64,000 nucleotides of DNA, taken from Bradyrhizobium sp. sBnM-33 (lineage in GTDB: Bacteria; Pseudomonadota; Alphaproteobacteria; Rhizobiales; Xanthobacteraceae). The notes beneath the pieces are model-generated. The model made no database searches. It was given only the letters and a program-made list of their open reading frames with translations, and was not told the origin of the DNA. The stretch is taken from the NCBI RefSeq assembly GCF_032917945.1, contig NZ_CP136624.1, positions 8,288,501 through 8,352,500 of the forward strand, read 5' to 3'. This document shows, in pieces, positions 1 to 64,000 of this stretch; position 1 is the stretch's first letter, and each line of letters begins with the position of its first letter. Position numbers and translations under genes: made by a program.

Positions 1-1171
1 CACCAAGCTGCGTTACCTTGCTCTGCAACAGCTCCCTCTGGCTCTCGCGCGCCGTCACCCGCGCCCTGAACAGCGAAGCCTCCGAGGCCAGCAGCGTTTT
101 GACGCCGGGATCATCAAGCCGCGCCGACATCTCGGCCGGTATCGCGGGCCGGGGCAGACCGTCGCGCTCGGCGACCAGCCGCGCGATCTTCGCCCGCATT
201 TCATCGAGCTGCTTACTCACCACCTGCAGGCTGGCTTGCGCCTGCGTCGAATCCAGCCGCAGCAACAGATCGCCGGCGTTGACCCGCATGCCATTGTGGA
301 CCGGAATCTGCGCGACCACGCCGCCGGTCGGATGCTGGATAGTCTTGACGTTGGACTGCACCACCAGATTGCCCGGCACCACGACCGCGCCCGACAACGG
401 CACGAATACCATCCAACCGCCGGCCAACCCGCCGACGACGAGCAGCGCCCGCAAGCCCGTGCGCAATTCGCGCTCGAAGGCGCGCCCTGCCCGCAGCACG
501 ATGCTCTCGCCCGGCGCGCCCGCCACATCCGCCGATGCATCGCGGTTGGCAAGGAATGCGACCCCTGCGGTCAAGCCATTGCGGACAACCTGCGTTACGG
601 AGCGCTCGCGTGGCACCGGCCCTGCCGGGCTCGGCGGCGCCAATTGGGGCGCCTCGATGCGAGGCGGCTCCCGCCTGTCGTCGATCTGCAAAAGCTCCGG
701 CCTGAACGTCGGCACGTACATCAGCGACGGATCGTCGGGCGCGATGATCGGACCGCGCGCGTGTCGTTCGTTCAGTCGTGAATTGCCGCGCACGCTTGCC
801 GCCGGTGGCGGGGCCATGAGTTGCGGCTCACGCGCGACGCGGCCACGGCGCGGCGGCGGCTCGCCGTCAAAATCGTCGGACTGGGATCCAAAGGGGCCGA
901 GCCAATCCAGCACCCTGCCCATCTTGCTCTTTTTTTTCGGCCGCTTCGGCCGGGCCGGACGCGACCGCCGCGGAGCCGGACTTTCGTCATTCGCCGGACG
1001 GCGAAGCGGCGGCCGCTGTCCTTGCAGATTGTCCTGCTCGAAAGCCTGCCGCAATCGCTGGAGCTCGAGGATCAGCGCCTGGCCCTGCGGCGCCACGACG
1101 TCCTCATCCGTTCCGCCGACCCGGCGTCGCGCAATTCTTTCATCGGTATGCACGTGATCGAAATTCTTCAT
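1..1171 (-). CDS. HlyD-family type I secretion membrane fusion protein (C-terminus cut by window edge)
   Basis: This is the periplasmic adaptor of a type I secretion system, which should bridge the inner-membrane ABC exporter and a TolC-like channel. The frame is open from the ATG at 1171 to the window edge, giving 390 residues. One membrane segment lies near residues 241-262 (core ALLVVGGLAGG). It is followed by the lipoyl-like half (VPGNLVVQSNVKTIQHPTGG, then NAGDLLLRLD) and the start of the coiled-coil hairpin. The odd part is the N-terminus: about 240 cytoplasmic residues rich in Pro and Arg (for example PARPKRPKKKSK), whereas HlyD/PrtE proteins usually have a few tens. The start codon overlaps the exporter stop codon (ATGA at 1168-1171), so the two are translationally coupled. 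The family call is firm; the role of the extension is unknown. Confidence 0.88.
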   Translation of the reverse strand, partial: MKNFDHVHTDERIARRRVGGTDEDVVAPQGQALILELQRLRQAFEQDNLQGQRPPLRRPANDESPAPRRSRPARPKRPKKKSKMGRVLDWLGPFGSQSDDFDGEPPPRRGRVAREPQLMAPPPAASVRGNSRLNERHARGPIIAPDDPSLMYVPTFRPELLQIDDRREPPRIEAPQLAPPSPAGPVPRERSVTQVVRNGLTAGVAFLANRDASADVAGAPGESIVLRAGRAFERELRTGLRALLVVGGLAGGWMVFVPLSGAVVVPGNLVVQSNVKTIQHPTGGVVAQIPVHNGMRVNAGDLLLRLDSTQAQASLQVVSKQLDEMRAKIARLVAERDGLPRPAIPAEMSARLDDPGVKTLLASEASLFRARVTARESQRELLQSKVTQLG

Positions 1172-3015
1172 GATGGAACACTCTCGGCAAGTGATGCGCG
1201 CTGATCCGCCTTTGCCTGCGGTGGGGCTGGCGGCGCCCCTGGCGCCCCCTTGCCGTTCGCGTTGCGGACGCGCGCGAAGACTTCTTCGCGCGGGCCGAAC
1301 GCGATCGCCTTGCCCTCATAGAGCACCATCGTCATATCAAGCGCGGAAAGCGCGCTCGGGCGGTGCGAGATGACGACGACGATGGATTTGTTCTGGCGCA
1401 TGATGGCGATGGCGCGGGTTAGGGCGTTCTCACCGTCGGCATCCAGATTGGCGTTGGGCTCGTCGAGAACGATCAGAAAAGGATCACCGAACACCGCCCG
1501 CGCCAGGCCAACGCGCTGCTTCTGTCCAGCCGAGAGCGAGATGCCGCCCGCCCCTATTCGCGTCGCATAACCCTCCGGCAGGCGCAGGATGATGTCATGG
1601 ACGCCGGCGATCTGGGCGGCCTTGAGGATGGCGTCGGAAGTTGCGTGTTCGTCGAAACGGCAGATGTTCTCCGCGACGGTGCCGTCAAACAGGCCGACGT
1701 CCTGCGGCAGATAGCCCACGTGCCGGCCGAGATCCTCGTTGCGCCATTGATCGAGCGAGGCGCCGTCAAGCCGCACCGCGCCACGATGCGCCGGCCAGAT
1801 TCCAACCAGCGCCTTGGAAAGCGAAGTCTTGCCCGACGCGCTGGCGCCCAGCAGCGCCAGCCCCGCGCCGGCCTTGAGCGAAAATGTGACACCAGACACG
1901 ATCGGCATGTCGAAACCGGGGGCTGCCACCGCGAGGTTCTGCACCGACAATTCGCGGCAGGGACGCGGCAGCATGACCGGCGGCGCCGGCGGCGGCGCGG
2001 TCGCCTTGCAGATGTCGCGCAGACGGGCGAGGCCCTGGCGGGCGGCGGCCAGTTGCTTCCAGGTGCCGAGCGCGATTTCGACGGGTGCAAGCGCGCGTCC
2101 CATCAGGATCGATGACGCGATCATGACGCCGCCGGACGCCTTGTCGACCACGACAAGATAGGCACCGATTCCGAGCATTCCCGACTGCAGAATGTAACGC
2201 AGCACCTTCGCGGCCGAGCCGAGATTGGCATAGACGTCGGTGGCGCGGATGTTTTCCTGCAGGTAGCGCTCGTTGGCTTGCGACCAGCGCGCCGTCAATC
2301 GGTCCGTCATGCCGAGCGCGCGGACGATTTCCGCGTTGCGCTGCGTCGCATCCGCCAGCACCTGGCGCTGCGCGTTCATGTCCATCGCCGCCTTGGTCGA
2401 ATTGCGCGAGATCCGCTCGGTCAGCAAGGTCATCGCAATGATCGCCGCCGTACCAAGCAGCGCCGTGAAGCCGATCGCAGGGTGAAACAGAAACAGTCCG
2501 ATCAGAAAGACCGGGATCCACGGCATGTCCAGAAATGCCGTCGGGCCCATGCCCGACATGAAAGTGCGTACCTGGTCGAGATCGCGCAACGGCTGCTGCA
2601 TCAGGACCGGCTTGACGCCGCGCAGCGGCAAGGTGGCGAGCGCCGAATGAATCGAGCCCTGCAAGCCGGCATCGAACAGCGTTGCGATCCGGCACAGCAT
2701 CCGCGACCGCATCGCGTCGAAATATCCCTGTACCAGATAGGCGAATAGCACCATCAGCGACAGGCCGAACAGGGTCGCGAGGTTACGGCTCGGAATCACC
2801 CGATCGTACACCTGCAACATATAGAGTGGGCCCGACAACATCAGGATGTTGATGACGCCACTGAATACAGCGACGCCGATCATGCGGCGCGCACTGGCGC
2901 GCAGCGCGTTGGTGACGGGATCATCGCCGGCCAGCGTCGAACGCAGGCCGGAAACAGCGCGGAGCGCCGACGCGGCCCGCGCTCGGTCCTGTGTCTGGCC
3001 CTGAGCGATACTCAT
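1168..3015 (-). CDS. Type I secretion system permease/ATPase (PrtD/HlyB type)
   Basis: Inner-membrane ABC exporter that powers one-step secretion of a protein substrate, 615 residues. An N-terminal membrane domain (roughly residues 40-300, with VINILMLSGPLYMLQVYDRV typical of PrtD-like exporters) precedes a nucleotide-binding domain. That domain has Walker A GASASGKTS near 395, signature LSAGQKQR near 493, Walker B FLIVLDEPNANLD near 517, and the switch His in VISHRPS. No N-terminal C39 peptidase is present, which fits export of a large protein with an uncleaved C-terminal signal. The frame extends upstream to 3366, but that extension is Arg-rich and unlike the family. The ATG at 3015 gives the normal family start. 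The adaptor gene overlaps its 3' end, and the likely substrate gene diverges upstream. Confidence 0.92.
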   Translation of the reverse strand: MSIAQGQTQDRARAASALRAVSGLRSTLAGDDPVTNALRASARRMIGVAVFSGVINILMLSGPLYMLQVYDRVIPSRNLATLFGLSLMVLFAYLVQGYFDAMRSRMLCRIATLFDAGLQGSIHSALATLPLRGVKPVLMQQPLRDLDQVRTFMSGMGPTAFLDMPWIPVFLIGLFLFHPAIGFTALLGTAAIIAMTLLTERISRNSTKAAMDMNAQRQVLADATQRNAEIVRALGMTDRLTARWSQANERYLQENIRATDVYANLGSAAKVLRYILQSGMLGIGAYLVVVDKASGGVMIASSILMGRALAPVEIALGTWKQLAAARQGLARLRDICKATAPPPAPPVMLPRPCRELSVQNLAVAAPGFDMPIVSGVTFSLKAGAGLALLGASASGKTSLSKALVGIWPAHRGAVRLDGASLDQWRNEDLGRHVGYLPQDVGLFDGTVAENICRFDEHATSDAILKAAQIAGVHDIILRLPEGYATRIGAGGISLSAGQKQRVGLARAVFGDPFLIVLDEPNANLDADGENALTRAIAIMRQNKSIVVVISHRPSALSALDMTMVLYEGKAIAFGPREEVFARVRNANGKGAPGAPPAPPQAKADQRASLAESVPS

Positions 3016-3442
3016 TGAACTGCCCTTCGACCCGCCCCATCGGGTCTCCCTTGCAGGTCTCCTTGACGCGCGATGCGGACCATTTTTCGGCGAGAATGCG
3101 ACGAATGCCGATTGTTCAAGTTCGCTCGTGGGTAGAACGATGGCAAAGGCGTTTGTCGCCGATACGGCGTGCACGCTTCCGGCTGAGATTCCGGCACCGA
3201 AGGTCCGACGCGCCAGACAAGGGCCGCGATGTGCTGCTTGCGCACGCTCCATTCGCCGCTTTTCGGCGCGGCGCGCGTCACGGATTCGTCCGTCTATCAC
3301 CTTGCTTCGGCGCTCATTGGTCGCTGTGTCGGCCGAAAGACGCCACGAAGCTAAATGATCCTTCACTGTGCACGACGTCCCGCCCCTGGCGGATGGCCGC
3401 GCCTATGCATCACGGATTCGATTGGACAACAGGGGACGAACA
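3016..3442. other. Divergent intergenic region between exporter and putative substrate genes
   Basis: These 427 bases separate the exporter start from the divergent acidic-protein gene. Open frames cross it on both strands, but they are Arg/Ser-rich extensions without a family resemblance. It should contain the two divergent promoters. I could not pick out a convincing -35/-10 pair or a clear operator. Confidence 0.4.
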
Positions 3443-4915
3443 ATGGCTCGCTTGGCTCACGGGGATCAGCCCGACGCTGATCTCGATCTTCCGATCGATG
3501 AAGCCGCCAGCCCGCCAGTCGCTCCGGCTTTGCAGTCCACGACACCGCCGGATGAAACACCGCCGGCCAGCCAAGCGACGTCACGGCCTGTCGGTTCGAA
3601 TTTCTCCGACCTCGGCTCAACTTTCAACGGCATGGCTCGGGCGCCGGTGGATGCCCCGCAGCAAAGCGCAATCGGCAATGGCGGCCAGGCAGCCGGCAGC
3701 ATTGTACACCACACCAACGATCTCACCGCGGTGCAGAACAATCTGCTGGCCGAACTCACTACAGGCCAGTTTTCTGGCGCCGCGCTCGGCCACGTTCAGG
3801 CGATCCTGTCCGACATCACCAGCGCCATTTCGGCGGCCAACGCCTCGGCGATCTCGGCAGGCTCGTTCGGCAACGCCGCCGGCGCAGAACAAACGCTTCG
3901 CGCCAGCCAACTCAGCGTCATCAACGCCGTCAGTACCGATCCCGTGCTGGCTAATCCGGCGCCGGCCGCGCCGCTGCCCGCCGGCACCACGGCCACCGCG
4001 CCTCACAATCTCGCGGAGATCGGCGCGATCTTCGACGACGTGGCCAGTCAGATCCTCGGCGGGGTCAATGACGATAACCGGGCGCAGATCACCGATGACA
4101 TCAATGCTGTGATATCGGACATGCAGGCGCTGATGACCGCCAACCCCGAACTGTTCGACGGGCTGACCGGCGTCCATGCCGATGAGATCGTGCAGCAACT
4201 CCAACTCGAGCTCGTCTATATCAACGACCCCGCTATAAGCCCCACGGCGGCACAGGCCAGCGTGGACAACATCCTCGACATTATCGACATCATCCAGAGC
4301 GATGCCAATCTGGCTGATATGACAACGCAAGACGGCATCAGCGGCTTTTCGCCGCTTCCGGATGCCACTGGTCCGGAGCCGAAACATCCCGACAATGATG
4401 TGCAGACGGCGTTCGTGGCCAATTTCATTGCGCAGTCCAATTCGCTTGGAAAGCAAGCCGTCGACCTCGTGGGCAGCCAGGACACGGAGGCGATCGCCGC
4501 GCTGATCGGCGATCTCAGGGCATTCGAGAAGAGCGTCACCGATTTCGACGCGGACCAGGGCGGCATCCTCGGCGCCGAGATTGCCGCGATGATCAAGGGA
4601 TTGCAGACTGGCAACGCGACGCTGGTCGTCGCTGCCGCGGACCAGATGCACGGCAATGCGGCCGATGTCGGTGGCAACAACATCCCTGTTACCGGCGGCA
4701 CTTACAATCCGGACGGCTTGACGGTCGCCGAGGTGCTGGGGACGCCGGCGGCGTTGGCCACGGCGGCTGCCTCCGACGAGCAACAAGTCGCAGCCCCCAC
4801 CATCAGCGACGGGCCGGTGATGGTTGCGACTGCCGACGTCGCCATCGGAGGCGCGGACCAAGCACATTCGGACATGCCCGAATTGACACACCATTTGCAT
4901 CACATGTGGGGATAG
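3443..4915 (+). CDS. Large acidic Cys-free protein, probable type I secretion substrate
   Basis: I do not recognise a family. The protein has 490 residues, is rich in Ala, Asp and Ile, has very few Lys or Arg and no Cys. Its only Trp is the penultimate residue (C-terminus HHLHHMWG). There is no N-terminal signal peptide or membrane segment. Residues 1-50 are Pro/Asp-rich, and the rest looks like amphipathic helices (for example SDITSAISAANA, DNILDIIDIIQSD). No RTX GGxGxDx nonapeptides are visible. The ATG at 3443 follows a strong Shine-Dalgarno (AGGGGA, 6 nt away); an in-frame start at 3368 lacks one. The composition, missing signal peptide and divergent placement next to a peptidase-less type I exporter and adaptor suggest it is the secreted substrate. 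That role is inference. Confidence 0.75.
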   Translation: MARLAHGDQPDADLDLPIDEAASPPVAPALQSTTPPDETPPASQATSRPVGSNFSDLGSTFNGMARAPVDAPQQSAIGNGGQAAGSIVHHTNDLTAVQNNLLAELTTGQFSGAALGHVQAILSDITSAISAANASAISAGSFGNAAGAEQTLRASQLSVINAVSTDPVLANPAPAAPLPAGTTATAPHNLAEIGAIFDDVASQILGGVNDDNRAQITDDINAVISDMQALMTANPELFDGLTGVHADEIVQQLQLELVYINDPAISPTAAQASVDNILDIIDIIQSDANLADMTTQDGISGFSPLPDATGPEPKHPDNDVQTAFVANFIAQSNSLGKQAVDLVGSQDTEAIAALIGDLRAFEKSVTDFDADQGGILGAEIAAMIKGLQTGNATLVVAAADQMHGNAADVGGNNIPVTGGTYNPDGLTVAEVLGTPAALATAAASDEQQVAAPTISDGPVMVATADVAIGGADQAHSDMPELTHHLHHMWG

Positions 4916-5181
4916 CGGCGCGCGGCGCGACCTCCGGCGCCCTCGACACGTCGGGGACGCTGGAGGCCGATACATCAAAAGCAAGAAACGCGTTCGCCGA
5001 TCCGGCGCACGCGGCGGGCGCAAAAGAGCTCTTCACCGGCCAGTGCCCGCAAAGAACGACCTTGGACGATGGCCTCACCGACGGCTTTGAGGACCATCAC
5101 TAGTACGGCAGCGACATCGGCGGTTGGCGGGAATCATTGCCATCGGTTGCTGTTCGGGAAGTGAAGTAGCGGGGCATATGT

Positions 5182-7065
5182 GTGAGGCAGCGTAAGACGG
5201 ACTATGGGACCATCATTCTACACTGGACGTTCGTGGCAGCCTTCGCCGTTGCGCTGGTCACCGGTTTGCGTATTGCGACTGAGACGCCCGACCGGACCTG
5301 GATCAACTGGTTCGATGCCGTGCTGCCGCGCGACAGCGTATGGGTCGCCCACATGCAGGCGGCCGTCGTCCTGGTCGCGGTGGCGATCGGCTACGTCGTC
5401 TACATGCTCCGCTCCGGCCTCGGGCGCCGCGTCCAGCTCGACAAGGTTCGCCTGCGCGGATTGTTCGGCCGCGGACAGGCCAGGTTGAGCGCCGTGATCG
5501 CCCTGATGTACTGGATTTTCTTCGTTACGATGTTCGGTTTGCTGGTCAGCGGCGGCGCGCTCTATTTCGGCTTCTACTCCGGGTACGACGTGGCGATGCT
5601 GCATTGGGTGGGGACCTGGGTGATTCTCGCCTTTGTCGTCCTTCATGTCCTTACCCAGTACAAGAGCGGCGGCGTCTCGCAGCTGCTGCGCATCTTTCGT
5701 CCCGCCCCGCTGCCGGCGCCGCCGCCACGGCTCGATGCCGTCGAGCTTTTGGGCATGCTCGCCAAGCAATCGGCACGCCTGCCGGAATCCGAAGACCCGA
5801 AAGCGCCGCCCGAGGTTTCAGCGCACCCACTGCAGCCTCGCGCAGAGGCGCGCCGCGATCGAACGCGTGAGCCGGATCAGACGCCGGGATCCCATCCCGG
5901 GCCTTCGAGATCGCGAAACGCGACCCTGCAGGCCAATCCGTTCCTTGTGGCAGCCGCCGCTGCGATCACCGGCGCTTCGCTCCTCGTGGCGACCGATCGT
6001 CTGGCGGTGGATGGTGTGCAGATCCGCCGCATCAATCCCGCCGACGCGCCGGTCCTCGACGGCGACACGTCCGATCGGGCCTGGCGCGGGGTCAAGCCGT
6101 TCTCGCTATTGACCGGAGAAGGCGGAAATTTTGACGGCAAGGGCGAAACCAGAATCGGCATTCGCGCGGTGCATGACGGCACCTATGCGTATTTCCTCTT
6201 CACCTGGGAAGATTCCACGCGCTCGCTAAAACACCTGCCGCTCGTCAAGCAGGCCGATGGATGGCACCTGCTTCATTCCGGCTTTCAGGCCGGCGACGAG
6301 CATCGGTACAACGAAGACAAGTTTTCGGTGCTGCTGACCACGTCGGACGTCACGCTGGCGGGCGGGCGAACCTTTCATCCCGGGCCGCAGCCGGTCGCCG
6401 GCGCGCCGGCCACCATGAGCGGCCGCGGACTGCATTACACGGCATCCGGCTATGCCGATGTCTGGCAGTGGAAGGCCACGAGCGGCGCGACCGGATGGAT
6501 GGACGATACCCATTTCGGGCCGCCGCTGGATCCGACGCCGATGCAGACGGCAAACGTCGTTCCGTACAAGGGCGGCTTCGCGCCCGACCCGGGCACGGCA
6601 AACTACCGGGACAATTTCACCGTCGAGGCGGACACGTCAGGCGGTCCGCGCCGCAGCCGGCTAATCGCTCCGCTGCGCCTGCCCAAAGTCGTCGCCGACA
6701 CGACGAACGCGATGGGAGATATCGACCTCGATCCCAATCACGGCGAAAGCGACGGCGCGCGATGGTTCATGACCGAGCAGGATTCCGTGCCGTATTCGAC
6801 CAACCTCGACGCCCGCATCCCAACGGGGACGGTGATCCCGGGCGTCATCCTGGGCGGCGAATTTTCAGGTGACCGCGCAGATATCAGATGCGCAGCCCGC
6901 TGGGCTTCCGGCCATTGGGCGCTCGAGGTGAAGCGTCGGCTCGACACCACAAGCCAGTTCGACGTGCCGATCAAGACCGGCATCTTCATGCGGGTCGCCG
7001 CTTTCGATCACAGCCAGATCAGACATACGCGGCACGTCCGTCCTATCCGTATCGAGGTGGAATAA
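5182..7065 (+). CDS. Cytochrome b561-type membrane domain fused to ethylbenzene dehydrogenase gamma-like heme domain
   Basis: A two-part electron-transfer protein of 627 residues. Residues 1-160 form a four-helix b561/hydrogenase-type cytochrome b, with membrane His at about 14, 57, 141 and 155 as candidate heme ligands. A Pro/Arg-rich cytoplasmic linker (about 170-245) leads to a further membrane segment (about 250-272). The exported C-terminal domain (about 280-625) resembles the heme b-binding EB_dh family, the gamma subunit of ethylbenzene and DMSO-reductase-type dehydrogenases (motifs PVLDGDTSDRAW, YFLFTWEDST, DKFSVLL, DVWQWKA). It starts at GTG 5182 behind an AGCGGGG ribosome site and directly abuts the reductase gene. 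No molybdopterin alpha subunit or Fe-S beta subunit lies nearby, so the electron acceptor or substrate is unknown. Confidence 0.82.
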   Translation: MRQRKTDYGTIILHWTFVAAFAVALVTGLRIATETPDRTWINWFDAVLPRDSVWVAHMQAAVVLVAVAIGYVVYMLRSGLGRRVQLDKVRLRGLFGRGQARLSAVIALMYWIFFVTMFGLLVSGGALYFGFYSGYDVAMLHWVGTWVILAFVVLHVLTQYKSGGVSQLLRIFRPAPLPAPPPRLDAVELLGMLAKQSARLPESEDPKAPPEVSAHPLQPRAEARRDRTREPDQTPGSHPGPSRSRNATLQANPFLVAAAAAITGASLLVATDRLAVDGVQIRRINPADAPVLDGDTSDRAWRGVKPFSLLTGEGGNFDGKGETRIGIRAVHDGTYAYFLFTWEDSTRSLKHLPLVKQADGWHLLHSGFQAGDEHRYNEDKFSVLLTTSDVTLAGGRTFHPGPQPVAGAPATMSGRGLHYTASGYADVWQWKATSGATGWMDDTHFGPPLDPTPMQTANVVPYKGGFAPDPGTANYRDNFTVEADTSGGPRRSRLIAPLRLPKVVADTTNAMGDIDLDPNHGESDGARWFMTEQDSVPYSTNLDARIPTGTVIPGVILGGEFSGDRADIRCAARWASGHWALEVKRRLDTTSQFDVPIKTGIFMRVAAFDHSQIRHTRHVRPIRIEVE

Positions 7066-8154
7066 ATGTCAAGGATTTGCAAAGTCACGATCAACAACGA
7101 GCCGTTTTTGGCCAATCGCGGCGAGCTTCTGCTCGATTGGGCGTTGATGAACGGGGTCGATCTTCCGCATGATTGCCGTTCCGGAATTTGCGGCGCCTGC
7201 CGCGTGCGGCTCGTCGATGGCCAGGTATTCGGCGGCCATAGCCGGGGCGACGACATGATCCATGCCTGCCAGGCCAGAATCGTTTCCGATCTCGAAATTG
7301 CGATCGAGCCGGCTCCCGAGCCGGTGGCGCTGTCGGCCGAAGTGGCGCAGACCGTTCAGCTCGCACCTGACGTGGTGGGTGTCGACATCGAGCTGCCGAA
7401 GCCGCTGAATTATCTTCCGGGCCAGTACTGCAAGTTGCAATTTCAGGGATTCCCGGCAAGATCCTACAGCCCGACCTATCCGCTGGAAGGCCGTCCCCAC
7501 GATCGCATCCTGCACTTTCACATCCGAAAGGTCGCGGATGGTCTGGTATCCTCGGCGCTCGGCCACGACATTCGCCCCGGGCACCGCGTCAAGCTGACCG
7601 GACCGTACGGCCGCGCCTTTTTCAGGCAAGGCCATGCCGGGCGCATCGTTCTCGTCGCCAGCGGCACCGGTTTCGCCCCGATGTGGTCGGTCGCGGTCGC
7701 CGCGATTATGGAGCAGCCGCAGCGCGATATGGTCTTCGTGGTGGCGGCACGGAGCATCCGCTCGCTCTACATGCACGCAGCGCTGTGCCGGCTGGCGCTG
7801 TTTCCCAACGTCACGCTGATTCCGATGGTGTCGGAGCCGCAAAACATCTCGCATGCTGTTCGCAGCGGCCGGCCGACCGATCATTTGCCAAAACTCACGC
7901 CTGATGACGTGGTCTATACCGCGGGCGCGCCGGCGATGACCGATGCCGTGGCGCGGATTGCAAAGGCCGGCGGCGCTCGATGCTACACCGATCCCTTCGT
8001 GCAGGAGCCGAGGACGGCCGAACAGGCAGGCCTGATGTCGCGCCTCACCGGCTGGCTCAGCGAGCCCAAAACAGGATCGATCCCGTTGCAGCCGGCGCAA
8101 CGCGCAGCGCCGATGCCCCGCGGCGTATCTGCAGTTGGCGCGGGTAACCGCTAG
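7066..8154 (+). CDS. 2Fe-2S ferredoxin / FAD / NAD(P) oxidoreductase
   Basis: Cytoplasmic electron-transfer flavoprotein of 362 residues, built like phenol hydroxylase or toluate dioxygenase reductases. The N-terminal plant-type ferredoxin has Cys37, Cys42, Cys45 and Cys68 (C-x4-C-x2-C-x22-C). The FAD-binding domain carries RSYSPTYP, and the NAD domain carries VLVASGTGFAPMWS. Its ATG follows the stop codon of the b561/EB_dh gene with no spacer, so the pair is almost certainly one operon. The simplest reading is that NAD(P)H electrons pass through this reductase to the membrane cytochrome. No oxygenase component is present. The stop overlaps the convergent metallo-hydrolase by 4 bp. Confidence 0.87.
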   Translation: MSRICKVTINNEPFLANRGELLLDWALMNGVDLPHDCRSGICGACRVRLVDGQVFGGHSRGDDMIHACQARIVSDLEIAIEPAPEPVALSAEVAQTVQLAPDVVGVDIELPKPLNYLPGQYCKLQFQGFPARSYSPTYPLEGRPHDRILHFHIRKVADGLVSSALGHDIRPGHRVKLTGPYGRAFFRQGHAGRIVLVASGTGFAPMWSVAVAAIMEQPQRDMVFVVAARSIRSLYMHAALCRLALFPNVTLIPMVSEPQNISHAVRSGRPTDHLPKLTPDDVVYTAGAPAMTDAVARIAKAGGARCYTDPFVQEPRTAEQAGLMSRLTGWLSEPKTGSIPLQPAQRAAPMPRGVSAVGAGNR

Positions 8155-8954
8155 CTGATCGCTGCGATATACCGCTGGACTGACATTTCGAACGCCGCCT
8201 TTGCGTTCTCGCTGATGTTACGGCCCCACCATGCGCCGTAGATGCGGTCGAAGGCCAGCGGTTCGACCGCGCGCGCGATCCGGCGGACCGCTGCGGCATT
8301 GAGCGGGATGTAATTCGGATAGCTATACATGAAGCTGAGCGAGCGGCGGTCCATCGCGACCATCGCCACGTCCCCGGTGAGCAATGCGCCCTGCCCTTGC
8401 GCACCCGCGCGCCAATGCATCACCGTGGCGCCGGCAAAATGTCCGCCGGTTCGCACCAGCAGGATATCGTCCGAGATCCGGTGGCTGTCGCCGGTCCACG
8501 GCACGATGGCCGGATGCGGCCGCGTGACGAAAGTGCTGTCGTCCCCATGCAGGTAGACCGGCACGCCGCCGAACGCATCGCTCCAGTCGGCGACCGCGCC
8601 GTAGTAATGCGGGTGCGAAACGGCAATCGCCTTCAGGCCGCCGAGCGAGCGGACGTAGTCAATCGCCTCGGGCGTGGCTAACGGCACGCAATCCCACATC
8701 ACGCAACCATCCGCCTCCCGCACGAGCAGCGCGCGCTGTCCGATCGCAAAACTCGGCTTGAGCCCGATGCCGGGAATGCCGAGATCGTCACGCCAGACAA
8801 GCTTGTGGCGCTGTGCCAATTCCTCGCGCGTGAGCCACGCCTGTCCGTTCCAGTTCACATATTGCCGCTCGTCCTCGCACACCGGGCACGCCTGTGGCGG
8901 CTGGTGGCTATCAGGAAACTGGGCACCACATTGTTCGCAGGTCCATAGCGGCAT
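8151..8954 (-). CDS. MBL-fold metallo-hydrolase with N-terminal zinc ribbon
   Basis: A 267-residue protein. The first 30 residues hold a rubredoxin/zinc-ribbon-like pair (CEQCG and CPVCE). A metallo-beta-lactamase-fold domain follows, with a variant metal motif (SHPHYYGAVADW in place of HxHxDH), a second-shell His in GGHFAG and the bridging Asp in LTGDVAM. The substrate is unknown. Three starts are possible; the ATG at 8954 sits 8 nt from an AGGAG site, whereas 8960 and 8963 are too close. It lies downstream of the gamma-glutamyltransferase gene on the same strand, with a 73 bp gap, and may share its transcript. Confidence 0.83.
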   Translation of the reverse strand: MPLWTCEQCGAQFPDSHQPPQACPVCEDERQYVNWNGQAWLTREELAQRHKLVWRDDLGIPGIGLKPSFAIGQRALLVREADGCVMWDCVPLATPEAIDYVRSLGGLKAIAVSHPHYYGAVADWSDAFGGVPVYLHGDDSTFVTRPHPAIVPWTGDSHRISDDILLVRTGGHFAGATVMHWRAGAQGQGALLTGDVAMVAMDRRSLSFMYSYPNYIPLNAAAVRRIARAVEPLAFDRIYGAWWGRNISENAKAAFEMSVQRYIAAIS

Positions 8955-9027
8955 CGGCATCACTCCTGTCGGAAGGAGTCGTAACGCAAAATGGGAGGGC
9001 CGGCCAATGCGAGACGCGGATCAACAA

Positions 9028-10650
9028 TTAGTAACCGATCGCCGCGCCATCGCTGCGCGGGTCGGAACCGCCGCTCAGCATGCCGTTCCGCCGGTCAATC
9101 GTGATGCCATGCGCATGGCCGGCCATTTCGTTCCAGGCGTCCCAGCGGTTGATGGTGTGGCCGCGTTGTGCGAGCGCATCGATCGTTTCGGCAGGGAACC
9201 GTCCCTCCATATGCAGCGTGTCGCGTGCCTCGCCGAGTGCGAAGCGACCGGACAGGAATCGCGGCGTCTCGATCGCCTCCTGAATGTCGAGACCGAAATC
9301 GATCATGGCCGCATAGAGCTGGAGCTGGATTTGCGGCTGGCCATCTGCGCCCATGCAGCCGAGCACGCTCCAGAGCTTGCCGTGGCGTTTGGCCATCGAG
9401 GCGATCAGCGTATGCAGCGGGATCTTGCCGGGCTCGAGGCGATTGGGATGGTTGCGATCCAGCGAGAAGTACGCGCCGCGATTTTGCAGGATCACGCCGG
9501 TGTTTCCCGCAACCACGCAAGAGCCAAATGCACCATACAGGCTCTGGATCAGCGATGCCGCATTGCCGTGACGATCGATGGCGGCGATATAGACCGTATC
9601 GCCGGCGAGGCTGCCGAAGGACGGGACCCTGTCCCACTTCAATGCCGACCTCCGGTCGATCAGCCGGCCGCGCAGGTCCGCGTATTCCTTCGATATCAGC
9701 CGCTCGACCGGCACCTCGGCAAACGAGGGATCGGCGAGCATCTGATCGCGGTCATGATAGGCAATCTGCTTGGCCTGTACCAGGAGATGGACATGATCGG
9801 GCCCGAGGAAATCCTTTCGGTGCAGTTCGTGCGGCTCGATGAGGTTGAGCATTTCGAGCACGGTAAAGCCTTGCGTCGGCGGCGGCGTGTTGAAGACGGT
9901 GACGTCGCGGTAGCGGCCAACCAGCGGCTCGCCCCAGACCGCCTTTTGCTGGCCGAAATCGGCCAATCGAAACAGGCCGCCGTTTTCGTCCGAGAAGCGG
10001 GCGATTTCAGCAGCGACTTCCCCTTGATAGAAGCCGGACCATCCATCGTCCGCGATCGACTGAAGCGTGCGGGAAAGGTATGCATTGGTGAGCTTCGCGC
10101 CTGGCTGTGCGGCCGTGCCTTGCGGAAAGAACAGCGCGGCGGCTTCGCGATCCCCAAGCAGATCGTCGCGCATCATCTCGATGAAGCTTGCGAGGCGGCC
10201 GGTGACCGGAAAGCCGTCGCGGGCATAGCCTATGGCGCTATCGAGCACGCGCTGCAGTGGCAATCGCCCATGGACGTTGTGAACCTCGATCCAGCTCGCC
10301 ACCGCACCGGGCACGGTCAGCGTCGCCGGCACGATTCCCCGCAGCGGGATTTCCTTCAACCCTCGCTGCTCGATCGACAAAAGCGTTGCAGCGGCAGCCG
10401 CCTTGCCGCCGCCATTGAGGTAGCGGATTTCGCCGCTGGCGCCGTCGTGAATGAGCCAGAACGCGTCGCCGCCGAGCCCGGTCATGTGCGGATAGACGAC
10501 CGCGAGCACGGCACTCGTCGCAATCGCGGCATCGATGGCGGAGCCGCCGGCGCGAAGCACGTCGAGGCCGGCCGCGGACGCCAGCGAGTGCGGCGACGTC
10601 ACCATGCCGTTTGACGCCAGCGTGACCGGCCGCCCGGTACGAATGTCCAA
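9028..10650 (-). CDS. Gamma-glutamyltransferase family protein
   Basis: Ntn-hydrolase that cleaves or transfers gamma-glutamyl groups, 540 residues, close to the YwrD-type branch. The catalytic nucleophile should be the Thr in SLAGDTVYIA, which becomes the N-terminus of the small subunit after self-cleavage. Other family blocks are HMTGLGGDAFWLI near the N-terminus and GGSDPRSDGAAIGY at the C-terminus. No clear signal peptide is present, so it may be cytoplasmic, unlike E. coli Ggt. The start is TTG at 10650, behind a strong GGGGGAG. It lies downstream of the amine oxidase and the TRAP remnant on the same strand. That context suggests a role with gamma-glutamylated amines or peptides, which is inference. 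Confidence 0.9.
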   Translation of the reverse strand: MDIRTGRPVTLASNGMVTSPHSLASAAGLDVLRAGGSAIDAAIATSAVLAVVYPHMTGLGGDAFWLIHDGASGEIRYLNGGGKAAAAATLLSIEQRGLKEIPLRGIVPATLTVPGAVASWIEVHNVHGRLPLQRVLDSAIGYARDGFPVTGRLASFIEMMRDDLLGDREAAALFFPQGTAAQPGAKLTNAYLSRTLQSIADDGWSGFYQGEVAAEIARFSDENGGLFRLADFGQQKAVWGEPLVGRYRDVTVFNTPPPTQGFTVLEMLNLIEPHELHRKDFLGPDHVHLLVQAKQIAYHDRDQMLADPSFAEVPVERLISKEYADLRGRLIDRRSALKWDRVPSFGSLAGDTVYIAAIDRHGNAASLIQSLYGAFGSCVVAGNTGVILQNRGAYFSLDRNHPNRLEPGKIPLHTLIASMAKRHGKLWSVLGCMGADGQPQIQLQLYAAMIDFGLDIQEAIETPRFLSGRFALGEARDTLHMEGRFPAETIDALAQRGHTINRWDAWNEMAGHAHGITIDRRNGMLSGGSDPRSDGAAIGY

Positions 10651-10676
10651 TTCACTCCCCCGAAGATACCGAGCGG

Positions 10677-10853
10677 TCAGGCGTCCGTCCGGTGCGAATC
10701 CGCCTGATCAAACAATTGTCGTAGGTGGCCTCGCAGACCTGAGGTGGCGAGACGCCAGCGCAAGACGGGCATTGATTGAGCGATGGCGGGCGCGGCGACG
10801 GCGGTGGAGGTGACAGCGACGCCGGCTGCCGTGAGGAGCTTCCTGCGATTCAT
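10677..10853 (-). pseudogene. Truncated remnant of a TRAP-type solute-binding protein (DctP) gene
   Basis: A 58-codon frame begins with a textbook Tat signal (MNRRKLLTAAG, then AAPAIAQS) and the first mature residues MPVLRWRLATS. These line up with the start of the intact TRAP binding protein at 62216 (MKRRDFLKVGG, AAPAIAQS, NPEIKWRYTAS). After about 38 residues the similarity ends and the frame stops at 10677. An intact AAGGAG lies 8 nt before the ATG. This looks like a binding-protein gene that lost more than 80% of its 3' end by deletion. A small exported peptide could still be made. Confidence 0.7.
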
Positions 10854-10898
10854 GATCAGTCTCCTTGCTTGATGAAAGAAAAAGCAATCCGCCGATCG

Positions 10899-12863
10899 TC
10901 AGCCGCAGCATGAACTCTTGTCGCGGTTGTCCCGGCTCGCAGCGTTGCGGTCGGGCGGCAGGTCCATCGCCGGGTTCTCGGCAAAGAAGCCGTTCGGCTT
11001 CAGGGTGAAGCCGACATATTCGACCGGCATCACCGGAAAATCCTCGGGTCTGCAGACATGTGTCGCCCCAAAACTGTGCCAGACCACGATATCCTGGTTC
11101 TCGATTCCTCGGTTCTGGGCGATATATTTCGGCAGACCATCGCCGCCGGCATGCTGGTTCGGAAACTCGCCGCTCGCGTAGCGCTCGTCGGGCGCATAGC
11201 GCGTCACCCAGACGTGCTTGGTCGCAAAGCCGCCGCGCGAGGTCATGTAGCAGCCCTCCTGCGCCAGCATCGCGGGCGCACTGTGCACGATCAGCTTATA
11301 CGCCGTCGGACCGCCGACGCTATTCTTTCGGTTGGGGTTGCTGATCTTCCAGTAGCGCCCGGTCCGCCCGTCGGCTTCTCGGGCCGCATCGCGCTCGCGC
11401 GAGAGCGTTCGGGCTGTGACATCGAAGACGTTGCCGTATGGGTTGTCCGTGCCCCACGGCCGCGGGCGGAATTCGTGTTCGGTGACGGTGTTGCCTTCGC
11501 CGTCGAGCATCATGTGCAGGCGGGCATTGAAGAAGTGCTGATGGGTTGGGCCGCCGAGATTCTCGGCAACCATGCCGCCCCACGGGTAGTCCTTGCCTGC
11601 GGCGATCGCCGCGGTCTGGATAATGCCGGTCAGTTTAACTTCGAGCTGGATGGTGCCGTCCTGATAAAAATACCAGAAGAAGCCGTAGTCGTAGTTTCCA
11701 ACAGTGGTGAAGAAGGAGATGGCGAGGCGGCGCGACCGCCGCACCTCAAACGTCTCGTTGCGGAATTCGTAATGCTTCCAGAGGATCCCGTAATCCTCTT
11801 CGTGCAGGCAGATCGCGTTCTTCATGATGCCGGGCTTGCCGTAATCGTCGGCGACCGGCACGTCGAAATAATGGATATGGCCGAGGCAGTCGCAGCCGAG
11901 TTCGAGCGCGTTGGCGAGCTTGCCCAGCCCATACTCGCCGGCATCGAAAGCGCATTTCCAGAAGTGGTTCGCGGTCGGATCGGCATAGGGCACGATCATG
12001 TCGGTGACGCTGGCACGGTAGATGATCGGCCGTTCGAGCGCACCGTTGCGGAACGATATCTGGTGCAGCACAAGGCCCTCGCGCGCGGTCCAGCCAACGC
12101 GGAACGACCAGTTCTGCCAAGCGACTTTCCAGCCCTCGACCGTAAAGCTCGGGCCTTCCTTCTGCACGACGTCGAGCGGTTTGACGTCCTTGCGCGTTTG
12201 CGGAATCGACGCCCGGTCATAGTTGCGCGACTTTTTCGGGATCGGGATAACGTCAGGCTCGTCGACCAGATGGACGATCCTGTTCTCGATCAGGTCGACC
12301 AGCGCGACTACGCCCTCGATCGGGTGCGCATAGCCGTTGTCCTTGATATTCTTGCGCCAATAGGACACCGCGCTGACCAGCCTGCGGCCCTTCTCCACCT
12401 CGCGGTCGAAATAGCCGGCCGAGAACGGATCGACCTGAACCAGCTCGATATCCTTGTCATCGAGGCCGCGCCGCTTCATCGCGCGCCGCCAGTCCGCGTC
12501 GGCCTTGACGATGTCGCCCACCTTGAACACCTCCTCGATCGTGATCGGCGGCTGGCCGTAAGGATGGGCCTTGGTCGAATACTCGCGCCACGCTGTCACG
12601 GACTTTGATTCAAGGTCCACGGTGGCGACATGGGTCGCGCCGGTCTTGCAGTCGAACAGGGTGGCGGCGGCCCGGCGTGGCAGTCCGGCCCCTGGCGTCC
12701 ATCCGAGGACGTCGGACTTGGCGGGCTCTTCGAGTTGCACATGGGTAAATCGCGCATGCGGACCGAGTCTCTTTTCTTTCTTCAATATTTCGGACGCCAG
12801 TGCGACTTCGGCCTCGCTGAGCGGGTCGAGCGGATGATCGGCATCTGTGCTTGTAGGTATCAT
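10899..12863 (-). CDS. Copper-containing primary amine oxidase (AGAO/TynA type)
   Basis: Copper/topaquinone enzyme that oxidises primary amines to aldehyde, ammonia and hydrogen peroxide, 654 residues. All key residues are visible. The TPQ-forming Tyr is in VGNYDYGFFW (near residue 389), the catalytic-base Asp in FDAGEYGLG, and the copper His residues in THQHFFNARL and WHSFGATH. The LELGCDCLG and NQHAGGDGLP blocks match the Arthrobacter phenylethylamine/histamine oxidase branch. No signal peptide is seen, so it is probably cytoplasmic. The last residues (SSCCG) are unusual. ATG 12863 is preferred; ATG 12881 in frame would add six residues. It diverges from a FeaR-like regulator, as tynA and feaR are paired in E. 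coli. Confidence 0.93.
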   Translation of the reverse strand: MIPTSTDADHPLDPLSEAEVALASEILKKEKRLGPHARFTHVQLEEPAKSDVLGWTPGAGLPRRAAATLFDCKTGATHVATVDLESKSVTAWREYSTKAHPYGQPPITIEEVFKVGDIVKADADWRRAMKRRGLDDKDIELVQVDPFSAGYFDREVEKGRRLVSAVSYWRKNIKDNGYAHPIEGVVALVDLIENRIVHLVDEPDVIPIPKKSRNYDRASIPQTRKDVKPLDVVQKEGPSFTVEGWKVAWQNWSFRVGWTAREGLVLHQISFRNGALERPIIYRASVTDMIVPYADPTANHFWKCAFDAGEYGLGKLANALELGCDCLGHIHYFDVPVADDYGKPGIMKNAICLHEEDYGILWKHYEFRNETFEVRRSRRLAISFFTTVGNYDYGFFWYFYQDGTIQLEVKLTGIIQTAAIAAGKDYPWGGMVAENLGGPTHQHFFNARLHMMLDGEGNTVTEHEFRPRPWGTDNPYGNVFDVTARTLSRERDAAREADGRTGRYWKISNPNRKNSVGGPTAYKLIVHSAPAMLAQEGCYMTSRGGFATKHVWVTRYAPDERYASGEFPNQHAGGDGLPKYIAQNRGIENQDIVVWHSFGATHVCRPEDFPVMPVEYVGFTLKPNGFFAENPAMDLPPDRNAASRDNRDKSSCCG

Positions 12864-13017
12864 ATCGGACCGAACTTCCATGGACGGGCCGCAGGTTACG
12901 GCGGTCCGAGACGGCGCGTCTTGAATGAACCTGCCACGTCCGGCCCTGGTTCGGGCCTTGCCAGAGCCACCAATCCTGCGCGACGCTGGGGGTTCATCAA
13001 CCGGATGTCGTCACGCG

Positions 13018-13962
13018 ATGCCGATCAGCGTCTCCACCGACCCGATCCGTCCGACGGAGCGTCAGGCCTTCTGGACCGAGGCGATCTGCCGGTCTTTCGC
13101 CAATATCGAGACCAAGCCGCTCGGCTCCGTCGTCATCAGCGGCCACTTCGAGTTCGTCGAGATCGGCGATGCCAAGCTCGTCCGCTTCGACAGCAGCCCG
13201 CAATGCTACACCCGCGATGCCAGGCTGGTGAGCCGGGCCGGCTCGGACGAATTCATGTTCGACTTCCAGCGGCGCGGGCGAAGCTCGATGGTGCAGGCCG
13301 GCAACGAAGGCACGATCGATCCCGGATATGGCGTGCTCTACGATGCACGGCGCCCATTCGAGGATCGGCTGTTCGGTCCCGAACAGCGCGCAGAACTGCT
13401 GATCGCAACCGTCCCCGCCGCATCGCTGTTGCGGTCCATTCCCAGCGCGGAGCGATTATGCGCCAGGCCGGTGCCGCTATCCGGGACGGTTGCGCGTTCG
13501 ATTGCCGCGATGGTCCGCGACGCGATTTCCTTATCCGACGCACCGGCACGACAAGACGAACCCGATATCGTCGCCTGTTTGTCGGCCCTGCTGCGTCTCG
13601 CCGCAGGCGCCAGCCATCAACTCACCCGTCCCAACCTGTTCCGCCTGATTGACACCTATCTCAGAGCCAATATCGCCGCTGTCCGACCAGTGCCGGCGCT
13701 CGCCGCCGAATTCGGCATCTCGGAGCGAACCTTCCATCGCATCTTCGCCGACCGCGAGACCACGTTCGAACGACATGTCCTGCATCTGCGTGCCGAGCTG
13801 TTCAAAGACCTGCTGCGGCAGCCTTCGCTGGCAACCGTTTCGATCGCCAGCCTTGCCCATCAGTGCGGCTTCGCCGATGCCGCCCATGCCGCGCGCGCGT
13901 TCAGGAACAAGCATGGCATCACGCCGCGGGATTTTCGCGCAAGCGTGCCGGTTCGGTTCTAG
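13018..13962 (+). CDS. AraC-family activator, FeaR-like
   Basis: Transcription regulator of 314 residues. The N-terminal half resembles the AraC-binding-like domain of FeaR/NitR/XylS-type activators (PTERQAFWTEAICRSFANIE, then FDFQRRGRSS). The C-terminal half is an AraC/XylS double helix-turn-helix (LAAEFGISERTFHRIF, then IASLAHQCGFADAAHAARAF and HGITPRDFR). It diverges from the copper amine oxidase gene, so it likely activates that gene in response to an amine or its aldehyde. An in-frame ATG at 12925 would add 31 atypical residues, so 13018 is chosen. The stop overlaps the convergent epimerase gene by 4 bp. Confidence 0.88.
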   Translation: MPISVSTDPIRPTERQAFWTEAICRSFANIETKPLGSVVISGHFEFVEIGDAKLVRFDSSPQCYTRDARLVSRAGSDEFMFDFQRRGRSSMVQAGNEGTIDPGYGVLYDARRPFEDRLFGPEQRAELLIATVPAASLLRSIPSAERLCARPVPLSGTVARSIAAMVRDAISLSDAPARQDEPDIVACLSALLRLAAGASHQLTRPNLFRLIDTYLRANIAAVRPVPALAAEFGISERTFHRIFADRETTFERHVLHLRAELFKDLLRQPSLATVSIASLAHQCGFADAAHAARAFRNKHGITPRDFRASVPVRF

Positions 13963-15005
13963 GATGCGGCCATCGCTTGGCTTGTTTCGTGATAGCTGCG
14001 ATACCAGGCTGCGAACCTCTGGATGCCGTCCTCGATCGGGGTTGCCGGGCGAAAGCCAACGTCGCGCACGAGGTCATCGACATCGGCATAGGTGGTCGGC
14101 ACGTCGCCCGGCTGCATTGGCAGCAATTCCTTGTTAGCCTTGCGCCCCAACTCACGCTCGAGGATGTCGAGCACGAGCATCAATTCCTGCGGCTTGTTGT
14201 TGCCAACATTGTAGATGCGCCAAGGCGCGATGCTCGATCCCGGGTCCTGAATTCCGTCCAGCCCAGGCCCGGGCTGCCCGACCTGCGGCGGGCGATCGAT
14301 CAGGCGGACCAGCGCTTCGGTCACGTCGTCGATATAGGTGAAGTCGCGAAGCATCCGCCCAGCGTTGAACAACTTGACTGGATTGCCGCGAACGATCGCG
14401 TCCGCAAACACGAACAGCGCCATGTCGGGCCGATACCATGGGCCGTACACCGTGAAGAACCGCAAGCCGGTGCACGGGATTCCGTAAAGATGGCTGTACG
14501 AGTGGGCCATCAGTTCGTTGGCCTTCTTGCTTGCGGCATAAAGACTGATCGGATGATCCACATTGTCATGCACCGAGAAGGGCAACTTCCTGTTGGCCCC
14601 GTACACAGACGACGAGGATGCGAACAACAAATGGCGGCAGCCGTAGTGCCGGCATCCCTCCAGAACATTAGTGAAGCCGACCAGATTAGCGTCGACATAG
14701 GCATGCGGATCCTGCAGCGAATACCGCACGCCTGCTTGCGCAGCCAGATGGATGACGACGGGAAATCGATGGCGCGCAAACAGCGCCGGTATCGCGACGC
14801 GATCCGCCACGTCCAGCTCTTCAAACTGAAAACGCGGTTCGTTGCGCAGGATCGCGAGCCGGGCCGCCTTCAGTTGCGGATCGTAATATGAATTAAGGTT
14901 GTCGAGCCCGACTACGCGATGGCCCGACTGCAGCAACCGCTGCGCCACGTGGAATCCGATGAAGCCCGCGGCTCCGGTTACCAGAATTGCCTGATCCGGC
15001 ATCAT
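13959..15005 (-). CDS. UDP-glucuronate 4-epimerase (NAD-dependent epimerase family)
   Basis: Extended short-chain dehydrogenase/reductase of 348 residues that most likely interconverts UDP-glucuronate and UDP-galacturonate. It has the NAD site TGAAGFIGFHVA, the Ser/Thr strand FASSSSVYGAN, the catalytic YAASKK and the NAC-family block GLRFFTVYGPWYRPDMA. ATG 15005 lies 8 nt from GGAGG. It is the last gene of the minus-strand sugar-nucleotide arm, 43 bp behind UDP-glucose dehydrogenase, whose product is its expected substrate. The pair would turn UDP-Glc into UDP-GalA for the exopolysaccharide. UDP-GlcA versus another uronate is inferred from similarity to LpsL/GAE proteins. Confidence 0.9.
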   Translation of the reverse strand: MMPDQAILVTGAAGFIGFHVAQRLLQSGHRVVGLDNLNSYYDPQLKAARLAILRNEPRFQFEELDVADRVAIPALFARHRFPVVIHLAAQAGVRYSLQDPHAYVDANLVGFTNVLEGCRHYGCRHLLFASSSSVYGANRKLPFSVHDNVDHPISLYAASKKANELMAHSYSHLYGIPCTGLRFFTVYGPWYRPDMALFVFADAIVRGNPVKLFNAGRMLRDFTYIDDVTEALVRLIDRPPQVGQPGPGLDGIQDPGSSIAPWRIYNVGNNKPQELMLVLDILERELGRKANKELLPMQPGDVPTTYADVDDLVRDVGFRPATPIEDGIQRFAAWYRSYHETSQAMAAS

Positions 15006-15048
15006 GCGTGCACCCTCCACCAGCCGATGTCATGACGGCTCATGCTTG

Positions 15049-16368
15049 TCAGTACGCCACCGATTTCGGCCGCCCCACGCCGCAGTACAGAAAGCCGTTC
15101 CGCTCCACCTCCTCCGGAGAGTAGATGTTGCGCAGATCGACGATCACAGGACAGGCCATGATGGTGGACATTTCCTTGAGATCGAGTGCCCGGAACTGCT
15201 CCCATTCCGTGACGATGACGAGCGCGTGGCATCCCTTGGCGCATCGGTATGCATTGTCGCAAAAGGTGACGTTCTCGAACACCTTCTTCGCCTGCTCCAT
15301 GCCGACGGGATCGAAAATTCGCACCTCGGCCCCCATGTCCTGCAGTGCCGTGATCAGCGGAATCGACGGCGCATCGCGCATATCGTCGGTATCCGGCTTA
15401 AACGTTACACCGAGCACCGCAATGGATTTACCCCGGATGTTGCCGCCGAACGCATTCGCCACCTTGCGCGCCATCGCCCGCTTGCGCTGGTCGTTGACCG
15501 CGACCACCGTTTCCACGATGCGCACCGGCGCTTCATTGTCCTGACCGGTCTTGATCAGCGCCATCGCGTCCTTTGGAAAACAGGAGCCGCCGAAGCCCGG
15601 CCCCGCATGCAGGAATTTCTGCCCGATCCGGTTGTCGAGCCCGATTCCGCGCGCGACCTCCTGCACATTGGCGCCGACCTTCTCGGCAAGATCCGCGATC
15701 TCGTTGATAAAGGCGATCTTGGTGGCGAGAAAGGAGTTTGCGGCGTATTTCGTCAGCTCCGCGGTGCGGCGGTCGGTATAGAGGATCGGCGAGGCGTTGA
15801 GGTGAAGCGGCCGGTACACCTCAGCCATCACGCTGCGGGCGCGCGCATCATCCGTTCCGATCACGATCCGGTCGGGATGCTTGAAGTCGCGGATCGCCGC
15901 CCCTTCGCGGAGGAATTCGGGATTGGAAACGACGGCAACTTCGGCGTCGGGATTCTCTTCGCGGATGATGCGCTCGACCTCGTCGCCGGTCCCGACCGGA
16001 ACCGTCGATTTGGTGACCACCACCGCGTGCTCGGGCAGCACACCCGCGATCTCGCGCGCCGCCGCGTAGACATAGGAAAGATCGGCATGGCCGTCGCCGC
16101 GGCGCGACGGCGTGCCGACCGCGATGAACACCACTTCCGCATCTCCGACTGCAGATTTCAGGTCGCTCGAAAATGAAAGGCGGCCTTGGCCAACATTTCG
16201 CGCCACCAGTTCGGCCAGTCCGGGCTCATGGATCGGCATCTCTCCGTTGTTGAGGCTCGCAACTTTCTCCGCATTGCTGTCGATACAGACGACCTGATGG
16301 CCAAAATCGGAAAAGCACGCCCCTGACACCAGCCCGACATAGCCGGCGCCAATCATCGCTATATGCAT
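15049..16368 (-). CDS. ugd: UDP-glucose 6-dehydrogenase
   Basis: Oxidises UDP-glucose to UDP-glucuronate with two NAD+ per turnover; 439 residues. The Rossmann motif is at the N-terminus (MHIAMIGAGYVGLVSG). The catalytic Cys lies in GPGFGGSCFPKDAMAL, and the C-terminal UDP-binding domain contains VTFKPDTDDMRDAPS. ATG 16368 is the family start; the frame upstream is not conserved in style. It sits between the FkbM methyltransferase and the epimerase. Precursor supply for a uronate-containing exopolysaccharide is the clear role. Confidence 0.95.
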   Translation of the reverse strand: MHIAMIGAGYVGLVSGACFSDFGHQVVCIDSNAEKVASLNNGEMPIHEPGLAELVARNVGQGRLSFSSDLKSAVGDAEVVFIAVGTPSRRGDGHADLSYVYAAAREIAGVLPEHAVVVTKSTVPVGTGDEVERIIREENPDAEVAVVSNPEFLREGAAIRDFKHPDRIVIGTDDARARSVMAEVYRPLHLNASPILYTDRRTAELTKYAANSFLATKIAFINEIADLAEKVGANVQEVARGIGLDNRIGQKFLHAGPGFGGSCFPKDAMALIKTGQDNEAPVRIVETVVAVNDQRKRAMARKVANAFGGNIRGKSIAVLGVTFKPDTDDMRDAPSIPLITALQDMGAEVRIFDPVGMEQAKKVFENVTFCDNAYRCAKGCHALVIVTEWEQFRALDLKEMSTIMACPVIVDLRNIYSPEEVERNGFLYCGVGRPKSVAY

Positions 16369-16390
16369 TACGGTTCCTGTCTGAGAAGCC

Positions 16391-16410
16391 GCGCGGCCCA
16401 AAGGCCGCGC
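16391..16410. repeat. GC-rich hairpin between fkbM-like and ugd genes
   Basis: An 8-bp perfect inverted repeat (GCGCGGCC / GGCCGCGC) with a CAAA loop lies in the leader between the methyltransferase stop and the ugd start. No T-run follows on either strand, so it is more likely an mRNA hairpin inside the operon than an intrinsic terminator. Confidence 0.45.
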
Positions 16411-16436
16411 CGGCGGAAAGGCGGTGAAACGACGAG

Positions 16437-17225
16437 CTAGCTGCTCAATATCGATTCGCCGTCGAGATGACGGGGAAAGAAAAAGAAGTTGTTGACGTAG
16501 AACTGTCCATCCTTGCGCCCGCCGTCCGGCCGCAGCGCGTCGGCATCCTGAAGCCTGCGGGAATCGAACTGTTCCACTCCGATCACCTCGTTATCCTTCA
16601 GGAAGAACCCCCGATAGGATTTATTCCGGAAGAATTCGAACACCAAGCGCGTCGCCTCGGCGCGATGGCGGTCCTCCGCCTCGACCAGGAATACCGGCTG
16701 GCAGCGGTCCAGTAGTTCGACGGCGCCGTTCAGCACATTTAATTCGTGGCCTTCGACATCGATTTTCACGAACGCCACATCCTGGTCGATGACAGCGTCG
16801 AGCCGCGCGATCGGCACATGGGCTGAAACGACCCTCGCCGGTGAATCGGCTCGCGCCTCGAGCGAGGCAAGGCCGTACACCAAACCGTCTTCGCCTTGCG
16901 GGATGAACAACTCGGCATCGCCGTCATGATCCGACAGCGCGATCTCGTGGACGCTCACATTGCGCGCCGAGGTTCGGCGCAACAACCTCGCCATCTGCTG
17001 CGAGGGCTCGAAGGCATGAACCTGCCGGGAAAGGCGCGCCAGCCGCCGCGTGTAGAGGCCGCAGTTTGCGCCGACGTCCACCGTCACGGCGTCGTCGGGA
17101 ATGACCTTGTCGAGATAGGACAGTTCCCGCTCCGCCGATTTGGGGCGCTTCATGAAGTGCCATTGCAGCCATATCGAAGGAAACGCATCCTTCACCAGCT
17201 CCTTGACGTGTTGCTTTGTGTTCAT
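16437..17225 (-). CDS. FkbM family SAM-dependent methyltransferase
   Basis: A 262-residue methyltransferase of the FkbM type, which commonly O-methylates sugars. The SAM-binding motif is TVDVGANCGLYTRRLA, followed by the HAFEPS acidic strand and the FkbM signature FVKIDVEGHELNVLNGA. The start at ATG 17225 follows AGGGAGG. It lies inside the sugar-nucleotide arm between manC and ugd, so its target is probably a residue of the exopolysaccharide or its lipid-linked repeat. Bradyrhizobium exopolysaccharides carry partly 4-O-methylated galactose, and this is one candidate for that activity (inference). Confidence 0.87.
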   Translation of the reverse strand: MNTKQHVKELVKDAFPSIWLQWHFMKRPKSAERELSYLDKVIPDDAVTVDVGANCGLYTRRLARLSRQVHAFEPSQQMARLLRRTSARNVSVHEIALSDHDGDAELFIPQGEDGLVYGLASLEARADSPARVVSAHVPIARLDAVIDQDVAFVKIDVEGHELNVLNGAVELLDRCQPVFLVEAEDRHRAEATRLVFEFFRNKSYRGFFLKDNEVIGVEQFDSRRLQDADALRPDGGRKDGQFYVNNFFFFPRHLDGESILSS

Positions 17226-17312
17226 CGCTGCCTCCCTTGGTGTCGCGCGCGAACGCCTCGTTGCGGCGTGCGTCGTCCTCGATGAGGATGCTGCCTCCCA
17301 CCCCACCACACC

Positions 17313-18752
17313 TCAAACGCGGTCATAGATATCTTGCACGCGTACGATGTCGTCCTCCCCGAGATAGCTGCCCGACTGGACCTCGATCAGGTTGAGGGGA
17401 ACCTTGCCGGGATTCTCCAGCCGATGCATGCATCCCAGCGGTACGAAAATCGACTCGTTCTCGCGCAACAGGATTTCCTCGTCGTCGCGCGTGACGATCG
17501 CGGTGCCGTTCACCACGACCCAATGTTCGGCGCGATGATAATGTTTCTGCAACGACAACTTGGCGCCGGGATTGACGGTGATGCGCTTGACCTGAAACCG
17601 CTCCCCGGCGTGGATCGACTGATAATAACCCCAGGGACGATGGACGCTGTGGGTCTGGGTTGCCGAGCGATGGCCGTTTGCCTTCAGGCGCTCGACCAGT
17701 TTTCCGACATCCTGGTCGCGCTTCCGGCTGGTCACCAGCACGACGTCCGGCGACGTGGCGATGACGAGATCTTCGACTCCGAGCGCCGCGACCAGTTGCC
17801 CGTCGCCCCGCACGTAGCAACCCGAAGCGTCCTGCACTACCGCATCGCCGATCACGACATTGCCGGACGAATCCTTCTCCGCCATCGACCACAGGGCCGA
17901 CCAGCTTCCGACATCGCTCCAGTCGAACGTGGCGGGAACGACCACGGCGTTATCGGTCTTCTCCATGATCGCGTAGTCCATCGAAATCGATGGACATGCT
18001 TCGAACGCGCCTTCCTCGAGACGAAGAAAATCGAGATCGCGGCTGGCGCCCGTTAACGCCTTGCGACAGGCGGCCAGGACCTCCGGCGCGCGAAGCGCCA
18101 GTTCGTCGATGAACCGGCGCGCCGGCAGCAGAAATATCCCGCTGTTCCAGACGTGTTCGTCGCAGGCCAAGAGGCGCTCGACCGTCACCAGATCCGGCTT
18201 CTCGACGAAGCTGGCGACGTTACGAATGGGAGAAGCGGCTTCCAGCTCGTCGCCCATCCGGATATAGCCAAAGCCGGTCGCGGCCGAGGAAGGCCGCACG
18301 CCGAACAGGACGAATCGGCCGTAACGCGCGGCCGTGATGCCCGTCGATATGGCGGCGCGGAACGCAGCGTGGTCGTGCACCCAGTGGTCGACCGGCATTG
18401 CCAGAATCACGGCGTCGGGATCGGCCTCGCTGGCAAGCAACGCTGCAACCGCAACCGCAGGAGCGGTGTTTCGTCCGAACGGCTCGAGCACGATGGTCGG
18501 GCGATCGACGCCGACCGCGCGCAACTGCTCGCCGATCGCAAAACGATGCTCGGCATTTGCGATCACCATCGGATCGGTAAACAGCGACCGATCGTCGACC
18601 CGCAGCGCCGTTTGCTGCAGCAGGGTGTTCTCGCCGAGCAGCGAGAGCAGTTGCTTGGGATAGGTTTCGCGCGAAAGCGGCCACAGCCGCGAGCCGGCGC
18701 CGCCGGACAGGAGAACGGGTACGATACGGCCGCGCGGCTCGATCATCGGCAT
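17313..18752 (-). CDS. manC: Mannose-1-phosphate guanylyltransferase / mannose-6-phosphate isomerase
   Basis: Bifunctional type II PMI/GMP enzyme of 479 residues that makes GDP-mannose. The N-terminal nucleotidyltransferase has the pyrophosphorylase signature LSGGAGSRLWPLSRETYPKQ at residues 15-34. The C-terminal cupin isomerase domain has the metal-binding QKHYHRAEHWVVVNG block. ATG 18752 is about 9 nt from GAAGG. The frame runs upstream to 18935 but overlaps exoY, so the long version is rejected. It follows exoY by 35 bp and supplies GDP-Man for a mannose-containing repeat. Confidence 0.95.
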   Translation of the reverse strand: MPMIEPRGRIVPVLLSGGAGSRLWPLSRETYPKQLLSLLGENTLLQQTALRVDDRSLFTDPMVIANAEHRFAIGEQLRAVGVDRPTIVLEPFGRNTAPAVAVAALLASEADPDAVILAMPVDHWVHDHAAFRAAISTGITAARYGRFVLFGVRPSSAATGFGYIRMGDELEAASPIRNVASFVEKPDLVTVERLLACDEHVWNSGIFLLPARRFIDELALRAPEVLAACRKALTGASRDLDFLRLEEGAFEACPSISMDYAIMEKTDNAVVVPATFDWSDVGSWSALWSMAEKDSSGNVVIGDAVVQDASGCYVRGDGQLVAALGVEDLVIATSPDVVLVTSRKRDQDVGKLVERLKANGHRSATQTHSVHRPWGYYQSIHAGERFQVKRITVNPGAKLSLQKHYHRAEHWVVVNGTAIVTRDDEEILLRENESIFVPLGCMHRLENPGKVPLNLIEVQSGSYLGEDDIVRVQDIYDRV

Positions 18753-18787
18753 TGCATGGTCCTTCGATGTTGCGACTTTGAGATCGG

Positions 18788-19552
18788 TCAGAATCCGCTT
18801 CCCGACAGGAATTCTTTGCGGATCGTGCGGATGATGATCATGATGTCCATGCGCAGCGACCATCTCTCGATGTAATCGAGATCGTAATCGATCCGCGAAA
18901 CCGCGGGACCGAATTCGGCCGTGCTTCCCCTGCACCCGCTGACCTGCGCGAGCCCGGTAATGCCCGGCCGCGCCGTATGCCGCTGAAAATAATAAGGCAC
19001 GAGGTGTTCGTAGGGCAGATCCGCTGCCAGCATCCCCGGCACGTGCGGCCGCGGCCCGACCAGCGACATGTCGCCCTTGATCACGTTGATCAGTTGCGGA
19101 ATTTCGTCGAGGCTGGTCTTGCGCAGAATTCGCCCCACCGGCGTCACGCGCGCGTCACCCTGCACCGTCTGCCTTACGCCGCGCACATCGCCCGCATCCG
19201 CGCGCATGGTGCGGAATTTGTAGATCTTGAAGCGGCGATTTCGGTAGCCATACCGGTACTGAAAGAACAGCACCGGGCCTGGCGATGTCAGCTTTATCGC
19301 AACTGCGATAACGATAAGGAGAGGCGCGAAGAACAGCAACGCGCCGCTGGCCGCCGTGACATCAAAGATGCGCTTTGCGATCGACGAGGACGGCTCAGTT
19401 CGCGCCCTTCGGCGCGACCGCCGGCGGGCTCGATACGCGCCATGCGTACCACCGCCGGCAAATTCGACAGGACGGACTGAGATCTCAGTTCGCTCTCTTC
19501 GAATCGGCGCAACGCTGTTCCGATCGAAGCTGGCTGTCACGATGGAGGTCAT
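18788..19552 (-). CDS. exoY: Undecaprenyl-phosphate sugar-1-phosphate transferase (ExoY-like priming enzyme)
   Basis: Starts repeat-unit synthesis by moving a hexose-1-phosphate onto the undecaprenyl lipid carrier; 254 residues. After an Arg-rich N-terminus there is one membrane segment ([18 protein letters not shown]), then the bacterial sugar transferase core with [29 protein letters not shown] and PRPH. It is the short ExoY/WbaP-C type without extra N-terminal helices. ATG 19552 follows GAGAGGAG. It is first in the minus-strand operon and diverges from the export arm. Galactose-1-P is the usual ExoY substrate, but glucose cannot be excluded. Confidence 0.92.
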
Positions 19553-20078
19553 GACTCTCCTCTCTGGGGGAACCGGACTATCTGAGTCGAGCAGCTCGGT
19601 TGCTCGACACGAGCGTAACGATTTCGCAGCAGCGAACGTCCGCACTTCGCGGTCGCTAACACTTTCCAGAATCTTGAGCGAAATTTGGCGCGACTGCGAA
19701 AGCGATGTCGGATCACGACGGAACTGAATCGTTAACGAGATTTGTGCGACGCGATATTCCGATTTGTTCGGAGACGCTTAGACTCGATTTGCCTGGTTAA
19801 TGGGCTGCGCGTCGTTCGACACTGCTATGCACATTCGAAAAGCGCGGAACAAAATCCGTTATTCGATTCTCGACGTCCAATCGAACAGTGCAGCGTCACT
19901 GCGCGGGCAACAAATGGCCGTCACGTCGTTGATTTGAACGAGATTGTTCATCGAAGCTAAAGCGATTGGCCGCAGCCTGACGAACGGCTGTGAGCACGAT
20001 GGTCGCAGCTTCGGGAAAACAGAGACGGCAGCGATTCGCGAGCCGTCCACTTTGCGGAACGCTTCCAGGGAGGCGCTC
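19553..20078. other. Long divergent promoter region of the exopolysaccharide locus
   Basis: About 525 bases without a credible gene separate the two divergent arms of the exopolysaccharide locus. It is visibly richer in A and T than its surroundings around 19670-19960, as expected for control DNA. I see no clean tRNA, terminator or strong operator palindrome. Both operon promoters should be here. Confidence 0.5.
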
Positions 20079-20222
20079 ATGATGGCCGAACGTCTGGAGA
20101 GCCGTGCGCTGGTGCCGCACGGCACATTGTCGCCCGACCGCAAACTGAGGAACCGCATCCTCATCGCGAACGCGATTGCGTGGATTGCGATCGTGCTGCT
20201 GATCTGCCTGCTCTTCTTCTAA
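20079..20222 (+). CDS. Small single-span membrane protein
   Basis: A 47-residue protein starting MMAERLESRALVPHG and ending in one hydrophobic helix (IAWIAIVLLICLLFF) that runs to the C-terminus, so it is tail-anchored in style. A strong GGGAGG lies 6 nt before the ATG, which is the main evidence that it is translated. The frame continues upstream to 19944 without a better start. It is the first gene of the plus-strand exopolysaccharide arm, 80 bp before the phosphatase. I do not recognise a family; a small regulator or scaffold of the exporter is speculation. Confidence 0.55.
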   Translation: MMAERLESRALVPHGTLSPDRKLRNRILIANAIAWIAIVLLICLLFF

Positions 20223-20301
20223 TCTATTACTTGTGGCTGCATCTCGGCACATGGTGTCATGGATTGACCGCCGCGCGGTTCCATGATCGACATCGCACAC
20301 C

Positions 20302-21036
20302 ATGCACCGAACGTCTGCGGGACTTTTACGCGCCGTTAACGCTTCAACGCCTGCCGATACACGCATCTATGCGGTCGGCGACATCCACGGCTGTGCCGAT
20401 CTGCTGAGCGAGATCATTGCACGTATCGACGAGGACATAAGGCGGAGACCGATCGCGCACACGGTCGAAGTCTATCTCGGCGATTATATTGATCGCGGGC
20501 CACACTCCAGGACCGTGATCGATCTGCTCACAGTCCGACTCGTTGCCCATCACGCGGTGTGTCTGCGCGGCAACCACGAAGCGGTGATGGAAGGATTCCT
20601 GCAGGATCCGGCCATCCTGCAATACTGGCTGCAATTGGGCGGCATGCAGACGCTTGCATCATATGGAGTCGAGCTGCAGGATGGAACCGAGACGGCAAAC
20701 GATCTGCATCGCCGCTTTCTCGAAGCGTTTCCGCGCACTCACCAACTGTTCATGCAGTGTTTACGCAATCAATTCAGTTGCGGCGATTTCCTGTTCGTGC
20801 ACGCCGGCATTCGTCCGGATGTCCCGATCGAGCATCAGGATCCCAACGATCTGATTTGGATTCGCGATGCGTTCCTGGATTCTACGCGGGATCACGAACA
20901 ATTCATCGTGCACGGCCATACGCCGGTGCCGCATCCGGATATCAGGCACAACCGAATCAACATCGATACTGCTGCGTGGCGGACGGGAACGTTGACCTGC
21001 GTTGCGATTGAAGAGTCGACGATTCTCTTTCTGTGA
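20302..21036 (+). CDS. PPP-family metallophosphoesterase (serine/threonine protein phosphatase-like)
   Basis: Dinuclear metal phosphatase of 244 residues with the complete PPP motif set: GDIHGC near residue 27, GDYIDRG near 60, RGNHE near 89, then HAGIRP and HGHTP near the C-terminus. Bacterial members (lambda phosphatase, PrpA) act on phospho-Ser/Thr and often phospho-Tyr. The gene sits just before the Wza/Wzc export genes. No low-molecular-weight Wzb-type or PHP-type tyrosine phosphatase is visible in the locus, so it may dephosphorylate the Wzc autokinase (inference). Confidence 0.9.
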   Translation: MHRTSAGLLRAVNASTPADTRIYAVGDIHGCADLLSEIIARIDEDIRRRPIAHTVEVYLGDYIDRGPHSRTVIDLLTVRLVAHHAVCLRGNHEAVMEGFLQDPAILQYWLQLGGMQTLASYGVELQDGTETANDLHRRFLEAFPRTHQLFMQCLRNQFSCGDFLFVHAGIRPDVPIEHQDPNDLIWIRDAFLDSTRDHEQFIVHGHTPVPHPDIRHNRINIDTAAWRTGTLTCVAIEESTILFL

Positions 21037-21063
21037 CTCGGGCGATTCTCTTGCTGTGACTCG
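21020..21063 (+). repeat. Short tandem duplication across the phosphatase stop codon
   Basis: A 21-bp unit at 21020-21040 is repeated at 21043-21063 with one mismatch (period 23). The first copy contains the last codons and TGA of the phosphatase gene; the second copy is just downstream. It looks like a local slippage duplication. Confidence 0.7.
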
Positions 21064-21186
21064 CATGCAACGTTTCGTTAACGCGTGCGCGCACATTGGG
21101 CACATGGAACTTCGTCATCACATTCTTTCGCCGTTTTTACTTCCATATGATCCGCGGCTGTTACGTGCATTCATGGAGATGCAGCT

Positions 21187-21774
21187 ATGCAGCAACGGTC
21201 GTCCAGCGCCGGCCCAACGCTTCCCTCTCTTCTCTTCGTCCTTGTAATCGCCGGCATCAGTGCCGGATTTTCAATTCGTGCTTCAGCACAGACGCCACCG
21301 CCCGCATCGTCCGCGGAACGTTACGTTCTCGGCCCGAACGACCGAATCAGGCTGAAGGTCTACGGCGAACCTGACATCACCGGCGAGTATGAAATCGACA
21401 ATGGCGGTCAGGTTTCGATTCCGCTCGCCGGTCACATCAAGGCTGCAGGCGCCACGACGCGGCAGCTTGAAAAATCGATCGCATCCGCGCTTGCAAAGGG
21501 AATCGTGCGCGATCCGCGCGTCAACGTCGAGATCGCGCAGTATCGCCCGTATTACATTCTCGGCGAAGTGAAGAAGAGCGGCGAGTATCCCTACCGCAAT
21601 GGATTGACGGTGATGGACGCGGTCGCGAGCGCCGGCGGATTCACCTACCGCGCCAACGAAAACAAGGTCTTTCTCCGCCGCGCAGGCGCCGGTGTGGAAG
21701 AGACCTACCCTCTCGATGCTCCCGTTCCGGTCTATCCCGGCGACAACATTCGGATTCCGGAGCGCTACTTCTAG
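21187..21774 (+). CDS. Polysaccharide export protein (Wza/ExoF type)
   Basis: Periplasmic/outer-membrane export component of 195 residues. An N-terminal signal peptide (core LPSLLFVLVIAGISAGFS, probable cleavage after ASA) has no lipobox Cys. A Poly_export domain follows (YVLGPNDRIRLKVYGEPDIT, then IPLAGHIKAAG) and a SLBB repeat (YYILGEVKKSGEYPY, then NGLTVMDAVASAGGFTYRA). It is short, like ExoF-class proteins, and lacks the C-terminal barrel helix of E. coli Wza. Another outer-membrane element, perhaps the barrel encoded next, may complete the channel. Confidence 0.9.
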   Translation: MQQRSSSAGPTLPSLLFVLVIAGISAGFSIRASAQTPPPASSAERYVLGPNDRIRLKVYGEPDITGEYEIDNGGQVSIPLAGHIKAAGATTRQLEKSIASALAKGIVRDPRVNVEIAQYRPYYILGEVKKSGEYPYRNGLTVMDAVASAGGFTYRANENKVFLRRAGAGVEETYPLDAPVPVYPGDNIRIPERYF

Positions 21775-22070
21775 CGCTTCGGAATTGCAGATGAGGTGAT
21801 GCCGCTCGTGAGCGGATGATGGCGCGTGTTGCGCTGTTATCACAGTTCGCATTTTGCACATGCGAAATATTTTGCGACGCGAGGAAAACTTTTTCCGGCA
21901 AGGCGCGTTGCAAGCGTGCGCATCACTTCAATCTCACAACTCAAAAACCTTGCGCCCGCGTACCGAGTATGAGGCCTGCCGTTATTATGCGCAGTCGACG
22001 ATCATTATTTGAGCGATGGGCCTCGCCCGGTAAGTGTTCGCCGCCTTCGCGTTCCCGCAAGGGATGGGTG

Positions 22071-23492
22071 ATGAGATTCGAGTCTGCATCGCTGAATACG
22101 TCTGAGGGAAGTGGAGAGCGATCACGTTCCATAGGCGTGCCCGGCCGATGCCGCTTCAACCTGTTGCCCGCTCCGGCGGCGGCCATCCTGCTCGGTCTCG
22201 GATCGTCAGCGCATGCACAAGCCATTCCGTGGACCAGCGGAGAGTTCGCTTCACCCTGGAACGCGCAGAAAATCTTTGAAGCGTCGTCGCTGCCGGACAG
22301 GGCTGATCCGGACAACCGCGAAGAGATACCGCCTGAGGACATGCCGGTGAAACAGCGACAACAGCCTGGCTATGAACCCGTCGGTATTCGCGCCGGCTCC
22401 TGGATGTTCAACCCGTCGCTGACTGCCGGCACTTTTTACGACAGCAACGTCTTTGCGTCGAACACCACCCAGCGTTCCGACATCGCGGCGGTGATCGAGC
22501 CCACCCTTCGCGCGCACTCATTATGGGGACGGCATGGCGTTGATCTGAAGCTGAATGCGCAGCAGACCGTCTATAACCAGAATTCGAGCCTGAACCAGAC
22601 CAATGCCAGCCTGAAGGGCAACGGCTGGCTCGACATTACGAAAGACACGATGCTGCTCGGCAGCTTTCAGGTCGCGCATCTGAACGAAGGCGTCGGCACG
22701 CTCAGCTCGCCCAGCAACGCCATATCGCCAACGCCGTATAACCTGATGTCCGGCGACGTCACGCTGCGCAGGGAGTTCAACCGGCTGACGACCTCGATCG
22801 GCTTCCGCACCGATTCCTACGACTACCAATCGACGCGCGCGCAGGACGGCAACGTCATCAACCAGGATGCCCGCGACGGGCAGATCTATTCACTGCACGG
22901 CCGCATCGATTATGCGATCTCTTCCACCCTCGGCTGGTTCGGCGGCGTGGAAGGCAATCAGCGCGACATCAGGGGAACGCCGGGCCACACCCTGGATTCG
23001 CAAGGCTATCGCGCGCTTTCCGGCATCACCGTCGGGCTGAGCAACCTTGTCACCGGCGAGTTCGGTGCCGGTTACGTTCAGCAACGTTTCGACGATCCGT
23101 CGATCGGGATGATCGAAGGTCCTTCCTATCGCGCGCGGCTGACGTGGCGGCCCACGCGCCTGCTCGACGTGCATTTCAATGCCGAACAGCTCGTCACGCA
23201 GACCACCGACACCAGCGCCACCGGCGTGCTTGCGAATGCGGTTCAACTCGGCGTCGACTACGAGCTACGCCGCAACATCATTTTGTCAGTGGCGGGCGGC
23301 TACGAGAACGACCGGTTCTTCGGCCAGATCCGCAAGGACAACGTGCTGACGTCCGACACTCGGGTCAAATATCTCATCAACCGCTTCGGCGCCGTTTCCG
23401 CCTACTACCGCTACACCAAGCGCGATAGCGACATTCCGGTCTTCACCTTCGACAAACACCTGGTAGGAATGAATGTTACAGCGCAATTCTGA
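22071..23492 (+). CDS. Outer-membrane beta-barrel protein of the exopolysaccharide locus
   Basis: A 473-residue exported protein. The N-terminal signal is preceded by a longer Arg-containing leader; the hydrophobic core (AAAILLGLGSSAHAQA) ends near residue 51. The mature part has alternating amphipathic strands (for example WMFNPSLTAGTFYDSNVFAS, then AGYVQQRFDD, FGAVSAYYRYTKRD) and ends in NVTAQF with a terminal Phe, typical of outer-membrane barrels assembled by BamA. It resembles BBP2-type barrels found in exopolysaccharide loci. The frame is open back to 21816, but ATG 22071, preceded by AAGGG, gives the most sensible leader. Its last 20 bp overlap the Wzc gene. A role in secretion across the outer membrane is inferred. 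Confidence 0.82.
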   Translation: MRFESASLNTSEGSGERSRSIGVPGRCRFNLLPAPAAAILLGLGSSAHAQAIPWTSGEFASPWNAQKIFEASSLPDRADPDNREEIPPEDMPVKQRQQPGYEPVGIRAGSWMFNPSLTAGTFYDSNVFASNTTQRSDIAAVIEPTLRAHSLWGRHGVDLKLNAQQTVYNQNSSLNQTNASLKGNGWLDITKDTMLLGSFQVAHLNEGVGTLSSPSNAISPTPYNLMSGDVTLRREFNRLTTSIGFRTDSYDYQSTRAQDGNVINQDARDGQIYSLHGRIDYAISSTLGWFGGVEGNQRDIRGTPGHTLDSQGYRALSGITVGLSNLVTGEFGAGYVQQRFDDPSIGMIEGPSYRARLTWRPTRLLDVHFNAEQLVTQTTDTSATGVLANAVQLGVDYELRRNIILSVAGGYENDRFFGQIRKDNVLTSDTRVKYLINRFGAVSAYYRYTKRDSDIPVFTFDKHLVGMNVTAQF

Positions 23493-25785
23493 CCTACCCT
23501 ACGTCATTCCCGACGAGCCTCCGGTTCGCCCTGCGGAAAGCTGGCAGTATCCGACCGTCGATCTACGCGAGATGGGCCGCATCCTGCGCCGTCGCTACAA
23601 GCTGGTAGTGCTTCCGGTTGCGGCCCTGCTCGGGTTGGCGCTGACGTACCTGATGCTCACGACCACTTTATATACCGCGACGTCGACCGTGCTGGTCGAT
23701 CCGCGTCGCGCCAATGTCGTCGAGACCAACCAGTCCGTGCTGTCGAATTTCGGCACGGACGATGCAACCATCGAGAGCCAGACGCTCCTGATTCAGTCGG
23801 TTGCGATCCTGGTGCGCGTCGTCGGCAAGCTGAAGCTGACGGAGGATGCGGAGTTCAAGCCCAAACCCGGCCTCCTTGATCCGATCAGACGGCTGTTCAG
23901 CAGCAGCGGGCCGAGTAACGGCGCGAGCCCCGAAAACGCCGCCAGGGCGCGGTCGGTCGAGATCCTTCAGAGACGGATGAAGGTAACAAGGCAGGGCACC
24001 ACCTTCCTCGTCGACATCGCCGTCAGTTCGGAATCGCCGCAGAAGGCCGCAACCATCGCCAACGCAGTTGCGGACGCCTATTTCGAGGAGCAGGTCCGCG
24101 CCAAACACGACGCCACGCGGATTGCCGCGAATTGGCTCAACGGCCAGATCGACGAGTTGAAGTCGCGAGTTGTCGCGTCCGAGAACGCGGTCGAGGACTT
24201 TCGTTCGGCCAACAACCTGATGGTCTCGCAGGGCGTAACCCTCAACGACCAGCAGCTCACCGATCTCAACAACAAGCTGATCGCCGCGCGCGTGCAAACG
24301 GCGGAGGCGCGGGCAAAGTACGAGCAGGTCCAGAACATCGCGAGATCAGGCGGCGATCCCGGCGGCATCAACGCGGCCATTTCCTCGGAAATGATCACCA
24401 AGCTGCGTACCCAGTATGCCGACATTGCCAAGAACGAGGCGGATCTGTCGAGCAAATACGGCGCACGTCATCCCCTCGTCGCCAATGTGCGGGCGCAGCG
24501 GCGCGACACCCAGAAGCTGATCAACGACGAAATCCGGCGGATACTGGATAGCACGAAGCACGACTATGACGTCGCGCGTTCGCGCGAGGTGTCTCTGCAG
24601 CAGAATCTGGACCAGCTCCAGGGCGTGTCCACTTCCTCCGGCCAGGCCCAGGTACGCTTACGCGAACTGCAGCGCGAGGCCGAAGCCAGCCGCACGCTCT
24701 ACGAATCCTATCTGGCGCGCTCCAAGGAAACCACCGCGCAAGAGAGCCTGGAGATGCCGGATTCCCGGATCGTGACCAAGGCTAGCATTCCGATCAGGCC
24801 ATCGTCGCCCAAGACGATGCTGATCCTGGGCCTGGCCGTGATGCTCGGGCTCGGGGCCGGCAGCGTGCTGGCATTTCTCACCGACTATCTCGACGGCCGC
24901 ATCAAGACGCTCGAACAGGCCGAAGCCATTGCGGGCGTGCCGGCCCTTGCCGCGGTTCCGTTGATCGGCACGCGAGAGCTGGCCCGCCTCGCCAAGCGTG
25001 GGCGCAGCGAACTCGATCGCTACGACCCCAAGACCACGAAACTGCTGCCGCCGGCGCTGCAGCCGCCTTTGACGCGTTACGCCATCGACGAGCCCGGCAC
25101 GTTCTTCGCGGAGGCCATCCGCGCGGTTCGCCTGTCGCTGCAACGGACAATGCGGTCGCAGCCGGTGAAGGTGGTGCAGGTCACTTCGGCACTCGACAGC
25201 GAGGGCAAAACCACGCTTGCCATCAACCTGGCGCAGTCGCTGGCGACCCTCGGCATTCGAACGCTGCTCATCGATGGCGACCTCCGCAATCCGCAAGTGA
25301 CCCGATCCCTGTGTCCGCGCGCTGATGCCGGGCTTCTGGAGGTCGCGATCGGCCAGGTCGCTCCGGAACACGCCGTCCTGGTGGATCAAAGCACCGGGCT
25401 CTCCGTGTTGCCGTCGACCAGGATCAAGCAGGTCGAATACATCACGGAGCTGATGTTCTCCGACCGGATCGTCGACGTGCTCGATTATTTCCGCCACCGC
25501 TACGAATTGATCGTGATCGACTCGCCGCCGCTGGTGCCTCTGGTCGATGGCCGCGCGCTCGCCGAACTGGCCGATCGCATCATTCTGGCGCTGGCCTGGG
25601 ACCAGACCCCCCGCGAGGTGCTGTCCCATGCCATGGACCTGCTGTCCCCCGTCAGCGACCGGATCATGGGAACGGTGCTGACCCGCGTCGATCTCAGCCG
25701 CCTGCAATTCTATGACTATTACCGCAGCTCGGCCTACCTGAAGCCATACGGCACCGCGAGCCTGCATGCCGGAGCGGCCCGGTGA
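23473..25785 (+). CDS. Polysaccharide co-polymerase / bacterial tyrosine autokinase (Wzc/ExoP type)
   Basis: Inner-membrane chain-length regulator of 770 residues fused to a cytoplasmic BY-kinase. A Wzz domain has membrane segments near residues 43-63 and 450-475, flanking a long periplasmic coiled coil. The kinase domain (about 550-760) has a Walker A-like SALDSEGKTT near 572, Walker A' LLIDGDLRNPQ near 598 and Walker B VIDSPP near 681. A Tyr cluster follows near 745-757 (YDYYRSSAYLKPYG). Canonical Wzc proteins have PGEGK at Walker A; here Pro-Gly is replaced by Asp-Ser. It overlaps the barrel gene upstream and the polymerase gene downstream (GTGA), so expression is coupled. Confidence 0.93.
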   Translation: MLQRNSDLPYVIPDEPPVRPAESWQYPTVDLREMGRILRRRYKLVVLPVAALLGLALTYLMLTTTLYTATSTVLVDPRRANVVETNQSVLSNFGTDDATIESQTLLIQSVAILVRVVGKLKLTEDAEFKPKPGLLDPIRRLFSSSGPSNGASPENAARARSVEILQRRMKVTRQGTTFLVDIAVSSESPQKAATIANAVADAYFEEQVRAKHDATRIAANWLNGQIDELKSRVVASENAVEDFRSANNLMVSQGVTLNDQQLTDLNNKLIAARVQTAEARAKYEQVQNIARSGGDPGGINAAISSEMITKLRTQYADIAKNEADLSSKYGARHPLVANVRAQRRDTQKLINDEIRRILDSTKHDYDVARSREVSLQQNLDQLQGVSTSSGQAQVRLRELQREAEASRTLYESYLARSKETTAQESLEMPDSRIVTKASIPIRPSSPKTMLILGLAVMLGLGAGSVLAFLTDYLDGRIKTLEQAEAIAGVPALAAVPLIGTRELARLAKRGRSELDRYDPKTTKLLPPALQPPLTRYAIDEPGTFFAEAIRAVRLSLQRTMRSQPVKVVQVTSALDSEGKTTLAINLAQSLATLGIRTLLIDGDLRNPQVTRSLCPRADAGLLEVAIGQVAPEHAVLVDQSTGLSVLPSTRIKQVEYITELMFSDRIVDVLDYFRHRYELIVIDSPPLVPLVDGRALAELADRIILALAWDQTPREVLSHAMDLLSPVSDRIMGTVLTRVDLSRLQFYDYYRSSAYLKPYGTASLHAGAAR

Positions 25786-27182
25786 GAGCGCGCGGACCGT
25801 TGAACGGATCGGCCGGTGTCGCACGGGTGCATCCTCGCCACCCTGCATCACCGGCGGTGCGGGCAGCTTCCCCTGTTGGCGGGCGCGTCACGAACGCCGA
25901 CGCGTTCATCGAACGGATCGCGACCGGCTTGATGCTGCTGGCCGTCATGGCGACATTCACGCTGTCGTCGTCCGTGCTGACCAATTGGAAGATCCACTAT
26001 TTGACCGCGGGCGGAAATTTTTACGAAAAGCTGCACCCGACAACCTATTTCACGTTGCTGGCATTCTCCCTGCTGCTGATGCGCAGCCGCGGACCGGTCG
26101 GCGAGATCAACCGGATGTTTTCCGAATCGAAGCTGCTGCTGGCCTATCTGCTCTGCTGGCTGTTTCTGCTGGTCCAAGTCATCGTGCTCGAACGCCCGTT
26201 CACGGTCATCATCGACACGTTTCTGCTGCCGATCCTGATCGCGATGGTGACGTGGCAGTTGTCGCCGGCGCAAAGGCGCCCGCTGGCCTGGGCCATTCAC
26301 CTGACGATCCTTCTGAATGTCGTGCTCGGATATTATGAGTATTTCTCCGGCCATCGGCTGATCCCGCTGACGCTCGGCGACGTCGTGGTGATGGGCGAAT
26401 GGCGCTCCGCGGCACTGCTGGGTCACCCGCTCACGGCATCCGGTATCGTCGGCGCCTATGTGTTGGCGCTGGCGCTCCGTCCGGCGATTTGTCCACCGAT
26501 CCTGCTGCGGCTGCCCTTGATCGCATTCTGCCTGGGATCGCTGATGGCCTTCGGCGGCCGAACGGCGCTGGTCACGGTGCTGGGAGTCCTCGGGCTGATC
26601 GGAGCCTTCGAGGCGCTCCGTCTGATGCGCGGAAAGCGAACGCAGCTTCCCGCGGCCATCCTGGCCATCTGCGTTCTGTTCGCTGCAGGTGCCATCATAT
26701 TCGCCGCGCTTGACCTCGGCATTTTCGACAAGATGCTGCTGCGCTTCTCTTCCGATAAGGGCAGCGCGTTGGCGCGCTTTGCCACCTTCAACCTGCTCTC
26801 GCACTTCGATTGGCACGAACTGATCCTCGGCCCCAATCCGGTCCGGGTGAATGCGCTGCAGTCGCAACTCGGCCTCAACTATGGCATCGAGAACTTCTGG
26901 ATTTCCGCCATCGTCCAGTTCGGACTCATCCATACCGTCGTCCTGACGATCGGACTGGTCTGCTTCTTCGTCGAATTGCTGCGCCGTTCGAGCGCCGCCG
27001 TGTGGGCCACCGTGCTGCTGATCATCGTCATCGCCGCGAGTTCAGTGAGCTTCTCGTCGAAGAACATTCAGCTCGCGCAATTCGTGATCCTCATTTCGGT
27101 CCTGCTGCCGCGCGAGCAGCGGCGCATCGCCGCGTCCCCGCAAGTCCGCGCGCCTGTCACCTACCGGTCCGTTCCGGCATAA
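25782..27182 (+). CDS. Polytopic O-antigen ligase/polymerase-like protein (Wzy-type candidate)
   Basis: An integral membrane protein of 466 residues with about 10-12 predicted helices and a basic N-terminus. It shows the loose O-antigen polymerase/VpsF-like pattern, with a large loop near the C-terminal third containing LLSHFDWHELILGPNP and NYGIENFWISAIVQFG. Sequence identity is low across this class, so the call rests on topology, loop motifs and position. It should join lipid-linked repeats at the periplasmic face. The start is GTG 25782, overlapping the Wzc stop codon. No other polymerase candidate is present in the locus. Confidence 0.78.
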   Translation: MRARGPLNGSAGVARVHPRHPASPAVRAASPVGGRVTNADAFIERIATGLMLLAVMATFTLSSSVLTNWKIHYLTAGGNFYEKLHPTTYFTLLAFSLLLMRSRGPVGEINRMFSESKLLLAYLLCWLFLLVQVIVLERPFTVIIDTFLLPILIAMVTWQLSPAQRRPLAWAIHLTILLNVVLGYYEYFSGHRLIPLTLGDVVVMGEWRSAALLGHPLTASGIVGAYVLALALRPAICPPILLRLPLIAFCLGSLMAFGGRTALVTVLGVLGLIGAFEALRLMRGKRTQLPAAILAICVLFAAGAIIFAALDLGIFDKMLLRFSSDKGSALARFATFNLLSHFDWHELILGPNPVRVNALQSQLGLNYGIENFWISAIVQFGLIHTVVLTIGLVCFFVELLRRSSAAVWATVLLIIVIAASSVSFSSKNIQLAQFVILISVLLPREQRRIAASPQVRAPVTYRSVPA

Positions 27183-27201
27183 CTTTAGGATCCACTTTCG
27201 T

Positions 27202-28275
27202 ATGGCCATCTACGTCGACAACACCCACCTTGGACGCCACGTCACCGGTCTCGAACGCATTACGCTGGAGCTGTTCTCCGCCGCAGCGCTTGCGCCGCTC
27301 GAGGTCGTGCCGGTGACGGCGAAGGGTCTTCGCCAGATGCTGACGACGCAGACCCTGGGTCTGCCGATGCGGCTCGCCGCGTCGTCCTCGATCCTGCTCT
27401 GTCCCGGCTTTCCGCCCAGTCCGCTGCTGCGCCCGTTCGCATCGCGGGTGCTGCCCTATATCCACGATGATTTCCTGATCACGCGGCGCGCCGAGCTCAA
27501 CATGCGGGCGCGGCTTTACATGGCCGGCCCCTTCAAGCTCGCGCTGCGCCACTATCCGCGCTTTCTAGCCAACTCCGGCGATACCAGGCGCAAACTTGCC
27601 GCGCATTGCCGGTCCGATGCCGAAGTGACGCTCTATCGGCCGGCGGTGCGCAATGTGTTTGGCCTCGATCCCAAACAGCGCGGCGAACGCAGCGCGCAGC
27701 CGCGACTACTTCGGCTGATCGCGCTCGGCACGGTGGAGCCGCGCAAGAATTTTACAGCGGCGGCGAAGATCCTCGACGCGTTGCGCATGCAGGGATTTCC
27801 GGACGCTACGCTGGATATCGTCGGACGGCCGGGATGGGGTAACGACTGGCAAGCCCTCGAGGGGCAACCGGGCGTTACGTTGCACGGATATCAGTCTAGT
27901 GACCGGGTCAATCAGTTGCTTGACGCGGCCGACCTGTTCATCTGCACCTCCCATGACGAAGGTCTGGGATTGCCGCTGCTGGAGGCGCAATACGCCGGCC
28001 TGCCGATCATCGCCCCCGATGCTTCCATCTTTCGCGAGGTGCTGGGCGCGTCCGGCATCTACATCGATACCGCTGATCCTGCTTCGGCGGCCGCGCGGAT
28101 CGCGGCTGCGCTCTCGAACGAGGAATGGCGCGCCCGATACGTGGCGCAGGCAATACGGAATCTGGCGCGCTGGAACGATCTGGCCCGCGGCGACCGCGAA
28201 AATGTCATCAGCCTGATTGCCCGCCTTGCTCACCTCCAGGGAAGCGCTACTCCGGAGTACCGCCGCCTTGCATGA
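27202..28275 (+). CDS. Glycosyltransferase family 4-type (GT-B)
   Basis: Cytoplasmic retaining glycosyltransferase of 357 residues. The C-terminal nucleotide-sugar domain has LGTVEPRKNF, then SHDEGLGLPLLEAQYAGLP carrying the two Glu of the E-x7-E motif. The N-terminal acceptor domain has YVDNTHLGRHVTGLERIT, which resembles mannosyltransferases of this class. The donor cannot be read from sequence; GDP-Man is plausible given manC in the locus. A weak AGGA precedes the ATG. The next gene starts within its last codons. Confidence 0.87.
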   Translation: MAIYVDNTHLGRHVTGLERITLELFSAAALAPLEVVPVTAKGLRQMLTTQTLGLPMRLAASSSILLCPGFPPSPLLRPFASRVLPYIHDDFLITRRAELNMRARLYMAGPFKLALRHYPRFLANSGDTRRKLAAHCRSDAEVTLYRPAVRNVFGLDPKQRGERSAQPRLLRLIALGTVEPRKNFTAAAKILDALRMQGFPDATLDIVGRPGWGNDWQALEGQPGVTLHGYQSSDRVNQLLDAADLFICTSHDEGLGLPLLEAQYAGLPIIAPDASIFREVLGASGIYIDTADPASAAARIAAALSNEEWRARYVAQAIRNLARWNDLARGDRENVISLIARLAHLQGSATPEYRRLA

Positions 28276-29374
28276 CACCAGCGCCACCAGGCATCAGGAT
28301 GGATTGCGGATCATTGCGGCCGGCGCCGTGGTGATCCTTCACTATTCCGATTACTTCAAGGACCTGCCAATCGGCCGTTTCATGGTCGCGCGCACCTGGC
28401 ATTTCAATCTGTTCGTGGACCTGTTCTTTGTGGTCTCCGGCTTTGTCATCGCCCGTCAGTATTTCGACCGCGTCGACAATGCCGCATCGATCGGCCGCTT
28501 CCTGTGGCGTCGCCTCGCCCGCATCTACCCGCTACATCTCGCCACGCTTGCGTTCTATGTGGCGCTTGCCGGCGCACTCCATTTCGGCGCTGCCCGGACG
28601 GACAACCCGGCCCGTTACCCGCTTTCCGATCTGCCGGCGCAGTTCCTGCTGCTTCATGCATTTGTCGGCGAGCGCCTGACGTTCAACTTCCCGAGCTGGT
28701 CACTCTCGGCGGAGATGTTTTGTTATCTGCTTTTTCCGCTGGTCGCGCTGATTGCGCAACGCCGCAAGGAGGCGGTTGTTGCGCTTGTGGTCCTTGCCGC
28801 TCTCGCCAATTCCCTTTGGGTATCGGCTGCCGGAACGGCGCCGTGGGCCGACTGGATCAATCAAGGCGGCGCCTTCAGGGCGCTGCCTGCCTTTAACCTC
28901 GGCATCGCCTGCTATCTGTTTCGCGACCGGATCGCGCGCTGGCCCGCGATGCCCGGCGCGCTGGCAGCGTCGCTAGCGGCCTTTATCGTGCTCGGCTCCC
29001 TGCTGCCAACGATGACCGCGCTGCTTGCGATCTACGCCATCGCGATGCTTGCGATTCAGGCCGACTGCACCGGGCGTGAGACGCTGCTGTCGCGGCTCGG
29101 TTTCGATCGCTGGTCGGCGCTGACCTACTCCTGTTACATGCTGCACATTCCGGTTGCGACCGTCGTCATCACCCTTGGATCGCGCCTGTTCTCCTTATCG
29201 GAGCATGAACGACTGATTCTGGCGCCGCTGGCGATCATCGTTCTTGCATTCGCGAGCGTCGTCTCGCTGCGCACGTTCGAAACGCCGCTGCGGCGATATC
29301 TGACCGAAGCTTACGACCGCCGCGCCTTCAAACATATGCCGTCTCCAGCGATCTCGCGGCAGGAGAGCACATGA
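28268..29374 (+). CDS. Acyltransferase family 3 membrane protein (first copy)
   Basis: Integral membrane O-acyltransferase of 368 residues that probably acetylates a sugar of the repeat unit. The family start DGLRIIAAGAVVILHYSDY includes the conserved His of the first helix. FVVSGFVIARQY and the SWSLSAEMFCYLLFPL block follow, with about ten membrane segments in all. No ATG is in frame. TTG 28268, with GGAG upstream, overlaps the preceding stop region by 8 bp and is preferred; TTG 28217 would add 17 residues. It is followed by a second acyltransferase through an ATGA overlap. Confidence 0.85.
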   Translation: MHDTSATRHQDGLRIIAAGAVVILHYSDYFKDLPIGRFMVARTWHFNLFVDLFFVVSGFVIARQYFDRVDNAASIGRFLWRRLARIYPLHLATLAFYVALAGALHFGAARTDNPARYPLSDLPAQFLLLHAFVGERLTFNFPSWSLSAEMFCYLLFPLVALIAQRRKEAVVALVVLAALANSLWVSAAGTAPWADWINQGGAFRALPAFNLGIACYLFRDRIARWPAMPGALAASLAAFIVLGSLLPTMTALLAIYAIAMLAIQADCTGRETLLSRLGFDRWSALTYSCYMLHIPVATVVITLGSRLFSLSEHERLILAPLAIIVLAFASVVSLRTFETPLRRYLTEAYDRRAFKHMPSPAISRQEST

Positions 29375-30423
29375 TGACGGTCGTCGAACGCCTATCAGTA
29401 AACCCGCCGTCTCTGAGCGTCTCGCGCGCAACGGCCCAAAGCCGCGATGGCGTCGTCGACACCATGCGCGGCATCGCCATTCTGATGGTGATCGGCATCC
29501 ATTCGCTGCCGCAGCCGCTCGACGCCATCTGGGCAAATTCGCTCGATGCAGCGCTGCGGCCCTGCGTGCCGGTGTTCCTGTTCGCTTCCGGATATCTCAC
29601 GTCGCTTTCCGGCCGCGTGCCGCTGGCAAAGCGATTAAAGGCAGCCCTGGTCCCTTACGCGATCGCGTTCACCGCCGCCTACATCTACATGGCCCTGCAC
29701 AATCCGGCGATGGACCATCGCATCGGCACGACGCTCGCCCGGTTCGGGCTGGGATATGTGTTCGTCTACTATTACGTCTTTGTGTATGTCTGCTGCACGC
29801 TCGGCCTGTGGCTCGTCTTTGCAGCTGGCGGGGACGGCCAGCAAACAAGGCAACGGATCACCAATCTGCTGCTGCTCTCGATCGGCTGCGGCTTGCTTTC
29901 CGGTAGTTATCTCGACCCAGCCATGTCCAGGCTCGGAGCGTCGGAAGGACTGCTCGACGAAATCCGCATGCGCGACATTCCGTTCTGGTTCTCGTTCGCC
30001 GCGCTTGGCGCGCTGACCGCGATGTTCAGAGACCTGCTCGAACAGGATATGCGCCGTGCGCTCTTTGGCGCCGTGCTGGCCGCCTATTTGTTCTATGCCG
30101 CCGTGCGCATTTTCCACCTCGGCGATGCCGCCACTTACGATTCGACTGCCTTCTTTGTCTACGCGGCCCTGTTCTGCATTTCACTGTTCGCGATCCAGCC
30201 GAAATCGCCGCTACTCGGGTGGATCGGCTCAGGGAGCTACTTCATCTATCTCTGGCACATTTTCATCGTCATGGCGCTGCGCGATCACGCCGGGCTGCGC
30301 CAGCTCGGCGGTATAGCCAGCTTTGCCGTTTTCTGCGGCGTGACCGCCCTCGTCTCTACCGCCGCGCTGCTCGCCGTACGGCAACTTGCCTCGCCCCGAA
30401 TCTGCCGCTGGCTGGGGGCTTGA
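29371..30423 (+). CDS. Acyltransferase family 3 membrane protein (second copy)
   Basis: A second, diverged membrane acyltransferase of 350 residues with about ten helices. The N-terminal block is GVVDTMRGIAILMVIGIHSL with the conserved His; FLFASGYL and the late SYFIYLWHIFIVMAL are also typical. AGGAG lies 5-8 nt before the tandem ATGs. Two different acyltransferases side by side suggest two acyl positions or two acyl groups on the repeat. Substrate and acyl donor cannot be read from sequence. Confidence 0.84.
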   Translation: MMTVVERLSVNPPSLSVSRATAQSRDGVVDTMRGIAILMVIGIHSLPQPLDAIWANSLDAALRPCVPVFLFASGYLTSLSGRVPLAKRLKAALVPYAIAFTAAYIYMALHNPAMDHRIGTTLARFGLGYVFVYYYVFVYVCCTLGLWLVFAAGGDGQQTRQRITNLLLLSIGCGLLSGSYLDPAMSRLGASEGLLDEIRMRDIPFWFSFAALGALTAMFRDLLEQDMRRALFGAVLAAYLFYAAVRIFHLGDAATYDSTAFFVYAALFCISLFAIQPKSPLLGWIGSGSYFIYLWHIFIVMALRDHAGLRQLGGIASFAVFCGVTALVSTAALLAVRQLASPRICRWLGA

Positions 30424-30426
30424 GCC

Positions 30427-31866
30427 ATGCTCCTGAAGCACACGCTGCTCTATCTGCCCGCGCAATTCGTCGGACCGTTGTTCCAGCTTCTGGCGATGAT
30501 CGTATGGACGCATGTCGTCGACGAGCACACGCTCGGCGTCATCACGCTGATTACGGCCACGCACGAATTGCTGCAGATCGGCTTTCTCGCCTGGTGGTCG
30601 CAATTTGCGTTGCGTTTCCTCGGACGATATCAAGACGTCAACGACGCGCCTCGGTTCTATCGCACCGAAAACGCGGTCTTGCTGGCATCTCTTGCCTTGC
30701 AAAGCGCGGCCGTCATCGGAATTCTGCATCTGGTCATCGCGCCGGGCGCCGGAACGGGACTTTTGCTGGCCGCCGTCGCCTATGTGATGACCCGGTCGCT
30801 CAACCTCTATATCGGTGAACGTGCCCGCGCGCGGCAGCAGATCCGGGTCTACACGATCCAGCAGGTGTTCGGGCCATCCGTCGGATTCGTTGTTGGCCTG
30901 GTGTTAATCAAACTGCTTGGCCAATCCCCGGATTGGCCACTTGCGGGTTACGCCGTCGCGCAACTGACGGCCGCGCTCATCGTCCTGCCCTGGATCGGCT
31001 GGGGTCACCGCCTGTGGCCGATCGACCGGGAGATCGTAGTCCACGCCCTGCGCTACGGCCTTCCGCTGATTGTCGGCGGCGCGCTCGGCTGGGTCGGCCT
31101 CAACGCTTCGCGCTTCATCGTCAACGAAATGTCCGGAGTGGCCGCCGCCGGGCTGTTCGCCGTTGGCTACGGCCTCGGCCAGCGGGCCGCGGCGGTCGCA
31201 GCCATGCTGGTCACGGCGGCGGCGTTTCCGCTGGCGGTGAAAAGCATCGAGCAACACGGCGACCAGGCCGGGATGCGCCAGCTCGCCAACAACAGCGCTC
31301 TCCTAGTCGCAGTCCTGGCGCCAAGCCTCGCCGGCATCATCCTACTGAGAACGGAGATCGTGCATCTCCTGATCGCAGCGCCGTTCCAAGCGGTGACGCT
31401 CGCCATCCTGCCGCTCTCAACGCTCGCCGGCTCAATCCGCAACCTGCGCGCCCATTTCGGCGACCAGGTATTTCTACTGCAAAACCGCACGCGCTGGATG
31501 ATGGCCATTGCCGCAATCGACGCGTCGATGACCGTGGTGTTGAGCGCCTTGTTCCTGCCGCGATGGGGACTGCCCGGCGTCGCCGGCGCCACGGTTCTGG
31601 CGGCACTGGCCGCCGCCACCGTGAGTTTTTCAATCGGGTTTACACGGTTTGGCCTGCGGCTTCCGGTCGGTCATCTCGTGCGCATCGTATTGGCCACCAT
31701 CGCCATGGCGGCCGTGCTGCGGATATTTCCGGAGGCCCGGACGATCACGATTCTGGCGGGCCACATTGCGGCAGGCGCAGCCACTTATTTCGGAGCGCTT
31801 GCCCTACTCTATGCACCGTCGCTGGTGCGGATACTTCGGCCACGCCCCCAACATTCAGGGGCGTGA
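30427..31866 (+). CDS. Wzx-type lipid-linked oligosaccharide flippase (MOP superfamily)
   Basis: Polytopic protein of 479 residues with about 12-14 helices, matching polysaccharide flippases that move the undecaprenyl-linked repeat across the inner membrane. Family-like features are the N-terminal LYLPAQFVGPLFQLLAMIVW, a central GLNASRFIVNEMSG segment and alternating basic cytoplasmic loops. It starts 3 bp after the second acyltransferase, closes this run of plus-strand genes, and converges on the GH10 gene 22 bp later. Confidence 0.87.
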   Translation: MLLKHTLLYLPAQFVGPLFQLLAMIVWTHVVDEHTLGVITLITATHELLQIGFLAWWSQFALRFLGRYQDVNDAPRFYRTENAVLLASLALQSAAVIGILHLVIAPGAGTGLLLAAVAYVMTRSLNLYIGERARARQQIRVYTIQQVFGPSVGFVVGLVLIKLLGQSPDWPLAGYAVAQLTAALIVLPWIGWGHRLWPIDREIVVHALRYGLPLIVGGALGWVGLNASRFIVNEMSGVAAAGLFAVGYGLGQRAAAVAAMLVTAAAFPLAVKSIEQHGDQAGMRQLANNSALLVAVLAPSLAGIILLRTEIVHLLIAAPFQAVTLAILPLSTLAGSIRNLRAHFGDQVFLLQNRTRWMMAIAAIDASMTVVLSALFLPRWGLPGVAGATVLAALAAATVSFSIGFTRFGLRLPVGHLVRIVLATIAMAAVLRIFPEARTITILAGHIAAGAATYFGALALLYAPSLVRILRPRPQHSGA

Positions 31867-31888
31867 GCGCATTCGAAACGATCGGCGC

Positions 31889-32989
31889 TTACGATTTTCT
31901 GGCATTCTCGAACGCGCGCGCCATCGCGAACCAAAGCGGCTTCTTCTGCATCGACGAATCGAACGGAAGAGGCCGAGGCAGCCGTTGCGCGACGGGATCC
32001 TTCTTCTTCGCCGCATCGGTATAGAACGAGTAGTTATCGGCAAGCTCCCACGCGATCACCACCTTGACGGCCGGCACGCGAAGCGCGTTGGTCAGGAACT
32101 TCTCCGCCGTCTCAGCGATCATGGCATCACGCGCTGCGATGTCGTCCGGAAACGTGTCGTCGCGCACGTCGAACTCGGTCAGATAGATATCGACACCACG
32201 TCCGGCGAGCGCATGAAGGAATTCGGAGAAGCGCCCGGGGTCGTGCGGGTAGCGCGGCTGCAGGTGACTTTGCAAGCCGACGGCATGCAGCGGCACGCCG
32301 GCATGCTTCAATTCGTCGACAAGCTGCAGCAGGCCACGGCGAACGGCCAGGCCGACATCGTCGTCGCGTTCGCTCTGCGCCTCGTTGAGAACCAGTTTTG
32401 TCTTGCGGTCTATCATCGCCACGCGCTCGAAGGCGCGGCGCACATAGCCGGTACCGAACGTGTCGTACCACGGACCGAGCCGGTAGCCGCCGGGCGCCTT
32501 GTGCCCGGGCCAGAACGGCTCGTTAACGACATCCCATGAATGCAACTTGCCTACATAGCGGGCAGCCACTTCGTCGATATAGGAATCGAAAAACCTCTCA
32601 CGCTCGGCACCGCTCATGCTCTTGATCCATTGCGGAACCCATTCGTTCCAGATCAGGCAATGGCCGCGCATCGGAATGTTGTGGCTCGCACAAAATTGCA
32701 GCAGACGATCTGCGCTCTCGAATCGCTTCGGTCCCGGTTGCGGCGCGATGGTGCCCATCTTCATTGCAACGTCCGTTGTGACGATGCGCACCTGCGTCTG
32801 ATACAGCTCGCGATACGCAAGGTCCTTGTCAATCACCGGCCCTGCAGCCGCGCCGAACACGATTCCGTTACGAGCGGCGATGACGCCGAGACTCTGCGCA
32901 GGCTGTGCGGCGAATACTTCCTTCCCGCACGAAGCAACGCTTGCTCCTGCGATGAGAGCGAGCGCATCTCGCCTCGACCACTCCTGCAT
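31889..32989 (-). CDS. GH10 family glycoside hydrolase (endo-beta-1,4-xylanase-like), Tat lipoprotein
   Basis: Secreted retaining glycosidase of 366 residues. The acid/base Glu is in WDVVNEPFW near residue 156 and the nucleophile Glu in YLTEFDVRD near 272; GHCLIWNEWVPQWI is the conserved substrate-binding block. The N-terminus has a twin-arginine (SRRDALALIAGA) followed by a lipobox-like SVASC at 17-21, suggesting a Tat-exported lipoprotein. It sits antiparallel inside the exopolysaccharide locus, so its substrate may be the polymer or its repeat, as with other locus-embedded glycanases, rather than plant xylan. That role is inference. Confidence 0.9.
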   Translation of the reverse strand: MQEWSRRDALALIAGASVASCGKEVFAAQPAQSLGVIAARNGIVFGAAAGPVIDKDLAYRELYQTQVRIVTTDVAMKMGTIAPQPGPKRFESADRLLQFCASHNIPMRGHCLIWNEWVPQWIKSMSGAERERFFDSYIDEVAARYVGKLHSWDVVNEPFWPGHKAPGGYRLGPWYDTFGTGYVRRAFERVAMIDRKTKLVLNEAQSERDDDVGLAVRRGLLQLVDELKHAGVPLHAVGLQSHLQPRYPHDPGRFSEFLHALAGRGVDIYLTEFDVRDDTFPDDIAARDAMIAETAEKFLTNALRVPAVKVVIAWELADNYSFYTDAAKKKDPVAQRLPRPLPFDSSMQKKPLWFAMARAFENARKS

Positions 32990-33195
32990 AGCTGATCTCC
33001 ATCATGTGAATGATTCGCCGCGATGTCTCGTCCTTCGCAACGCGGCATCGCCATCGTTGCGTCGCATTAGTTCGATTTCGTGACGAATGTCGGTCGAGAA
33101 AATTTTCGGCACGCAGTTCCCGTCGCGAAGCAACGCGCCTGTCGATAGTCCCCACGAGTGCGTCTCTCGATACATCATCAGCAGCAGGAGTCGAC

Positions 33196-33990
33196 ATGTT
33201 GGAACCACCAGCGCAGTTGCAGCCAAGCCTCACTGTGGATGGGATAACGATCAATGTTCCCTCACTTCCGGAAGCTGTGTCGTCAATCGTGTCAGCCGCG
33301 CAACATGGCGACAACTTCAGCGTCTGCACACTCAATCTCGACCACGTTGTCCAGCTTCAACACCACGCCAATTTTCGCGCGGCCTATCGTCGTGCCCGAT
33401 TCGTCACCGCCGACGGGTTCCCCATTGTCGTGCTGAGCCGCCTCATGGGCGTGCGAATCGAACGCACGACCGGTGCCGATCTCGTCGAGCCGGTTTGCGC
33501 GGAAGCCCGCAAGAAAGGACTCCCGGTCTTTCTGCTAGGGGCGAACGATCTTACGCTCAAGCTAACGGCACGGCGTTTGTCGGAACGCTTCAAGGGATTG
33601 CAGATCGCGGGATGCTTCGCGCCGGGACCGGGGTTCGATCCCTATTCCAGCGAAGCGGATGCTGCGATCGAACGCATTCGCGCCTCGGGCGCCAGACTCT
33701 GCTTCGTTGCGCTCGGCGCGCCACGGCAGGAGCTGTTCGCGGCGCGATGCCTCGACGAGCTGGATGGAACCGGCGTGTTGTGCATCGGGGCCGCACTTGA
33801 TTTCATCGCCGGCACGCAAAGCCGCGCGCCGTCCATCGCGCGCAGAACCGGCCTCGAATGGGCGTGGCGCATGTTGCGCGAGCCACGGCGACTCGGCCCC
33901 CGCTACATCAAATGCATGACCATTGTTCCGCGTCTTGTTGCGCGAACCATTCCGCAAATTGTCCAGGCACGCATGAGGAAAGCGGCATGA
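33196..33990 (+). CDS. WecG/TagA/CpsF family glycosyltransferase
   Basis: GT26-family inverting transferase of 264 residues, the type that adds a sugar (ManNAc, ManNAcA, Glc and others) onto a lipid-linked acceptor. Family blocks are NLDHVVQLQHHANFRAAY, VTADGFPIVVLSRLMG, TGADLVEPVC, LGANDLTLKL and FVALGAPRQEL. An AGGAG lies 5 nt before ATG 33196; the frame is open from 33010 but without similarity there. The stop overlaps the next glycosyltransferase start (ATGA), beginning a four-gene coupled run. Confidence 0.92.
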   Translation: MLEPPAQLQPSLTVDGITINVPSLPEAVSSIVSAAQHGDNFSVCTLNLDHVVQLQHHANFRAAYRRARFVTADGFPIVVLSRLMGVRIERTTGADLVEPVCAEARKKGLPVFLLGANDLTLKLTARRLSERFKGLQIAGCFAPGPGFDPYSSEADAAIERIRASGARLCFVALGAPRQELFAARCLDELDGTGVLCIGAALDFIAGTQSRAPSIARRTGLEWAWRMLREPRRLGPRYIKCMTIVPRLVARTIPQIVQARMRKAA

Positions 33991-35264
33991 CTTCAACATT
34001 GACCCTGGCGCTACGGGCGCGAAACGCCAACCGGATCAAGCCACGTTACCAGATCTGCCTGATCCACCCGTTCGATCCGCGCGGCGAGAAAGTCGGCGGC
34101 CTCGAAACATACATTCGCGATTTCATTACATTCCATCCGACCGACACCGACATCCTCTTCATCGGCGTCGACTCGACGGGCGAGCTGGAGCTCGGCAAGC
34201 TTCACCGGATGACATTCCGAGGCCGCGGCTTCGACTTCCTTCCGATCCTGCACTATTCGGACCAGCAGGCGCGCGAAGCTGCCCGCAGCATCCGCACCTC
34301 GCTGACCGGGCAATTCTTTATGGCGCTGCTCCGTCACTTCGGCACGATCGCAAGGCTGATCCGCGCGAGGCGGTGCTCGGTCGATCTGCGGCGGGTGGAA
34401 TTTTCCTGGTTGCCGGCGATCCTGCGGCTGCCGTTCGTGCAGATGCTTCACGGCGAGGGCGCGCCGAAATTGCAGATGGATTCGCTGTTGCGGAAATACG
34501 CCTTCGTTCACAATACCGGCGAGCGGTTTGCCGTCGCCATGAGCGAGAAATTTCTCTGCGTCAATCCGTTCATCACCGAGCGGTTACAGCGGACCTATCC
34601 GCGCCGCAAGGACAAGATCGACACGCTCTGGACATGGGTCAACACGGATATTTTCAAGCCGCAACTCTGGCCGTTGAACTCGTCGCCGTTCCAGGTCGTG
34701 TTCGCCGGCAGGCTCGATGAATTCAAGGATCCACCGCTGATGTTTCGCACGATCGACCGCCTGCGGCGGCGATTGAACGGCGACGTACGGTTTCACTATA
34801 TCGGCACCAGCGACCCGCACCGGTTCGAAGAGTTCGCCGCGATCGAAGACATCACCGTCCGCCACGGCTTCAAAGACGCCGCCGGCATGGCGGAGACGCT
34901 GGCAAGCGCGCATGCCGGCATCCTGACATCCGAATTCGAAGGCATGCCGCGCTGCGTGCTCGAGACACTTGCGGTCGGCCGGCCGGTCGTCGCCATGCAC
35001 CTGCCGCAGCTCGAACCTGTGATCCATTCTGGCGTCAGCGGCTATCTGGTAGCGCGAAGCGGCAGCCGCGACGACATGGCCGATGCGCTCGCTCAGCGGT
35101 TCGTCGACGTCCGGAACGCCATCGATGCGGGCACGATGAATCCGGTACAAATCGCCGACTCCATCCGAGCGTTCACGCCGGGCACCCAACTCGCGCGGGT
35201 CTTCCGCTATCATCAGGAAATTCAGGATGCCCGCGGACTTGCCGCTGCGGCGCCGACTTGCTGA
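33987..35264 (+). CDS. Glycosyltransferase family 4 protein
   Basis: GT-B retaining glycosyltransferase of 425 residues. An N-terminal GGLETYIRDF acceptor-site glycine pair is followed by VVFAGRLDEFKDPPLM and TSEFEGMPRCVLETLAVGRP, which carries the E-x7-E motif. The start overlaps the WecG-type stop (ATGA at 33987-33990). The donor sugar cannot be assigned. Its 3' end overlaps the next transferase by 38 bp if that gene starts at 35227. Confidence 0.88.
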   Translation: MTSTLTLALRARNANRIKPRYQICLIHPFDPRGEKVGGLETYIRDFITFHPTDTDILFIGVDSTGELELGKLHRMTFRGRGFDFLPILHYSDQQAREAARSIRTSLTGQFFMALLRHFGTIARLIRARRCSVDLRRVEFSWLPAILRLPFVQMLHGEGAPKLQMDSLLRKYAFVHNTGERFAVAMSEKFLCVNPFITERLQRTYPRRKDKIDTLWTWVNTDIFKPQLWPLNSSPFQVVFAGRLDEFKDPPLMFRTIDRLRRRLNGDVRFHYIGTSDPHRFEEFAAIEDITVRHGFKDAAGMAETLASAHAGILTSEFEGMPRCVLETLAVGRPVVAMHLPQLEPVIHSGVSGYLVARSGSRDDMADALAQRFVDVRNAIDAGTMNPVQIADSIRAFTPGTQLARVFRYHQEIQDARGLAAAAPTC

Positions 35265-36456
35265 GGGCGCCGGGTTGAACATTCTTCTGTTGACCAGCGA
35301 GTTCGCCCCCGCGATGGGAGGAATTGGGACTTACGCGCGCGAAATTGCGGCGGCGGCGAGCCGGCTCGGTGCCAAGGTCACTGTGGTGGCGCCGGACTAC
35401 GGACGGCAAACCGCCGACGACGACCGCATCCTGCCCTTCGAGGTCGTTCGCTACAGCGGCGGCCTCCACTCCATGCGCGACATGCCGCGCAAGATCATGC
35501 TGGCACGCCGCGGCGTCCGCTGCGACCGATATGACGTGGTCCACGCCGCCGATTGGCCGTTCTTCATTCCGGTCGCGCTTTCGAGATGGCGAACGCAGGC
35601 GCGGGTATTGATGACGGTACATGGTACCGAGATCAACGAAACGCAGACCCCGCTGAAGCGCATGGCGATCCGCAGCGCCGGCGTGTTCGGGCCGCGGACG
35701 GAGGTCGTCGCCAACAGCGGGTTTACCGAGATGCTGTTCCGCGAGCGGTTTGCCGTCGATCCGCGCCGGATCAGCGCGATCAATCTCGGTGTATCGGAGT
35801 TCTGGTTCGGCGGACGACGGACGCGCCGGGAGATTCGCCTGGCCCATCGTCTGCCGGAAGATCGGCTCGTGATGATCACTGTGGCGCGGATCACGCGCCG
35901 CAAGGGGCATCATCTGACGCTTGCCGCGTTGTCGCAGCTTCCGGACGATCTGCGCAATCGCATCACGTGGCTCGTGATCGGCCCGGACGGAGAAGCCGAG
36001 TATGTCGATGCTCTGCGGCGCGACGCCGAAGCGGCGGCCTGCGACATTCGGTTCCTCGGCCCGCAATCGAACGAGGACATCCGCGATCTCTACGCCGCCT
36101 CGGATTTCTTTTGCCTGACGGGTCTCCCCGACACGACCGGCCGGGTGGAGGGATTTGGATTGGTGTATCTCGAGGCCGGGGCCGCCGGCCTGCCGAGCGT
36201 CGCGACCGACGTCGGCGGCGTGCCTGACGCCGTGCTCGCCGATGAGACTGGAATTCTCGTGCCGCCTTCGGCCGAGAGCATATCGCGGGCGATCGCAGAG
36301 TTGGCCGCCGATCGGAATCTGCGCGCCATTCTCGCGGCAGGCGCATCCTCCCATGCCCGTGCCCTTTCATGGGAACGATGCGCGGCGATAACCTATGGCC
36401 TGCCCTACGCCGGCAAGCCGGCATCTGCAGACCGTGCCATCGGAATAACGGCATGA
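35227..36456 (+). CDS. Glycosyltransferase family 4 protein
   Basis: GT-B retaining transferase of 409 residues. It has LLTSEFAPAMGGIGTYAREI at the N-terminus, VARITRRKGHHLTLAAL in the donor domain and RVEGFGLVYLEAGAAGLPSV with the E-x7-E motif. ATG 35227 has AGGA 7 nt upstream; TTG 35275, 11 bp after the previous stop and with its own GAGGG, would remove the long overlap and begin exactly at the family start. The stop overlaps the following secreted-protein gene (ATGA). Confidence 0.88.
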   Translation: MPADLPLRRRLAEGAGLNILLLTSEFAPAMGGIGTYAREIAAAASRLGAKVTVVAPDYGRQTADDDRILPFEVVRYSGGLHSMRDMPRKIMLARRGVRCDRYDVVHAADWPFFIPVALSRWRTQARVLMTVHGTEINETQTPLKRMAIRSAGVFGPRTEVVANSGFTEMLFRERFAVDPRRISAINLGVSEFWFGGRRTRREIRLAHRLPEDRLVMITVARITRRKGHHLTLAALSQLPDDLRNRITWLVIGPDGEAEYVDALRRDAEAAACDIRFLGPQSNEDIRDLYAASDFFCLTGLPDTTGRVEGFGLVYLEAGAAGLPSVATDVGGVPDAVLADETGILVPPSAESISRAIAELAADRNLRAILAAGASSHARALSWERCAAITYGLPYAGKPASADRAIGITA

Positions 36457-36866
36457 AGCTGCTGGTCGCGACCGCGATGCTGCTGACGCTCGCAAGCGGC
36501 GCAGCGCGGGCGGACAACGAGAACTGCCGCAAGAGCCGCGAGTATCTCCTGGGAACGCCCGGCGGGGACCTGTCCCTGACGCCGCAGGCCTATAACGACC
36601 TGTTCAAGATCTGCGTCGCGGCGTCAGCCATGCCCAACGTGAAGGATGCGTATATTCTGCGGGATGGCGGCATCGCCGTGGTCCCCAAGCAGGACAGCGT
36701 TTCAGCGACGGCAGCCACGCTGGCTCAGTTCTGCGACGCCTATCCTCGCGGCGTGCTCCGCTTCATCACCCGCAAGGAAAAGCTTTCCATACACTCCGTA
36801 ACCGACGTCGCACGGATGTCGTCGACCTCCTCCACGCCATGCAAGAAGATCAAGGGGCTTTCTTGA
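36453..36866 (+). CDS. Small exported four-cysteine protein at the end of the glycosyltransferase operon
   Basis: A 137-residue protein with a clean signal peptide (MKLLVATAMLLTLASGAARA, cleavage near residue 20). The mature part is about 117 residues with four Cys (NENC, KIC, QFC, TPC), which could form two disulfides. I do not recognise a family. Translational coupling to the preceding glycosyltransferase (ATGA at 36453-36456) argues that it is real and functions with the exopolysaccharide locus. The end of the gene lies in a 9-bp inverted repeat. Confidence 0.72.
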   Translation: MKLLVATAMLLTLASGAARADNENCRKSREYLLGTPGGDLSLTPQAYNDLFKICVAASAMPNVKDAYILRDGGIAVVPKQDSVSATAATLAQFCDAYPRGVLRFITRKEKLSIHSVTDVARMSSTSSTPCKKIKGLS

Positions 36867-36870
36867 TCTT
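36846..36870. terminator. Possible bidirectional hairpin between convergent genes
   Basis: A 9-bp perfect inverted repeat (AAGATCAAG / CTTGATCTT, 7-nt loop) spans the stop codon of the small exported protein and faces the convergent methyltransferase gene. No T-run follows on the plus strand, so termination is only possible. Confidence 0.35.
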
Positions 36871-36891
36871 GTGCGTCATCCGGCCACCGCT

Positions 36892-37872
36892 TCATTTTTG
36901 CCGGTTGTAGTAATCCGGCATGTCATGCGGATCCATCGCCTGTTCGGCCCGGCGCCCGAGAAAGAAGAAGCCACTGGCGGCATCCGCTGCGGCGCGGCCG
37001 CGGCCGAACGCATCGAGATATCTGATCCAGAAGAACGGCAGCACGATCAGCCGTGACAGCTTGTTGCCCGCGCCGAGCGCGCGCGCGAAGTAGCGGATCG
37101 ACCATTCAAGCGCCACACCGGCGCCGCCGACCGGTCCGGCATTGATCTCGGAAAATCGCCTGAACAGCCAGCGGTGACCGCTCTGCGTGAAACGCGAGAA
37201 GTCATAGGCCCGCTCGTGCACCTGCTGCATGAACGGCGTCTCGGCATAGACCAGGCCTTCCAGCCGCAGCACCCGATGCAGCTCGGCAACGACCGTTGCG
37301 GGCTCCAGCACGTGTTCCAGCACCGCCTGCACCCAGACGCCGTCGAACACGCCGTCTTCGAATGGTAGACTGTGGGCGTCAGCCACCAGCACGGTGTGCG
37401 GCGAAGCATAGACGTCGGTACCGACGAGCTCGATGGAGTCGTCCCGGTAGAGTTCGTCTGCGCCCAAACCGATCGTCCCGCCTCCGACAACGAGCACAAC
37501 CGGCCGCCTCGACTCCCGCTTCAACAGCTCGATGAATGTTGCGCTGTTGGCGACCGCAACCGGATTGCCTCCGAAGGTAAGGCGATGCAGCCGGGACCCA
37601 AGGGAACGACGGCTGACGTCCCGCTGCAGCGCCGAGCCATTCTCGGCCTCGTACATCCTGCGTTCAAAAATACTGGCTGCGAAATCGATCAGCACCGGCT
37701 GGGCGCCGACCATCGGAAACCCGGCCCTACTATAATCGCAGGCACGGTTCGAGCAGGAGGGCTCTGACCACACGTTCCGCAGCGGCGACGAGCAGCGAGG
37801 ACAGCGAAGACGCTTCTTCCAGTGAGCGGGTTCCGTATTCGCTAACGAACGATCGACGGCAGAAAGCTGCAA
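36892..37872 (-). CDS. SAM-dependent methyltransferase with N-terminal zinc ribbon
   Basis: A 326-residue class I methyltransferase. The N-terminal region has a four-Cys knuckle (CPRC then CSNRAC) like the zinc ribbons of Trm112-type or sugar methyltransferases. The SAM motif VLVVGGGTIGLGADELY is followed by DAHSLPFEDGVFDGVWVQAVLEHV and a motif III-like LRLEGLVYAETPFMQ. It converges on the exopolysaccharide operon, so a sugar or polymer methylation role is plausible but unproven. No ATG precedes the zinc ribbon; TTG 37872, with a weak AGG upstream, is the best start I can see. Confidence 0.78.
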   Translation of the reverse strand: MQLSAVDRSLANTEPAHWKKRLRCPRCSSPLRNVWSEPSCSNRACDYSRAGFPMVGAQPVLIDFAASIFERRMYEAENGSALQRDVSRRSLGSRLHRLTFGGNPVAVANSATFIELLKRESRRPVVLVVGGGTIGLGADELYRDDSIELVGTDVYASPHTVLVADAHSLPFEDGVFDGVWVQAVLEHVLEPATVVAELHRVLRLEGLVYAETPFMQQVHERAYDFSRFTQSGHRWLFRRFSEINAGPVGGAGVALEWSIRYFARALGAGNKLSRLIVLPFFWIRYLDAFGRGRAAADAASGFFFLGRRAEQAMDPHDMPDYYNRQK

Positions 37873-38439
37873 AGAAGGACCTCATGTCATTTCTTCTGCC
37901 CTGCCCGCTCGCAATCGATGCTATTTCGAATGCAACGACAGCGCAACAATGCGGGACCGGGAACAATTCGGATGGTTGCAATTGGTGTCGCAGGAAAGCT
38001 GCAGCCAGATGCCACCGTGAGGGCTTGCGAAAAGCAACGCACGAACCCGCCCTGCTGTTTCGCACAAATTTTAGGATTTCTCGAAACGCCTTCCGGCCGG
38101 CTCGTTTCGCATCGCCTGGTTGGCGACATCGGCTTCAGCGGGCGTAACCCGGCATCTGCCCGATCAGATGAAGAGCTGGTGGTCCGATAACAGGTGCGTA
38201 GCGCCGCTGAGCGTGATGGACGCATGATCAATCCGGCTCATGCCGTCCCCGATTGACTCCCCCGCCTTGAAACTGCGTGCCACATCATGTCTGACCATCT
38301 CGCTGAAAATGAACGCATCGCGGCTTGTGCTGTTCAGGAGGTCGCTAACAGTCCGGCTTCGACGAACGCTGGATGATCAGGCGCTGCCTGCGCAATCTCG
38401 TGTAAACCTCGTGCGCCCGCGATCCATAGGCGCAACTCG
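37873..38439. other. Non-coding stretch upstream of the zinc-ribbon methyltransferase
   Basis: About 570 bases with only short, overlapping open frames of no recognisable family on either strand. I see no RNA gene or repeat. Together with the adjacent broken glycosylase it looks like a decaying interval. Confidence 0.4.
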
Positions 38440-38970
38440 CTAAACAGCCTTCGAACCCTCGGGAGAATGCTGCCTGCTACGAGCGCCATTTGAGTACATT
38501 GCCGATACTTTCCAGGCTCGGCGCAGATCAGCGACCATCTTACGCCAAGCGTCGCCGTTCGCCCCACCGAAGCGGCGGACGTAGGCCGGGTGAAAAGTGA
38601 TTTGCAGGACGGCCATCAAATTGGAGCTTTGCCTTGCGCGACGCTCGGAGCGAACGCGACGCGCTGAATAGGCGAGCCGCGGTGCTGCCGAGTGCAACGA
38701 CTACGCGCGGCTTGGAGCGCCGGATGTCCGTCAGTACCGCGGCGCCGTAATGATTGATTTCCTCGATAGTTGGAGCGCGATTGCGTAGCGTGGATTTTTC
38801 CGTGTGTTCTATAGGCCGAAATGGAATTGCGTTGGCCAAACGCAGCTGTCTGAGGTCGATCCCAGCCTGCTCGAGCAGTTTGCGCAACGCGCAGCCGGCC
38901 GGCCCGACAAAGGGCCTGCCCTGCTCAGCTTCTTCGGCGCCAGGCGCCTCGCCGCGGTTGCCGGAAGAGA
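38440..38970 (-). pseudogene. Frameshifted uracil-DNA glycosylase (family 4-like)
   Basis: Two adjacent minus-strand frames together give one glycosylase. From about 38953 the first reads GEAPGAEEAEQGRPFVGPAG, then LRKLLEQAGIDLRQLRLANA, RNRAPTIEEI and VVALGSTAARLF, down to KLQFDG. The second supplies LQITFHPAYVRRFGG, MVADLRRAW and the stop at 38440. They join near 38608-38620, where one base appears to be missing. Motif 1 (GEAPG, FVGPAG) and the C-terminal HPAY are those of Fe-S family 4/5-like glycosylases. The first part lacks a clear start and the usual N-terminal Cys cluster. A sequencing error at the junction could mimic the frameshift. Confidence 0.75.
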
Positions 38971-39194
38971 CCCTCGGGCGCGACCCGGCGCTGATCGAGT
39001 CGCTTGTTGGCAGTGTTTGTCTCGGCCATCGGTGTCTACACTCGCCAAAGCATGGTAACGCGAATGTCGTTCGTCTATCTCATCGAACTTGCTGTTGCGA
39101 GTGACGACCTACGCAACCCACTCCAAGCTGAGCGTTGCCAACATGATCAAGGGCATCAGTGCCGTTCGACGGCAAGAAGCTCTGACATCGGCCT

Positions 39195-40037
39195 TTAATG
39201 CGACATCAGTACCGGAACGGTCATCGTGTCGAGAATGCCGCGCGTCACGCCCCCGAGGACGAACTCGCGCAGCCGCGAATGGCCGTAGCCGCCCATTACG
39301 ATAAGGTCGGCCGACAGATCTGCCGCATGCGACAGGATTACACTTGCGACATCGCTCCCATCGGCGATGAGCGCTTTGGTGCTGCTGTTCAAGCCGTGGC
39401 GCGCCAAGTGTCTGCCAACGGCCGCCAGGGATTCTTCATCCTCCCGACGGCCAATACCTACGTTGATCACCTCGATCGACTTCGCGCGCTCCAAGAACGG
39501 CATGGAGTCCGCGAGCGCCCGCGCGGCGGTGCGGCTTCCGTCCCAGCAGACGAGAATGCATCCGAGTTTGATGCCGTCCTTTTGGATACTGGGTACGACG
39601 AGGATAGGCCGTCCGGATTCAAACATCGTTGCTTCAGCGGCAAGCCCCGTGGAGGTCGTCGCTTCGGGCTCGGTCTGCGCAACGATTGCAAGATCGAACG
39701 TCCGCGCAATACGGCCAAACGTCCTTGGGATTCCTTCAATGCTGGTCTCGATGATCTGCGCCTCGGCAGGAAGATGAGCCTGCGCCGCTGCCTGTTTGAA
39801 TCGTTCGATGGCCCCGTTTGCCGCCCTGGCGCTCTCTTCGCGCAGGGCCTCGATCACGTCGGCCGGAACAGCCTCCATGCCGCCGGCCACAATCGCTGGA
39901 GAGTGACACATTGCGATCCCTGCAATCTGGGCATCAAACATCGTGGCGACGGAGATCGCGTACGCTGCTGCAGGATCGCGAGAGTTACCGGTCGCTAAGT
40001 TGACGACAATATCCCGAATCACGGCCAGCCTCCTCAT
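39195..40037 (-). CDS. Universal stress protein, tandem UspA domains
   Basis: A 280-residue cytoplasmic stress protein with two Usp folds. The second half keeps the ATP-binding G-x2-G-x9-G motif in GGYGHSRLREFVLGG; the first is degenerate (RTFDLAIVAQTEPE). ATG 40037 starts with MRRLAVIRDIVVNL, the usual first strand. Two-domain Usp proteins of this type are common in rhizobia, often in stress or low-oxygen regulons. I found no anaerobox-like site upstream. It neighbours a broken DNA-repair gene. Confidence 0.9.
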   Translation of the reverse strand: MRRLAVIRDIVVNLATGNSRDPAAAYAISVATMFDAQIAGIAMCHSPAIVAGGMEAVPADVIEALREESARAANGAIERFKQAAAQAHLPAEAQIIETSIEGIPRTFGRIARTFDLAIVAQTEPEATTSTGLAAEATMFESGRPILVVPSIQKDGIKLGCILVCWDGSRTAARALADSMPFLERAKSIEVINVGIGRREDEESLAAVGRHLARHGLNSSTKALIADGSDVASVILSHAADLSADLIVMGGYGHSRLREFVLGGVTRGILDTMTVPVLMSH

Positions 40038-40317
40038 GATGAGCCGCCCCTTGTGGGGCAAAGGGCTTGCAAGTTCGTTCGTGCAAAACGGCCGCTCAAA
40101 ATGAAGAACTCCGGGTGGCCAGCATTAGTTCCGAGCGCAAGGCCAGTGGAGCGGTCCCGCCTGGAGCAGGACACGTCCGATATCCTGTGGCGCTATTCCG
40201 AGATCGCGAAAACCTGGGAGTTGCGGAGACGCGACGTTGTCGATCCTCATCAGATCGACCTGGTTCTCGTGACGAGAGGCTGACGGAGCATCTCGCGATT
40301 GTAGCAGGATTGCTCCA

Positions 40318-40578
40318 TCATCCGCTGTGTCTCAGCCGCTGCTTGGGCCAAGTTGCCGGCTGCGGCGAGAGCCGCCCGCCGTGCGCCTCATCGTGCATCG
40401 ACCGCAAATAGTGCTCGGCGTGCTGAAGATAATTTTCAGCTGCGATCAGATCGCCCTTCAGCGCTTCAGCGCGAGCCAACTCGACGTAGCGCTCGTAATT
40501 CCTTTGTGCGTTCTGAGACTGCCTCGGGAGGCGGGTCCTGACGACTTTGCTTTTCGGTGACCGTGTTCTTCTCGCCAT
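40318..40578 (-). CDS. Short DUF4167-domain protein
   Basis: An 86-residue basic protein. The core NAQRNYERYVELARAEALKG, then DLIAAENYLQHAEHYLRSM, is the DUF4167 signature found in larger alphaproteobacterial proteins, which usually have long disordered tails. Here only the domain and about 20 residues remain. The function of the domain is not known; basic character hints at nucleic-acid binding. No clear ribosome site precedes ATG 40578. The 280 bases between this gene and the Usp start hold nothing recognisable. Confidence 0.72.
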   Translation of the reverse strand: MARRTRSPKSKVVRTRLPRQSQNAQRNYERYVELARAEALKGDLIAAENYLQHAEHYLRSMHDEAHGGRLSPQPATWPKQRLRHSG

Positions 40579-40611
40579 TGTGCTAGCTGTAAAATGATCT
40601 TCGGCGCAAGG

Positions 40612-41115
40612 CTATCGCCGGCGACGCGCTCTGGTCCGGGCTGCCTTTTTGGCTGCCGCGGAGCGCTGCGCCGGGCCTTTGGTCTTTGCGGCCTTCCGAG
40701 CCGCCGCTGAGCGGGCCGCGGCGGAGCGACGCGAGGCGGCGCTTCGTGCTTGTTTCGACAGCGCCGCGCGCGACGCCGTGCTGCGTGGTTCACGCTTGAG
40801 GGTCTGCGATACAGCACGTGAAACGCGCGGCTGGCGTCGGGTTTTTCGCTTGCCCTGGCCCGCCTCATACGCGTATTCGGCGCTTTTGCGGGTTCTTGCC
40901 TTGGCCTTGCCTTTTGCCGGCGGACGGAGCGGAACACCCGCGCGCCTCGCCTTGGACAGGCCGATTGCAATCGCCTGCTGTGGCGATCTCGCTCCATGTT
41001 GGCCGCGGCGAACTTTGCGAATCTCCTCATGCACAAACTCGCCCGCCTGGGTAGTTGGCGATTTGCCCGCGCGTTTGGCCCGCTTGGCCTTCTGCACTGT
41101 TCTTCGCTCTGGCAT
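40612..41115 (-). CDS. Histone H1-like Lys/Ala/Arg-rich protein (DUF6496-like N-terminus)
   Basis: A 167-residue very basic protein. The N-terminal 60 residues (VQKAKRAKRAGKSPTTQAGE, HEEIRKVRRGQHGARSPQQA, IAIGLSKARRAGVPL) form a conserved block seen in rhizobial DUF6496 proteins. The rest is low-complexity Ala/Lys/Arg/Ser (RSAAARSAAARKAAKTKG) ending in RARRRR, like bacterial H1 tails. A GGAG precedes ATG 41115; the frame is open further upstream but without this composition. DNA binding or compaction is likely from composition; no enzyme domain is present. Confidence 0.75.
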   Translation of the reverse strand: MPERRTVQKAKRAKRAGKSPTTQAGEFVHEEIRKVRRGQHGARSPQQAIAIGLSKARRAGVPLRPPAKGKAKARTRKSAEYAYEAGQGKRKTRRQPRVSRAVSQTLKREPRSTASRAALSKQARSAASRRSAAARSAAARKAAKTKGPAQRSAAAKKAARTRARRRR

Positions 41116-41530
41116 GATCGTCTCCAGTTGGTACGTCGCCCCACAGAACGGCTTCGCCACTGGCCGTTCTCTCAAGATACTAACGTCCAACCGCGGGAAA
41201 TGGTCCCGCAGGCGCGGCCAGGCGAGTTCCTCACGAGCACCAATCATGCCCCCGGTCTACCGGAGGGAATCAGATCGCCGGAGGACCGGCACCCATCCGG
41301 TCGTCCAGCAGATCGTTGGACCCGGATTCATCAAGCAGACGAATCCGATGCGGCGGCACGGTCCGCCGATGCAGGCATTTGCGTCCTGCGAGGGCAACAG
41401 CTTCCGCATCAACTATCGCAAATCGTTCTGCGCCTGGACCCAATCGCGGCGAAATGCACGCGACGCTGTACGGCGAATTGGGCGCGACCTTGGGCTGGAT
41501 GGCCCCGCCAGGACCATGGAAAGTCCACCC
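41116..41530. other. Intergenic stretch between H1-like gene and tRNA terminator
   Basis: About 415 bases without a credible gene. It holds the promoter side of the H1-like gene and the DNA downstream of the tRNA terminator. I see no further structure. Confidence 0.4.
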
Positions 41531-41565
41531 AAAACGAAAACTCCCGCAGCGTCAGCTACGGGAGT
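41531..41565 (-). terminator. Intrinsic terminator of tRNA-fMet
   Basis: Read on the minus strand, a hairpin with ACTCCCG/CGGGAGT outer stem and AGC/GCT inner pairs (41540-41565) is followed by TTTTCGTTTT. It lies just downstream of the tRNA 3' end. Confidence 0.8.
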
Positions 41566-41576
41566 GTCGGTATCGT

Positions 41577-41653
<77 letters not shown>

Positions 41654-41976
41654 TTAAACCGTTGCACTGCCTTCGAAAAACCGGACCCGAAGTGAAAGCC
41701 GGCCAACGCGTGTTCGCGCCGATCGATCCCGTCCGGAGGCTTCCTGAGAAGGCGACCCGGGCAAGGCCATCGGGTGCGAGGGGTATGTATCAACGTCACC
41801 CTGCTTTGGAAAGGGGCAAGAAGGAGCTTTTGCAGATTTTATGACAGCAAAAACGAGGGGTTGGAGCGCCAAAACCGGCCTTTGGAACCACTCTTGCCAT
41901 AAACGCCGCAAAAGCGGAGTTTTGCGCCCAAAGCCGCGGCTCATCAGGTCGCCAGAACAAAAATCCGGGAGGGGGA
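41654..41976. other. Intergenic region upstream of tRNA-fMet and the GMC oxidoreductase
   Basis: About 320 bases between divergent tRNA and oxidoreductase genes. It should contain both promoters. I see no other gene, and no convincing repeat. Confidence 0.4.
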
Positions 41977-43590
41977 ATGGGCGTGACGGATATCTTCGAT
42001 TTCGTGGTGGTGGGTGGCGGCTCCGGCGGCTGCACGGTGGCGGGACGGCTATCGGAGGATCCGAAGACGTCCGTGGCGCTGCTCGATGCCGGCGGCAGGA
42101 ATGACAATTGGGTGGTCACGACGCCGTTCGCACTCGTGCTGATGGTCGCCGGCAACGTCAACAACTGGGCCTTCAACACCGTGCCGCAGAAGGGCCTCAA
42201 CGGCCGCGTCGGCTATCAGCCGCGCGGCAAGGGTCTCGGCGGCTCCTCGGCGATCAACGCGATGGTCTATATCCGCGGCCACCGCGCCGACTATGATCAA
42301 TGGGCGTCGCTCGGCAATACCGGCTGGTCGTTCGCCGATGTGCTGCCCTACTTCAAACGCGCCGAAGACAATGCCGATTTTGACGGCGAATATCACGGCA
42401 AGGGCGGTCCCCTCGCGGTCAACAAGTCGCGCACCGGCAACCCGGTGCAGCAGATTTTTCTGCAGGCCGCGCAGGAGGCGCAATTCCGCCTGCGCGAAGA
42501 TTTCAACGCCGACGAGCACGAGGGCCTCGGCATCTATCAACTGACGCAGAGGAACGGCGAACGCTGCAGCGCCGCGCGCGCCTATATCCACCCGCATATC
42601 GGAAACCGCGCCAATCTGCGCGTTGAGACGCATGCCCATGCCACCCGCCTCCTGTTCGAAGGCAAGCGCGCGGTCGGCGTCGAGTACCGGCAGGGCAAAG
42701 AGCTGAAGCAGATCCGCGCCCGGCGCGAGGTGGTCCTCTCCGCCGGCGCGTTCCAGACCCCGCATCTCCTGATGCTGTCGGGCATCGGCGATAGCGCCGA
42801 GCTTGCAAAGCACGGCATTGCCACCGTGCACCATCTGCCCGGCGTCGGGCAAAACCTGCAGGACCATCCGGATTTCGTGTTCGGCTACATGTCCGATAAT
42901 CCCCACTTCAACGGCATTTCACTTAAAGCGCTGCCGCGGCTGCTGCGGGCCATCCGACAGTATCGCCGCGACCGCACCGGGCCGATGACGTCGAACTTCG
43001 CCGAATGCGGCGGCTTCCTGAAAACCCGGCCCGATCTCGACATCCCCGATATCCAGCTTCATTTCGGCATGGCGCTGGCCGACGATCACGGCCGCAAACG
43101 CCATCGCGGCACCGGCTTCACCTGCCACGTCTGCCTGCTGCGGCCGAAGAGCCGCGGCAGCGTTTCGCTGCTCGGCGCCGATCCATTTGCGCCGCCGCTG
43201 ATCGACCCGAATTTCTTCGGCGAGGCGGAGGATCTGGAAACCATGGTTGCCGGCTTTAAGACCACGCGCCGGCTGATGGAGACGCCGGCACTGCGCGCGT
43301 TGCAGAAGAAGGAGATGTTCACGGAAGGCGTCCATGCCGACGACGACATCCGCAACCTTTTGCGCGCCCGGGTCGACACCGTCTATCATCCGGTCGGCAC
43401 CGCCAAGATGGGCGTCAACGATTCCCTCGCCGTGGTCGATCCGAAGCTGAAAGTGTACGGCGTCGGGGGATTGCGCGTGGTCGATGCGTCGATCATGCCG
43501 ACCTTGATCGGCGGCAACACCAATGCGCCGACGATCATGATCGGGGAAAAGGCCGCCGATATGATCAGAGCGGAGATGCGGGTGAATTGA
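41977..43590 (+). CDS. GMC family FAD-dependent oxidoreductase (choline/alcohol dehydrogenase-like)
   Basis: Flavoprotein of 537 residues that oxidises an alcohol. The FAD-binding motif FVVVGGGSGGCTVAGRL is at the N-terminus. GLGGSSAINAMVYIRGHRAD is the GMC signature 1, and SAGAFQTPHLLMLSG is signature 2. The active-site region is VYHPVGTAKMG, followed by the C-terminal GGNTNAPTIMIGEKAADMI with the conserved Asn. The substrate is not determined; choline, aryl alcohols and polyethylene-glycol-type alcohols are all known in this branch. Strong GGGAGGGGG precedes the ATG. Confidence 0.92.
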   Translation: MGVTDIFDFVVVGGGSGGCTVAGRLSEDPKTSVALLDAGGRNDNWVVTTPFALVLMVAGNVNNWAFNTVPQKGLNGRVGYQPRGKGLGGSSAINAMVYIRGHRADYDQWASLGNTGWSFADVLPYFKRAEDNADFDGEYHGKGGPLAVNKSRTGNPVQQIFLQAAQEAQFRLREDFNADEHEGLGIYQLTQRNGERCSAARAYIHPHIGNRANLRVETHAHATRLLFEGKRAVGVEYRQGKELKQIRARREVVLSAGAFQTPHLLMLSGIGDSAELAKHGIATVHHLPGVGQNLQDHPDFVFGYMSDNPHFNGISLKALPRLLRAIRQYRRDRTGPMTSNFAECGGFLKTRPDLDIPDIQLHFGMALADDHGRKRHRGTGFTCHVCLLRPKSRGSVSLLGADPFAPPLIDPNFFGEAEDLETMVAGFKTTRRLMETPALRALQKKEMFTEGVHADDDIRNLLRARVDTVYHPVGTAKMGVNDSLAVVDPKLKVYGVGGLRVVDASIMPTLIGGNTNAPTIMIGEKAADMIRAEMRVN

Positions 43591-43607
43591 CGCTGGCCAA
43601 ACTTATG

Positions 43608-43729
43608 CCGTCATTGCGAGGAGCGCGAGCGACGAAGCAATCCATCTATCCGTTATGCCGCGCCATGGATTGCTTCGCGGAGCCTGTCATCGGCGCGCAT
43701 TCGCGCGACCCGTTGGCTCGCAATGACGG
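43608..43729. repeat. Dispersed palindromic repeat, CGTCATTGCGAG family (copy 1)
   Basis: Starts CCGTCATTGCGAGGAGCG and ends in its complement CTCGCAATGACGG. Inner arms GAAGCAATCCAT and ATGGATTGCTTC are also complementary, so the whole unit can fold as a long hairpin. A second copy is at 48322-48411. This is the common Bradyrhizobium intergenic repeat type. Confidence 0.85.
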
Positions 43730-43861
43730 GGATAGAGCCGTTTTCCGGGATCGAAATATGCAGTATCGGCGGACCTCGAAGCCTTATCAGCAGCACCTGA
43801 CTTGGCTAGAGTGGCCGCATCGGACTACAACAAAATCACCTGACACAACGGGAGGAGAACA

Positions 43862-44647
43862 GTGGATCTTGGGATCAAAGGCCGCCGCGCCATCGTCTGC
43901 GCTTCCAGCAAGGGCCTTGGGCGCGCCTGCGCCATGGCACTGGCCAATGAAGGCGTGCACGTCACGCTGACCGCGCGCGGTGCGGAGGCGCTGAAAAAGA
44001 CCGCCGACGAAATCCGCAAAGCGAGTCCTGACATCACGGTAACCGAGATTGTCGGCGATATCACGACGCCCGCCGGGCGCGAGGCCGTGCTGAAGGCCTG
44101 TCCCGAACCGGACATCCTGATCAACAATGCCGGCGGCCCGCCCCCCGGTGATTTCCGCAACTGGACCCGTGACGACTGGATCAAGGCGATCGACGCCAAC
44201 ATGCTGACGCCGATCGAACTGATCAAGGCGACGGTGGACGGCATGATGGCGCGGAAATTTGGCCGCATCGTCAACATCACCTCGGCTGCAGTGAAGGCGC
44301 CGATCGAGGTGCTGGGTCTCTCCAACGGCGCGCGCGCCGGCCTCACCGGCTTCGTCGCCGGGATCGCGCGCAAGACCGTGATCAACAATGTCACCATCAA
44401 TGCCTTACTGCCCGGCCCCTTTGATACCGACCGCCTGCGCGGGCCGGTCGCGAAGGTCGACGCGGAGAAACGCGGCATCACTGTCGATCAGTTGCTCGCC
44501 GAGCGCGCCAAGCTTAATCCGGCCGGTCGGTTCGGCGACCCCGACGAGTTCGGCTATGCCTGCGCGTTCCTCTGCGGCGCCAAGGCCGGATATATCACCG
44601 GCCAGAACATCCTGCTCGACGGCGGTGCTTTCCCCGGCACTCTCTAG
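43862..44647 (+). CDS. SDR-fold oxidoreductase lacking the catalytic Tyr
   Basis: Rossmann-fold protein of 261 residues, similar to 3-oxoacyl-ACP reductase-like proteins. The cofactor motif is present in a variant form (VCASSKGLGRACA) and NNAGGPPPG and NITSAAVKAP are normal. At the place of YxxxK it reads SNGAR (LGLSNGARAGLTGF), so Tyr becomes Ser and Lys becomes Arg. It may therefore bind a nucleotide without standard catalysis or use different chemistry. GTG 43862 follows a strong GGAGGAG. The stop codon lies within a palindrome. Confidence 0.85.
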   Translation: MDLGIKGRRAIVCASSKGLGRACAMALANEGVHVTLTARGAEALKKTADEIRKASPDITVTEIVGDITTPAGREAVLKACPEPDILINNAGGPPPGDFRNWTRDDWIKAIDANMLTPIELIKATVDGMMARKFGRIVNITSAAVKAPIEVLGLSNGARAGLTGFVAGIARKTVINNVTINALLPGPFDTDRLRGPVAKVDAEKRGITVDQLLAERAKLNPAGRFGDPDEFGYACAFLCGAKAGYITGQNILLDGGAFPGTL

Positions 44648-44720
44648 TGCCGCCGATTTGAAGTTCCCCGTCACTCGCAGCGAGACCGATTGGGAACTTC
44701 AAATCGATAAGCGGCACTAG
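44644..44720. repeat. CTAG-ended inverted repeat A
   Basis: Begins CTAGTGCCGC and ends GCGGCACTAG. Inner arms GATTTGAAGTTCCC and GGGAACTTCAAATC also pair, giving a hairpin of about 77 nt. The SDR stop codon TAG is part of its left end. Confidence 0.88.
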
Positions 44721-44736
44721 AAGAAAAATGAGTCTT

Positions 44737-44811
44737 CTAGCGCCCTCTTGCTTTCCGAAGTTCGCGCAAGAGGGCGCCGCGAAAGCTCACGAACTTCGGA
44801 AAGGGCGCTAG
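44737..44811. repeat. CTAG-ended inverted repeat B
   Basis: Begins CTAGCGCCCT and ends AGGGCGCTAG. Inner arms CTTTCCGAAGTTCG and CGAACTTCGGAAAG pair. Its right end touches the ATG of the next gene, and the AAGGG that would serve as ribosome site lies inside the right arm. Confidence 0.88.
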
Positions 44812-45816
44812 ATGAAAGCGGTCTGGTACGAGCGAACGGGGCCGGCGCAAGAAGTGCTGGCCTATGGCGAGATGCCGACGCCGGTGGCAGGCACGGGCGA
44901 AGTCCGGGTGCGGCTGGAGGCGTCCAGCGTCAATCCGGCCGATGTCGGCCGCCGCGGCGGCGGCTACCGGCCGATGGAATATCCGCGCGTCATTCCCAAC
45001 AGCGACGGCGCCGGCATCGTCGACCAGGTCGGCGACGGCGTCACGCGGCTCAAGATCGGCCAGCGGGTCTGGCTGTTCAACGGCCAGCGCAACGGCCGCG
45101 CGTTCGGCACGGCGGCAGAATATATCGCGCTCGCCGAACATCTGGTGACGCCGCTGCCGGACAACCTGTCATTTGCCGAAGGCGCCACCCTCGGCATTCC
45201 CGGCATGACGGCGTGGTGCTGCCTCTATTGCGACGGGCCGATCGTGGGGCAGACCGTGCTCGTCACCGGCGGCGCAGGTGCGGTCGGGCACTATGCCGTG
45301 CAGCTTGCCAAATGGGGTGGTGCCAAGGTGATCGCGACCGTCAGTTCGGCAGCCAAGGCCGAGCAGGCACGCCTCGCCGGCGCCGATCTCGTCGTCAACT
45401 ACAAGGCGGATGACGTGGTTGCCAAGGCGATGGCCTTTACCGGGCAGCGCGGCGTCGACCGCGTCGTCGACGTCGATTTCGGCGGCAATATCGAGACCAC
45501 GCTGAAGCTGATGGGTACCAATTCGACGATTGCGGTCTACGCCACCAACGGCAACCGCACGCCGGTCGTACCAATGCGTGAGTTGATGGAGAAATGCATC
45601 GCGGTCCGCACGCTCGTGCTGTTTGCGCTGCCGCCGCCGCTACTGGCGGCGGCGCAAGCCGACATCACGAAATGGCTGACGGCAGGCGCGCGGATCCATA
45701 ACGTCGCCGCGCAGTTTGCACTATCCGACACGGCGCAAGCGCATCTGGCGGTGGAGAAAGGCGACAAGCTGGGCACGGTCATCGTGGATTGCGCTCGTCT
45801 TCTTCCCGCTGGCTGA
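44812..45816 (+). CDS. NADPH:quinone reductase-like, zinc-independent MDR family
   Basis: Medium-chain reductase of 334 residues. GroES-like N-terminus (VRLEASSVNPADVGRRGG, SDGAGIVDQVGDGV) and a cofactor domain with VLVTGGAGAVGHYAVQLA. Cys/His ligands of zinc alcohol dehydrogenases are missing, matching quinone-reductase-type MDR proteins that reduce enones or quinones with NADPH. The translation start is embedded at the end of inverted repeat B, which may limit its expression when folded. It overlaps the convergent DUF3775 gene by 38 bp. Confidence 0.9.
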   Translation: MKAVWYERTGPAQEVLAYGEMPTPVAGTGEVRVRLEASSVNPADVGRRGGGYRPMEYPRVIPNSDGAGIVDQVGDGVTRLKIGQRVWLFNGQRNGRAFGTAAEYIALAEHLVTPLPDNLSFAEGATLGIPGMTAWCCLYCDGPIVGQTVLVTGGAGAVGHYAVQLAKWGGAKVIATVSSAAKAEQARLAGADLVVNYKADDVVAKAMAFTGQRGVDRVVDVDFGGNIETTLKLMGTNSTIAVYATNGNRTPVVPMRELMEKCIAVRTLVLFALPPPLLAAAQADITKWLTAGARIHNVAAQFALSDTAQAHLAVEKGDKLGTVIVDCARLLPAG

Positions 45817-46234
45817 CGCTAGAAGAATCGGCCGTCGTTCGCTCCTCGTTCCAGGTAAGGCCGAACTCGTCGAGCCCCTGCGCCAGCAAATCTCCAAGCA
45901 TCGGCTCGCCGAGAAGATAGCGCGCGGTGTCGCGGTCTCGCTGGTCGGCCGCTTCCGCACGTAGATCCTCCCATTCCTCAATGGTGGCGTCGCCGCGCCC
46001 CAATCGCATCAGGGCGACGAGATCGACCCTCTCGTCCTCGGAAAGCGAGTTGATGAGGCCGGTGATCTCGCGAACGACCGGATCTTCCCCGTTGTCCTGC
46101 AGCACGTCGATCATGTCGTCATCGCCCGCGTTCGACCCGGAATCCGGATCGGACACCCCTTCCTTGACGTCGAATTGCCGGGCTTTCTCGATCAGAAAGC
46201 CGACTTTCTCGGGCGAAATCGTGAGTTCTGGCAT
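45779..46234 (-). CDS. DUF3775-domain protein
   Basis: Acidic protein of 151 residues beginning MPELTISPEKVGFLIEKARQ, with an ITGLINSLSEDERVDLVALM block typical of DUF3775. The C-terminal 20 residues are polar and disordered. AGGAA lies 8 nt before ATG 46234; a much longer in-frame version up to 46963 would be antisense to the hydrolase gene and is rejected. The function of the family is unknown. It is convergent with the quinone reductase. Confidence 0.8.
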   Translation of the reverse strand: MPELTISPEKVGFLIEKARQFDVKEGVSDPDSGSNAGDDDMIDVLQDNGEDPVVREITGLINSLSEDERVDLVALMRLGRGDATIEEWEDLRAEAADQRDRDTARYLLGEPMLGDLLAQGLDEFGLTWNEERTTADSSSVSQREEDERNPR

Positions 46235-46351
46235 CGCATGTTCCTCATACGGGCTATGCGATAACGCCGAACGCCGTCGGATGATCCATTGCGCCGGAAG
46301 GTGGAAGGCCGCATCCTTGCCTGAACAACCAGAAACGAGAGGACGCGCCGT

Positions 46352-47200
46352 ATGCATTGGGACGTGGGCAGGGTCAGGATCACGAGGGTGGTCGAAATGG
46401 AGACTGTCGGCAGCACCCGTTTCATCCTTCCGCTCGCGACCAACGAGGAAATCCAGAAGCTGCCTTGGCTGATCCCGCAATTTGCGACCGAGGAAGGCCG
46501 GCTGAAAATGTCGATCCATTCGTTCCTGCTCGAGACTCCCTCGCGCCGGATCATCGTCGACACCGGCCTCGGCAACGACAAGCAGGGCCGCAATGTGCCG
46601 ACCTGGAACAACCGAAAGCATCCGTTTCTCGACATGCTCACAGCGGCGGGCTTCCCGTCCGACAGTATCGATACTGTGCTGTGCACGCACCTGCATGTTG
46701 ATCATGTCGGATGGAACACGAAACTCATCGACGGCAAATGGGTGCCGACCTTCGCCAATGCCCGATATGTGTTCGGCAGAGGCGAATACGAGCACTGGCG
46801 CGACCACAGCGATGCGCCGGACAAAGTCGCGGTGTTCAGCGATTCCGTGAAGCCGATCGCAGACGCCGGCAAGTCCGAGCTCGTCGCCAGCGATGCCAGA
46901 TTGACGGATGAAATCACGCTGATCCCGACCCCCGGCCACAGTCCCGGGCATATCAGCGTCCATATCAAGTCAGACGGCGAGGAAGCCCTCCTGACGGGGG
47001 ACGTCGCGCATCATCCTTGCCAGATGGCCCATCTCGACTGGTCCTCGACCGCCGATTCCGATCCCCGGCAGTCGGCCGAAACCCGACGCGAACTGCTTTC
47101 GCGCTTCGCCGACACGCCCACACTGGTGATTGGCGGGCACTTCAGTGCCGGTCACATCAAGCGCGACGGCGACGCTTTCAGGTTCGTGGCGGTGGGGTGA
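46352..47200 (+). CDS. MBL-fold metallo-hydrolase (first paralogue)
   Basis: Metallo-beta-lactamase-fold hydrolase of 282 residues. The metal motif is complete: CTHLHVDHVGWN (HxHxDH), PTPGHSPGHIS with the third His, LTGDVAHH with the bridging Asp, and GGHFSAGH near the C-terminus. No signal peptide. It closely resembles the protein at 50309 (identical CTHLH-VDHVGWNT and similar VPTF-ARYVF blocks). This branch includes lactonase-like and other small-ester hydrolases; the substrate is open. Confidence 0.88.
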   Translation: MHWDVGRVRITRVVEMETVGSTRFILPLATNEEIQKLPWLIPQFATEEGRLKMSIHSFLLETPSRRIIVDTGLGNDKQGRNVPTWNNRKHPFLDMLTAAGFPSDSIDTVLCTHLHVDHVGWNTKLIDGKWVPTFANARYVFGRGEYEHWRDHSDAPDKVAVFSDSVKPIADAGKSELVASDARLTDEITLIPTPGHSPGHISVHIKSDGEEALLTGDVAHHPCQMAHLDWSSTADSDPRQSAETRRELLSRFADTPTLVIGGHFSAGHIKRDGDAFRFVAVG

Positions 47201-47216
47201 CAGGAGCGCCCTCTCT

Positions 47217-47337
47217 CCCTCATGGTGAGGAGGCGCACTTGCGCCGTCTCCGGACGATGCTTCGCATCGCCGGGAGAACCATGAGGCCCGCGGCCCATTC
47301 GTCGAGACGGCCGCGATGTGGCCTCCTCGGATGAGGG
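47217..47337. repeat. Dispersed palindromic repeat, CCCTCATGGTGAGGAG family
   Basis: Starts CCCTCATGGTGAGGAGGC and ends GGCCTCCTCGGATGAGGG, which is an imperfect complement, with internal GATGCTTCGCATC. It fills the gap before the FAH-family gene and matches another recurrent Bradyrhizobium intergenic type. Confidence 0.7.
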
Positions 47338-47458
47338 GGTGGTATGTGGCGAGCAACCCCAGTCCGCAGTTGAATTTCCTGCGCCGCTGTTCCAAGAAGC
47401 GTCTGAAGTTTGCGGAAATCCCCGAAATCCTCAAGAAAACCCCGCAGGGAGCGATAAA

Positions 47459-48301
47459 ATGAAGCTTGTTCGTTACGGCGCCAAGGGTGCGGAAAAGCCC
47501 GGCCTGATCGATAAATCCGGCCAGTTGCGCGATCTTTCCGCCCACGTCAGGGATCTCGACGGAGACGCCTATGCGCCGGCCTCGCTGGACAAGCTGGCGG
47601 CGCTGGATACCTCCAAGCTTCCCGCCGTCGACGGCAAGCAGCGCCTCGGCGCGCCGGTCACCGGCATCTCGAAATTCGTCGCGATTGGCCTGAATTACAG
47701 CGACCATGCCAAGGAGACGGGATCGCCGATTCCAACGGAGCCGATCTTCTTCCTGAAGGCCAACACCGCGCTCTCTGGCCCGAACGATGCGGTCGAGAAG
47801 CCGCGCGGCTCGACCAAGCTCGACTGGGAAGTCGAAATCGCGGCCATCATCGGCACCCGCGCCAAATATGTCTCGGAGGCCGATGCGCTCAATCACGTCG
47901 CGGGCTACTGCGTCTGCAACGATGTCTCCGAGCGCAACTTCCAGATCGAGCGGCTCGGTCAGTGGACCAAAGGCAAATCGCACGACACGTTCGGCCCCCT
48001 TGGCCCGTGGCTGGTCACCAAGGACGAAATCCCCGACGTGCAGAAGCTGTCGATGTGGCTCGACGTCAACGGCAAGCGCTGCCAGACCGGATCGACCTCG
48101 ACCATGATCTTCTCGATGGCGAAGTGCATTTCCTATGTCTCGCAGTTCATGACGCTGTTGCCCGGCGATATCGTCACCACCGGCACCCCGCCCGGCGTCG
48201 GCCTCGGCATGAAGCCGCCGACCTTCCTCAACGTCGGCGACGTCGTCACACTCGGCATCGAAGGGCTCGGCGAGCAGCGCCAGGAAATCGTCGCGGCGTG
48301 A
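47459..48301 (+). CDS. Fumarylacetoacetate hydrolase family protein
   Basis: Metal-dependent hydrolase/isomerase/decarboxylase of 280 residues, starting MKLVRYGAKGAEKPGLID. Core blocks are AIGLNYSDHAKE, PIFFLKANTALSGPND, STKLDWEVEIAAIIG with acidic metal ligands, and CVCNDVSERNFQ. TGTPPGVGLGMKPP is the C-terminal signature. AGGGAG is 8 nt from ATG 47459. Members cleave acylpyruvates or act in aromatic meta-cleavage routes; the exact substrate is not evident. It stands between a hydrolase and a GST gene on one strand. Confidence 0.91.
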   Translation: MKLVRYGAKGAEKPGLIDKSGQLRDLSAHVRDLDGDAYAPASLDKLAALDTSKLPAVDGKQRLGAPVTGISKFVAIGLNYSDHAKETGSPIPTEPIFFLKANTALSGPNDAVEKPRGSTKLDWEVEIAAIIGTRAKYVSEADALNHVAGYCVCNDVSERNFQIERLGQWTKGKSHDTFGPLGPWLVTKDEIPDVQKLSMWLDVNGKRCQTGSTSTMIFSMAKCISYVSQFMTLLPGDIVTTGTPPGVGLGMKPPTFLNVGDVVTLGIEGLGEQRQEIVAA

Positions 48302-48321
48302 GCCGGCGCACATACTCACCG

Positions 48322-48411
48322 CCGTCATTGCGAGGAGCGATAGCGACGAAGCAATCCACCTTTCCACACGTTCGGAGACAATGGATTGCTTCGCTTCGCT
48401 CGCAATGACGG
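48322..48411. repeat. Dispersed palindromic repeat, CGTCATTGCGAG family (copy 2)
   Basis: Same unit as 43608-43729 but shorter: CCGTCATTGCGAGGAGCG and CTCGCAATGACGG at the ends, GAAGCAATCCA and TGGATTGCTTC inside. It lies in the gap between the FAH-family and GST genes. Confidence 0.88.
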
Positions 48412-48443
48412 AGGATCCATCTATTGCCTAGAGGCTCCCTTCC

Positions 48444-49058
48444 ATGAAACTCACCTTCTCTCCCGCCTCGCCGTTCGCCCGAAAAGTCCGCATCGCCGCG
48501 ATTGAGACCGGCCTGATCGACCGAATCGAATTCACTCCGGCCACCGTCGCGCCGGGTCAGCCGAACGAGGAATATTCGAAGATCACGCCGCTGAAGAAAT
48601 TGCCGGTGCTGATCCTCGACAATGGCGACGTCATTCTCGATTCCTACGTCATCGTCGAATATCTCGACGAGCTCGCCGGCGGCGGAAAGCTGATCCCAAC
48701 ATCTGGCCCCGAGCGGTGGAAGGTGAAGAGCGACCATTCCCTGCTGCAGGGCATGCTCGATTCCATGCTGCTGTGCCGGTACGAAAAGATGGTGCGTCCG
48801 GAAGGGCTGCGCTGGGACGCTTGGCATGACGACCATTGGAATCGCGCGTGGGCCGGCATGGCGCGGTTCGAGAACAAGTCCGACGTGCTGTCCGGTCCGT
48901 TCAACATTGCGCAGATCGGCCTGGTTTGCGTGCTCGGCTATGCGGACTTCCGCTTTGCCGATTGCGGCTGGCGCAAGGCCTATCCGAAGTTAGACGCCTT
49001 CCATCAGAAGATGATGGAGCGGCCGTCGGTGAAAATCTCGGCGCCGCCGCCGGCGTAA
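48444..49058 (+). CDS. Glutathione S-transferase family protein
   Basis: Protein of 204 residues with an N-terminal thioredoxin-fold domain (LTFSPASPFARKVRIAAIE, then KKLPVLILDNGDVILDSYVI with the cis-Pro and the Asp-Ser of the glutathione site) and an all-helical C-terminal domain. Ser residues at positions 6 and 9 are candidate catalytic residues, as in beta/zeta-like bacterial GSTs. The conjugated substrate is unknown. Presence next to an FAH-family protein resembles zeta-class maleylacetoacetate isomerase pairs, but the motif set is not that of MaiA. Confidence 0.87.
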   Translation: MKLTFSPASPFARKVRIAAIETGLIDRIEFTPATVAPGQPNEEYSKITPLKKLPVLILDNGDVILDSYVIVEYLDELAGGGKLIPTSGPERWKVKSDHSLLQGMLDSMLLCRYEKMVRPEGLRWDAWHDDHWNRAWAGMARFENKSDVLSGPFNIAQIGLVCVLGYADFRFADCGWRKAYPKLDAFHQKMMERPSVKISAPPPA

Positions 49059-49079
49059 CCAACCAATGGAGACGGCAGC

Positions 49080-50279
49080 ATGACCGAGGCGAGCAAGAAA
49101 CTGCGGCGCCTCGGCTTGGCCGCCGTATTCGTGCTGGCGGCATCCGGCGCAGCCGCACAGCTACAAGAATTCTCCACCGGCCAGCGCAATCTCGCCTGCG
49201 GCAGCCCGGCCGCGACTGGTGATGGTTGGCCTATCGCCACACCGGAAAGTGTCGGCCTCGATGGCCCGCGTCTGTGCGGGATCGCCGTGCGGCTCGTGGC
49301 TACCAATGCCAACGTTCATGCTGTGGTGATCGTCCGGCACGGCAAGCTGGTGTTCGAGCAGTATTTCCCTGGCTATGACGAGCCGTGGGGATTGGGCGGC
49401 GGGCAGCATGATTTCGATTCGGCCACCAAGCACGACATGCGGTCGGTTTCGAAAAGCGTCATCTCGCTACTCGTGGGAATCGCGATCGATCGCGAGCTAA
49501 TCAAGAGCGTCGACGAGCCGGTCGTCAAATTCTTCCCGGATTATTCGGCAGTGAAATCGCCGGGTTGGGACAAGATCACGCTCCGCCATCTGCTCACCAT
49601 GTCGTCGGGTATCAAGTGGGACGAGAACCGCGCCTGGAAGGATCCAGAGAATGACGAGCCGCATCTCGGCAGCGAAGCCGATCCTTATCGCTATGTCCTG
49701 TCGAAGCCGATCGCGGCGCCGCCAGACACAGTGTGGACCTACAATGGCGGCGGAACGGATCTGCTCGGCAATATCATCGAGCGCGTGACGGGCCAATCAC
49801 TGGAAGCTTTCGCCCGCGAGGCGCTGTTCGCGCCGCTGGGTATCTCCGACTGGGAATGGATGAAGTACCGCAACGAGCATGTTGCCTCGGCGGTAGGCCT
49901 TCGGCTTCGGCCGCGCGACGCCGCAAAAATCGGTCAGCTCGTGCTCAACAAAGGCGAATGGGCCGGCCGGCGGATCGTCTCGTCGAAGTGGATTGAGCAA
50001 TCGGTCACACCGCGCTTTCAGGCGGTCGGCTATTTCGGTGGATTGTTCTACTACGGACAGCACTGGTGGATGGGCCGCACGCTATCCGGCGAGAACGACG
50101 TGAAATGGATTGCCGCCATGGGCCTGGGTGGTCAGCGCCTCTTCATCGTCCCCGAGCTTGACCTTGTGGTCATGACCACGTCAGGGCTTTATGGCAGCGG
50201 CCGGCAAGGGCACGCGGCTCTGGACATCCTCGCCAACTTCATCATCCCGCATGTCAGGGACAGGAACGAAGCGCGCTGA
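49080..50279 (+). CDS. Serine hydrolase, class C beta-lactamase/EstB family, exported
   Basis: Penicillin-binding-protein-like serine hydrolase of 399 residues. An N-terminal signal peptide (LRRLGLAAVFVLAASGAAAQ) is followed by the SxxK motif in MRSVSKSVISLL and a Tyr-Asn motif in WTYNGGGTDLLG. The third motif region may be near HWWMGRT. Members act as esterases, D-aminopeptidases or, rarely, beta-lactamases; esterase or amidase is most likely here. It begins 22 bp after the GST gene and is followed 30 bp later by the second MBL hydrolase. Confidence 0.88.
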   Translation: MTEASKKLRRLGLAAVFVLAASGAAAQLQEFSTGQRNLACGSPAATGDGWPIATPESVGLDGPRLCGIAVRLVATNANVHAVVIVRHGKLVFEQYFPGYDEPWGLGGGQHDFDSATKHDMRSVSKSVISLLVGIAIDRELIKSVDEPVVKFFPDYSAVKSPGWDKITLRHLLTMSSGIKWDENRAWKDPENDEPHLGSEADPYRYVLSKPIAAPPDTVWTYNGGGTDLLGNIIERVTGQSLEAFAREALFAPLGISDWEWMKYRNEHVASAVGLRLRPRDAAKIGQLVLNKGEWAGRRIVSSKWIEQSVTPRFQAVGYFGGLFYYGQHWWMGRTLSGENDVKWIAAMGLGGQRLFIVPELDLVVMTTSGLYGSGRQGHAALDILANFIIPHVRDRNEAR

Positions 50280-50308
50280 TCCAGCCAAGACGAAAAGCAG
50301 GAGCAACC

Positions 50309-51178
50309 ATGGGCCTGAAACTCTCCGTTGGCGATCTCGCCATTCACCGCATCATCGAGCAGGAAACCACCTTCCTGCCGGCTTTGGAGATGCTGCCGGG
50401 ACTGACGCCGGAGGTCCTGGCGGAGCATCGCCCCTGGATGCGGAGGAGCGGCGCGCTCGACGACAGAGACGTGCTGATCCTGTGCTTCCAGTCCTATGTA
50501 GTGAAGACGCCGCACCACACCATCCTGATCGATAGCTGCATCGGCAACGACAAGCCGCGGCCGCAGCGTCCGAAATGGAACATGAAGACCGACGACACCT
50601 ATATGCACGGTCTCGCCGCGGCCGGGTTCTCCGTCGAAGACATCGACTACGTCATGTGCACGCATCTGCATGTCGATCATGTCGGCTGGAACACGCGGCT
50701 CGATAACGGCCGCTGGGTGCCGACCTTCCCCAAGGCGCGCTACGTATTCGACAAGATCGAATTCGACTACTGGACCGAGACGCACGCCAAGACGCCGGTG
50801 CCGCCATTTGGCGACAGCGTGCTGCCAGTCGTCGAGGCGAAACAAGCCGAAATCGTCCGCAGCGATTTTGCGATCGGCGATCACACCCGCATCCTGCCGA
50901 CGCCGGGCCATACGCCCGGCCATGTCGCCTTCACCTTCGGCCGCGGCAAGGATGACGCGGTATTCTCGGGCGACCTGATGCATTCGCCGCTGCAGACGCG
51001 CTATCCGGAACTATCCGTCAAGTTCGACGTCGACCAGGCGCAGGCCGCGGCGACGCGGCGCAGTTTCCTGGAACGCTACTGTGACACCGATACGCTGTGC
51101 TGTACCGCGCATTTCCCGTCGCCCTCGGTCGGGAAGATCCGACGCGCTGGCAACGGATTTACCTGCGAGGCGATATGA
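50309..51178 (+). CDS. MBL-fold metallo-hydrolase (second paralogue)
   Basis: A 289-residue metallo-hydrolase with CTHLHVDHVGWN, PTPGHTPGHVAF, FSGDLMHSP and a C-terminal TAHFPSPSVG region. It is a clear paralogue of the 46352 protein. The coding end overlaps the enoyl-CoA hydratase start (ATGA at 51175-51178), so it may open an acyl-thioester, lactone or ester for further catabolism. That is inference from the operon. Confidence 0.89.
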   Translation: MGLKLSVGDLAIHRIIEQETTFLPALEMLPGLTPEVLAEHRPWMRRSGALDDRDVLILCFQSYVVKTPHHTILIDSCIGNDKPRPQRPKWNMKTDDTYMHGLAAAGFSVEDIDYVMCTHLHVDHVGWNTRLDNGRWVPTFPKARYVFDKIEFDYWTETHAKTPVPPFGDSVLPVVEAKQAEIVRSDFAIGDHTRILPTPGHTPGHVAFTFGRGKDDAVFSGDLMHSPLQTRYPELSVKFDVDQAQAAATRRSFLERYCDTDTLCCTAHFPSPSVGKIRRAGNGFTCEAI

Positions 51179-51978
51179 GCTCGAATCCATCCGACTTCGA
51201 GACGCTGTCGATCGAACCGGTCGGCGAGCACGTGACCATCGTCCGGCTCAATCGGCCGAGCGCATCGAACGCGCTCAACACGCAGATGGGGCGCGATCTC
51301 GTGCGCTATTTCGAAGACATCGCGCTCGATCCGAAGAGCCTCCGCTGCATCGTCCTGACCGGCGCCGGTGACAAGGCGTTCTGCGCCGGCGGCGACCTGA
51401 AAGAGCGGCGCGGCATGACCGACGAGGCGTGGACGCGCCAGCACGTCGTGTTCGAACGCATGGTGCGGGCGCTGATCGACTGCCCGGTCCCGATCATCGG
51501 CGCCGTCAACGGCGCGGCCTATGGCGGTGGTTGCGAGATCGCGGGCTGTTGCGATTTTCTCTACGCCGCGGAAACTGCGCGTTTTGCGCTCACCGAAGTG
51601 ACGCTCGGCATCATGCCGGGCGGCGGCGGCACGCAGACCCTGCCGCGCGTCGTCGGCGAGCGCCGTGCCAAGGAGCTGATCCTGACCGGCAAGCCGTTTA
51701 CTTCGGCGGAAGCACGTGAATGGGGTTTTGTGAACGAAGTCTTCCCGCTCGCCGAATTACTGCCGGCGGCACTGGCGACCGCATCAAAGATCGCCCGCAA
51801 CGCGCCGATCTCGGTCCGACAGGCAAAGCTCTCGATCCATCGCGGCCTGCAATTGTCCCTGCGGGACGGCCTCGCACTCGAGATCGAGGCCTATAACCGC
51901 ATGGTGCCGACGGAAGATCGCCGCGAGGGCGTGCTGGCCTTTAACGAGAAGCGCACGCCCAATTTCAAGGGCCGGTGA
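51175..51978 (+). CDS. Enoyl-CoA hydratase/isomerase family protein
   Basis: Crotonase-fold enzyme of 267 residues. Oxyanion-hole blocks are DKAFCAGGDLKERRG and NGAAYGGGCEIAGCCDF. The second catalytic Glu position falls in FALTEVTLGIMPGGGGTQTL, as in true hydratases. It is translationally coupled to the MBL hydrolase upstream and converges on the Ogt gene 3 bp after its stop. Confidence 0.92.
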   Translation: MSSNPSDFETLSIEPVGEHVTIVRLNRPSASNALNTQMGRDLVRYFEDIALDPKSLRCIVLTGAGDKAFCAGGDLKERRGMTDEAWTRQHVVFERMVRALIDCPVPIIGAVNGAAYGGGCEIAGCCDFLYAAETARFALTEVTLGIMPGGGGTQTLPRVVGERRAKELILTGKPFTSAEAREWGFVNEVFPLAELLPAALATASKIARNAPISVRQAKLSIHRGLQLSLRDGLALEIEAYNRMVPTEDRREGVLAFNEKRTPNFKGR

Positions 51979-51981
51979 AGC

Positions 51982-52524
51982 TCAATCGAACAGGCTCGGC
52001 GTGTGGTTCACCGCAGCGCCTTCGATCGCCAGCATCTTCAGCTTCGTCACTACGCCGCCATTGGCGGAGAAGCCGCCGGGCTTGTTGCCCGCCGCCAGCA
52101 CGCGATGGCACGGCACCACGATCGGACAGGGGTTGCGCCCCAGCGCGTGGCCGACGTCGCGTGACAGCTCAACGCCGCCCAGCTTTTTGGCGATATCGCC
52201 ATAGGTCATGGTCTTGCCCGGCGGGATCGTACGCGCGATGTCGTAGACGCCGCGGTTGAATTCGGGGACGCCGTCGAGGTCGAGCACGACGTCGGCGAGA
52301 TCGTTCGGCTTGCCTTCGAGCAGCTCGACGATGCCGTCGATCGCGGCCTGCACCTTTGCCGGCGGCGGCGTCTCGATCAGGTCGTCATGGCGCTGCTGCA
52401 GGCGGGTGCGGGTCTTCTTCTCGTCGCCCATCGGCAATTGTACCGAGGTAATGCCGCGCTCGCCCCAGACGATACCGCAGCGGCCGATCGCGGTGTCGAA
52501 TATCGTAAAATGGTGCCCGGTCAT
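51982..52524 (-). CDS. ogt: Methylated-DNA-[protein]-cysteine S-methyltransferase
   Basis: Suicide DNA-repair protein of 180 residues that removes alkyl groups from O6-guanine. The acceptor Cys is in the IVVPCHRVLA motif; the helix-turn-helix has TMTYGDIAKKLG and the Asn hinge is in GRNPCPIVV. It has the short Ogt architecture without an Ada domain. ATG 52524 lies 6 nt from GGAG. Ogt is preferred over Ada on length. Confidence 0.92.
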   Translation of the reverse strand: MTGHHFTIFDTAIGRCGIVWGERGITSVQLPMGDEKKTRTRLQQRHDDLIETPPPAKVQAAIDGIVELLEGKPNDLADVVLDLDGVPEFNRGVYDIARTIPPGKTMTYGDIAKKLGGVELSRDVGHALGRNPCPIVVPCHRVLAAGNKPGGFSANGGVVTKLKMLAIEGAAVNHTPSLFD

Positions 52525-52711
52525 GGCTGGCTCCATATTCTCCTGTTCAATGCCACCCAGCTTCCTTCTGGCGCCAAATCTAGGCTTGGAGATTATTGCT
52601 ATCCACCCGAATCCCGGGGGAACTTGACGGCATGAACAACTTCCGCTGATCTGGGCTCCCGCCGACGCCCTTCAATGGTCCCTCGCCTGCTTCCAATTCC
52701 ACGAGCTTCGT

Positions 52712-53536
52712 ATGCAAACCCTTCACGTCAACGGCTATGACATGGCCTATCTCGATGTTGGCCAAAGCGCCGGCAATGGCCCGCCGCTGGTGTGCGTGCA
52801 TGGCTCGTTGTGCGATTTCCGGATCTGGTCGTCGGTGCTGGGACCGCTGACTCGCAAGCACCGGGTGATCGCCCCTTCGTTGCGGCATTTCTTCCCCGAC
52901 CACTGGGACGGCGTCGGCGATACCTATTCGATTGCGCAGCATGTTGACGATGTGATCGGCTTCATCGAAAAACTCGATACCAGGCCGGTCGACCTGATGG
53001 GCCATTCCCGCGGCGGGCACATCTGCTTCCGCGTCGCGCAGCGCCGGCCTGATCTGCTACGCAAGCTGATCCTGGCCGAACCCGGCGGCGAACTCGATGC
53101 CACGCTCGATCCTGCCTGCAAGCCCGGTCCCTCGCCGCTTGCCGGAATGATTGCAGCTTCCGCCGCGGAAATCGCCAAGGGCGATATCGATGGCGGCTTG
53201 CAGATATTCATGGATGCGCTGGAGGGGCCCGGCGCCTGGAAGCGCCTGCCAGCCACGCCGAAACAATTGCTGCGCGACAATGCAACGACGCTGATCGGCC
53301 AGATGCGCGACCATCGTCCACCGTTTTCCAAGGCGGACGCGGAAGCGATCAGAACACCGACACTGTTCATCGGCGGCGCTTATACCAAAGGCACGCTGCC
53401 AAAGGTGCTCAATGCCTTGGCCGCCAACGTCAGGGGATCGCGCGTCGAGATGATCCCCGGCACCACGCACCCGATGTTCGAACAGGCGCCGCAGAAATAT
53501 TGCGATATCGTGCTGTCGTATCTCGCAGGAGATTGA
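52712..53536 (+). CDS. Alpha/beta-fold hydrolase (tandem copy 1)
   Basis: A 274-residue alpha/beta hydrolase. It starts MQTLHVNGYDMAYLDVG, contains the HG oxyanion motif VHGSLCD, the nucleophile elbow GHSRGGH and the C-terminal His in GTTHPMFEQAP. No signal peptide. The product at 53542 is a close paralogue (same first block, same elbow). The physiological ester is unknown. No strong ribosome site precedes the ATG. Confidence 0.9.
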   Translation: MQTLHVNGYDMAYLDVGQSAGNGPPLVCVHGSLCDFRIWSSVLGPLTRKHRVIAPSLRHFFPDHWDGVGDTYSIAQHVDDVIGFIEKLDTRPVDLMGHSRGGHICFRVAQRRPDLLRKLILAEPGGELDATLDPACKPGPSPLAGMIAASAAEIAKGDIDGGLQIFMDALEGPGAWKRLPATPKQLLRDNATTLIGQMRDHRPPFSKADAEAIRTPTLFIGGAYTKGTLPKVLNALAANVRGSRVEMIPGTTHPMFEQAPQKYCDIVLSYLAGD

Positions 53537-53541
53537 TCACG

Positions 53542-54363
53542 ATGCAGACTTTGAACGTCAATGGCTATGACATGGCCTATCTCGATGTCGGCAGTGGCAC
53601 TGGCAACAACCCGCCGATGGTTCTCGTGCATGGTACGCTCGGCGATTTCCGCACATGGAACGCCGTGCTCGGACCGCTCTCGAAACGGCACCGCGTGATT
53701 TCGCTGAGCCTGCGGCGGTTCTTCCCTGAGCATTGGGACGGCGTCGGCAACGACTATCTGATGGCGCAGCACGTCGCCGACGTCATTGGCTTCATTGAAA
53801 AGCTCGATGCCGGGCCGGTCGATCTGATCGGCCATTCCCGTGGCGGCCATATTGGATTCCGTGTGGCGCAGGCGCGGGCTGATTTATTGCGCAAGGCTAT
53901 CCTTGCCGAACCGGGCGGCGATCTCGAACCGGCGCTGCAGCCGAGCAGTCCTCCCGGCCCCGTGCCGCTCGGCCCGCGCGTTCCGGTCGCGGCCGAGATG
54001 GTACGAAACGGCGACATCGACGGCGCGCTGGCGCTGTTCGTCGACGGCATCGACGGTGAAGGTGCGTGGGCGCGGTGGCCGGCGACGGCGCGGCAGCAAT
54101 TGCGCGACAACATCTATACGCTGCTCGGCCAGGTCGGCGAGAATCGCCAGCCGTTTCTGAAGAGCGAAGCGGAGGCGATCAAGACGCCGACGCTGTTGAT
54201 CGGCGGTGGCGACACCAAGGGCGCGCTGGCGGTGAACTGGCGCGTGCTGGCCGAACATATTCCGGGCGCGCGGACGGCGGTGATCCCGGGCACGCGCCAC
54301 TGGATGTTCGAACAGGCGCCGCAGGAATTTTGCAAGGTCGTGCTGGATTTCCTGGCGGCGTAG
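53542..54363 (+). CDS. Alpha/beta-fold hydrolase (tandem copy 2)
   Basis: A 273-residue paralogue of the preceding hydrolase: MQTLNVNGYDMAYLDVG at the start, VHGTLGD, GHSRGGHIGFRVAQ and GTRHWMFEQAPQ. AGGAG lies about 11 nt before ATG 53542, just beyond the stop of copy 1 at 53536; the frame is also open from 53500. Tandem duplication with divergence is obvious and may reflect broadened ester range. It converges on the cyclase gene with a 16 bp gap. Confidence 0.9.
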   Translation: MQTLNVNGYDMAYLDVGSGTGNNPPMVLVHGTLGDFRTWNAVLGPLSKRHRVISLSLRRFFPEHWDGVGNDYLMAQHVADVIGFIEKLDAGPVDLIGHSRGGHIGFRVAQARADLLRKAILAEPGGDLEPALQPSSPPGPVPLGPRVPVAAEMVRNGDIDGALALFVDGIDGEGAWARWPATARQQLRDNIYTLLGQVGENRQPFLKSEAEAIKTPTLLIGGGDTKGALAVNWRVLAEHIPGARTAVIPGTRHWMFEQAPQEFCKVVLDFLAA

Positions 54364-54379
54364 ATGCGCCGCCGACGTC

Positions 54380-56113
54380 TTACTTTTGCTCCAGCCGCCA
54401 CGCGCCATCCCAATCGGCGGCCGGCGGGTTGATCTGAAAATTCTCGACACGACCGGCCAGTGTCTTGGCCGGTCCGTCGTTGGGAACAGCCTCGAGCGCC
54501 GCATGGAATGCCCGACGCGCTTCGTCCCAGCGGCGCTCCCGATAGGCGGCGAGCCCTTCGGCATATCGCTGACGCAGCGCCAGTTGCTTCTCGGTGAGCT
54601 CGCCCTTGCGCCCCAGGATATCGAACACCGCCTGGGGAAGGCTCTGACCGGCGACCACCAGCCGATCGATCTCGCGCGATTCAACCGCATCGCCGGCCGC
54701 GGTGATCGCAGCCTCCGAGACCAGCGAATGGCTGCCATAGACCTTGTTGGCGTTCTCCAGCCGCGACGCGAGATTAACCGCATCACCCATCACCGTGTAG
54801 CTCATCATGAATTCCGAGCCGATGCTGCCGACCAGCACTTCGCCGGTGGCAACCCCAATACGAACATCGCAGTCGCTCGGCACGGTGCGTATGCCGAGCA
54901 GTTCGGGCAGCTCCTTGCGCAGCGCCGTACCGCGATCAGCCATCTCGACGGCAGCGAGGCAGGCCAGGCTCGCCTGCTCGCTATGCTCGGTAAAGGGAGG
55001 TCCCCAATAGGCCATGATCGCGTCGCCGATATACTTGTCGATAATGCCGCGATGGCTGCGGATCGGCCCCGACATCGTCGATAGATAATGATTCATCACC
55101 TTGACGAGGCCCTGCGGCGTCATGCCCTCGCTAAGGCTGGTAAAGCCCTGCATGTCGCAGAACAGCACGGTCATCACCCGCCGCTCGCCGGCGCTGGCCG
55201 TCAGCGACCGCTGGTCGATCAACCCTTCCACCACGCGCGGATCGACATAGCGGCCGAACGTCTCGCGCAGGCGCTCCTTGTGGCGCAATTGCTCGACCAT
55301 GTTGTTGAAGGCGGCCGTGAGCTGGCCGATCTCGTCGCGCGTGGTAACATCGATCGATCCGTCAAGCTGGCCAGCTTCGACGGCGCGGGTGCCGTCCAGC
55401 AGCCGCCGCACCGGGCGAGTAATACCGGTGCTGACAAAGAACGCGAACGTCAGTCCGAGGATGGCCGCAAGCATCGTCACGATCGCAGAGATGACAATCG
55501 CGCGCTGCTGATCCCTCATCGTCACGGCCGCGTCGCTGCGGACCTGCTCCAGCATGTCGTGTCGGATTTCCTCGATCTTGCGATTGAATTCGTCGCGAAG
55601 CTCGTCGGTCCGAACAAGGCTGGCGCGTACTTCCGGCATGTTGCCGGCCTCGAGCAGCGGCCACATCCGCTTATTCTCTTCGTCCAGATAACGGCGAAGG
55701 TCGCTAGTTATGTTTTCGATCCGGTTTTCAATCCGTCCGAGCTTGGCGTCGTCGGAGACGGTGGTCGGATCATCAATGATTGCAATGATCAGCGCGCGTG
55801 CGGCCTGCGCCTCCCTGTCAATCTCCCTGCCTTTGGCCTCATAGATGGTTTGCTGATCTGCAAAGGCAGTTTCGTCCGGCGGTGTCTGTACCTTGATGAA
55901 CACCATCCGGCGAACCACCACCGCCTGCTCCAGCGAGCGGACGTTCATCCGTGCCAGATGCCCATATGCTTCGACGTATTTTGTGGTCAATTCATCGAGC
56001 TGATGCGCAATCTTTCGCGTCATCACCGTCGACAGCGCCGAGATGATCACCATCAGAAAGATCAGCCCGATGGCGATGCCAAGGATTCGCTTGCGGATGG
56101 TCGGTCGCAGCAT
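54380..56113 (-). CDS. Membrane-bound class III adenylate/guanylate cyclase with HAMP domain
   Basis: Sensor cyclase of 577 residues. TM1 lies near 10-30, then a periplasmic helical domain, TM2 near 204-227 and a HAMP linker. The cyclase domain begins near 310 with the first metal Asp in FCDMQGFTSL, then IDKYIGDAIMAYWGPP with the second. A C-terminal tail has helical repeats (RQRYAEGLAAYRERRWDEAR). It should make cAMP (or cGMP) in response to a periplasmic signal. ATG 56113 gives a sensible N-terminus; an in-frame ATG at 56140 would add nine residues, and earlier starts lie beyond a terminator. Confidence 0.9.
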   Translation of the reverse strand: MLRPTIRKRILGIAIGLIFLMVIISALSTVMTRKIAHQLDELTTKYVEAYGHLARMNVRSLEQAVVVRRMVFIKVQTPPDETAFADQQTIYEAKGREIDREAQAARALIIAIIDDPTTVSDDAKLGRIENRIENITSDLRRYLDEENKRMWPLLEAGNMPEVRASLVRTDELRDEFNRKIEEIRHDMLEQVRSDAAVTMRDQQRAIVISAIVTMLAAILGLTFAFFVSTGITRPVRRLLDGTRAVEAGQLDGSIDVTTRDEIGQLTAAFNNMVEQLRHKERLRETFGRYVDPRVVEGLIDQRSLTASAGERRVMTVLFCDMQGFTSLSEGMTPQGLVKVMNHYLSTMSGPIRSHRGIIDKYIGDAIMAYWGPPFTEHSEQASLACLAAVEMADRGTALRKELPELLGIRTVPSDCDVRIGVATGEVLVGSIGSEFMMSYTVMGDAVNLASRLENANKVYGSHSLVSEAAITAAGDAVESREIDRLVVAGQSLPQAVFDILGRKGELTEKQLALRQRYAEGLAAYRERRWDEARRAFHAALEAVPNDGPAKTLAGRVENFQINPPAADWDGAWRLEQK

Positions 56114-56164
56114 CGAGGTATGTTCTAGAGCCAAGGGCATGCTGGGAAACGGGATGAAGGTAAT

Positions 56165-56197
56165 CCAAAAGCGAAAGCCCGGCCGATCTGGCCGGGC
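56165..56197 (-). terminator. Intrinsic terminator downstream of the carboxymuconolactone decarboxylase-like gene
   Basis: On the minus strand an 8-bp GC stem (GCCCGGCC / GGCCGGGC, 5-nt loop) is followed by TTTCGCTTTTGG. It separates the CMD-family gene from the cyclase gene, which is on the same strand. Confidence 0.8.
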
Positions 56198-56277
56198 TTG
56201 ATGTTTAGCGCGGGCCGGTGAATTAAGCACGTTCCGGCGCGTTAAAATTGGCCATAGTTTTTGGGGATTCCCTCCCG

Positions 56278-56736
56278 CTATACCTTCCAGACACCCACAG
56301 GCTGACGCACGGCGACGTTGAGCCTGTTCCAGACATTGATATTGGCGATTGCCAGAATCAACGCCGCGAGCTCCGCCTCGTTGAAATGCTTGTCGGCCTC
56401 ACGCCAGACCTCGTCCGGCACCGGATCGGCGCGGTCGCTGATCCGGGTCAGCGCTTCCGTCAACGCCAGGGCCGCGCGCTCGGCTTCGGTGAAATAGGGC
56501 GTGTCGCGCCAGGCGGCCACTGCGAACAGCTTCTCGTCGGTCTCGCCGGCCCTGCTGGCGAGTTTTGAGTGCATGTCGACGCATACACTGCAGCCGTTGA
56601 TCTGGCTGGCCCGCAGATGCACCAGTTCGAGCAGCTTTTCCGACAGGCTGTTTTTGGTCAATTCACCCAGCGCGTGCAGTGCCTTCATGGCGTCGGGAAC
56701 AACCATGACCGGGTGATTCATTCGGGCTTGCATCAT
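56278..56736 (-). CDS. Carboxymuconolactone decarboxylase/AhpD-family protein, ECF41 partner
   Basis: Protein of 152 residues with the AhpD-like redox pair CSVCVDMH near residues 47-50 and LRASQINGC before it. The C-terminal half has ALTEALTRISD and FNEAELAALILAIANINVWN, the usual CMD fold. GGAG lies 6 nt before ATG 56736. It diverges from an ECF sigma factor with a SnoaL-like tail; such pairing with a CMD-type, oxidoreductase or epimerase gene is the diagnostic context of ECF41 sigma factors. A likely role is peroxide or organic-radical detoxification; the actual substrate is open. Confidence 0.88.
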   Translation of the reverse strand: MMQARMNHPVMVVPDAMKALHALGELTKNSLSEKLLELVHLRASQINGCSVCVDMHSKLASRAGETDEKLFAVAAWRDTPYFTEAERAALALTEALTRISDRADPVPDEVWREADKHFNEAELAALILAIANINVWNRLNVAVRQPVGVWKV

Positions 56737-56766
56737 TTTGCGCTCCATATGGTTGGTTCTGTTTTT

Positions 56767-56794
56767 GACGCGGCGGCGCCGATTTGCTGTCACA
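56767..56794 (-). promoter_or_regulatory. Candidate ECF41-type promoter toward the CMD-family gene
   Basis: On the minus strand TGTGACA (56794-56788) is followed after 17 nt by CGTC (56770-56767), ending about 30 nt before the start codon. It differs by one base and one spacer position from TGTCACA-N16-CGTC. Confidence 0.5.
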
Positions 56795-56814
56795 TCGGCG
56801 CGCTTTCGTTCGTC
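56788..56814 (+). promoter_or_regulatory. Candidate ECF41-type promoter of the sigma-factor gene
   Basis: TGTCACA at 56788-56794 and CGTC at 56811-56814 with exactly 16 nt between, 36 nt before the sigma-factor ATG. This is an exact match to the motif reported for ECF41 target promoters, as I recall it from the literature. Confidence 0.7.
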
Positions 56815-56850
56815 ATCACCATGACGGAACGCGACATGGGAATGTGACCG

Positions 56851-57708
56851 ATGGACGAGAAAAAGTTTCTGGCTGAGAAATTCGAAGCAAACCGGCCCCA
56901 TCTGCGGGCGGTGGCCTACCGCATGCTGGGCTCGACCAGCGAGGTCGATGATGCCGTGCAGGAGACCTGGCTGCGGCTGAGCCGTTCCGATACCAGCGCG
57001 GTCGAAAACCTCGGGGGTTGGCTGACCACGGTCGTGGCGCGCGTCTGCCTCGACATGCTGCGCTCGCGCAAATCGCGGCGAGAGGAACCGATGGGTCCGC
57101 ACGTGCCGGAACCTGTCGCCGCTGACCAGCATGGGCGGGATGCGGAAATGGCCGACTCCGTCGGCGCGGCACTGCTGGTGGTGCTGGAAACGCTCGCGCC
57201 TGCGGAGCGGCTCGCCTTCGTGCTGCACGACATGTTCGCCGTGCCGTTCGAGGAGATCGCGCCGATCGTCGGCCGCACGCCCGCCGCGGCAAGGCAACTG
57301 GCCAGCCGCGCCCGTCGCCGGGTGCAGGGCAGTCCGCCGCCGGATGCCGACTTCAGCCGGCAGAAAGACATTGTCGACGCCTTCATCAAGGCTTCCCGCG
57401 AGGGCGACTTCGAAGGGCTGCTCGCGGTGCTCGATCCCGACGTGGTATTCCGCGCCGATTCCGCCGCGCAGCGACTGGGCTCGCTCGCCGAAATCCGCGG
57501 CGCTGCTGCGGTCGCCGAAACCTTCAAGGGACGCGCACAAGCCGCCAAGCCGGCGCTGGTCGACGGTGCATTGGCGCTCGCCGTCATTCTCGGCGGACAA
57601 CTGCGCATCGTGGTGCGGCTGACGATCAGTGGCGATAGGATATCGGCGGTCGAAGCGGTGGCTGATGCCGAGCGGATCGGTCAGCTCGACGTAAACCTGC
57701 TCACGTGA
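56851..57708 (+). CDS. ECF sigma factor with SnoaL-like C-terminal extension (ECF41/SigJ-like)
   Basis: Alternative sigma factor of 285 residues. Region 2 is RPHLRAVAYRMLGSTSEVDD with AVQETWLRL; region 4 is LETLAPAERLAFVLHDMF followed by EIAPIVGRTPAAARQLASRA. A VPEP stretch in the linker resembles the WLPEP of ECF41. The extra C-terminal 110 residues (FSRQKDIVDAFIKASREGDF, LLAVLDPDVVFRAD) form an NTF2/SnoaL-like domain that in ECF41 proteins replaces the anti-sigma factor. No anti-sigma gene is adjacent. The divergent CMD-family partner and the promoter motif support the class; the DGGGR block of classic ECF41 tails is not evident here. Confidence 0.88.
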   Translation: MDEKKFLAEKFEANRPHLRAVAYRMLGSTSEVDDAVQETWLRLSRSDTSAVENLGGWLTTVVARVCLDMLRSRKSRREEPMGPHVPEPVAADQHGRDAEMADSVGAALLVVLETLAPAERLAFVLHDMFAVPFEEIAPIVGRTPAAARQLASRARRRVQGSPPPDADFSRQKDIVDAFIKASREGDFEGLLAVLDPDVVFRADSAAQRLGSLAEIRGAAAVAETFKGRAQAAKPALVDGALALAVILGGQLRIVVRLTISGDRISAVEAVADAERIGQLDVNLLT

Positions 57709-57714
57709 GCGGCT

Positions 57715-58533
57715 TCATCGGCCCTTTGATGCGAAGAACACGATCGCCTGAACCGGCATCCGGCCGGGATCGCCGAATTCGCGGCGAAAGGCCTGTGCCA
57801 TCGCGTCGACGATCTGCTCTGGATCGACGCCGCCGCGCGCCCGGACCTGATCGATCAGCGGATTGCCATGGACGGCTGCCCGCGCGAAGGTCGCGATATC
57901 AGGGAGTTCTCTTACCTGCCTGATCACGGCAATGCCGATATCGCCGAAGCCAGCCGTGATCAGCATCTCCTTGATCGGGTCGATCTGGTGGCAGGAGAAC
58001 GGCACGTTGTAAAATTGCGGCGGGTCGGTCGCGAAGAAACCGCCCGCCACTTCATGCGCGATCCGGCCGAACGGATTGTAGCGATGAGAGTCCCAAACGC
58101 TGAGCACGTAGCGGCCACCGGGCGCGAGTACGCGATAAGCCTCGGAAAAGGATTTTGCCTTGTCCGGAAAGAACATCAGGCCGAACTGACAAACGATCGC
58201 ATCAAAGCTTGCATCGGCGAAGGGAAGCGCGACCGCATCGGCGGGCTGGAAGGCGACCTGCTCATCGGGCTGAAACTTGGCGCGGGCAATATCGAGCATC
58301 GGCGGATTGAAATCGGTCGCTGTTAGCTGCGTGTCTCGTGGCAACACGTCACGCAACTGCCGCGTCACGATGCCGGTACCGGCGGCGGTTTCGAGCACTC
58401 GCACCGGACCGCCGCTGGCAACACGCTTGGCAATGTCCGCGGCATATTCGGCGAAGATGATCGGGCCAAGGCCTTGATCGTAATAGTGCGGGATGCTGCC
58501 CGTGAAACTCGCGGCGTTGTTGTTGTTGTCCAT
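57715..58533 (-). CDS. Class I SAM-dependent methyltransferase (UbiE/Methyltransf_11-like)
   Basis: Small-molecule methyltransferase of 272 residues. SAM motif I is VLETAAGTGIVTRQLRD, then ATDFNPPMLDIARAKF, motif II FDAIVCQFGLMFFPDK and motif III VLAPGGRYVLSVWD. GGAGG lies 7 nt before ATG 58533; an in-frame ATG at 58539 is possible. The acceptor is unknown. It converges on the ECF41-type gene with a 6 bp gap and diverges from the GntR gene, sharing its operator region. Confidence 0.88.
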   Translation of the reverse strand: MDNNNNAASFTGSIPHYYDQGLGPIIFAEYAADIAKRVASGGPVRVLETAAGTGIVTRQLRDVLPRDTQLTATDFNPPMLDIARAKFQPDEQVAFQPADAVALPFADASFDAIVCQFGLMFFPDKAKSFSEAYRVLAPGGRYVLSVWDSHRYNPFGRIAHEVAGGFFATDPPQFYNVPFSCHQIDPIKEMLITAGFGDIGIAVIRQVRELPDIATFARAAVHGNPLIDQVRARGGVDPEQIVDAMAQAFRREFGDPGRMPVQAIVFFASKGR

Positions 58534-58633
58534 GATCATCCTCCGATCCCGCCAAGTATAGCCTGCCGGGCGCCCTGCAACTGTGAGTCCTCCCACAAGC
58601 CCTTGACGGCGCCAGGGCCGGTCGCTAACTTCT

Positions 58634-58653
58634 GAATTCGGAATTCCGTATTC
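58634..58653. promoter_or_regulatory. Candidate GntR operator palindrome
   Basis: A 20-bp near-perfect palindrome (one mismatched pair) centred on CGGAATTCCG lies between the divergent methyltransferase and GntR genes, ending 3 bp before the GntR ATG. Binding here would block both genes. Confidence 0.6.
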
Positions 58654-58656
58654 CAA

Positions 58657-59346
58657 ATGGAACAGCCCGGCATGATCCCGTTAGATCCGCTTCCCAACCT
58701 GATTGACCAGGTCTATGCCCGGATTCTCGAGGCGATTACCGACCGCACGCTGCCGCCCGGGCATCGCATCCGGCAGAACGAGCTTGCGGAGAAGCTCGGC
58801 GTTTCGCGCCAACCGGTGTCCCACGCGCTGCATTTGCTGCATCGGCAGGGGCTCGTCGCCGAAAGTGGCCGCCGCGGCTTTGAAGTCACCCGGCTCGATC
58901 CCGAACGCATTCGCCAGCTCTATGAAGTGCGAGGCGCGATCGACGCGCTGGCGGCAAAGCTCGCGGCGGGGCGGGCGAGAGCCGATGCTTCCGGGCGCGC
59001 ACGACTCGAGACGACACTGCAGGCCGGGCGGAGCATTGGCAAAGACACGCCGCTTTCGCGGCTGATCGCTCTCGACGTCGATTTTCACAGCGCCGTCTAT
59101 CGCCTCGCGGGCAATCCGGCGATCGAGGAAATGATCGCGCCGCAATGGCCGCATATGCGCCGATCGATGGCGACGGTGCTGGCGGAGCTCGATTACCGCG
59201 AACGCGCCTGGACCGAACATGAGGCGATTGCCGCGCAGATTCTCGCCGGCAACGCCAGGGCGGCAGAAGCCGCGGCGCTGGCGCATGCGCAGACGGCGGG
59301 ACGAATGACTGAGGAGAGACTGAGGGCGACGGATAAGGCGGCGTGA
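58657..59346 (+). CDS. GntR-family transcriptional regulator (FCD/FadR subgroup)
   Basis: Regulator of 229 residues. The winged helix-turn-helix is at residues 15-75 (LPPGHRIRQNELAEKLGVSR, QPVSHALHLLHRQGLV). A helical FCD effector domain follows, with the metal-binding D-x3-H in DVDFHSAVYRLAGNP and a later His in EHEAI. It probably represses its own gene and nearby catabolic genes (divergent methyltransferase; downstream dioxygenase and oxidoreductase). ATG 58657 abuts the palindrome and has no ribosome site; ATG 58672 with GGAA upstream is an alternative start. Confidence 0.9.
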   Translation: MEQPGMIPLDPLPNLIDQVYARILEAITDRTLPPGHRIRQNELAEKLGVSRQPVSHALHLLHRQGLVAESGRRGFEVTRLDPERIRQLYEVRGAIDALAAKLAAGRARADASGRARLETTLQAGRSIGKDTPLSRLIALDVDFHSAVYRLAGNPAIEEMIAPQWPHMRRSMATVLAELDYRERAWTEHEAIAAQILAGNARAAEAAALAHAQTAGRMTEERLRATDKAA

Positions 59347-59356
59347 TTGAAGCGCC

Positions 59357-59479
59357 GTCATTCCGGGATGGTCCGAAGGACCAGACCTCAGATGCGCAAT
59401 TGCGCATCGGGGAATCTCGAGATTCTCAGATGTGCAATTGCACATCTTAGTTCGACGCTTCGCATCGCCCCGGAATGAC
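59357..59479. repeat. Palindromic repeat, GTCATTCCGGG family with nested palindromes
   Basis: Outer arms GTCATTCCGGG and CCCCGGAATGAC enclose two self-complementary blocks, GATGCGCAATTGCGCATC and AGATGTGCAATTGCACATCT, plus GAATCTCGAGATTC. It fills the gap between the GntR and dioxygenase genes. Confidence 0.8.
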
Positions 59480-59507
59480 AAAACAAAGAGCAACAGGAGA
59501 AAACGCC

Positions 59508-60308
59508 ATGAAACTGACGCCACAGCAGATCGAATTCTTCAACCGCGAAGGCTGGCTGTTTCTGCCGGAGTTGTTCAGCCCGGAGGAAGTGGAGTATCTC
59601 GCCCGCGAGGCCGTCAGCATCTACGACACCGACCGACCTGAGGTGTGGCGCGAGAAGAGCGGCGCGCCACGCACCGCCTTTGCCGCGCATCTCTATAACG
59701 AGGCGTTCGGCGCTCTCGGCGCGCATCCACGCATGATCGAGCCGATCGAGCAGATCTTCGGCGAGAAGGTCTACATGCATCAATTCAAGATCAACGCGAA
59801 AGCCGCCTTCACCGGTGATGTCTGGCAGTGGCATCAGGATTACGGCACCTGGAAGCGCGACGACGGCATGCCGGAGCCGCGCGCGATGAACATCGCGATC
59901 TTCCTGGATGAGGTAATGCCGATCAACGGCCCGTTGATGCTGGTGCCGAAGAGCCAGCACGCCGGCGACCTCAAGGCCTCGCATGATCTGGAAACGACGT
60001 CCTATCCGCTGTGGAAGTTGGATGAGGAGACTGTCACGCGGCTGGTGAAGGAAGGCGGCATCGTCGCGCCCACCGGCAAGGCCGGCGGCATGCTGATGTT
60101 CCACGGCAATCTGGTGCACGGATCGAGCGGCAACATCACGCCCTACCCGCGCAAGATCGTCTACCTGACGCTGAATGCGGTCTCGAATTACATCCGCAAC
60201 CCCACACGACCCGACTACATCGCGCATCGCGACTTCACGCCGATCCAAACCGTCGACGACGACGCGCTGCTGCGGCTCGCGCGGGCGCATCGGCAAGCCG
60301 CGGAGTAA
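59508..60308 (+). CDS. Phytanoyl-CoA dioxygenase family Fe(II)/2-oxoglutarate oxygenase
   Basis: Non-heme iron oxygenase of 266 residues. The facial triad is HxD in WQWHQDYGTWK near residue 108 and the distal His in FHGNLVHGSSGN near 200, with Arg for 2-oxoglutarate likely in TPYPRKIVYL. The block RAMNIAIFLDEVMPINGPLM is close to ectoine/proline hydroxylase-like PhyH proteins. AGGAG is 8 nt from ATG 59508; the frame is also open from 59475. The substrate is not known; a compatible solute or amino acid is one option. Confidence 0.88.
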   Translation: MKLTPQQIEFFNREGWLFLPELFSPEEVEYLAREAVSIYDTDRPEVWREKSGAPRTAFAAHLYNEAFGALGAHPRMIEPIEQIFGEKVYMHQFKINAKAAFTGDVWQWHQDYGTWKRDDGMPEPRAMNIAIFLDEVMPINGPLMLVPKSQHAGDLKASHDLETTSYPLWKLDEETVTRLVKEGGIVAPTGKAGGMLMFHGNLVHGSSGNITPYPRKIVYLTLNAVSNYIRNPTRPDYIAHRDFTPIQTVDDDALLRLARAHRQAAE

Positions 60309-60314
60309 GGCTCT

Positions 60315-60435
60315 CGTGCCCCGGACGCAGCGCAACGTGCAACGTTGCGCTGCTGAGCCGGGGCCGATGTCATGATCCCCATAGGTCCCGGCTCTGCGGA
60401 GCAGCGTTGCACGCTGCACCGTTGTCCGGGACACG
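60315..60435. repeat. Palindromic repeat, CGTGCCCCGGACGCAGCG family
   Basis: Starts CGTGCCCCGGACGCAGCG and ends in GTTGTCCGGGACACG. GCAACGTTGC is an internal palindrome, and CTGAGCCGGG pairs with CCCGGCTCTG. It occupies most of the gap between the dioxygenase and the next oxidoreductase. Confidence 0.8.
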
Positions 60436-60463
60436 TTTCAGATAGCTGGTCCGGAAAACCACC

Positions 60464-61777
60464 ATGAACCTTCACCACCTCCTCAACGCCCGCCTGGCGG
60501 CCGGCAAGCCGGTTCGCGTCGCGCTGATCGGCGCCGGAAAATTCGGCTCGATGTTCTTGTCGCAGGTGCCGCATACGCCGGGAGTCGAAGTGCCCGTCAT
60601 CATCGACATCGATCGCGATCGCGCCCGCGAAGCCTGTCGCACCGTCGGCTGGGATCAGGCGCGGATCGCGCGAACGGTCTTCACCGACGACGGCGCGCGC
60701 GCGATCGCCGACAGCGCAGTGGACGTCGTGGTGGAAGCTACCGGTAACCCGGCCGTCGGCATCAGGCATGCCCGCGCTTCCATTGCGGCCGGCAAGCATG
60801 TCGTGATGGTCAATGTCGAGGCCGACGTGCTGGCCGGACCGTTGTTGGCGCAGGAAGCACGCAAGGCTGGCGTGGTCTATTCGCTGGCCTACGGCGACCA
60901 GCCGGCGCTGACAGCGGAGATGGTGGACTGGGCGCGCGCGACGGGCTTTCGCGTCGTCGCTGCCGGCAAAGGCACCAAGTACCTTCCCGCCTATCATGAC
61001 GTGACGCCGGACGGCGTCTGGCAGCATTACGGGCTGACGGCGGGCGAAGCGCAATCGGCCGGCATGAACCCGCAGATGTTCAACTCGTTTCTGGATGGCA
61101 CCAAGTCGGCAATCGAAATGGCGGCCATCGCCAACGCGACCGGACTGGACGTGCCGTCGGAGGGCTTGCTGTTTCCGCCCTGCGGCGTCGACGATCTGCC
61201 GCATGTGATGCGGCCGCGCGAGGCGGGCGGCGTGCTGGAGAAGGCTGGCCTTGCGGAAGTCGTGTCTTCGCTGGAACGCGACGGCCGTCCCGTATTCAGG
61301 GATCTACGCTGGGGCGTCTATGTCGTGCTGGAAGCGCCGAACGATTACGCTGCCGATTGCTTCAGGCAATACGGGCTGAAGACTGACGCATCAGGACGAT
61401 ACGCGGCGATGTACAAGCCGTATCATCTGATCGGGCTTGAGCTGAATATCTCCATTCTCTCGGCCGCGCTGCGCAACGAGCCGACCGGTCAGCCGCATGA
61501 TTTTCGCGGCGACGTCGCGGCGGTAGCAAAACGCGATCTGCGCGCCGGCGAAATGCTCGATGGCGAAGGCGGCTACACGGTGTGGGGCAAGTTGATGCCG
61601 GCATCGAAAAGCCTCGCCGCCGGCGCGCTGCCGATCGGGCTTGCTCATCGCGTCAAGCTGAAGAACGACGTCGCGCACGGCGAGGTGGTGCGCTGGAGCG
61701 ATGTCGAGGTCGACGAAAACAGCGACACCATCAAGACGCGCAGGGCTATGGAAGCGGCATTCTCCACGAGACGATGA
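60464..61777 (+). CDS. NAD(P)-dependent homoserine-dehydrogenase-like oxidoreductase with SAF domain
   Basis: Protein of 437 residues. The Rossmann N-terminus has VALIGAGKFGSMFLSQVP, then VVVEATGNPAVGIRHA and AGKHVVMVNVEADVLAGPLL. The C-terminal part carries an SAF-type motif (AKRDLRAGEMLDGEGGYTVWGK). Proteins of this family sit in sugar-acid and apionate-type catabolic loci; the substrate here is unknown. The SAF domain suggests handling of a carboxylated sugar or a similar small acid. It is followed, after a 440-base gap, by a TRAP solute-binding protein, with no membrane subunits in this window. Confidence 0.82.
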   Translation: MNLHHLLNARLAAGKPVRVALIGAGKFGSMFLSQVPHTPGVEVPVIIDIDRDRAREACRTVGWDQARIARTVFTDDGARAIADSAVDVVVEATGNPAVGIRHARASIAAGKHVVMVNVEADVLAGPLLAQEARKAGVVYSLAYGDQPALTAEMVDWARATGFRVVAAGKGTKYLPAYHDVTPDGVWQHYGLTAGEAQSAGMNPQMFNSFLDGTKSAIEMAAIANATGLDVPSEGLLFPPCGVDDLPHVMRPREAGGVLEKAGLAEVVSSLERDGRPVFRDLRWGVYVVLEAPNDYAADCFRQYGLKTDASGRYAAMYKPYHLIGLELNISILSAALRNEPTGQPHDFRGDVAAVAKRDLRAGEMLDGEGGYTVWGKLMPASKSLAAGALPIGLAHRVKLKNDVAHGEVVRWSDVEVDENSDTIKTRRAMEAAFSTRR

Positions 61778-62215
61778 GCACGCGACGCGTATCGGAAACA
61801 AGCTGCAGCCGGAAATTCCACTGCGCTGCGCATGCACGTTCAGGTCAAATGACGAGTGCTGTCCTGAGCGCCTGCGCGGCGAAATTACCGCAATGCGGCA
61901 ATCCGACTAACCGGCCGCGCATCCTCTATCGCCCGCCATCTCAGTCTTTCGTCGGGTGAAAGCGACGGGCCGCTCGATATTCAGGCAGCTCTTCGCACCT
62001 GCGGCGAAACGAGAACGCTTGCTTATCAATCACCAATTCGTCATCCTGCCTGCAGGTCCATAAAGCCGGGAAATTGATTGCATCGAAAACCAAGAGCCTT
62101 GGTTTCAGGGCCCACATTCCTAACAACAGTCCGGCACCGCCCATCGGAAAACCAGAGAAGACGACATCAGATCGTTGTCCCTTGGTCGGTCTCGACGATG
62201 ACAGAGGGGAGACAA
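61778..62215. other. Intergenic stretch upstream of the TRAP binding protein gene
   Basis: About 440 bases. A minus-strand frame here carries a 40-residue patch (DAINFPALWTC, then RRRCEELPEYRAARRF) that reads more protein-like than chance, but it has no ribosome site and overlaps the binding-protein leader. Nothing else is recognised. Confidence 0.35.
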
Positions 62216-63304
<1,089 letters not shown>

Positions 63305-63327
63305 GGCGCAAAACCGCTGACGAAAAG

Positions 63328-63357
63328 AAAGCCCCGGAGATTTCTCCGGGGCTTTTT
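63328..63357 (+). terminator. Strong intrinsic terminator after dctP
   Basis: A GCCCCGGAGA/TCTCCGGGGC stem (63331-63352) is followed by TTTTT on the plus strand. A-runs on the other side (GAAAAGAAA) could let it work for the converging minus-strand gene too. Confidence 0.9.
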
Positions 63358-63460
63358 CGTTGGACGGGTGGCTCTCCAATCTTTACGCGTTTTCTTCACG
63401 CGAACCGGTATCCACCCTCGGATCACGTCCGAGGGCATGCTTCGCTTGAAAACCTGCGGC

Positions 63461-64000
63461 TTATTCCTCGCCCTCGCCGAGCGCCTCGGCGAGCTTGTCA
63501 TAGTATTTCGCAACGAGATCGATGTTGCCCTTGTTCTCGATTGCCGGCGGCGGCGACTTCAGCGCCTCATTGAGATCGGCCAGCACTTCCTTCTTGTCCT
63601 TGGCCGACATCTTCTTATCGGCTTTGACCTGGGCAATCTGCGCTTTGAGCACGGCTTCGGCGCCGACGAACTTCTTCGTCGCGGGATCGAAGCCGCCGAG
63701 CACCAGGCTGATGTTGTCGATCACGGTGTTGTATTCGTCGTAGCTGGCAAAGCCGTTCTTTTTGGCGGCGGCGTCGAGCTGCGCGTCGATCTTCGGATCG
63801 GGCTTCGCATTGTTGGGAATCTTGTCGGTGATGGCGTCAACGTCCTTTTGCGCCGCCAGCACGCCCTCGATCTGCTTCTCGGTCAGCGCGATCTGCTTGA
63901 TGGCGGGGACCTCCTGCTGGGCAGGCGGCGGCGCGGCCTGGGCAGGAGCCTGCTTCGGCGGCGCCTGCTTGGCCTGCGCTAGCACCTCGCCGCTGGAAAT
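63461..64000 (-). CDS. Unrecognised exported protein (N-terminus cut by window edge)
   Basis: The minus-strand frame is open from the right edge to the stop at 63461, giving 179 residues. The first visible residues (SSGEVLAQAKQ) look like the end of a signal peptide with an A-Q-A cleavage region. A Pro/Ala/Gln linker (APPKQAPAQAAPPPAQQE) follows, then about 140 residues of Lys-rich helices (for example ALTEKQIEGVLAAQ, AEAVLKAQIAQVKADKK). No family is recognised. A GTG at 63985 could serve as a start but would cut the signal. Probably a small periplasmic helical protein. Confidence 0.7.
   Translation of the reverse strand: MSSGEVLAQAKQAPPKQAPAQAAPPPAQQEVPAIKQIALTEKQIEGVLAAQKDVDAITDKIPNNAKPDPKIDAQLDAAAKKNGFASYDEYNTVIDNISLVLGGFDPATKKFVGAEAVLKAQIAQVKADKKMSAKDKKEVLADLNEALKSPPPAIENKGNIDLVAKYYDKLAEALGEGEE

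Follow-up and report, generated by a model that had tools for sequence, protein, structure and literature searches.

How can an alternative sigma factor gene and a divergently transcribed neighbor be served by the short stretch of DNA between them? This question is raised by a locus of Bradyrhizobium sp. sBnM-33, where the gene for an ECF41-like sigma factor lies next to a CMD/AhpD-family gene that is located upstream of it and read in the opposite direction. The window, that is, the whole stretch of 64,000 nucleotides analyzed, corresponds to positions 8288501-8352500 of a 9.18-Mb genome assembled in one contig. A methyltransferase gene flanks the sigma gene on its other side, no anti-sigma gene adjoins it, and the gene beyond CMD resembles an adenylate cyclase as judged from its translation only. 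The CMD start at 56736 was picked for the GGAG that precedes it, ATG codons at 56748 and 56733 being the alternatives. A search of 56200-57800 against Rfam gave no match up to E 0.1. The features discussed below are collected in Table 1.

Table 1. Genes, promoter elements and predicted features of the locus, in window positions.
Feature	Position	Strand	Basis
CMD/AhpD-family gene, CxxC (CSVC)	56278..56736	-	translation and family profiles
Predicted 5'-terminal stem-loop, CMD mRNA leader	56767..56814	-	folding; weak covariation
-35 TGTCACA, sigma-facing	56788..56794	+	sequence; KGTCACA-N16-CGTC in 77/78 orthologs, exact TGTCACA in 40
-10 CGTC, sigma-facing	56811..56814	+	sequence; next base A 56815 also conserved
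Predicted +1 (G), CMD transcript	56814	-	prediction by the ninth-base-after-CGTC rule
8-bp gap between both -10s	56815..56822	.	78/78 orthologs; 106/119 scanned loci among the matches listed
Predicted +1 (G), sigma transcript	56823	+	prediction: ninth base after CGTC, as read at S. meliloti rpoE9
-10 CGTC, CMD-facing	56823..56826	-	sequence and ortholog comparison
-35 GGTCACA, CMD-facing	56843..56849	-	sequence; GGTCAC[AG]-N16-CGTC in 75/78 orthologs
Sigma factor, SigJ/ECF41-like, C-terminal SnoaL/NTF2-like domain, 285 aa	56851..57708	+	translation, Pfam/NCBIfam profiles, sequence and structure matches

Two ECF41-type motifs between the sigma and CMD genes

The plus-strand motif at 56788-56814 is real. 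As an earlier note on this DNA had stated, TGTCACA-N16-CGTC stands 36 nt before the sigma ATG (56851), and it agrees with the ECF41 target, TGTCACA-n16±1-CGTC. With a spacer of 15-19 it is the single match in the window, where 0.13 would be expected by chance. Across the 9.18-Mb genome TGTCACA-N16-CGTC occurs three times (reversed control, one per strand), and the other two matches overlap long ORFs. The pattern KGTCACA-N16-CGTCA also has three genome matches (reversed control, one), two of which are the halves of a single site at 56788-56849. The third (2009608), considered as a further target of the sigma factor, has a core that overlaps long ORFs on both strands and was taken as chance.

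The second half of that site is GGTCACA(56849-56843)-N16-CGTC(56826-56823) on the minus strand. The combined site reads [T/G]GTCACA-N16-CGTC-N8-GACG-N16-TGTGACC over 62 bp, with the two promoter motifs face to face. The earlier note was right in assigning one ECF41-type promoter to each gene; the CMD-facing one, however, stands by itself at the other end of the site and is not a second use of one -35 box, and the pair is arranged with adjacent -10s instead of back to back. The A that follows the sigma-facing CGTC is present in 0.90 of 72 aligned sites. In the same alignment the sigma-facing -35 is followed by TCGG (T 0.67, C 0.81, G 0.65, G 0.72), which has no mirror on the CMD side.

Conservation was examined within the genus, where the sigma protein has matches at E 1e-30 in 89 of 146 genomes, that of the window included. 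We used 78 ortholog-level loci, the window's own among them, leaving out pieces at contig ends (G042, G073), second pieces (G028, G077, G122) and all matches of at most 55% identity. All 78 have an adjacent, divergent CMD gene and 8 bp between the -10s. The one ortholog without the plus motif (L025) has TGTGACA for TGTCACA, and the three without the inner minus motif have another first base in the -35. A 55%-identical paralog (L082, in G027) keeps this geometry, its elements varying to GTCACG and CCTC, and has no CMD match in 1.2 kb.

The minus-strand motif named in the earlier note, TGTGACA-N17-CGTC (56794-56788 and 56770-56767), is a different matter. Its letters are present exactly as described, but it does not behave as a conserved promoter. 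The corresponding model, a shared -35 at 56788-56794 that drives transcription both ways back to back through a rightward TGTCACA-N16-CGTC and a leftward TGTGACA-N17-CGTC, can point to its retention in 35 of the 78 orthologs, all in the nearer clade. When a spacer of 16-18 and a looser -35 are allowed the count rises to 40; the other 38 orthologs, nearly all from a clade of 73-78% identity, have no match even so, and among the wider sites that have a sigma gene an outer GACG at N17 is found in just 4 of 72. Furthermore, the minus copy breaks the -35 core, with GTGAC instead of GTCAC. Because the core is altered and the conservation is poor, TGTGACA-N17-CGTC is very probably not the CMD promoter. 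The earlier note had looked to other Bradyrhizobium strains for a decision: this half-motif fails there, whereas GGTCACA-N16-CGTC passes. On the conservation counts the outer motif was rejected as a promoter, and we regard the shared -35 model as very unlikely.

Alternatively, the outer CGTC may form the closing strand of a stem in the CMD leader. In the predicted leader the 5' GACG pairs with CGUC at 56770-56767, and at least four of the first seven bases are paired in 65 of 72 distinct Bradyrhizobium CMD leaders. The mean folding z is -1.71 for CMD leaders versus +0.63 for sigma leaders, the latter folding worse than shuffled sequence. No pair is changed on both sides in the clade A leaders (32 rows), and in clade B (37 rows) one pair shows four double changes and six breaks; three leaders (L040, L041, L057) were placed in neither clade alignment. 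Given this weak covariation, a 5'-terminal stem in the CMD leader is a possible role for the outer CGTC.

Recurrence of the site and its link to divergent gene order

A motif scan of 84,980 species genomes, in which the gap between the -10s was left free from 0 to 30 bp, gave at least 119 loci. Among the matches listed, the gap is 8 bp in 106 of 119 loci, the others having 9 (five loci), 11 (three), 5, 10, 21, 23 and 24. An ECF41-like sigma gene starts within 500 bp of the site and runs away from it at 104 of these 106 listed gap-8 sites, with sigma genes 42-91% identical by blast segment; CMD lies across the site in 68 of the 104, and the remaining two of the 106 have CMD only. For 33 of 34 candidate ORFs at listed sites lacking CMD, set against Pfam, the names include glyoxalase, PNPOx, NmrA/NAD-binding and MFS. 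According to record titles and tree, the sites occur in at least five phyla: Pseudomonadota, Actinomycetota, Acidobacteriota, Chloroflexota and Myxococcota. The partner-ORF, motif, alignment, tree and outer-GACG counts rest on 80 of the at least 119 loci, with gap 8 in 73 of the 80.

Pattern controls were run on smaller sets. In 398 Pseudomonadota genomes a relaxed pattern matched in 13, of which 11 had gap 8, six in Bradyrhizobium (including the window's own genome), against one genome for the reversed pattern and four for the back-to-back order. In 198 Actinomycetota genomes it matched in 10, with gap 8 in four, 9 in two and 0, 4, 14 and 15 in the rest; one of the four gap-8 genomes is the centre genome of that survey, itself drawn from the motif scan. 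One of the four Pseudomonadota matches to the back-to-back order is apparently a real ECF41-type pair, with 22 bp between the -35 cores (G461:C16:46540-46613). Single half-motifs do arise by chance, as the two other genome matches that overlap long ORFs illustrate, yet a chance likeness in GC-rich intergenic DNA is contradicted by the conservation and already refuted by the gap distribution, and its probability is negligible.

A 62-bp dyad centered on CGTCA-N6-TGACG could also be expected of an operator for a dimeric repressor or activator in place of two promoters. Its arms, however, are the known ECF41 -35/-10 pair at the known spacing, and ECF41-like sigma genes adjoin nearly all of the listed gap-8 sites. 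In addition, the spacers have no mirror symmetry (0.336 observed versus 0.395 when shuffled between sites; 73 sites), so that the dyad resides in the promoter elements. We therefore hold the operator reading to be highly improbable. At one site, in Ktedonobacter robiniae (L169, 6027-6088), 27 of 31 positions are mirrored, spacers among them, so that the pair comes close to a perfect palindrome and looks as though one promoter had been copied onto the other.

Since the motif scan selects on the motif, a further set of loci was picked by protein homology only. GTCAC and GTGAC stand 50 or 51 apart in 14 of 50 sister-branch loci, compared with a mean of 0.01 and a maximum of 1 over 300 shuffles that preserve single-base content only, and in 12 of 40 loci of the 198-genome Actinomycetota survey alone. 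One locus (L288) was left out of this set, being the scanned locus L095 itself, and two others (L345, L346) have identical upstream DNA; without one of them the count is 14 of 49. In this set a 9-bp gap with mostly GGTC/TGTC-like -10s is as common as the 8-bp gap (distance 51 in eight loci, 50 in six). Five actinobacterial loci (L301, L304, L306, L309, L313) have this 9-bp-gap form with GGTC/TGTC-like -10s and a divergent upstream gene without CMD match.

The second promoter follows divergent gene order in the homology-picked loci. With a distance of 49-52 bp and one mismatch allowed, the pair occurs at 18 of the 35 loci that have a divergent neighbor upstream, versus one of 15 co-directional loci (one-sided Fisher p 0.0024), and in the Actinomycetota survey alone in 15 of 28 versus one of 12 (p 0.0076), the direction of the upstream gene being called by a codon-GC heuristic and not from annotation. 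The correspondence is partial, as 17 of the 35 divergent loci have no pair at the strictness used and the pair of the one co-directional locus has one mismatch.

This link bears on the simplest alternative, namely that this sigma factor uses only the sigma-facing promoter, that conservation of the right half of the site reflects ribosome binding and translation start of the sigma gene, and that the CMD promoter lies elsewhere. GGTCACA does have the Shine-Dalgarno-like GGGA on one side and the sigma ATG on the other, and the overlap of the CMD-facing -35 with this translation start region could add to its conservation. However, the pair is missing from 14 of the 15 co-directional loci, and the -10 CGTC and the 8-bp spacing are fixed as well. 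Moreover, CGTGACC variants (L039, L040, L057, L082) preserve the promoter reading and not the ATGTGA reading. Altogether, we consider a single sigma-facing promoter unlikely.

The sigma factor and its relation to ECF41

The product of the sigma gene combines sigma2 and sigma4 with a SnoaL-like C-terminal extension of about 100 residues, as ECF41 factors do. In Pfam, regions r2 and r4_2 score above the cut-off and SnoaL_2 just below it (25.7 bits, cut-off 27), and the NCBIfam SigJ profile gives 257.5 bits against a cut-off of 271. The AF2 model contains a confident C-terminal SnoaL/NTF2-like domain, its pTM of 0.47 leaving the arrangement of the domains unsettled. A Foldseek search returned SigJ as the top match by E-value with a whole-chain TM-score of 0.31, and NTF2-like proteins further down. 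By sequence, the best solved relative is SigJ of M. tuberculosis (PDB 5xe7, E 4.3e-45), which resembles the window protein in having sigma2-sigma4 followed by a SnoaL-like domain.

Three motifs of canonical ECF41 factors are missing. WLPEP in the linker between sigma2 and sigma4, which SigJ carries, reads HVPEP in the window protein; it is found in none of 30 Bradyrhizobium sigmas and in two of 66 wider sister sigmas from the gap-8 sites listed, compared with 42 of 46 other ECF41-type proteins. DGGGR is a motif of the ECF41 C-terminal extension. The tail of the window protein has no DGGG, as the earlier note had observed. NPDKL has been named as another motif of the extension (PMC7730460). Both DGGG and NPDKL are found in none of the 30 Bradyrhizobium sigmas, in none of the 66 wider sister sigmas listed and, each, in 44 of the 46 other ECF41-type proteins. 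In a tree of 177 proteins built by a quick method, a split with SH-aLRT 100 separates 57 canonical-side from 120 sister-side rows, and all 70 sigmas of listed face-to-face sites in the tree fall on the sister side.

Given the missing motifs and the tree split, we do not file this sigma factor as canonical ECF41; judged by its sequence, it belongs to a sister branch, a label that places it relative to canonical ECF41; other SnoaL-bearing groups are ECF56, ECF205, ECF294 and ECF295. The suggestion of an ECF41 variant that has kept its promoter thus finds its counterpart in a branch without WLPEP, DGGG and NPDKL that retains TGTCACA-N16-CGTC. A CMD-type COE neighbor with CxxC, the target promoter and the lack of an adjoining anti-sigma gene are likewise as in ECF41, and the sigma factor would appear to work like ECF41 as far as promoter and partner gene go.

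In the loci compared, the face-to-face pair goes with this branch. A relaxed pair was found in none of 12 canonical-like loci of the homology-picked set. Of 49 other Rhizobiales loci, two (L227, L228) have such a pair and are close sister-branch relatives, whereas the other 47, of ECF41 type, have none. These loci were scanned whole, since windows of 200 nt miss the promoter at most loci of the order >COE> >ECF>. One sister-branch sigma (L229, 51% identical, no DGGG) belongs to a >COE> >ECF> locus that has a single promoter, before COE, and lacks the face-to-face pair. The canonical ECF41 paralog in the window's own genome (L083, G000:C1:4595775-4596593; 37-40% identical) has no adjoining CMD, and a [TG]GTCAC-type motif is missing from the stretch examined within 1.8 kb of it.

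Predicted starts, proposed mechanism and known systems

Transcription starts were predicted from published ECF41 promoters. The promoter of S. meliloti rpoE9 is printed as ending in CGTC-ATGGTGTC-G (PMC6180224 Table 1), in a table whose legend states that starts are shown by type face and lower case; rows with a lower-case letter have it last, and in the form available, which does not preserve bold, we infer that the final G, ninth after CGTC, is the +1 of rpoE9. For two ECF41 targets, the mapped start is a G with a leader of 22/23 nt, and Table 5 of Wecke et al. gives 31 and 32 for the same two (PMC3426412); the difference of 9 would fit if that table counts from the end of the -10. The ninth base after CGTC is G in 23 and A in seven of 32 single Rhizobiales ECF41-type promoters, a set that includes one with a sister-side protein in a >COE> >ECF> locus (L229) and one without DGGG (L262); GACG 8 bp after CGTC is found in none of the 32. 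The passages seen for published B. japonicum starts concern other ECF factors (PMC4842269, PMC3420878), and in PMC3616915 ECF41 is present only in a reference title.

If this rule holds at the window locus, the final base pair of each -10 would be the +1 of the promoter opposite, and one and the same stretch of about 16 bp would be melted in both open complexes. By this rule the CMD leader would be 66-81 nt long, against a mapped 22/23 nt at other ECF41 targets, which counts against the prediction.

Taken together, both motifs, their fixed geometry, their wide conservation and their link to divergent gene order make it likely that 56788-56849 is a bidirectional ECF promoter, that the adjacent sigma factor reads both halves, and that exclusive orientations split initiation between sigma and CMD. 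The active sigma factor would direct RNA polymerase onto this single segment in either orientation, the plus orientation yielding more sigma factor and the minus orientation the CMD/AhpD-like product. With one melted region common to both open complexes, the two holoenzyme orientations would exclude each other. Such a split would couple positive autoregulation to expression of the target and at the same time cap it. From the DNA we infer the recognition by this sigma factor, the start sites, the mutual exclusion and the function of the ratio.

It is tempting to extend this proposal to the sister branch in at least five phyla, although here we are tentative and rate it slightly below even: an interlocked promoter in which each -10 doubles as the opposing start may hard-wire the ratio of the two products, with a brake on autoregulation that replaces an anti-sigma factor. 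The long, specific -35s on both sides fix the geometry, and one of the two products is the very sigma factor that would read both. The arrangement thereby offers a natural small circuit, present in at least five phyla, for asking if competition between orientations sets the ratio of regulator to target. Besides, the face-to-face site provides an easy way of recognizing by sequence an ECF41 sister branch in which the motifs proposed for auto-inhibition are missing.

The closest known system is the ECF41 group as described by Wecke et al. (2012), with its TGTCACA-n16±1-CGTC promoter, CMD-type neighbor, C-terminal extension and no nearby anti-sigma gene (PMC3426412), all of which the window locus shares. 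Divergent ECF41-COE loci in which both genes are preceded by the motif have already been published: the same study reports 55 divergent <ECF< >COE> loci, with a promoter before ECF in 36 and before COE in 41, often both. It also describes TGTCACA promoters with a TGTT or CGTC -10 that responded to their ECF41 sigma factor in two organisms (PMC3426412). The factors tested in print are described with WLPEP, whereas the window sigma factor comes from the branch without WLPEP, DGGG and NPDKL. Furthermore, 40 other Rhizobiales ECF41-type loci (L229-L268) are usually >COE> >ECF> with one promoter before COE, unlike the divergent window locus. The text of Wecke et al., as far as available, gives no geometry for two divergent promoters (PMC3426412). 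By title and abstract start, the literature on ECF41 and on face-to-face, bidirectional, overlapping or palindromic ECF promoters did not yield the fixed-gap face-to-face geometry, its cross-phylum spread or its link to the sister branch, which is no proof of absence.

Promoters that work in both directions have been described in E. coli by Warman et al. (2026). There, according to the available passages, a pseudo-symmetric segment is bound by polymerase in two exclusive orientations that give divergent RNAs, the -10 is shared, and the starts are mostly 18 bp apart, with 10 and 23 also common (PMC12825309). Competition between the two directions mattered only once one of them was strongly activated (PMC12825309). 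The window locus would share with them a pseudo-symmetric segment engaged in two orientations: symmetric elements are present on opposite strands at 56788-56849, divergent starts are predicted, and exclusion would follow from the overlap. It differs from them in having, instead of a shared -10, two separate alternative-sigma -10s 8 bp apart, flanked by long -35s, and in that the sigma factor is one of the products. The predicted distance between the two starts, 9 bp, would place it near the 10-bp class of the E. coli promoters (PMC12825309).
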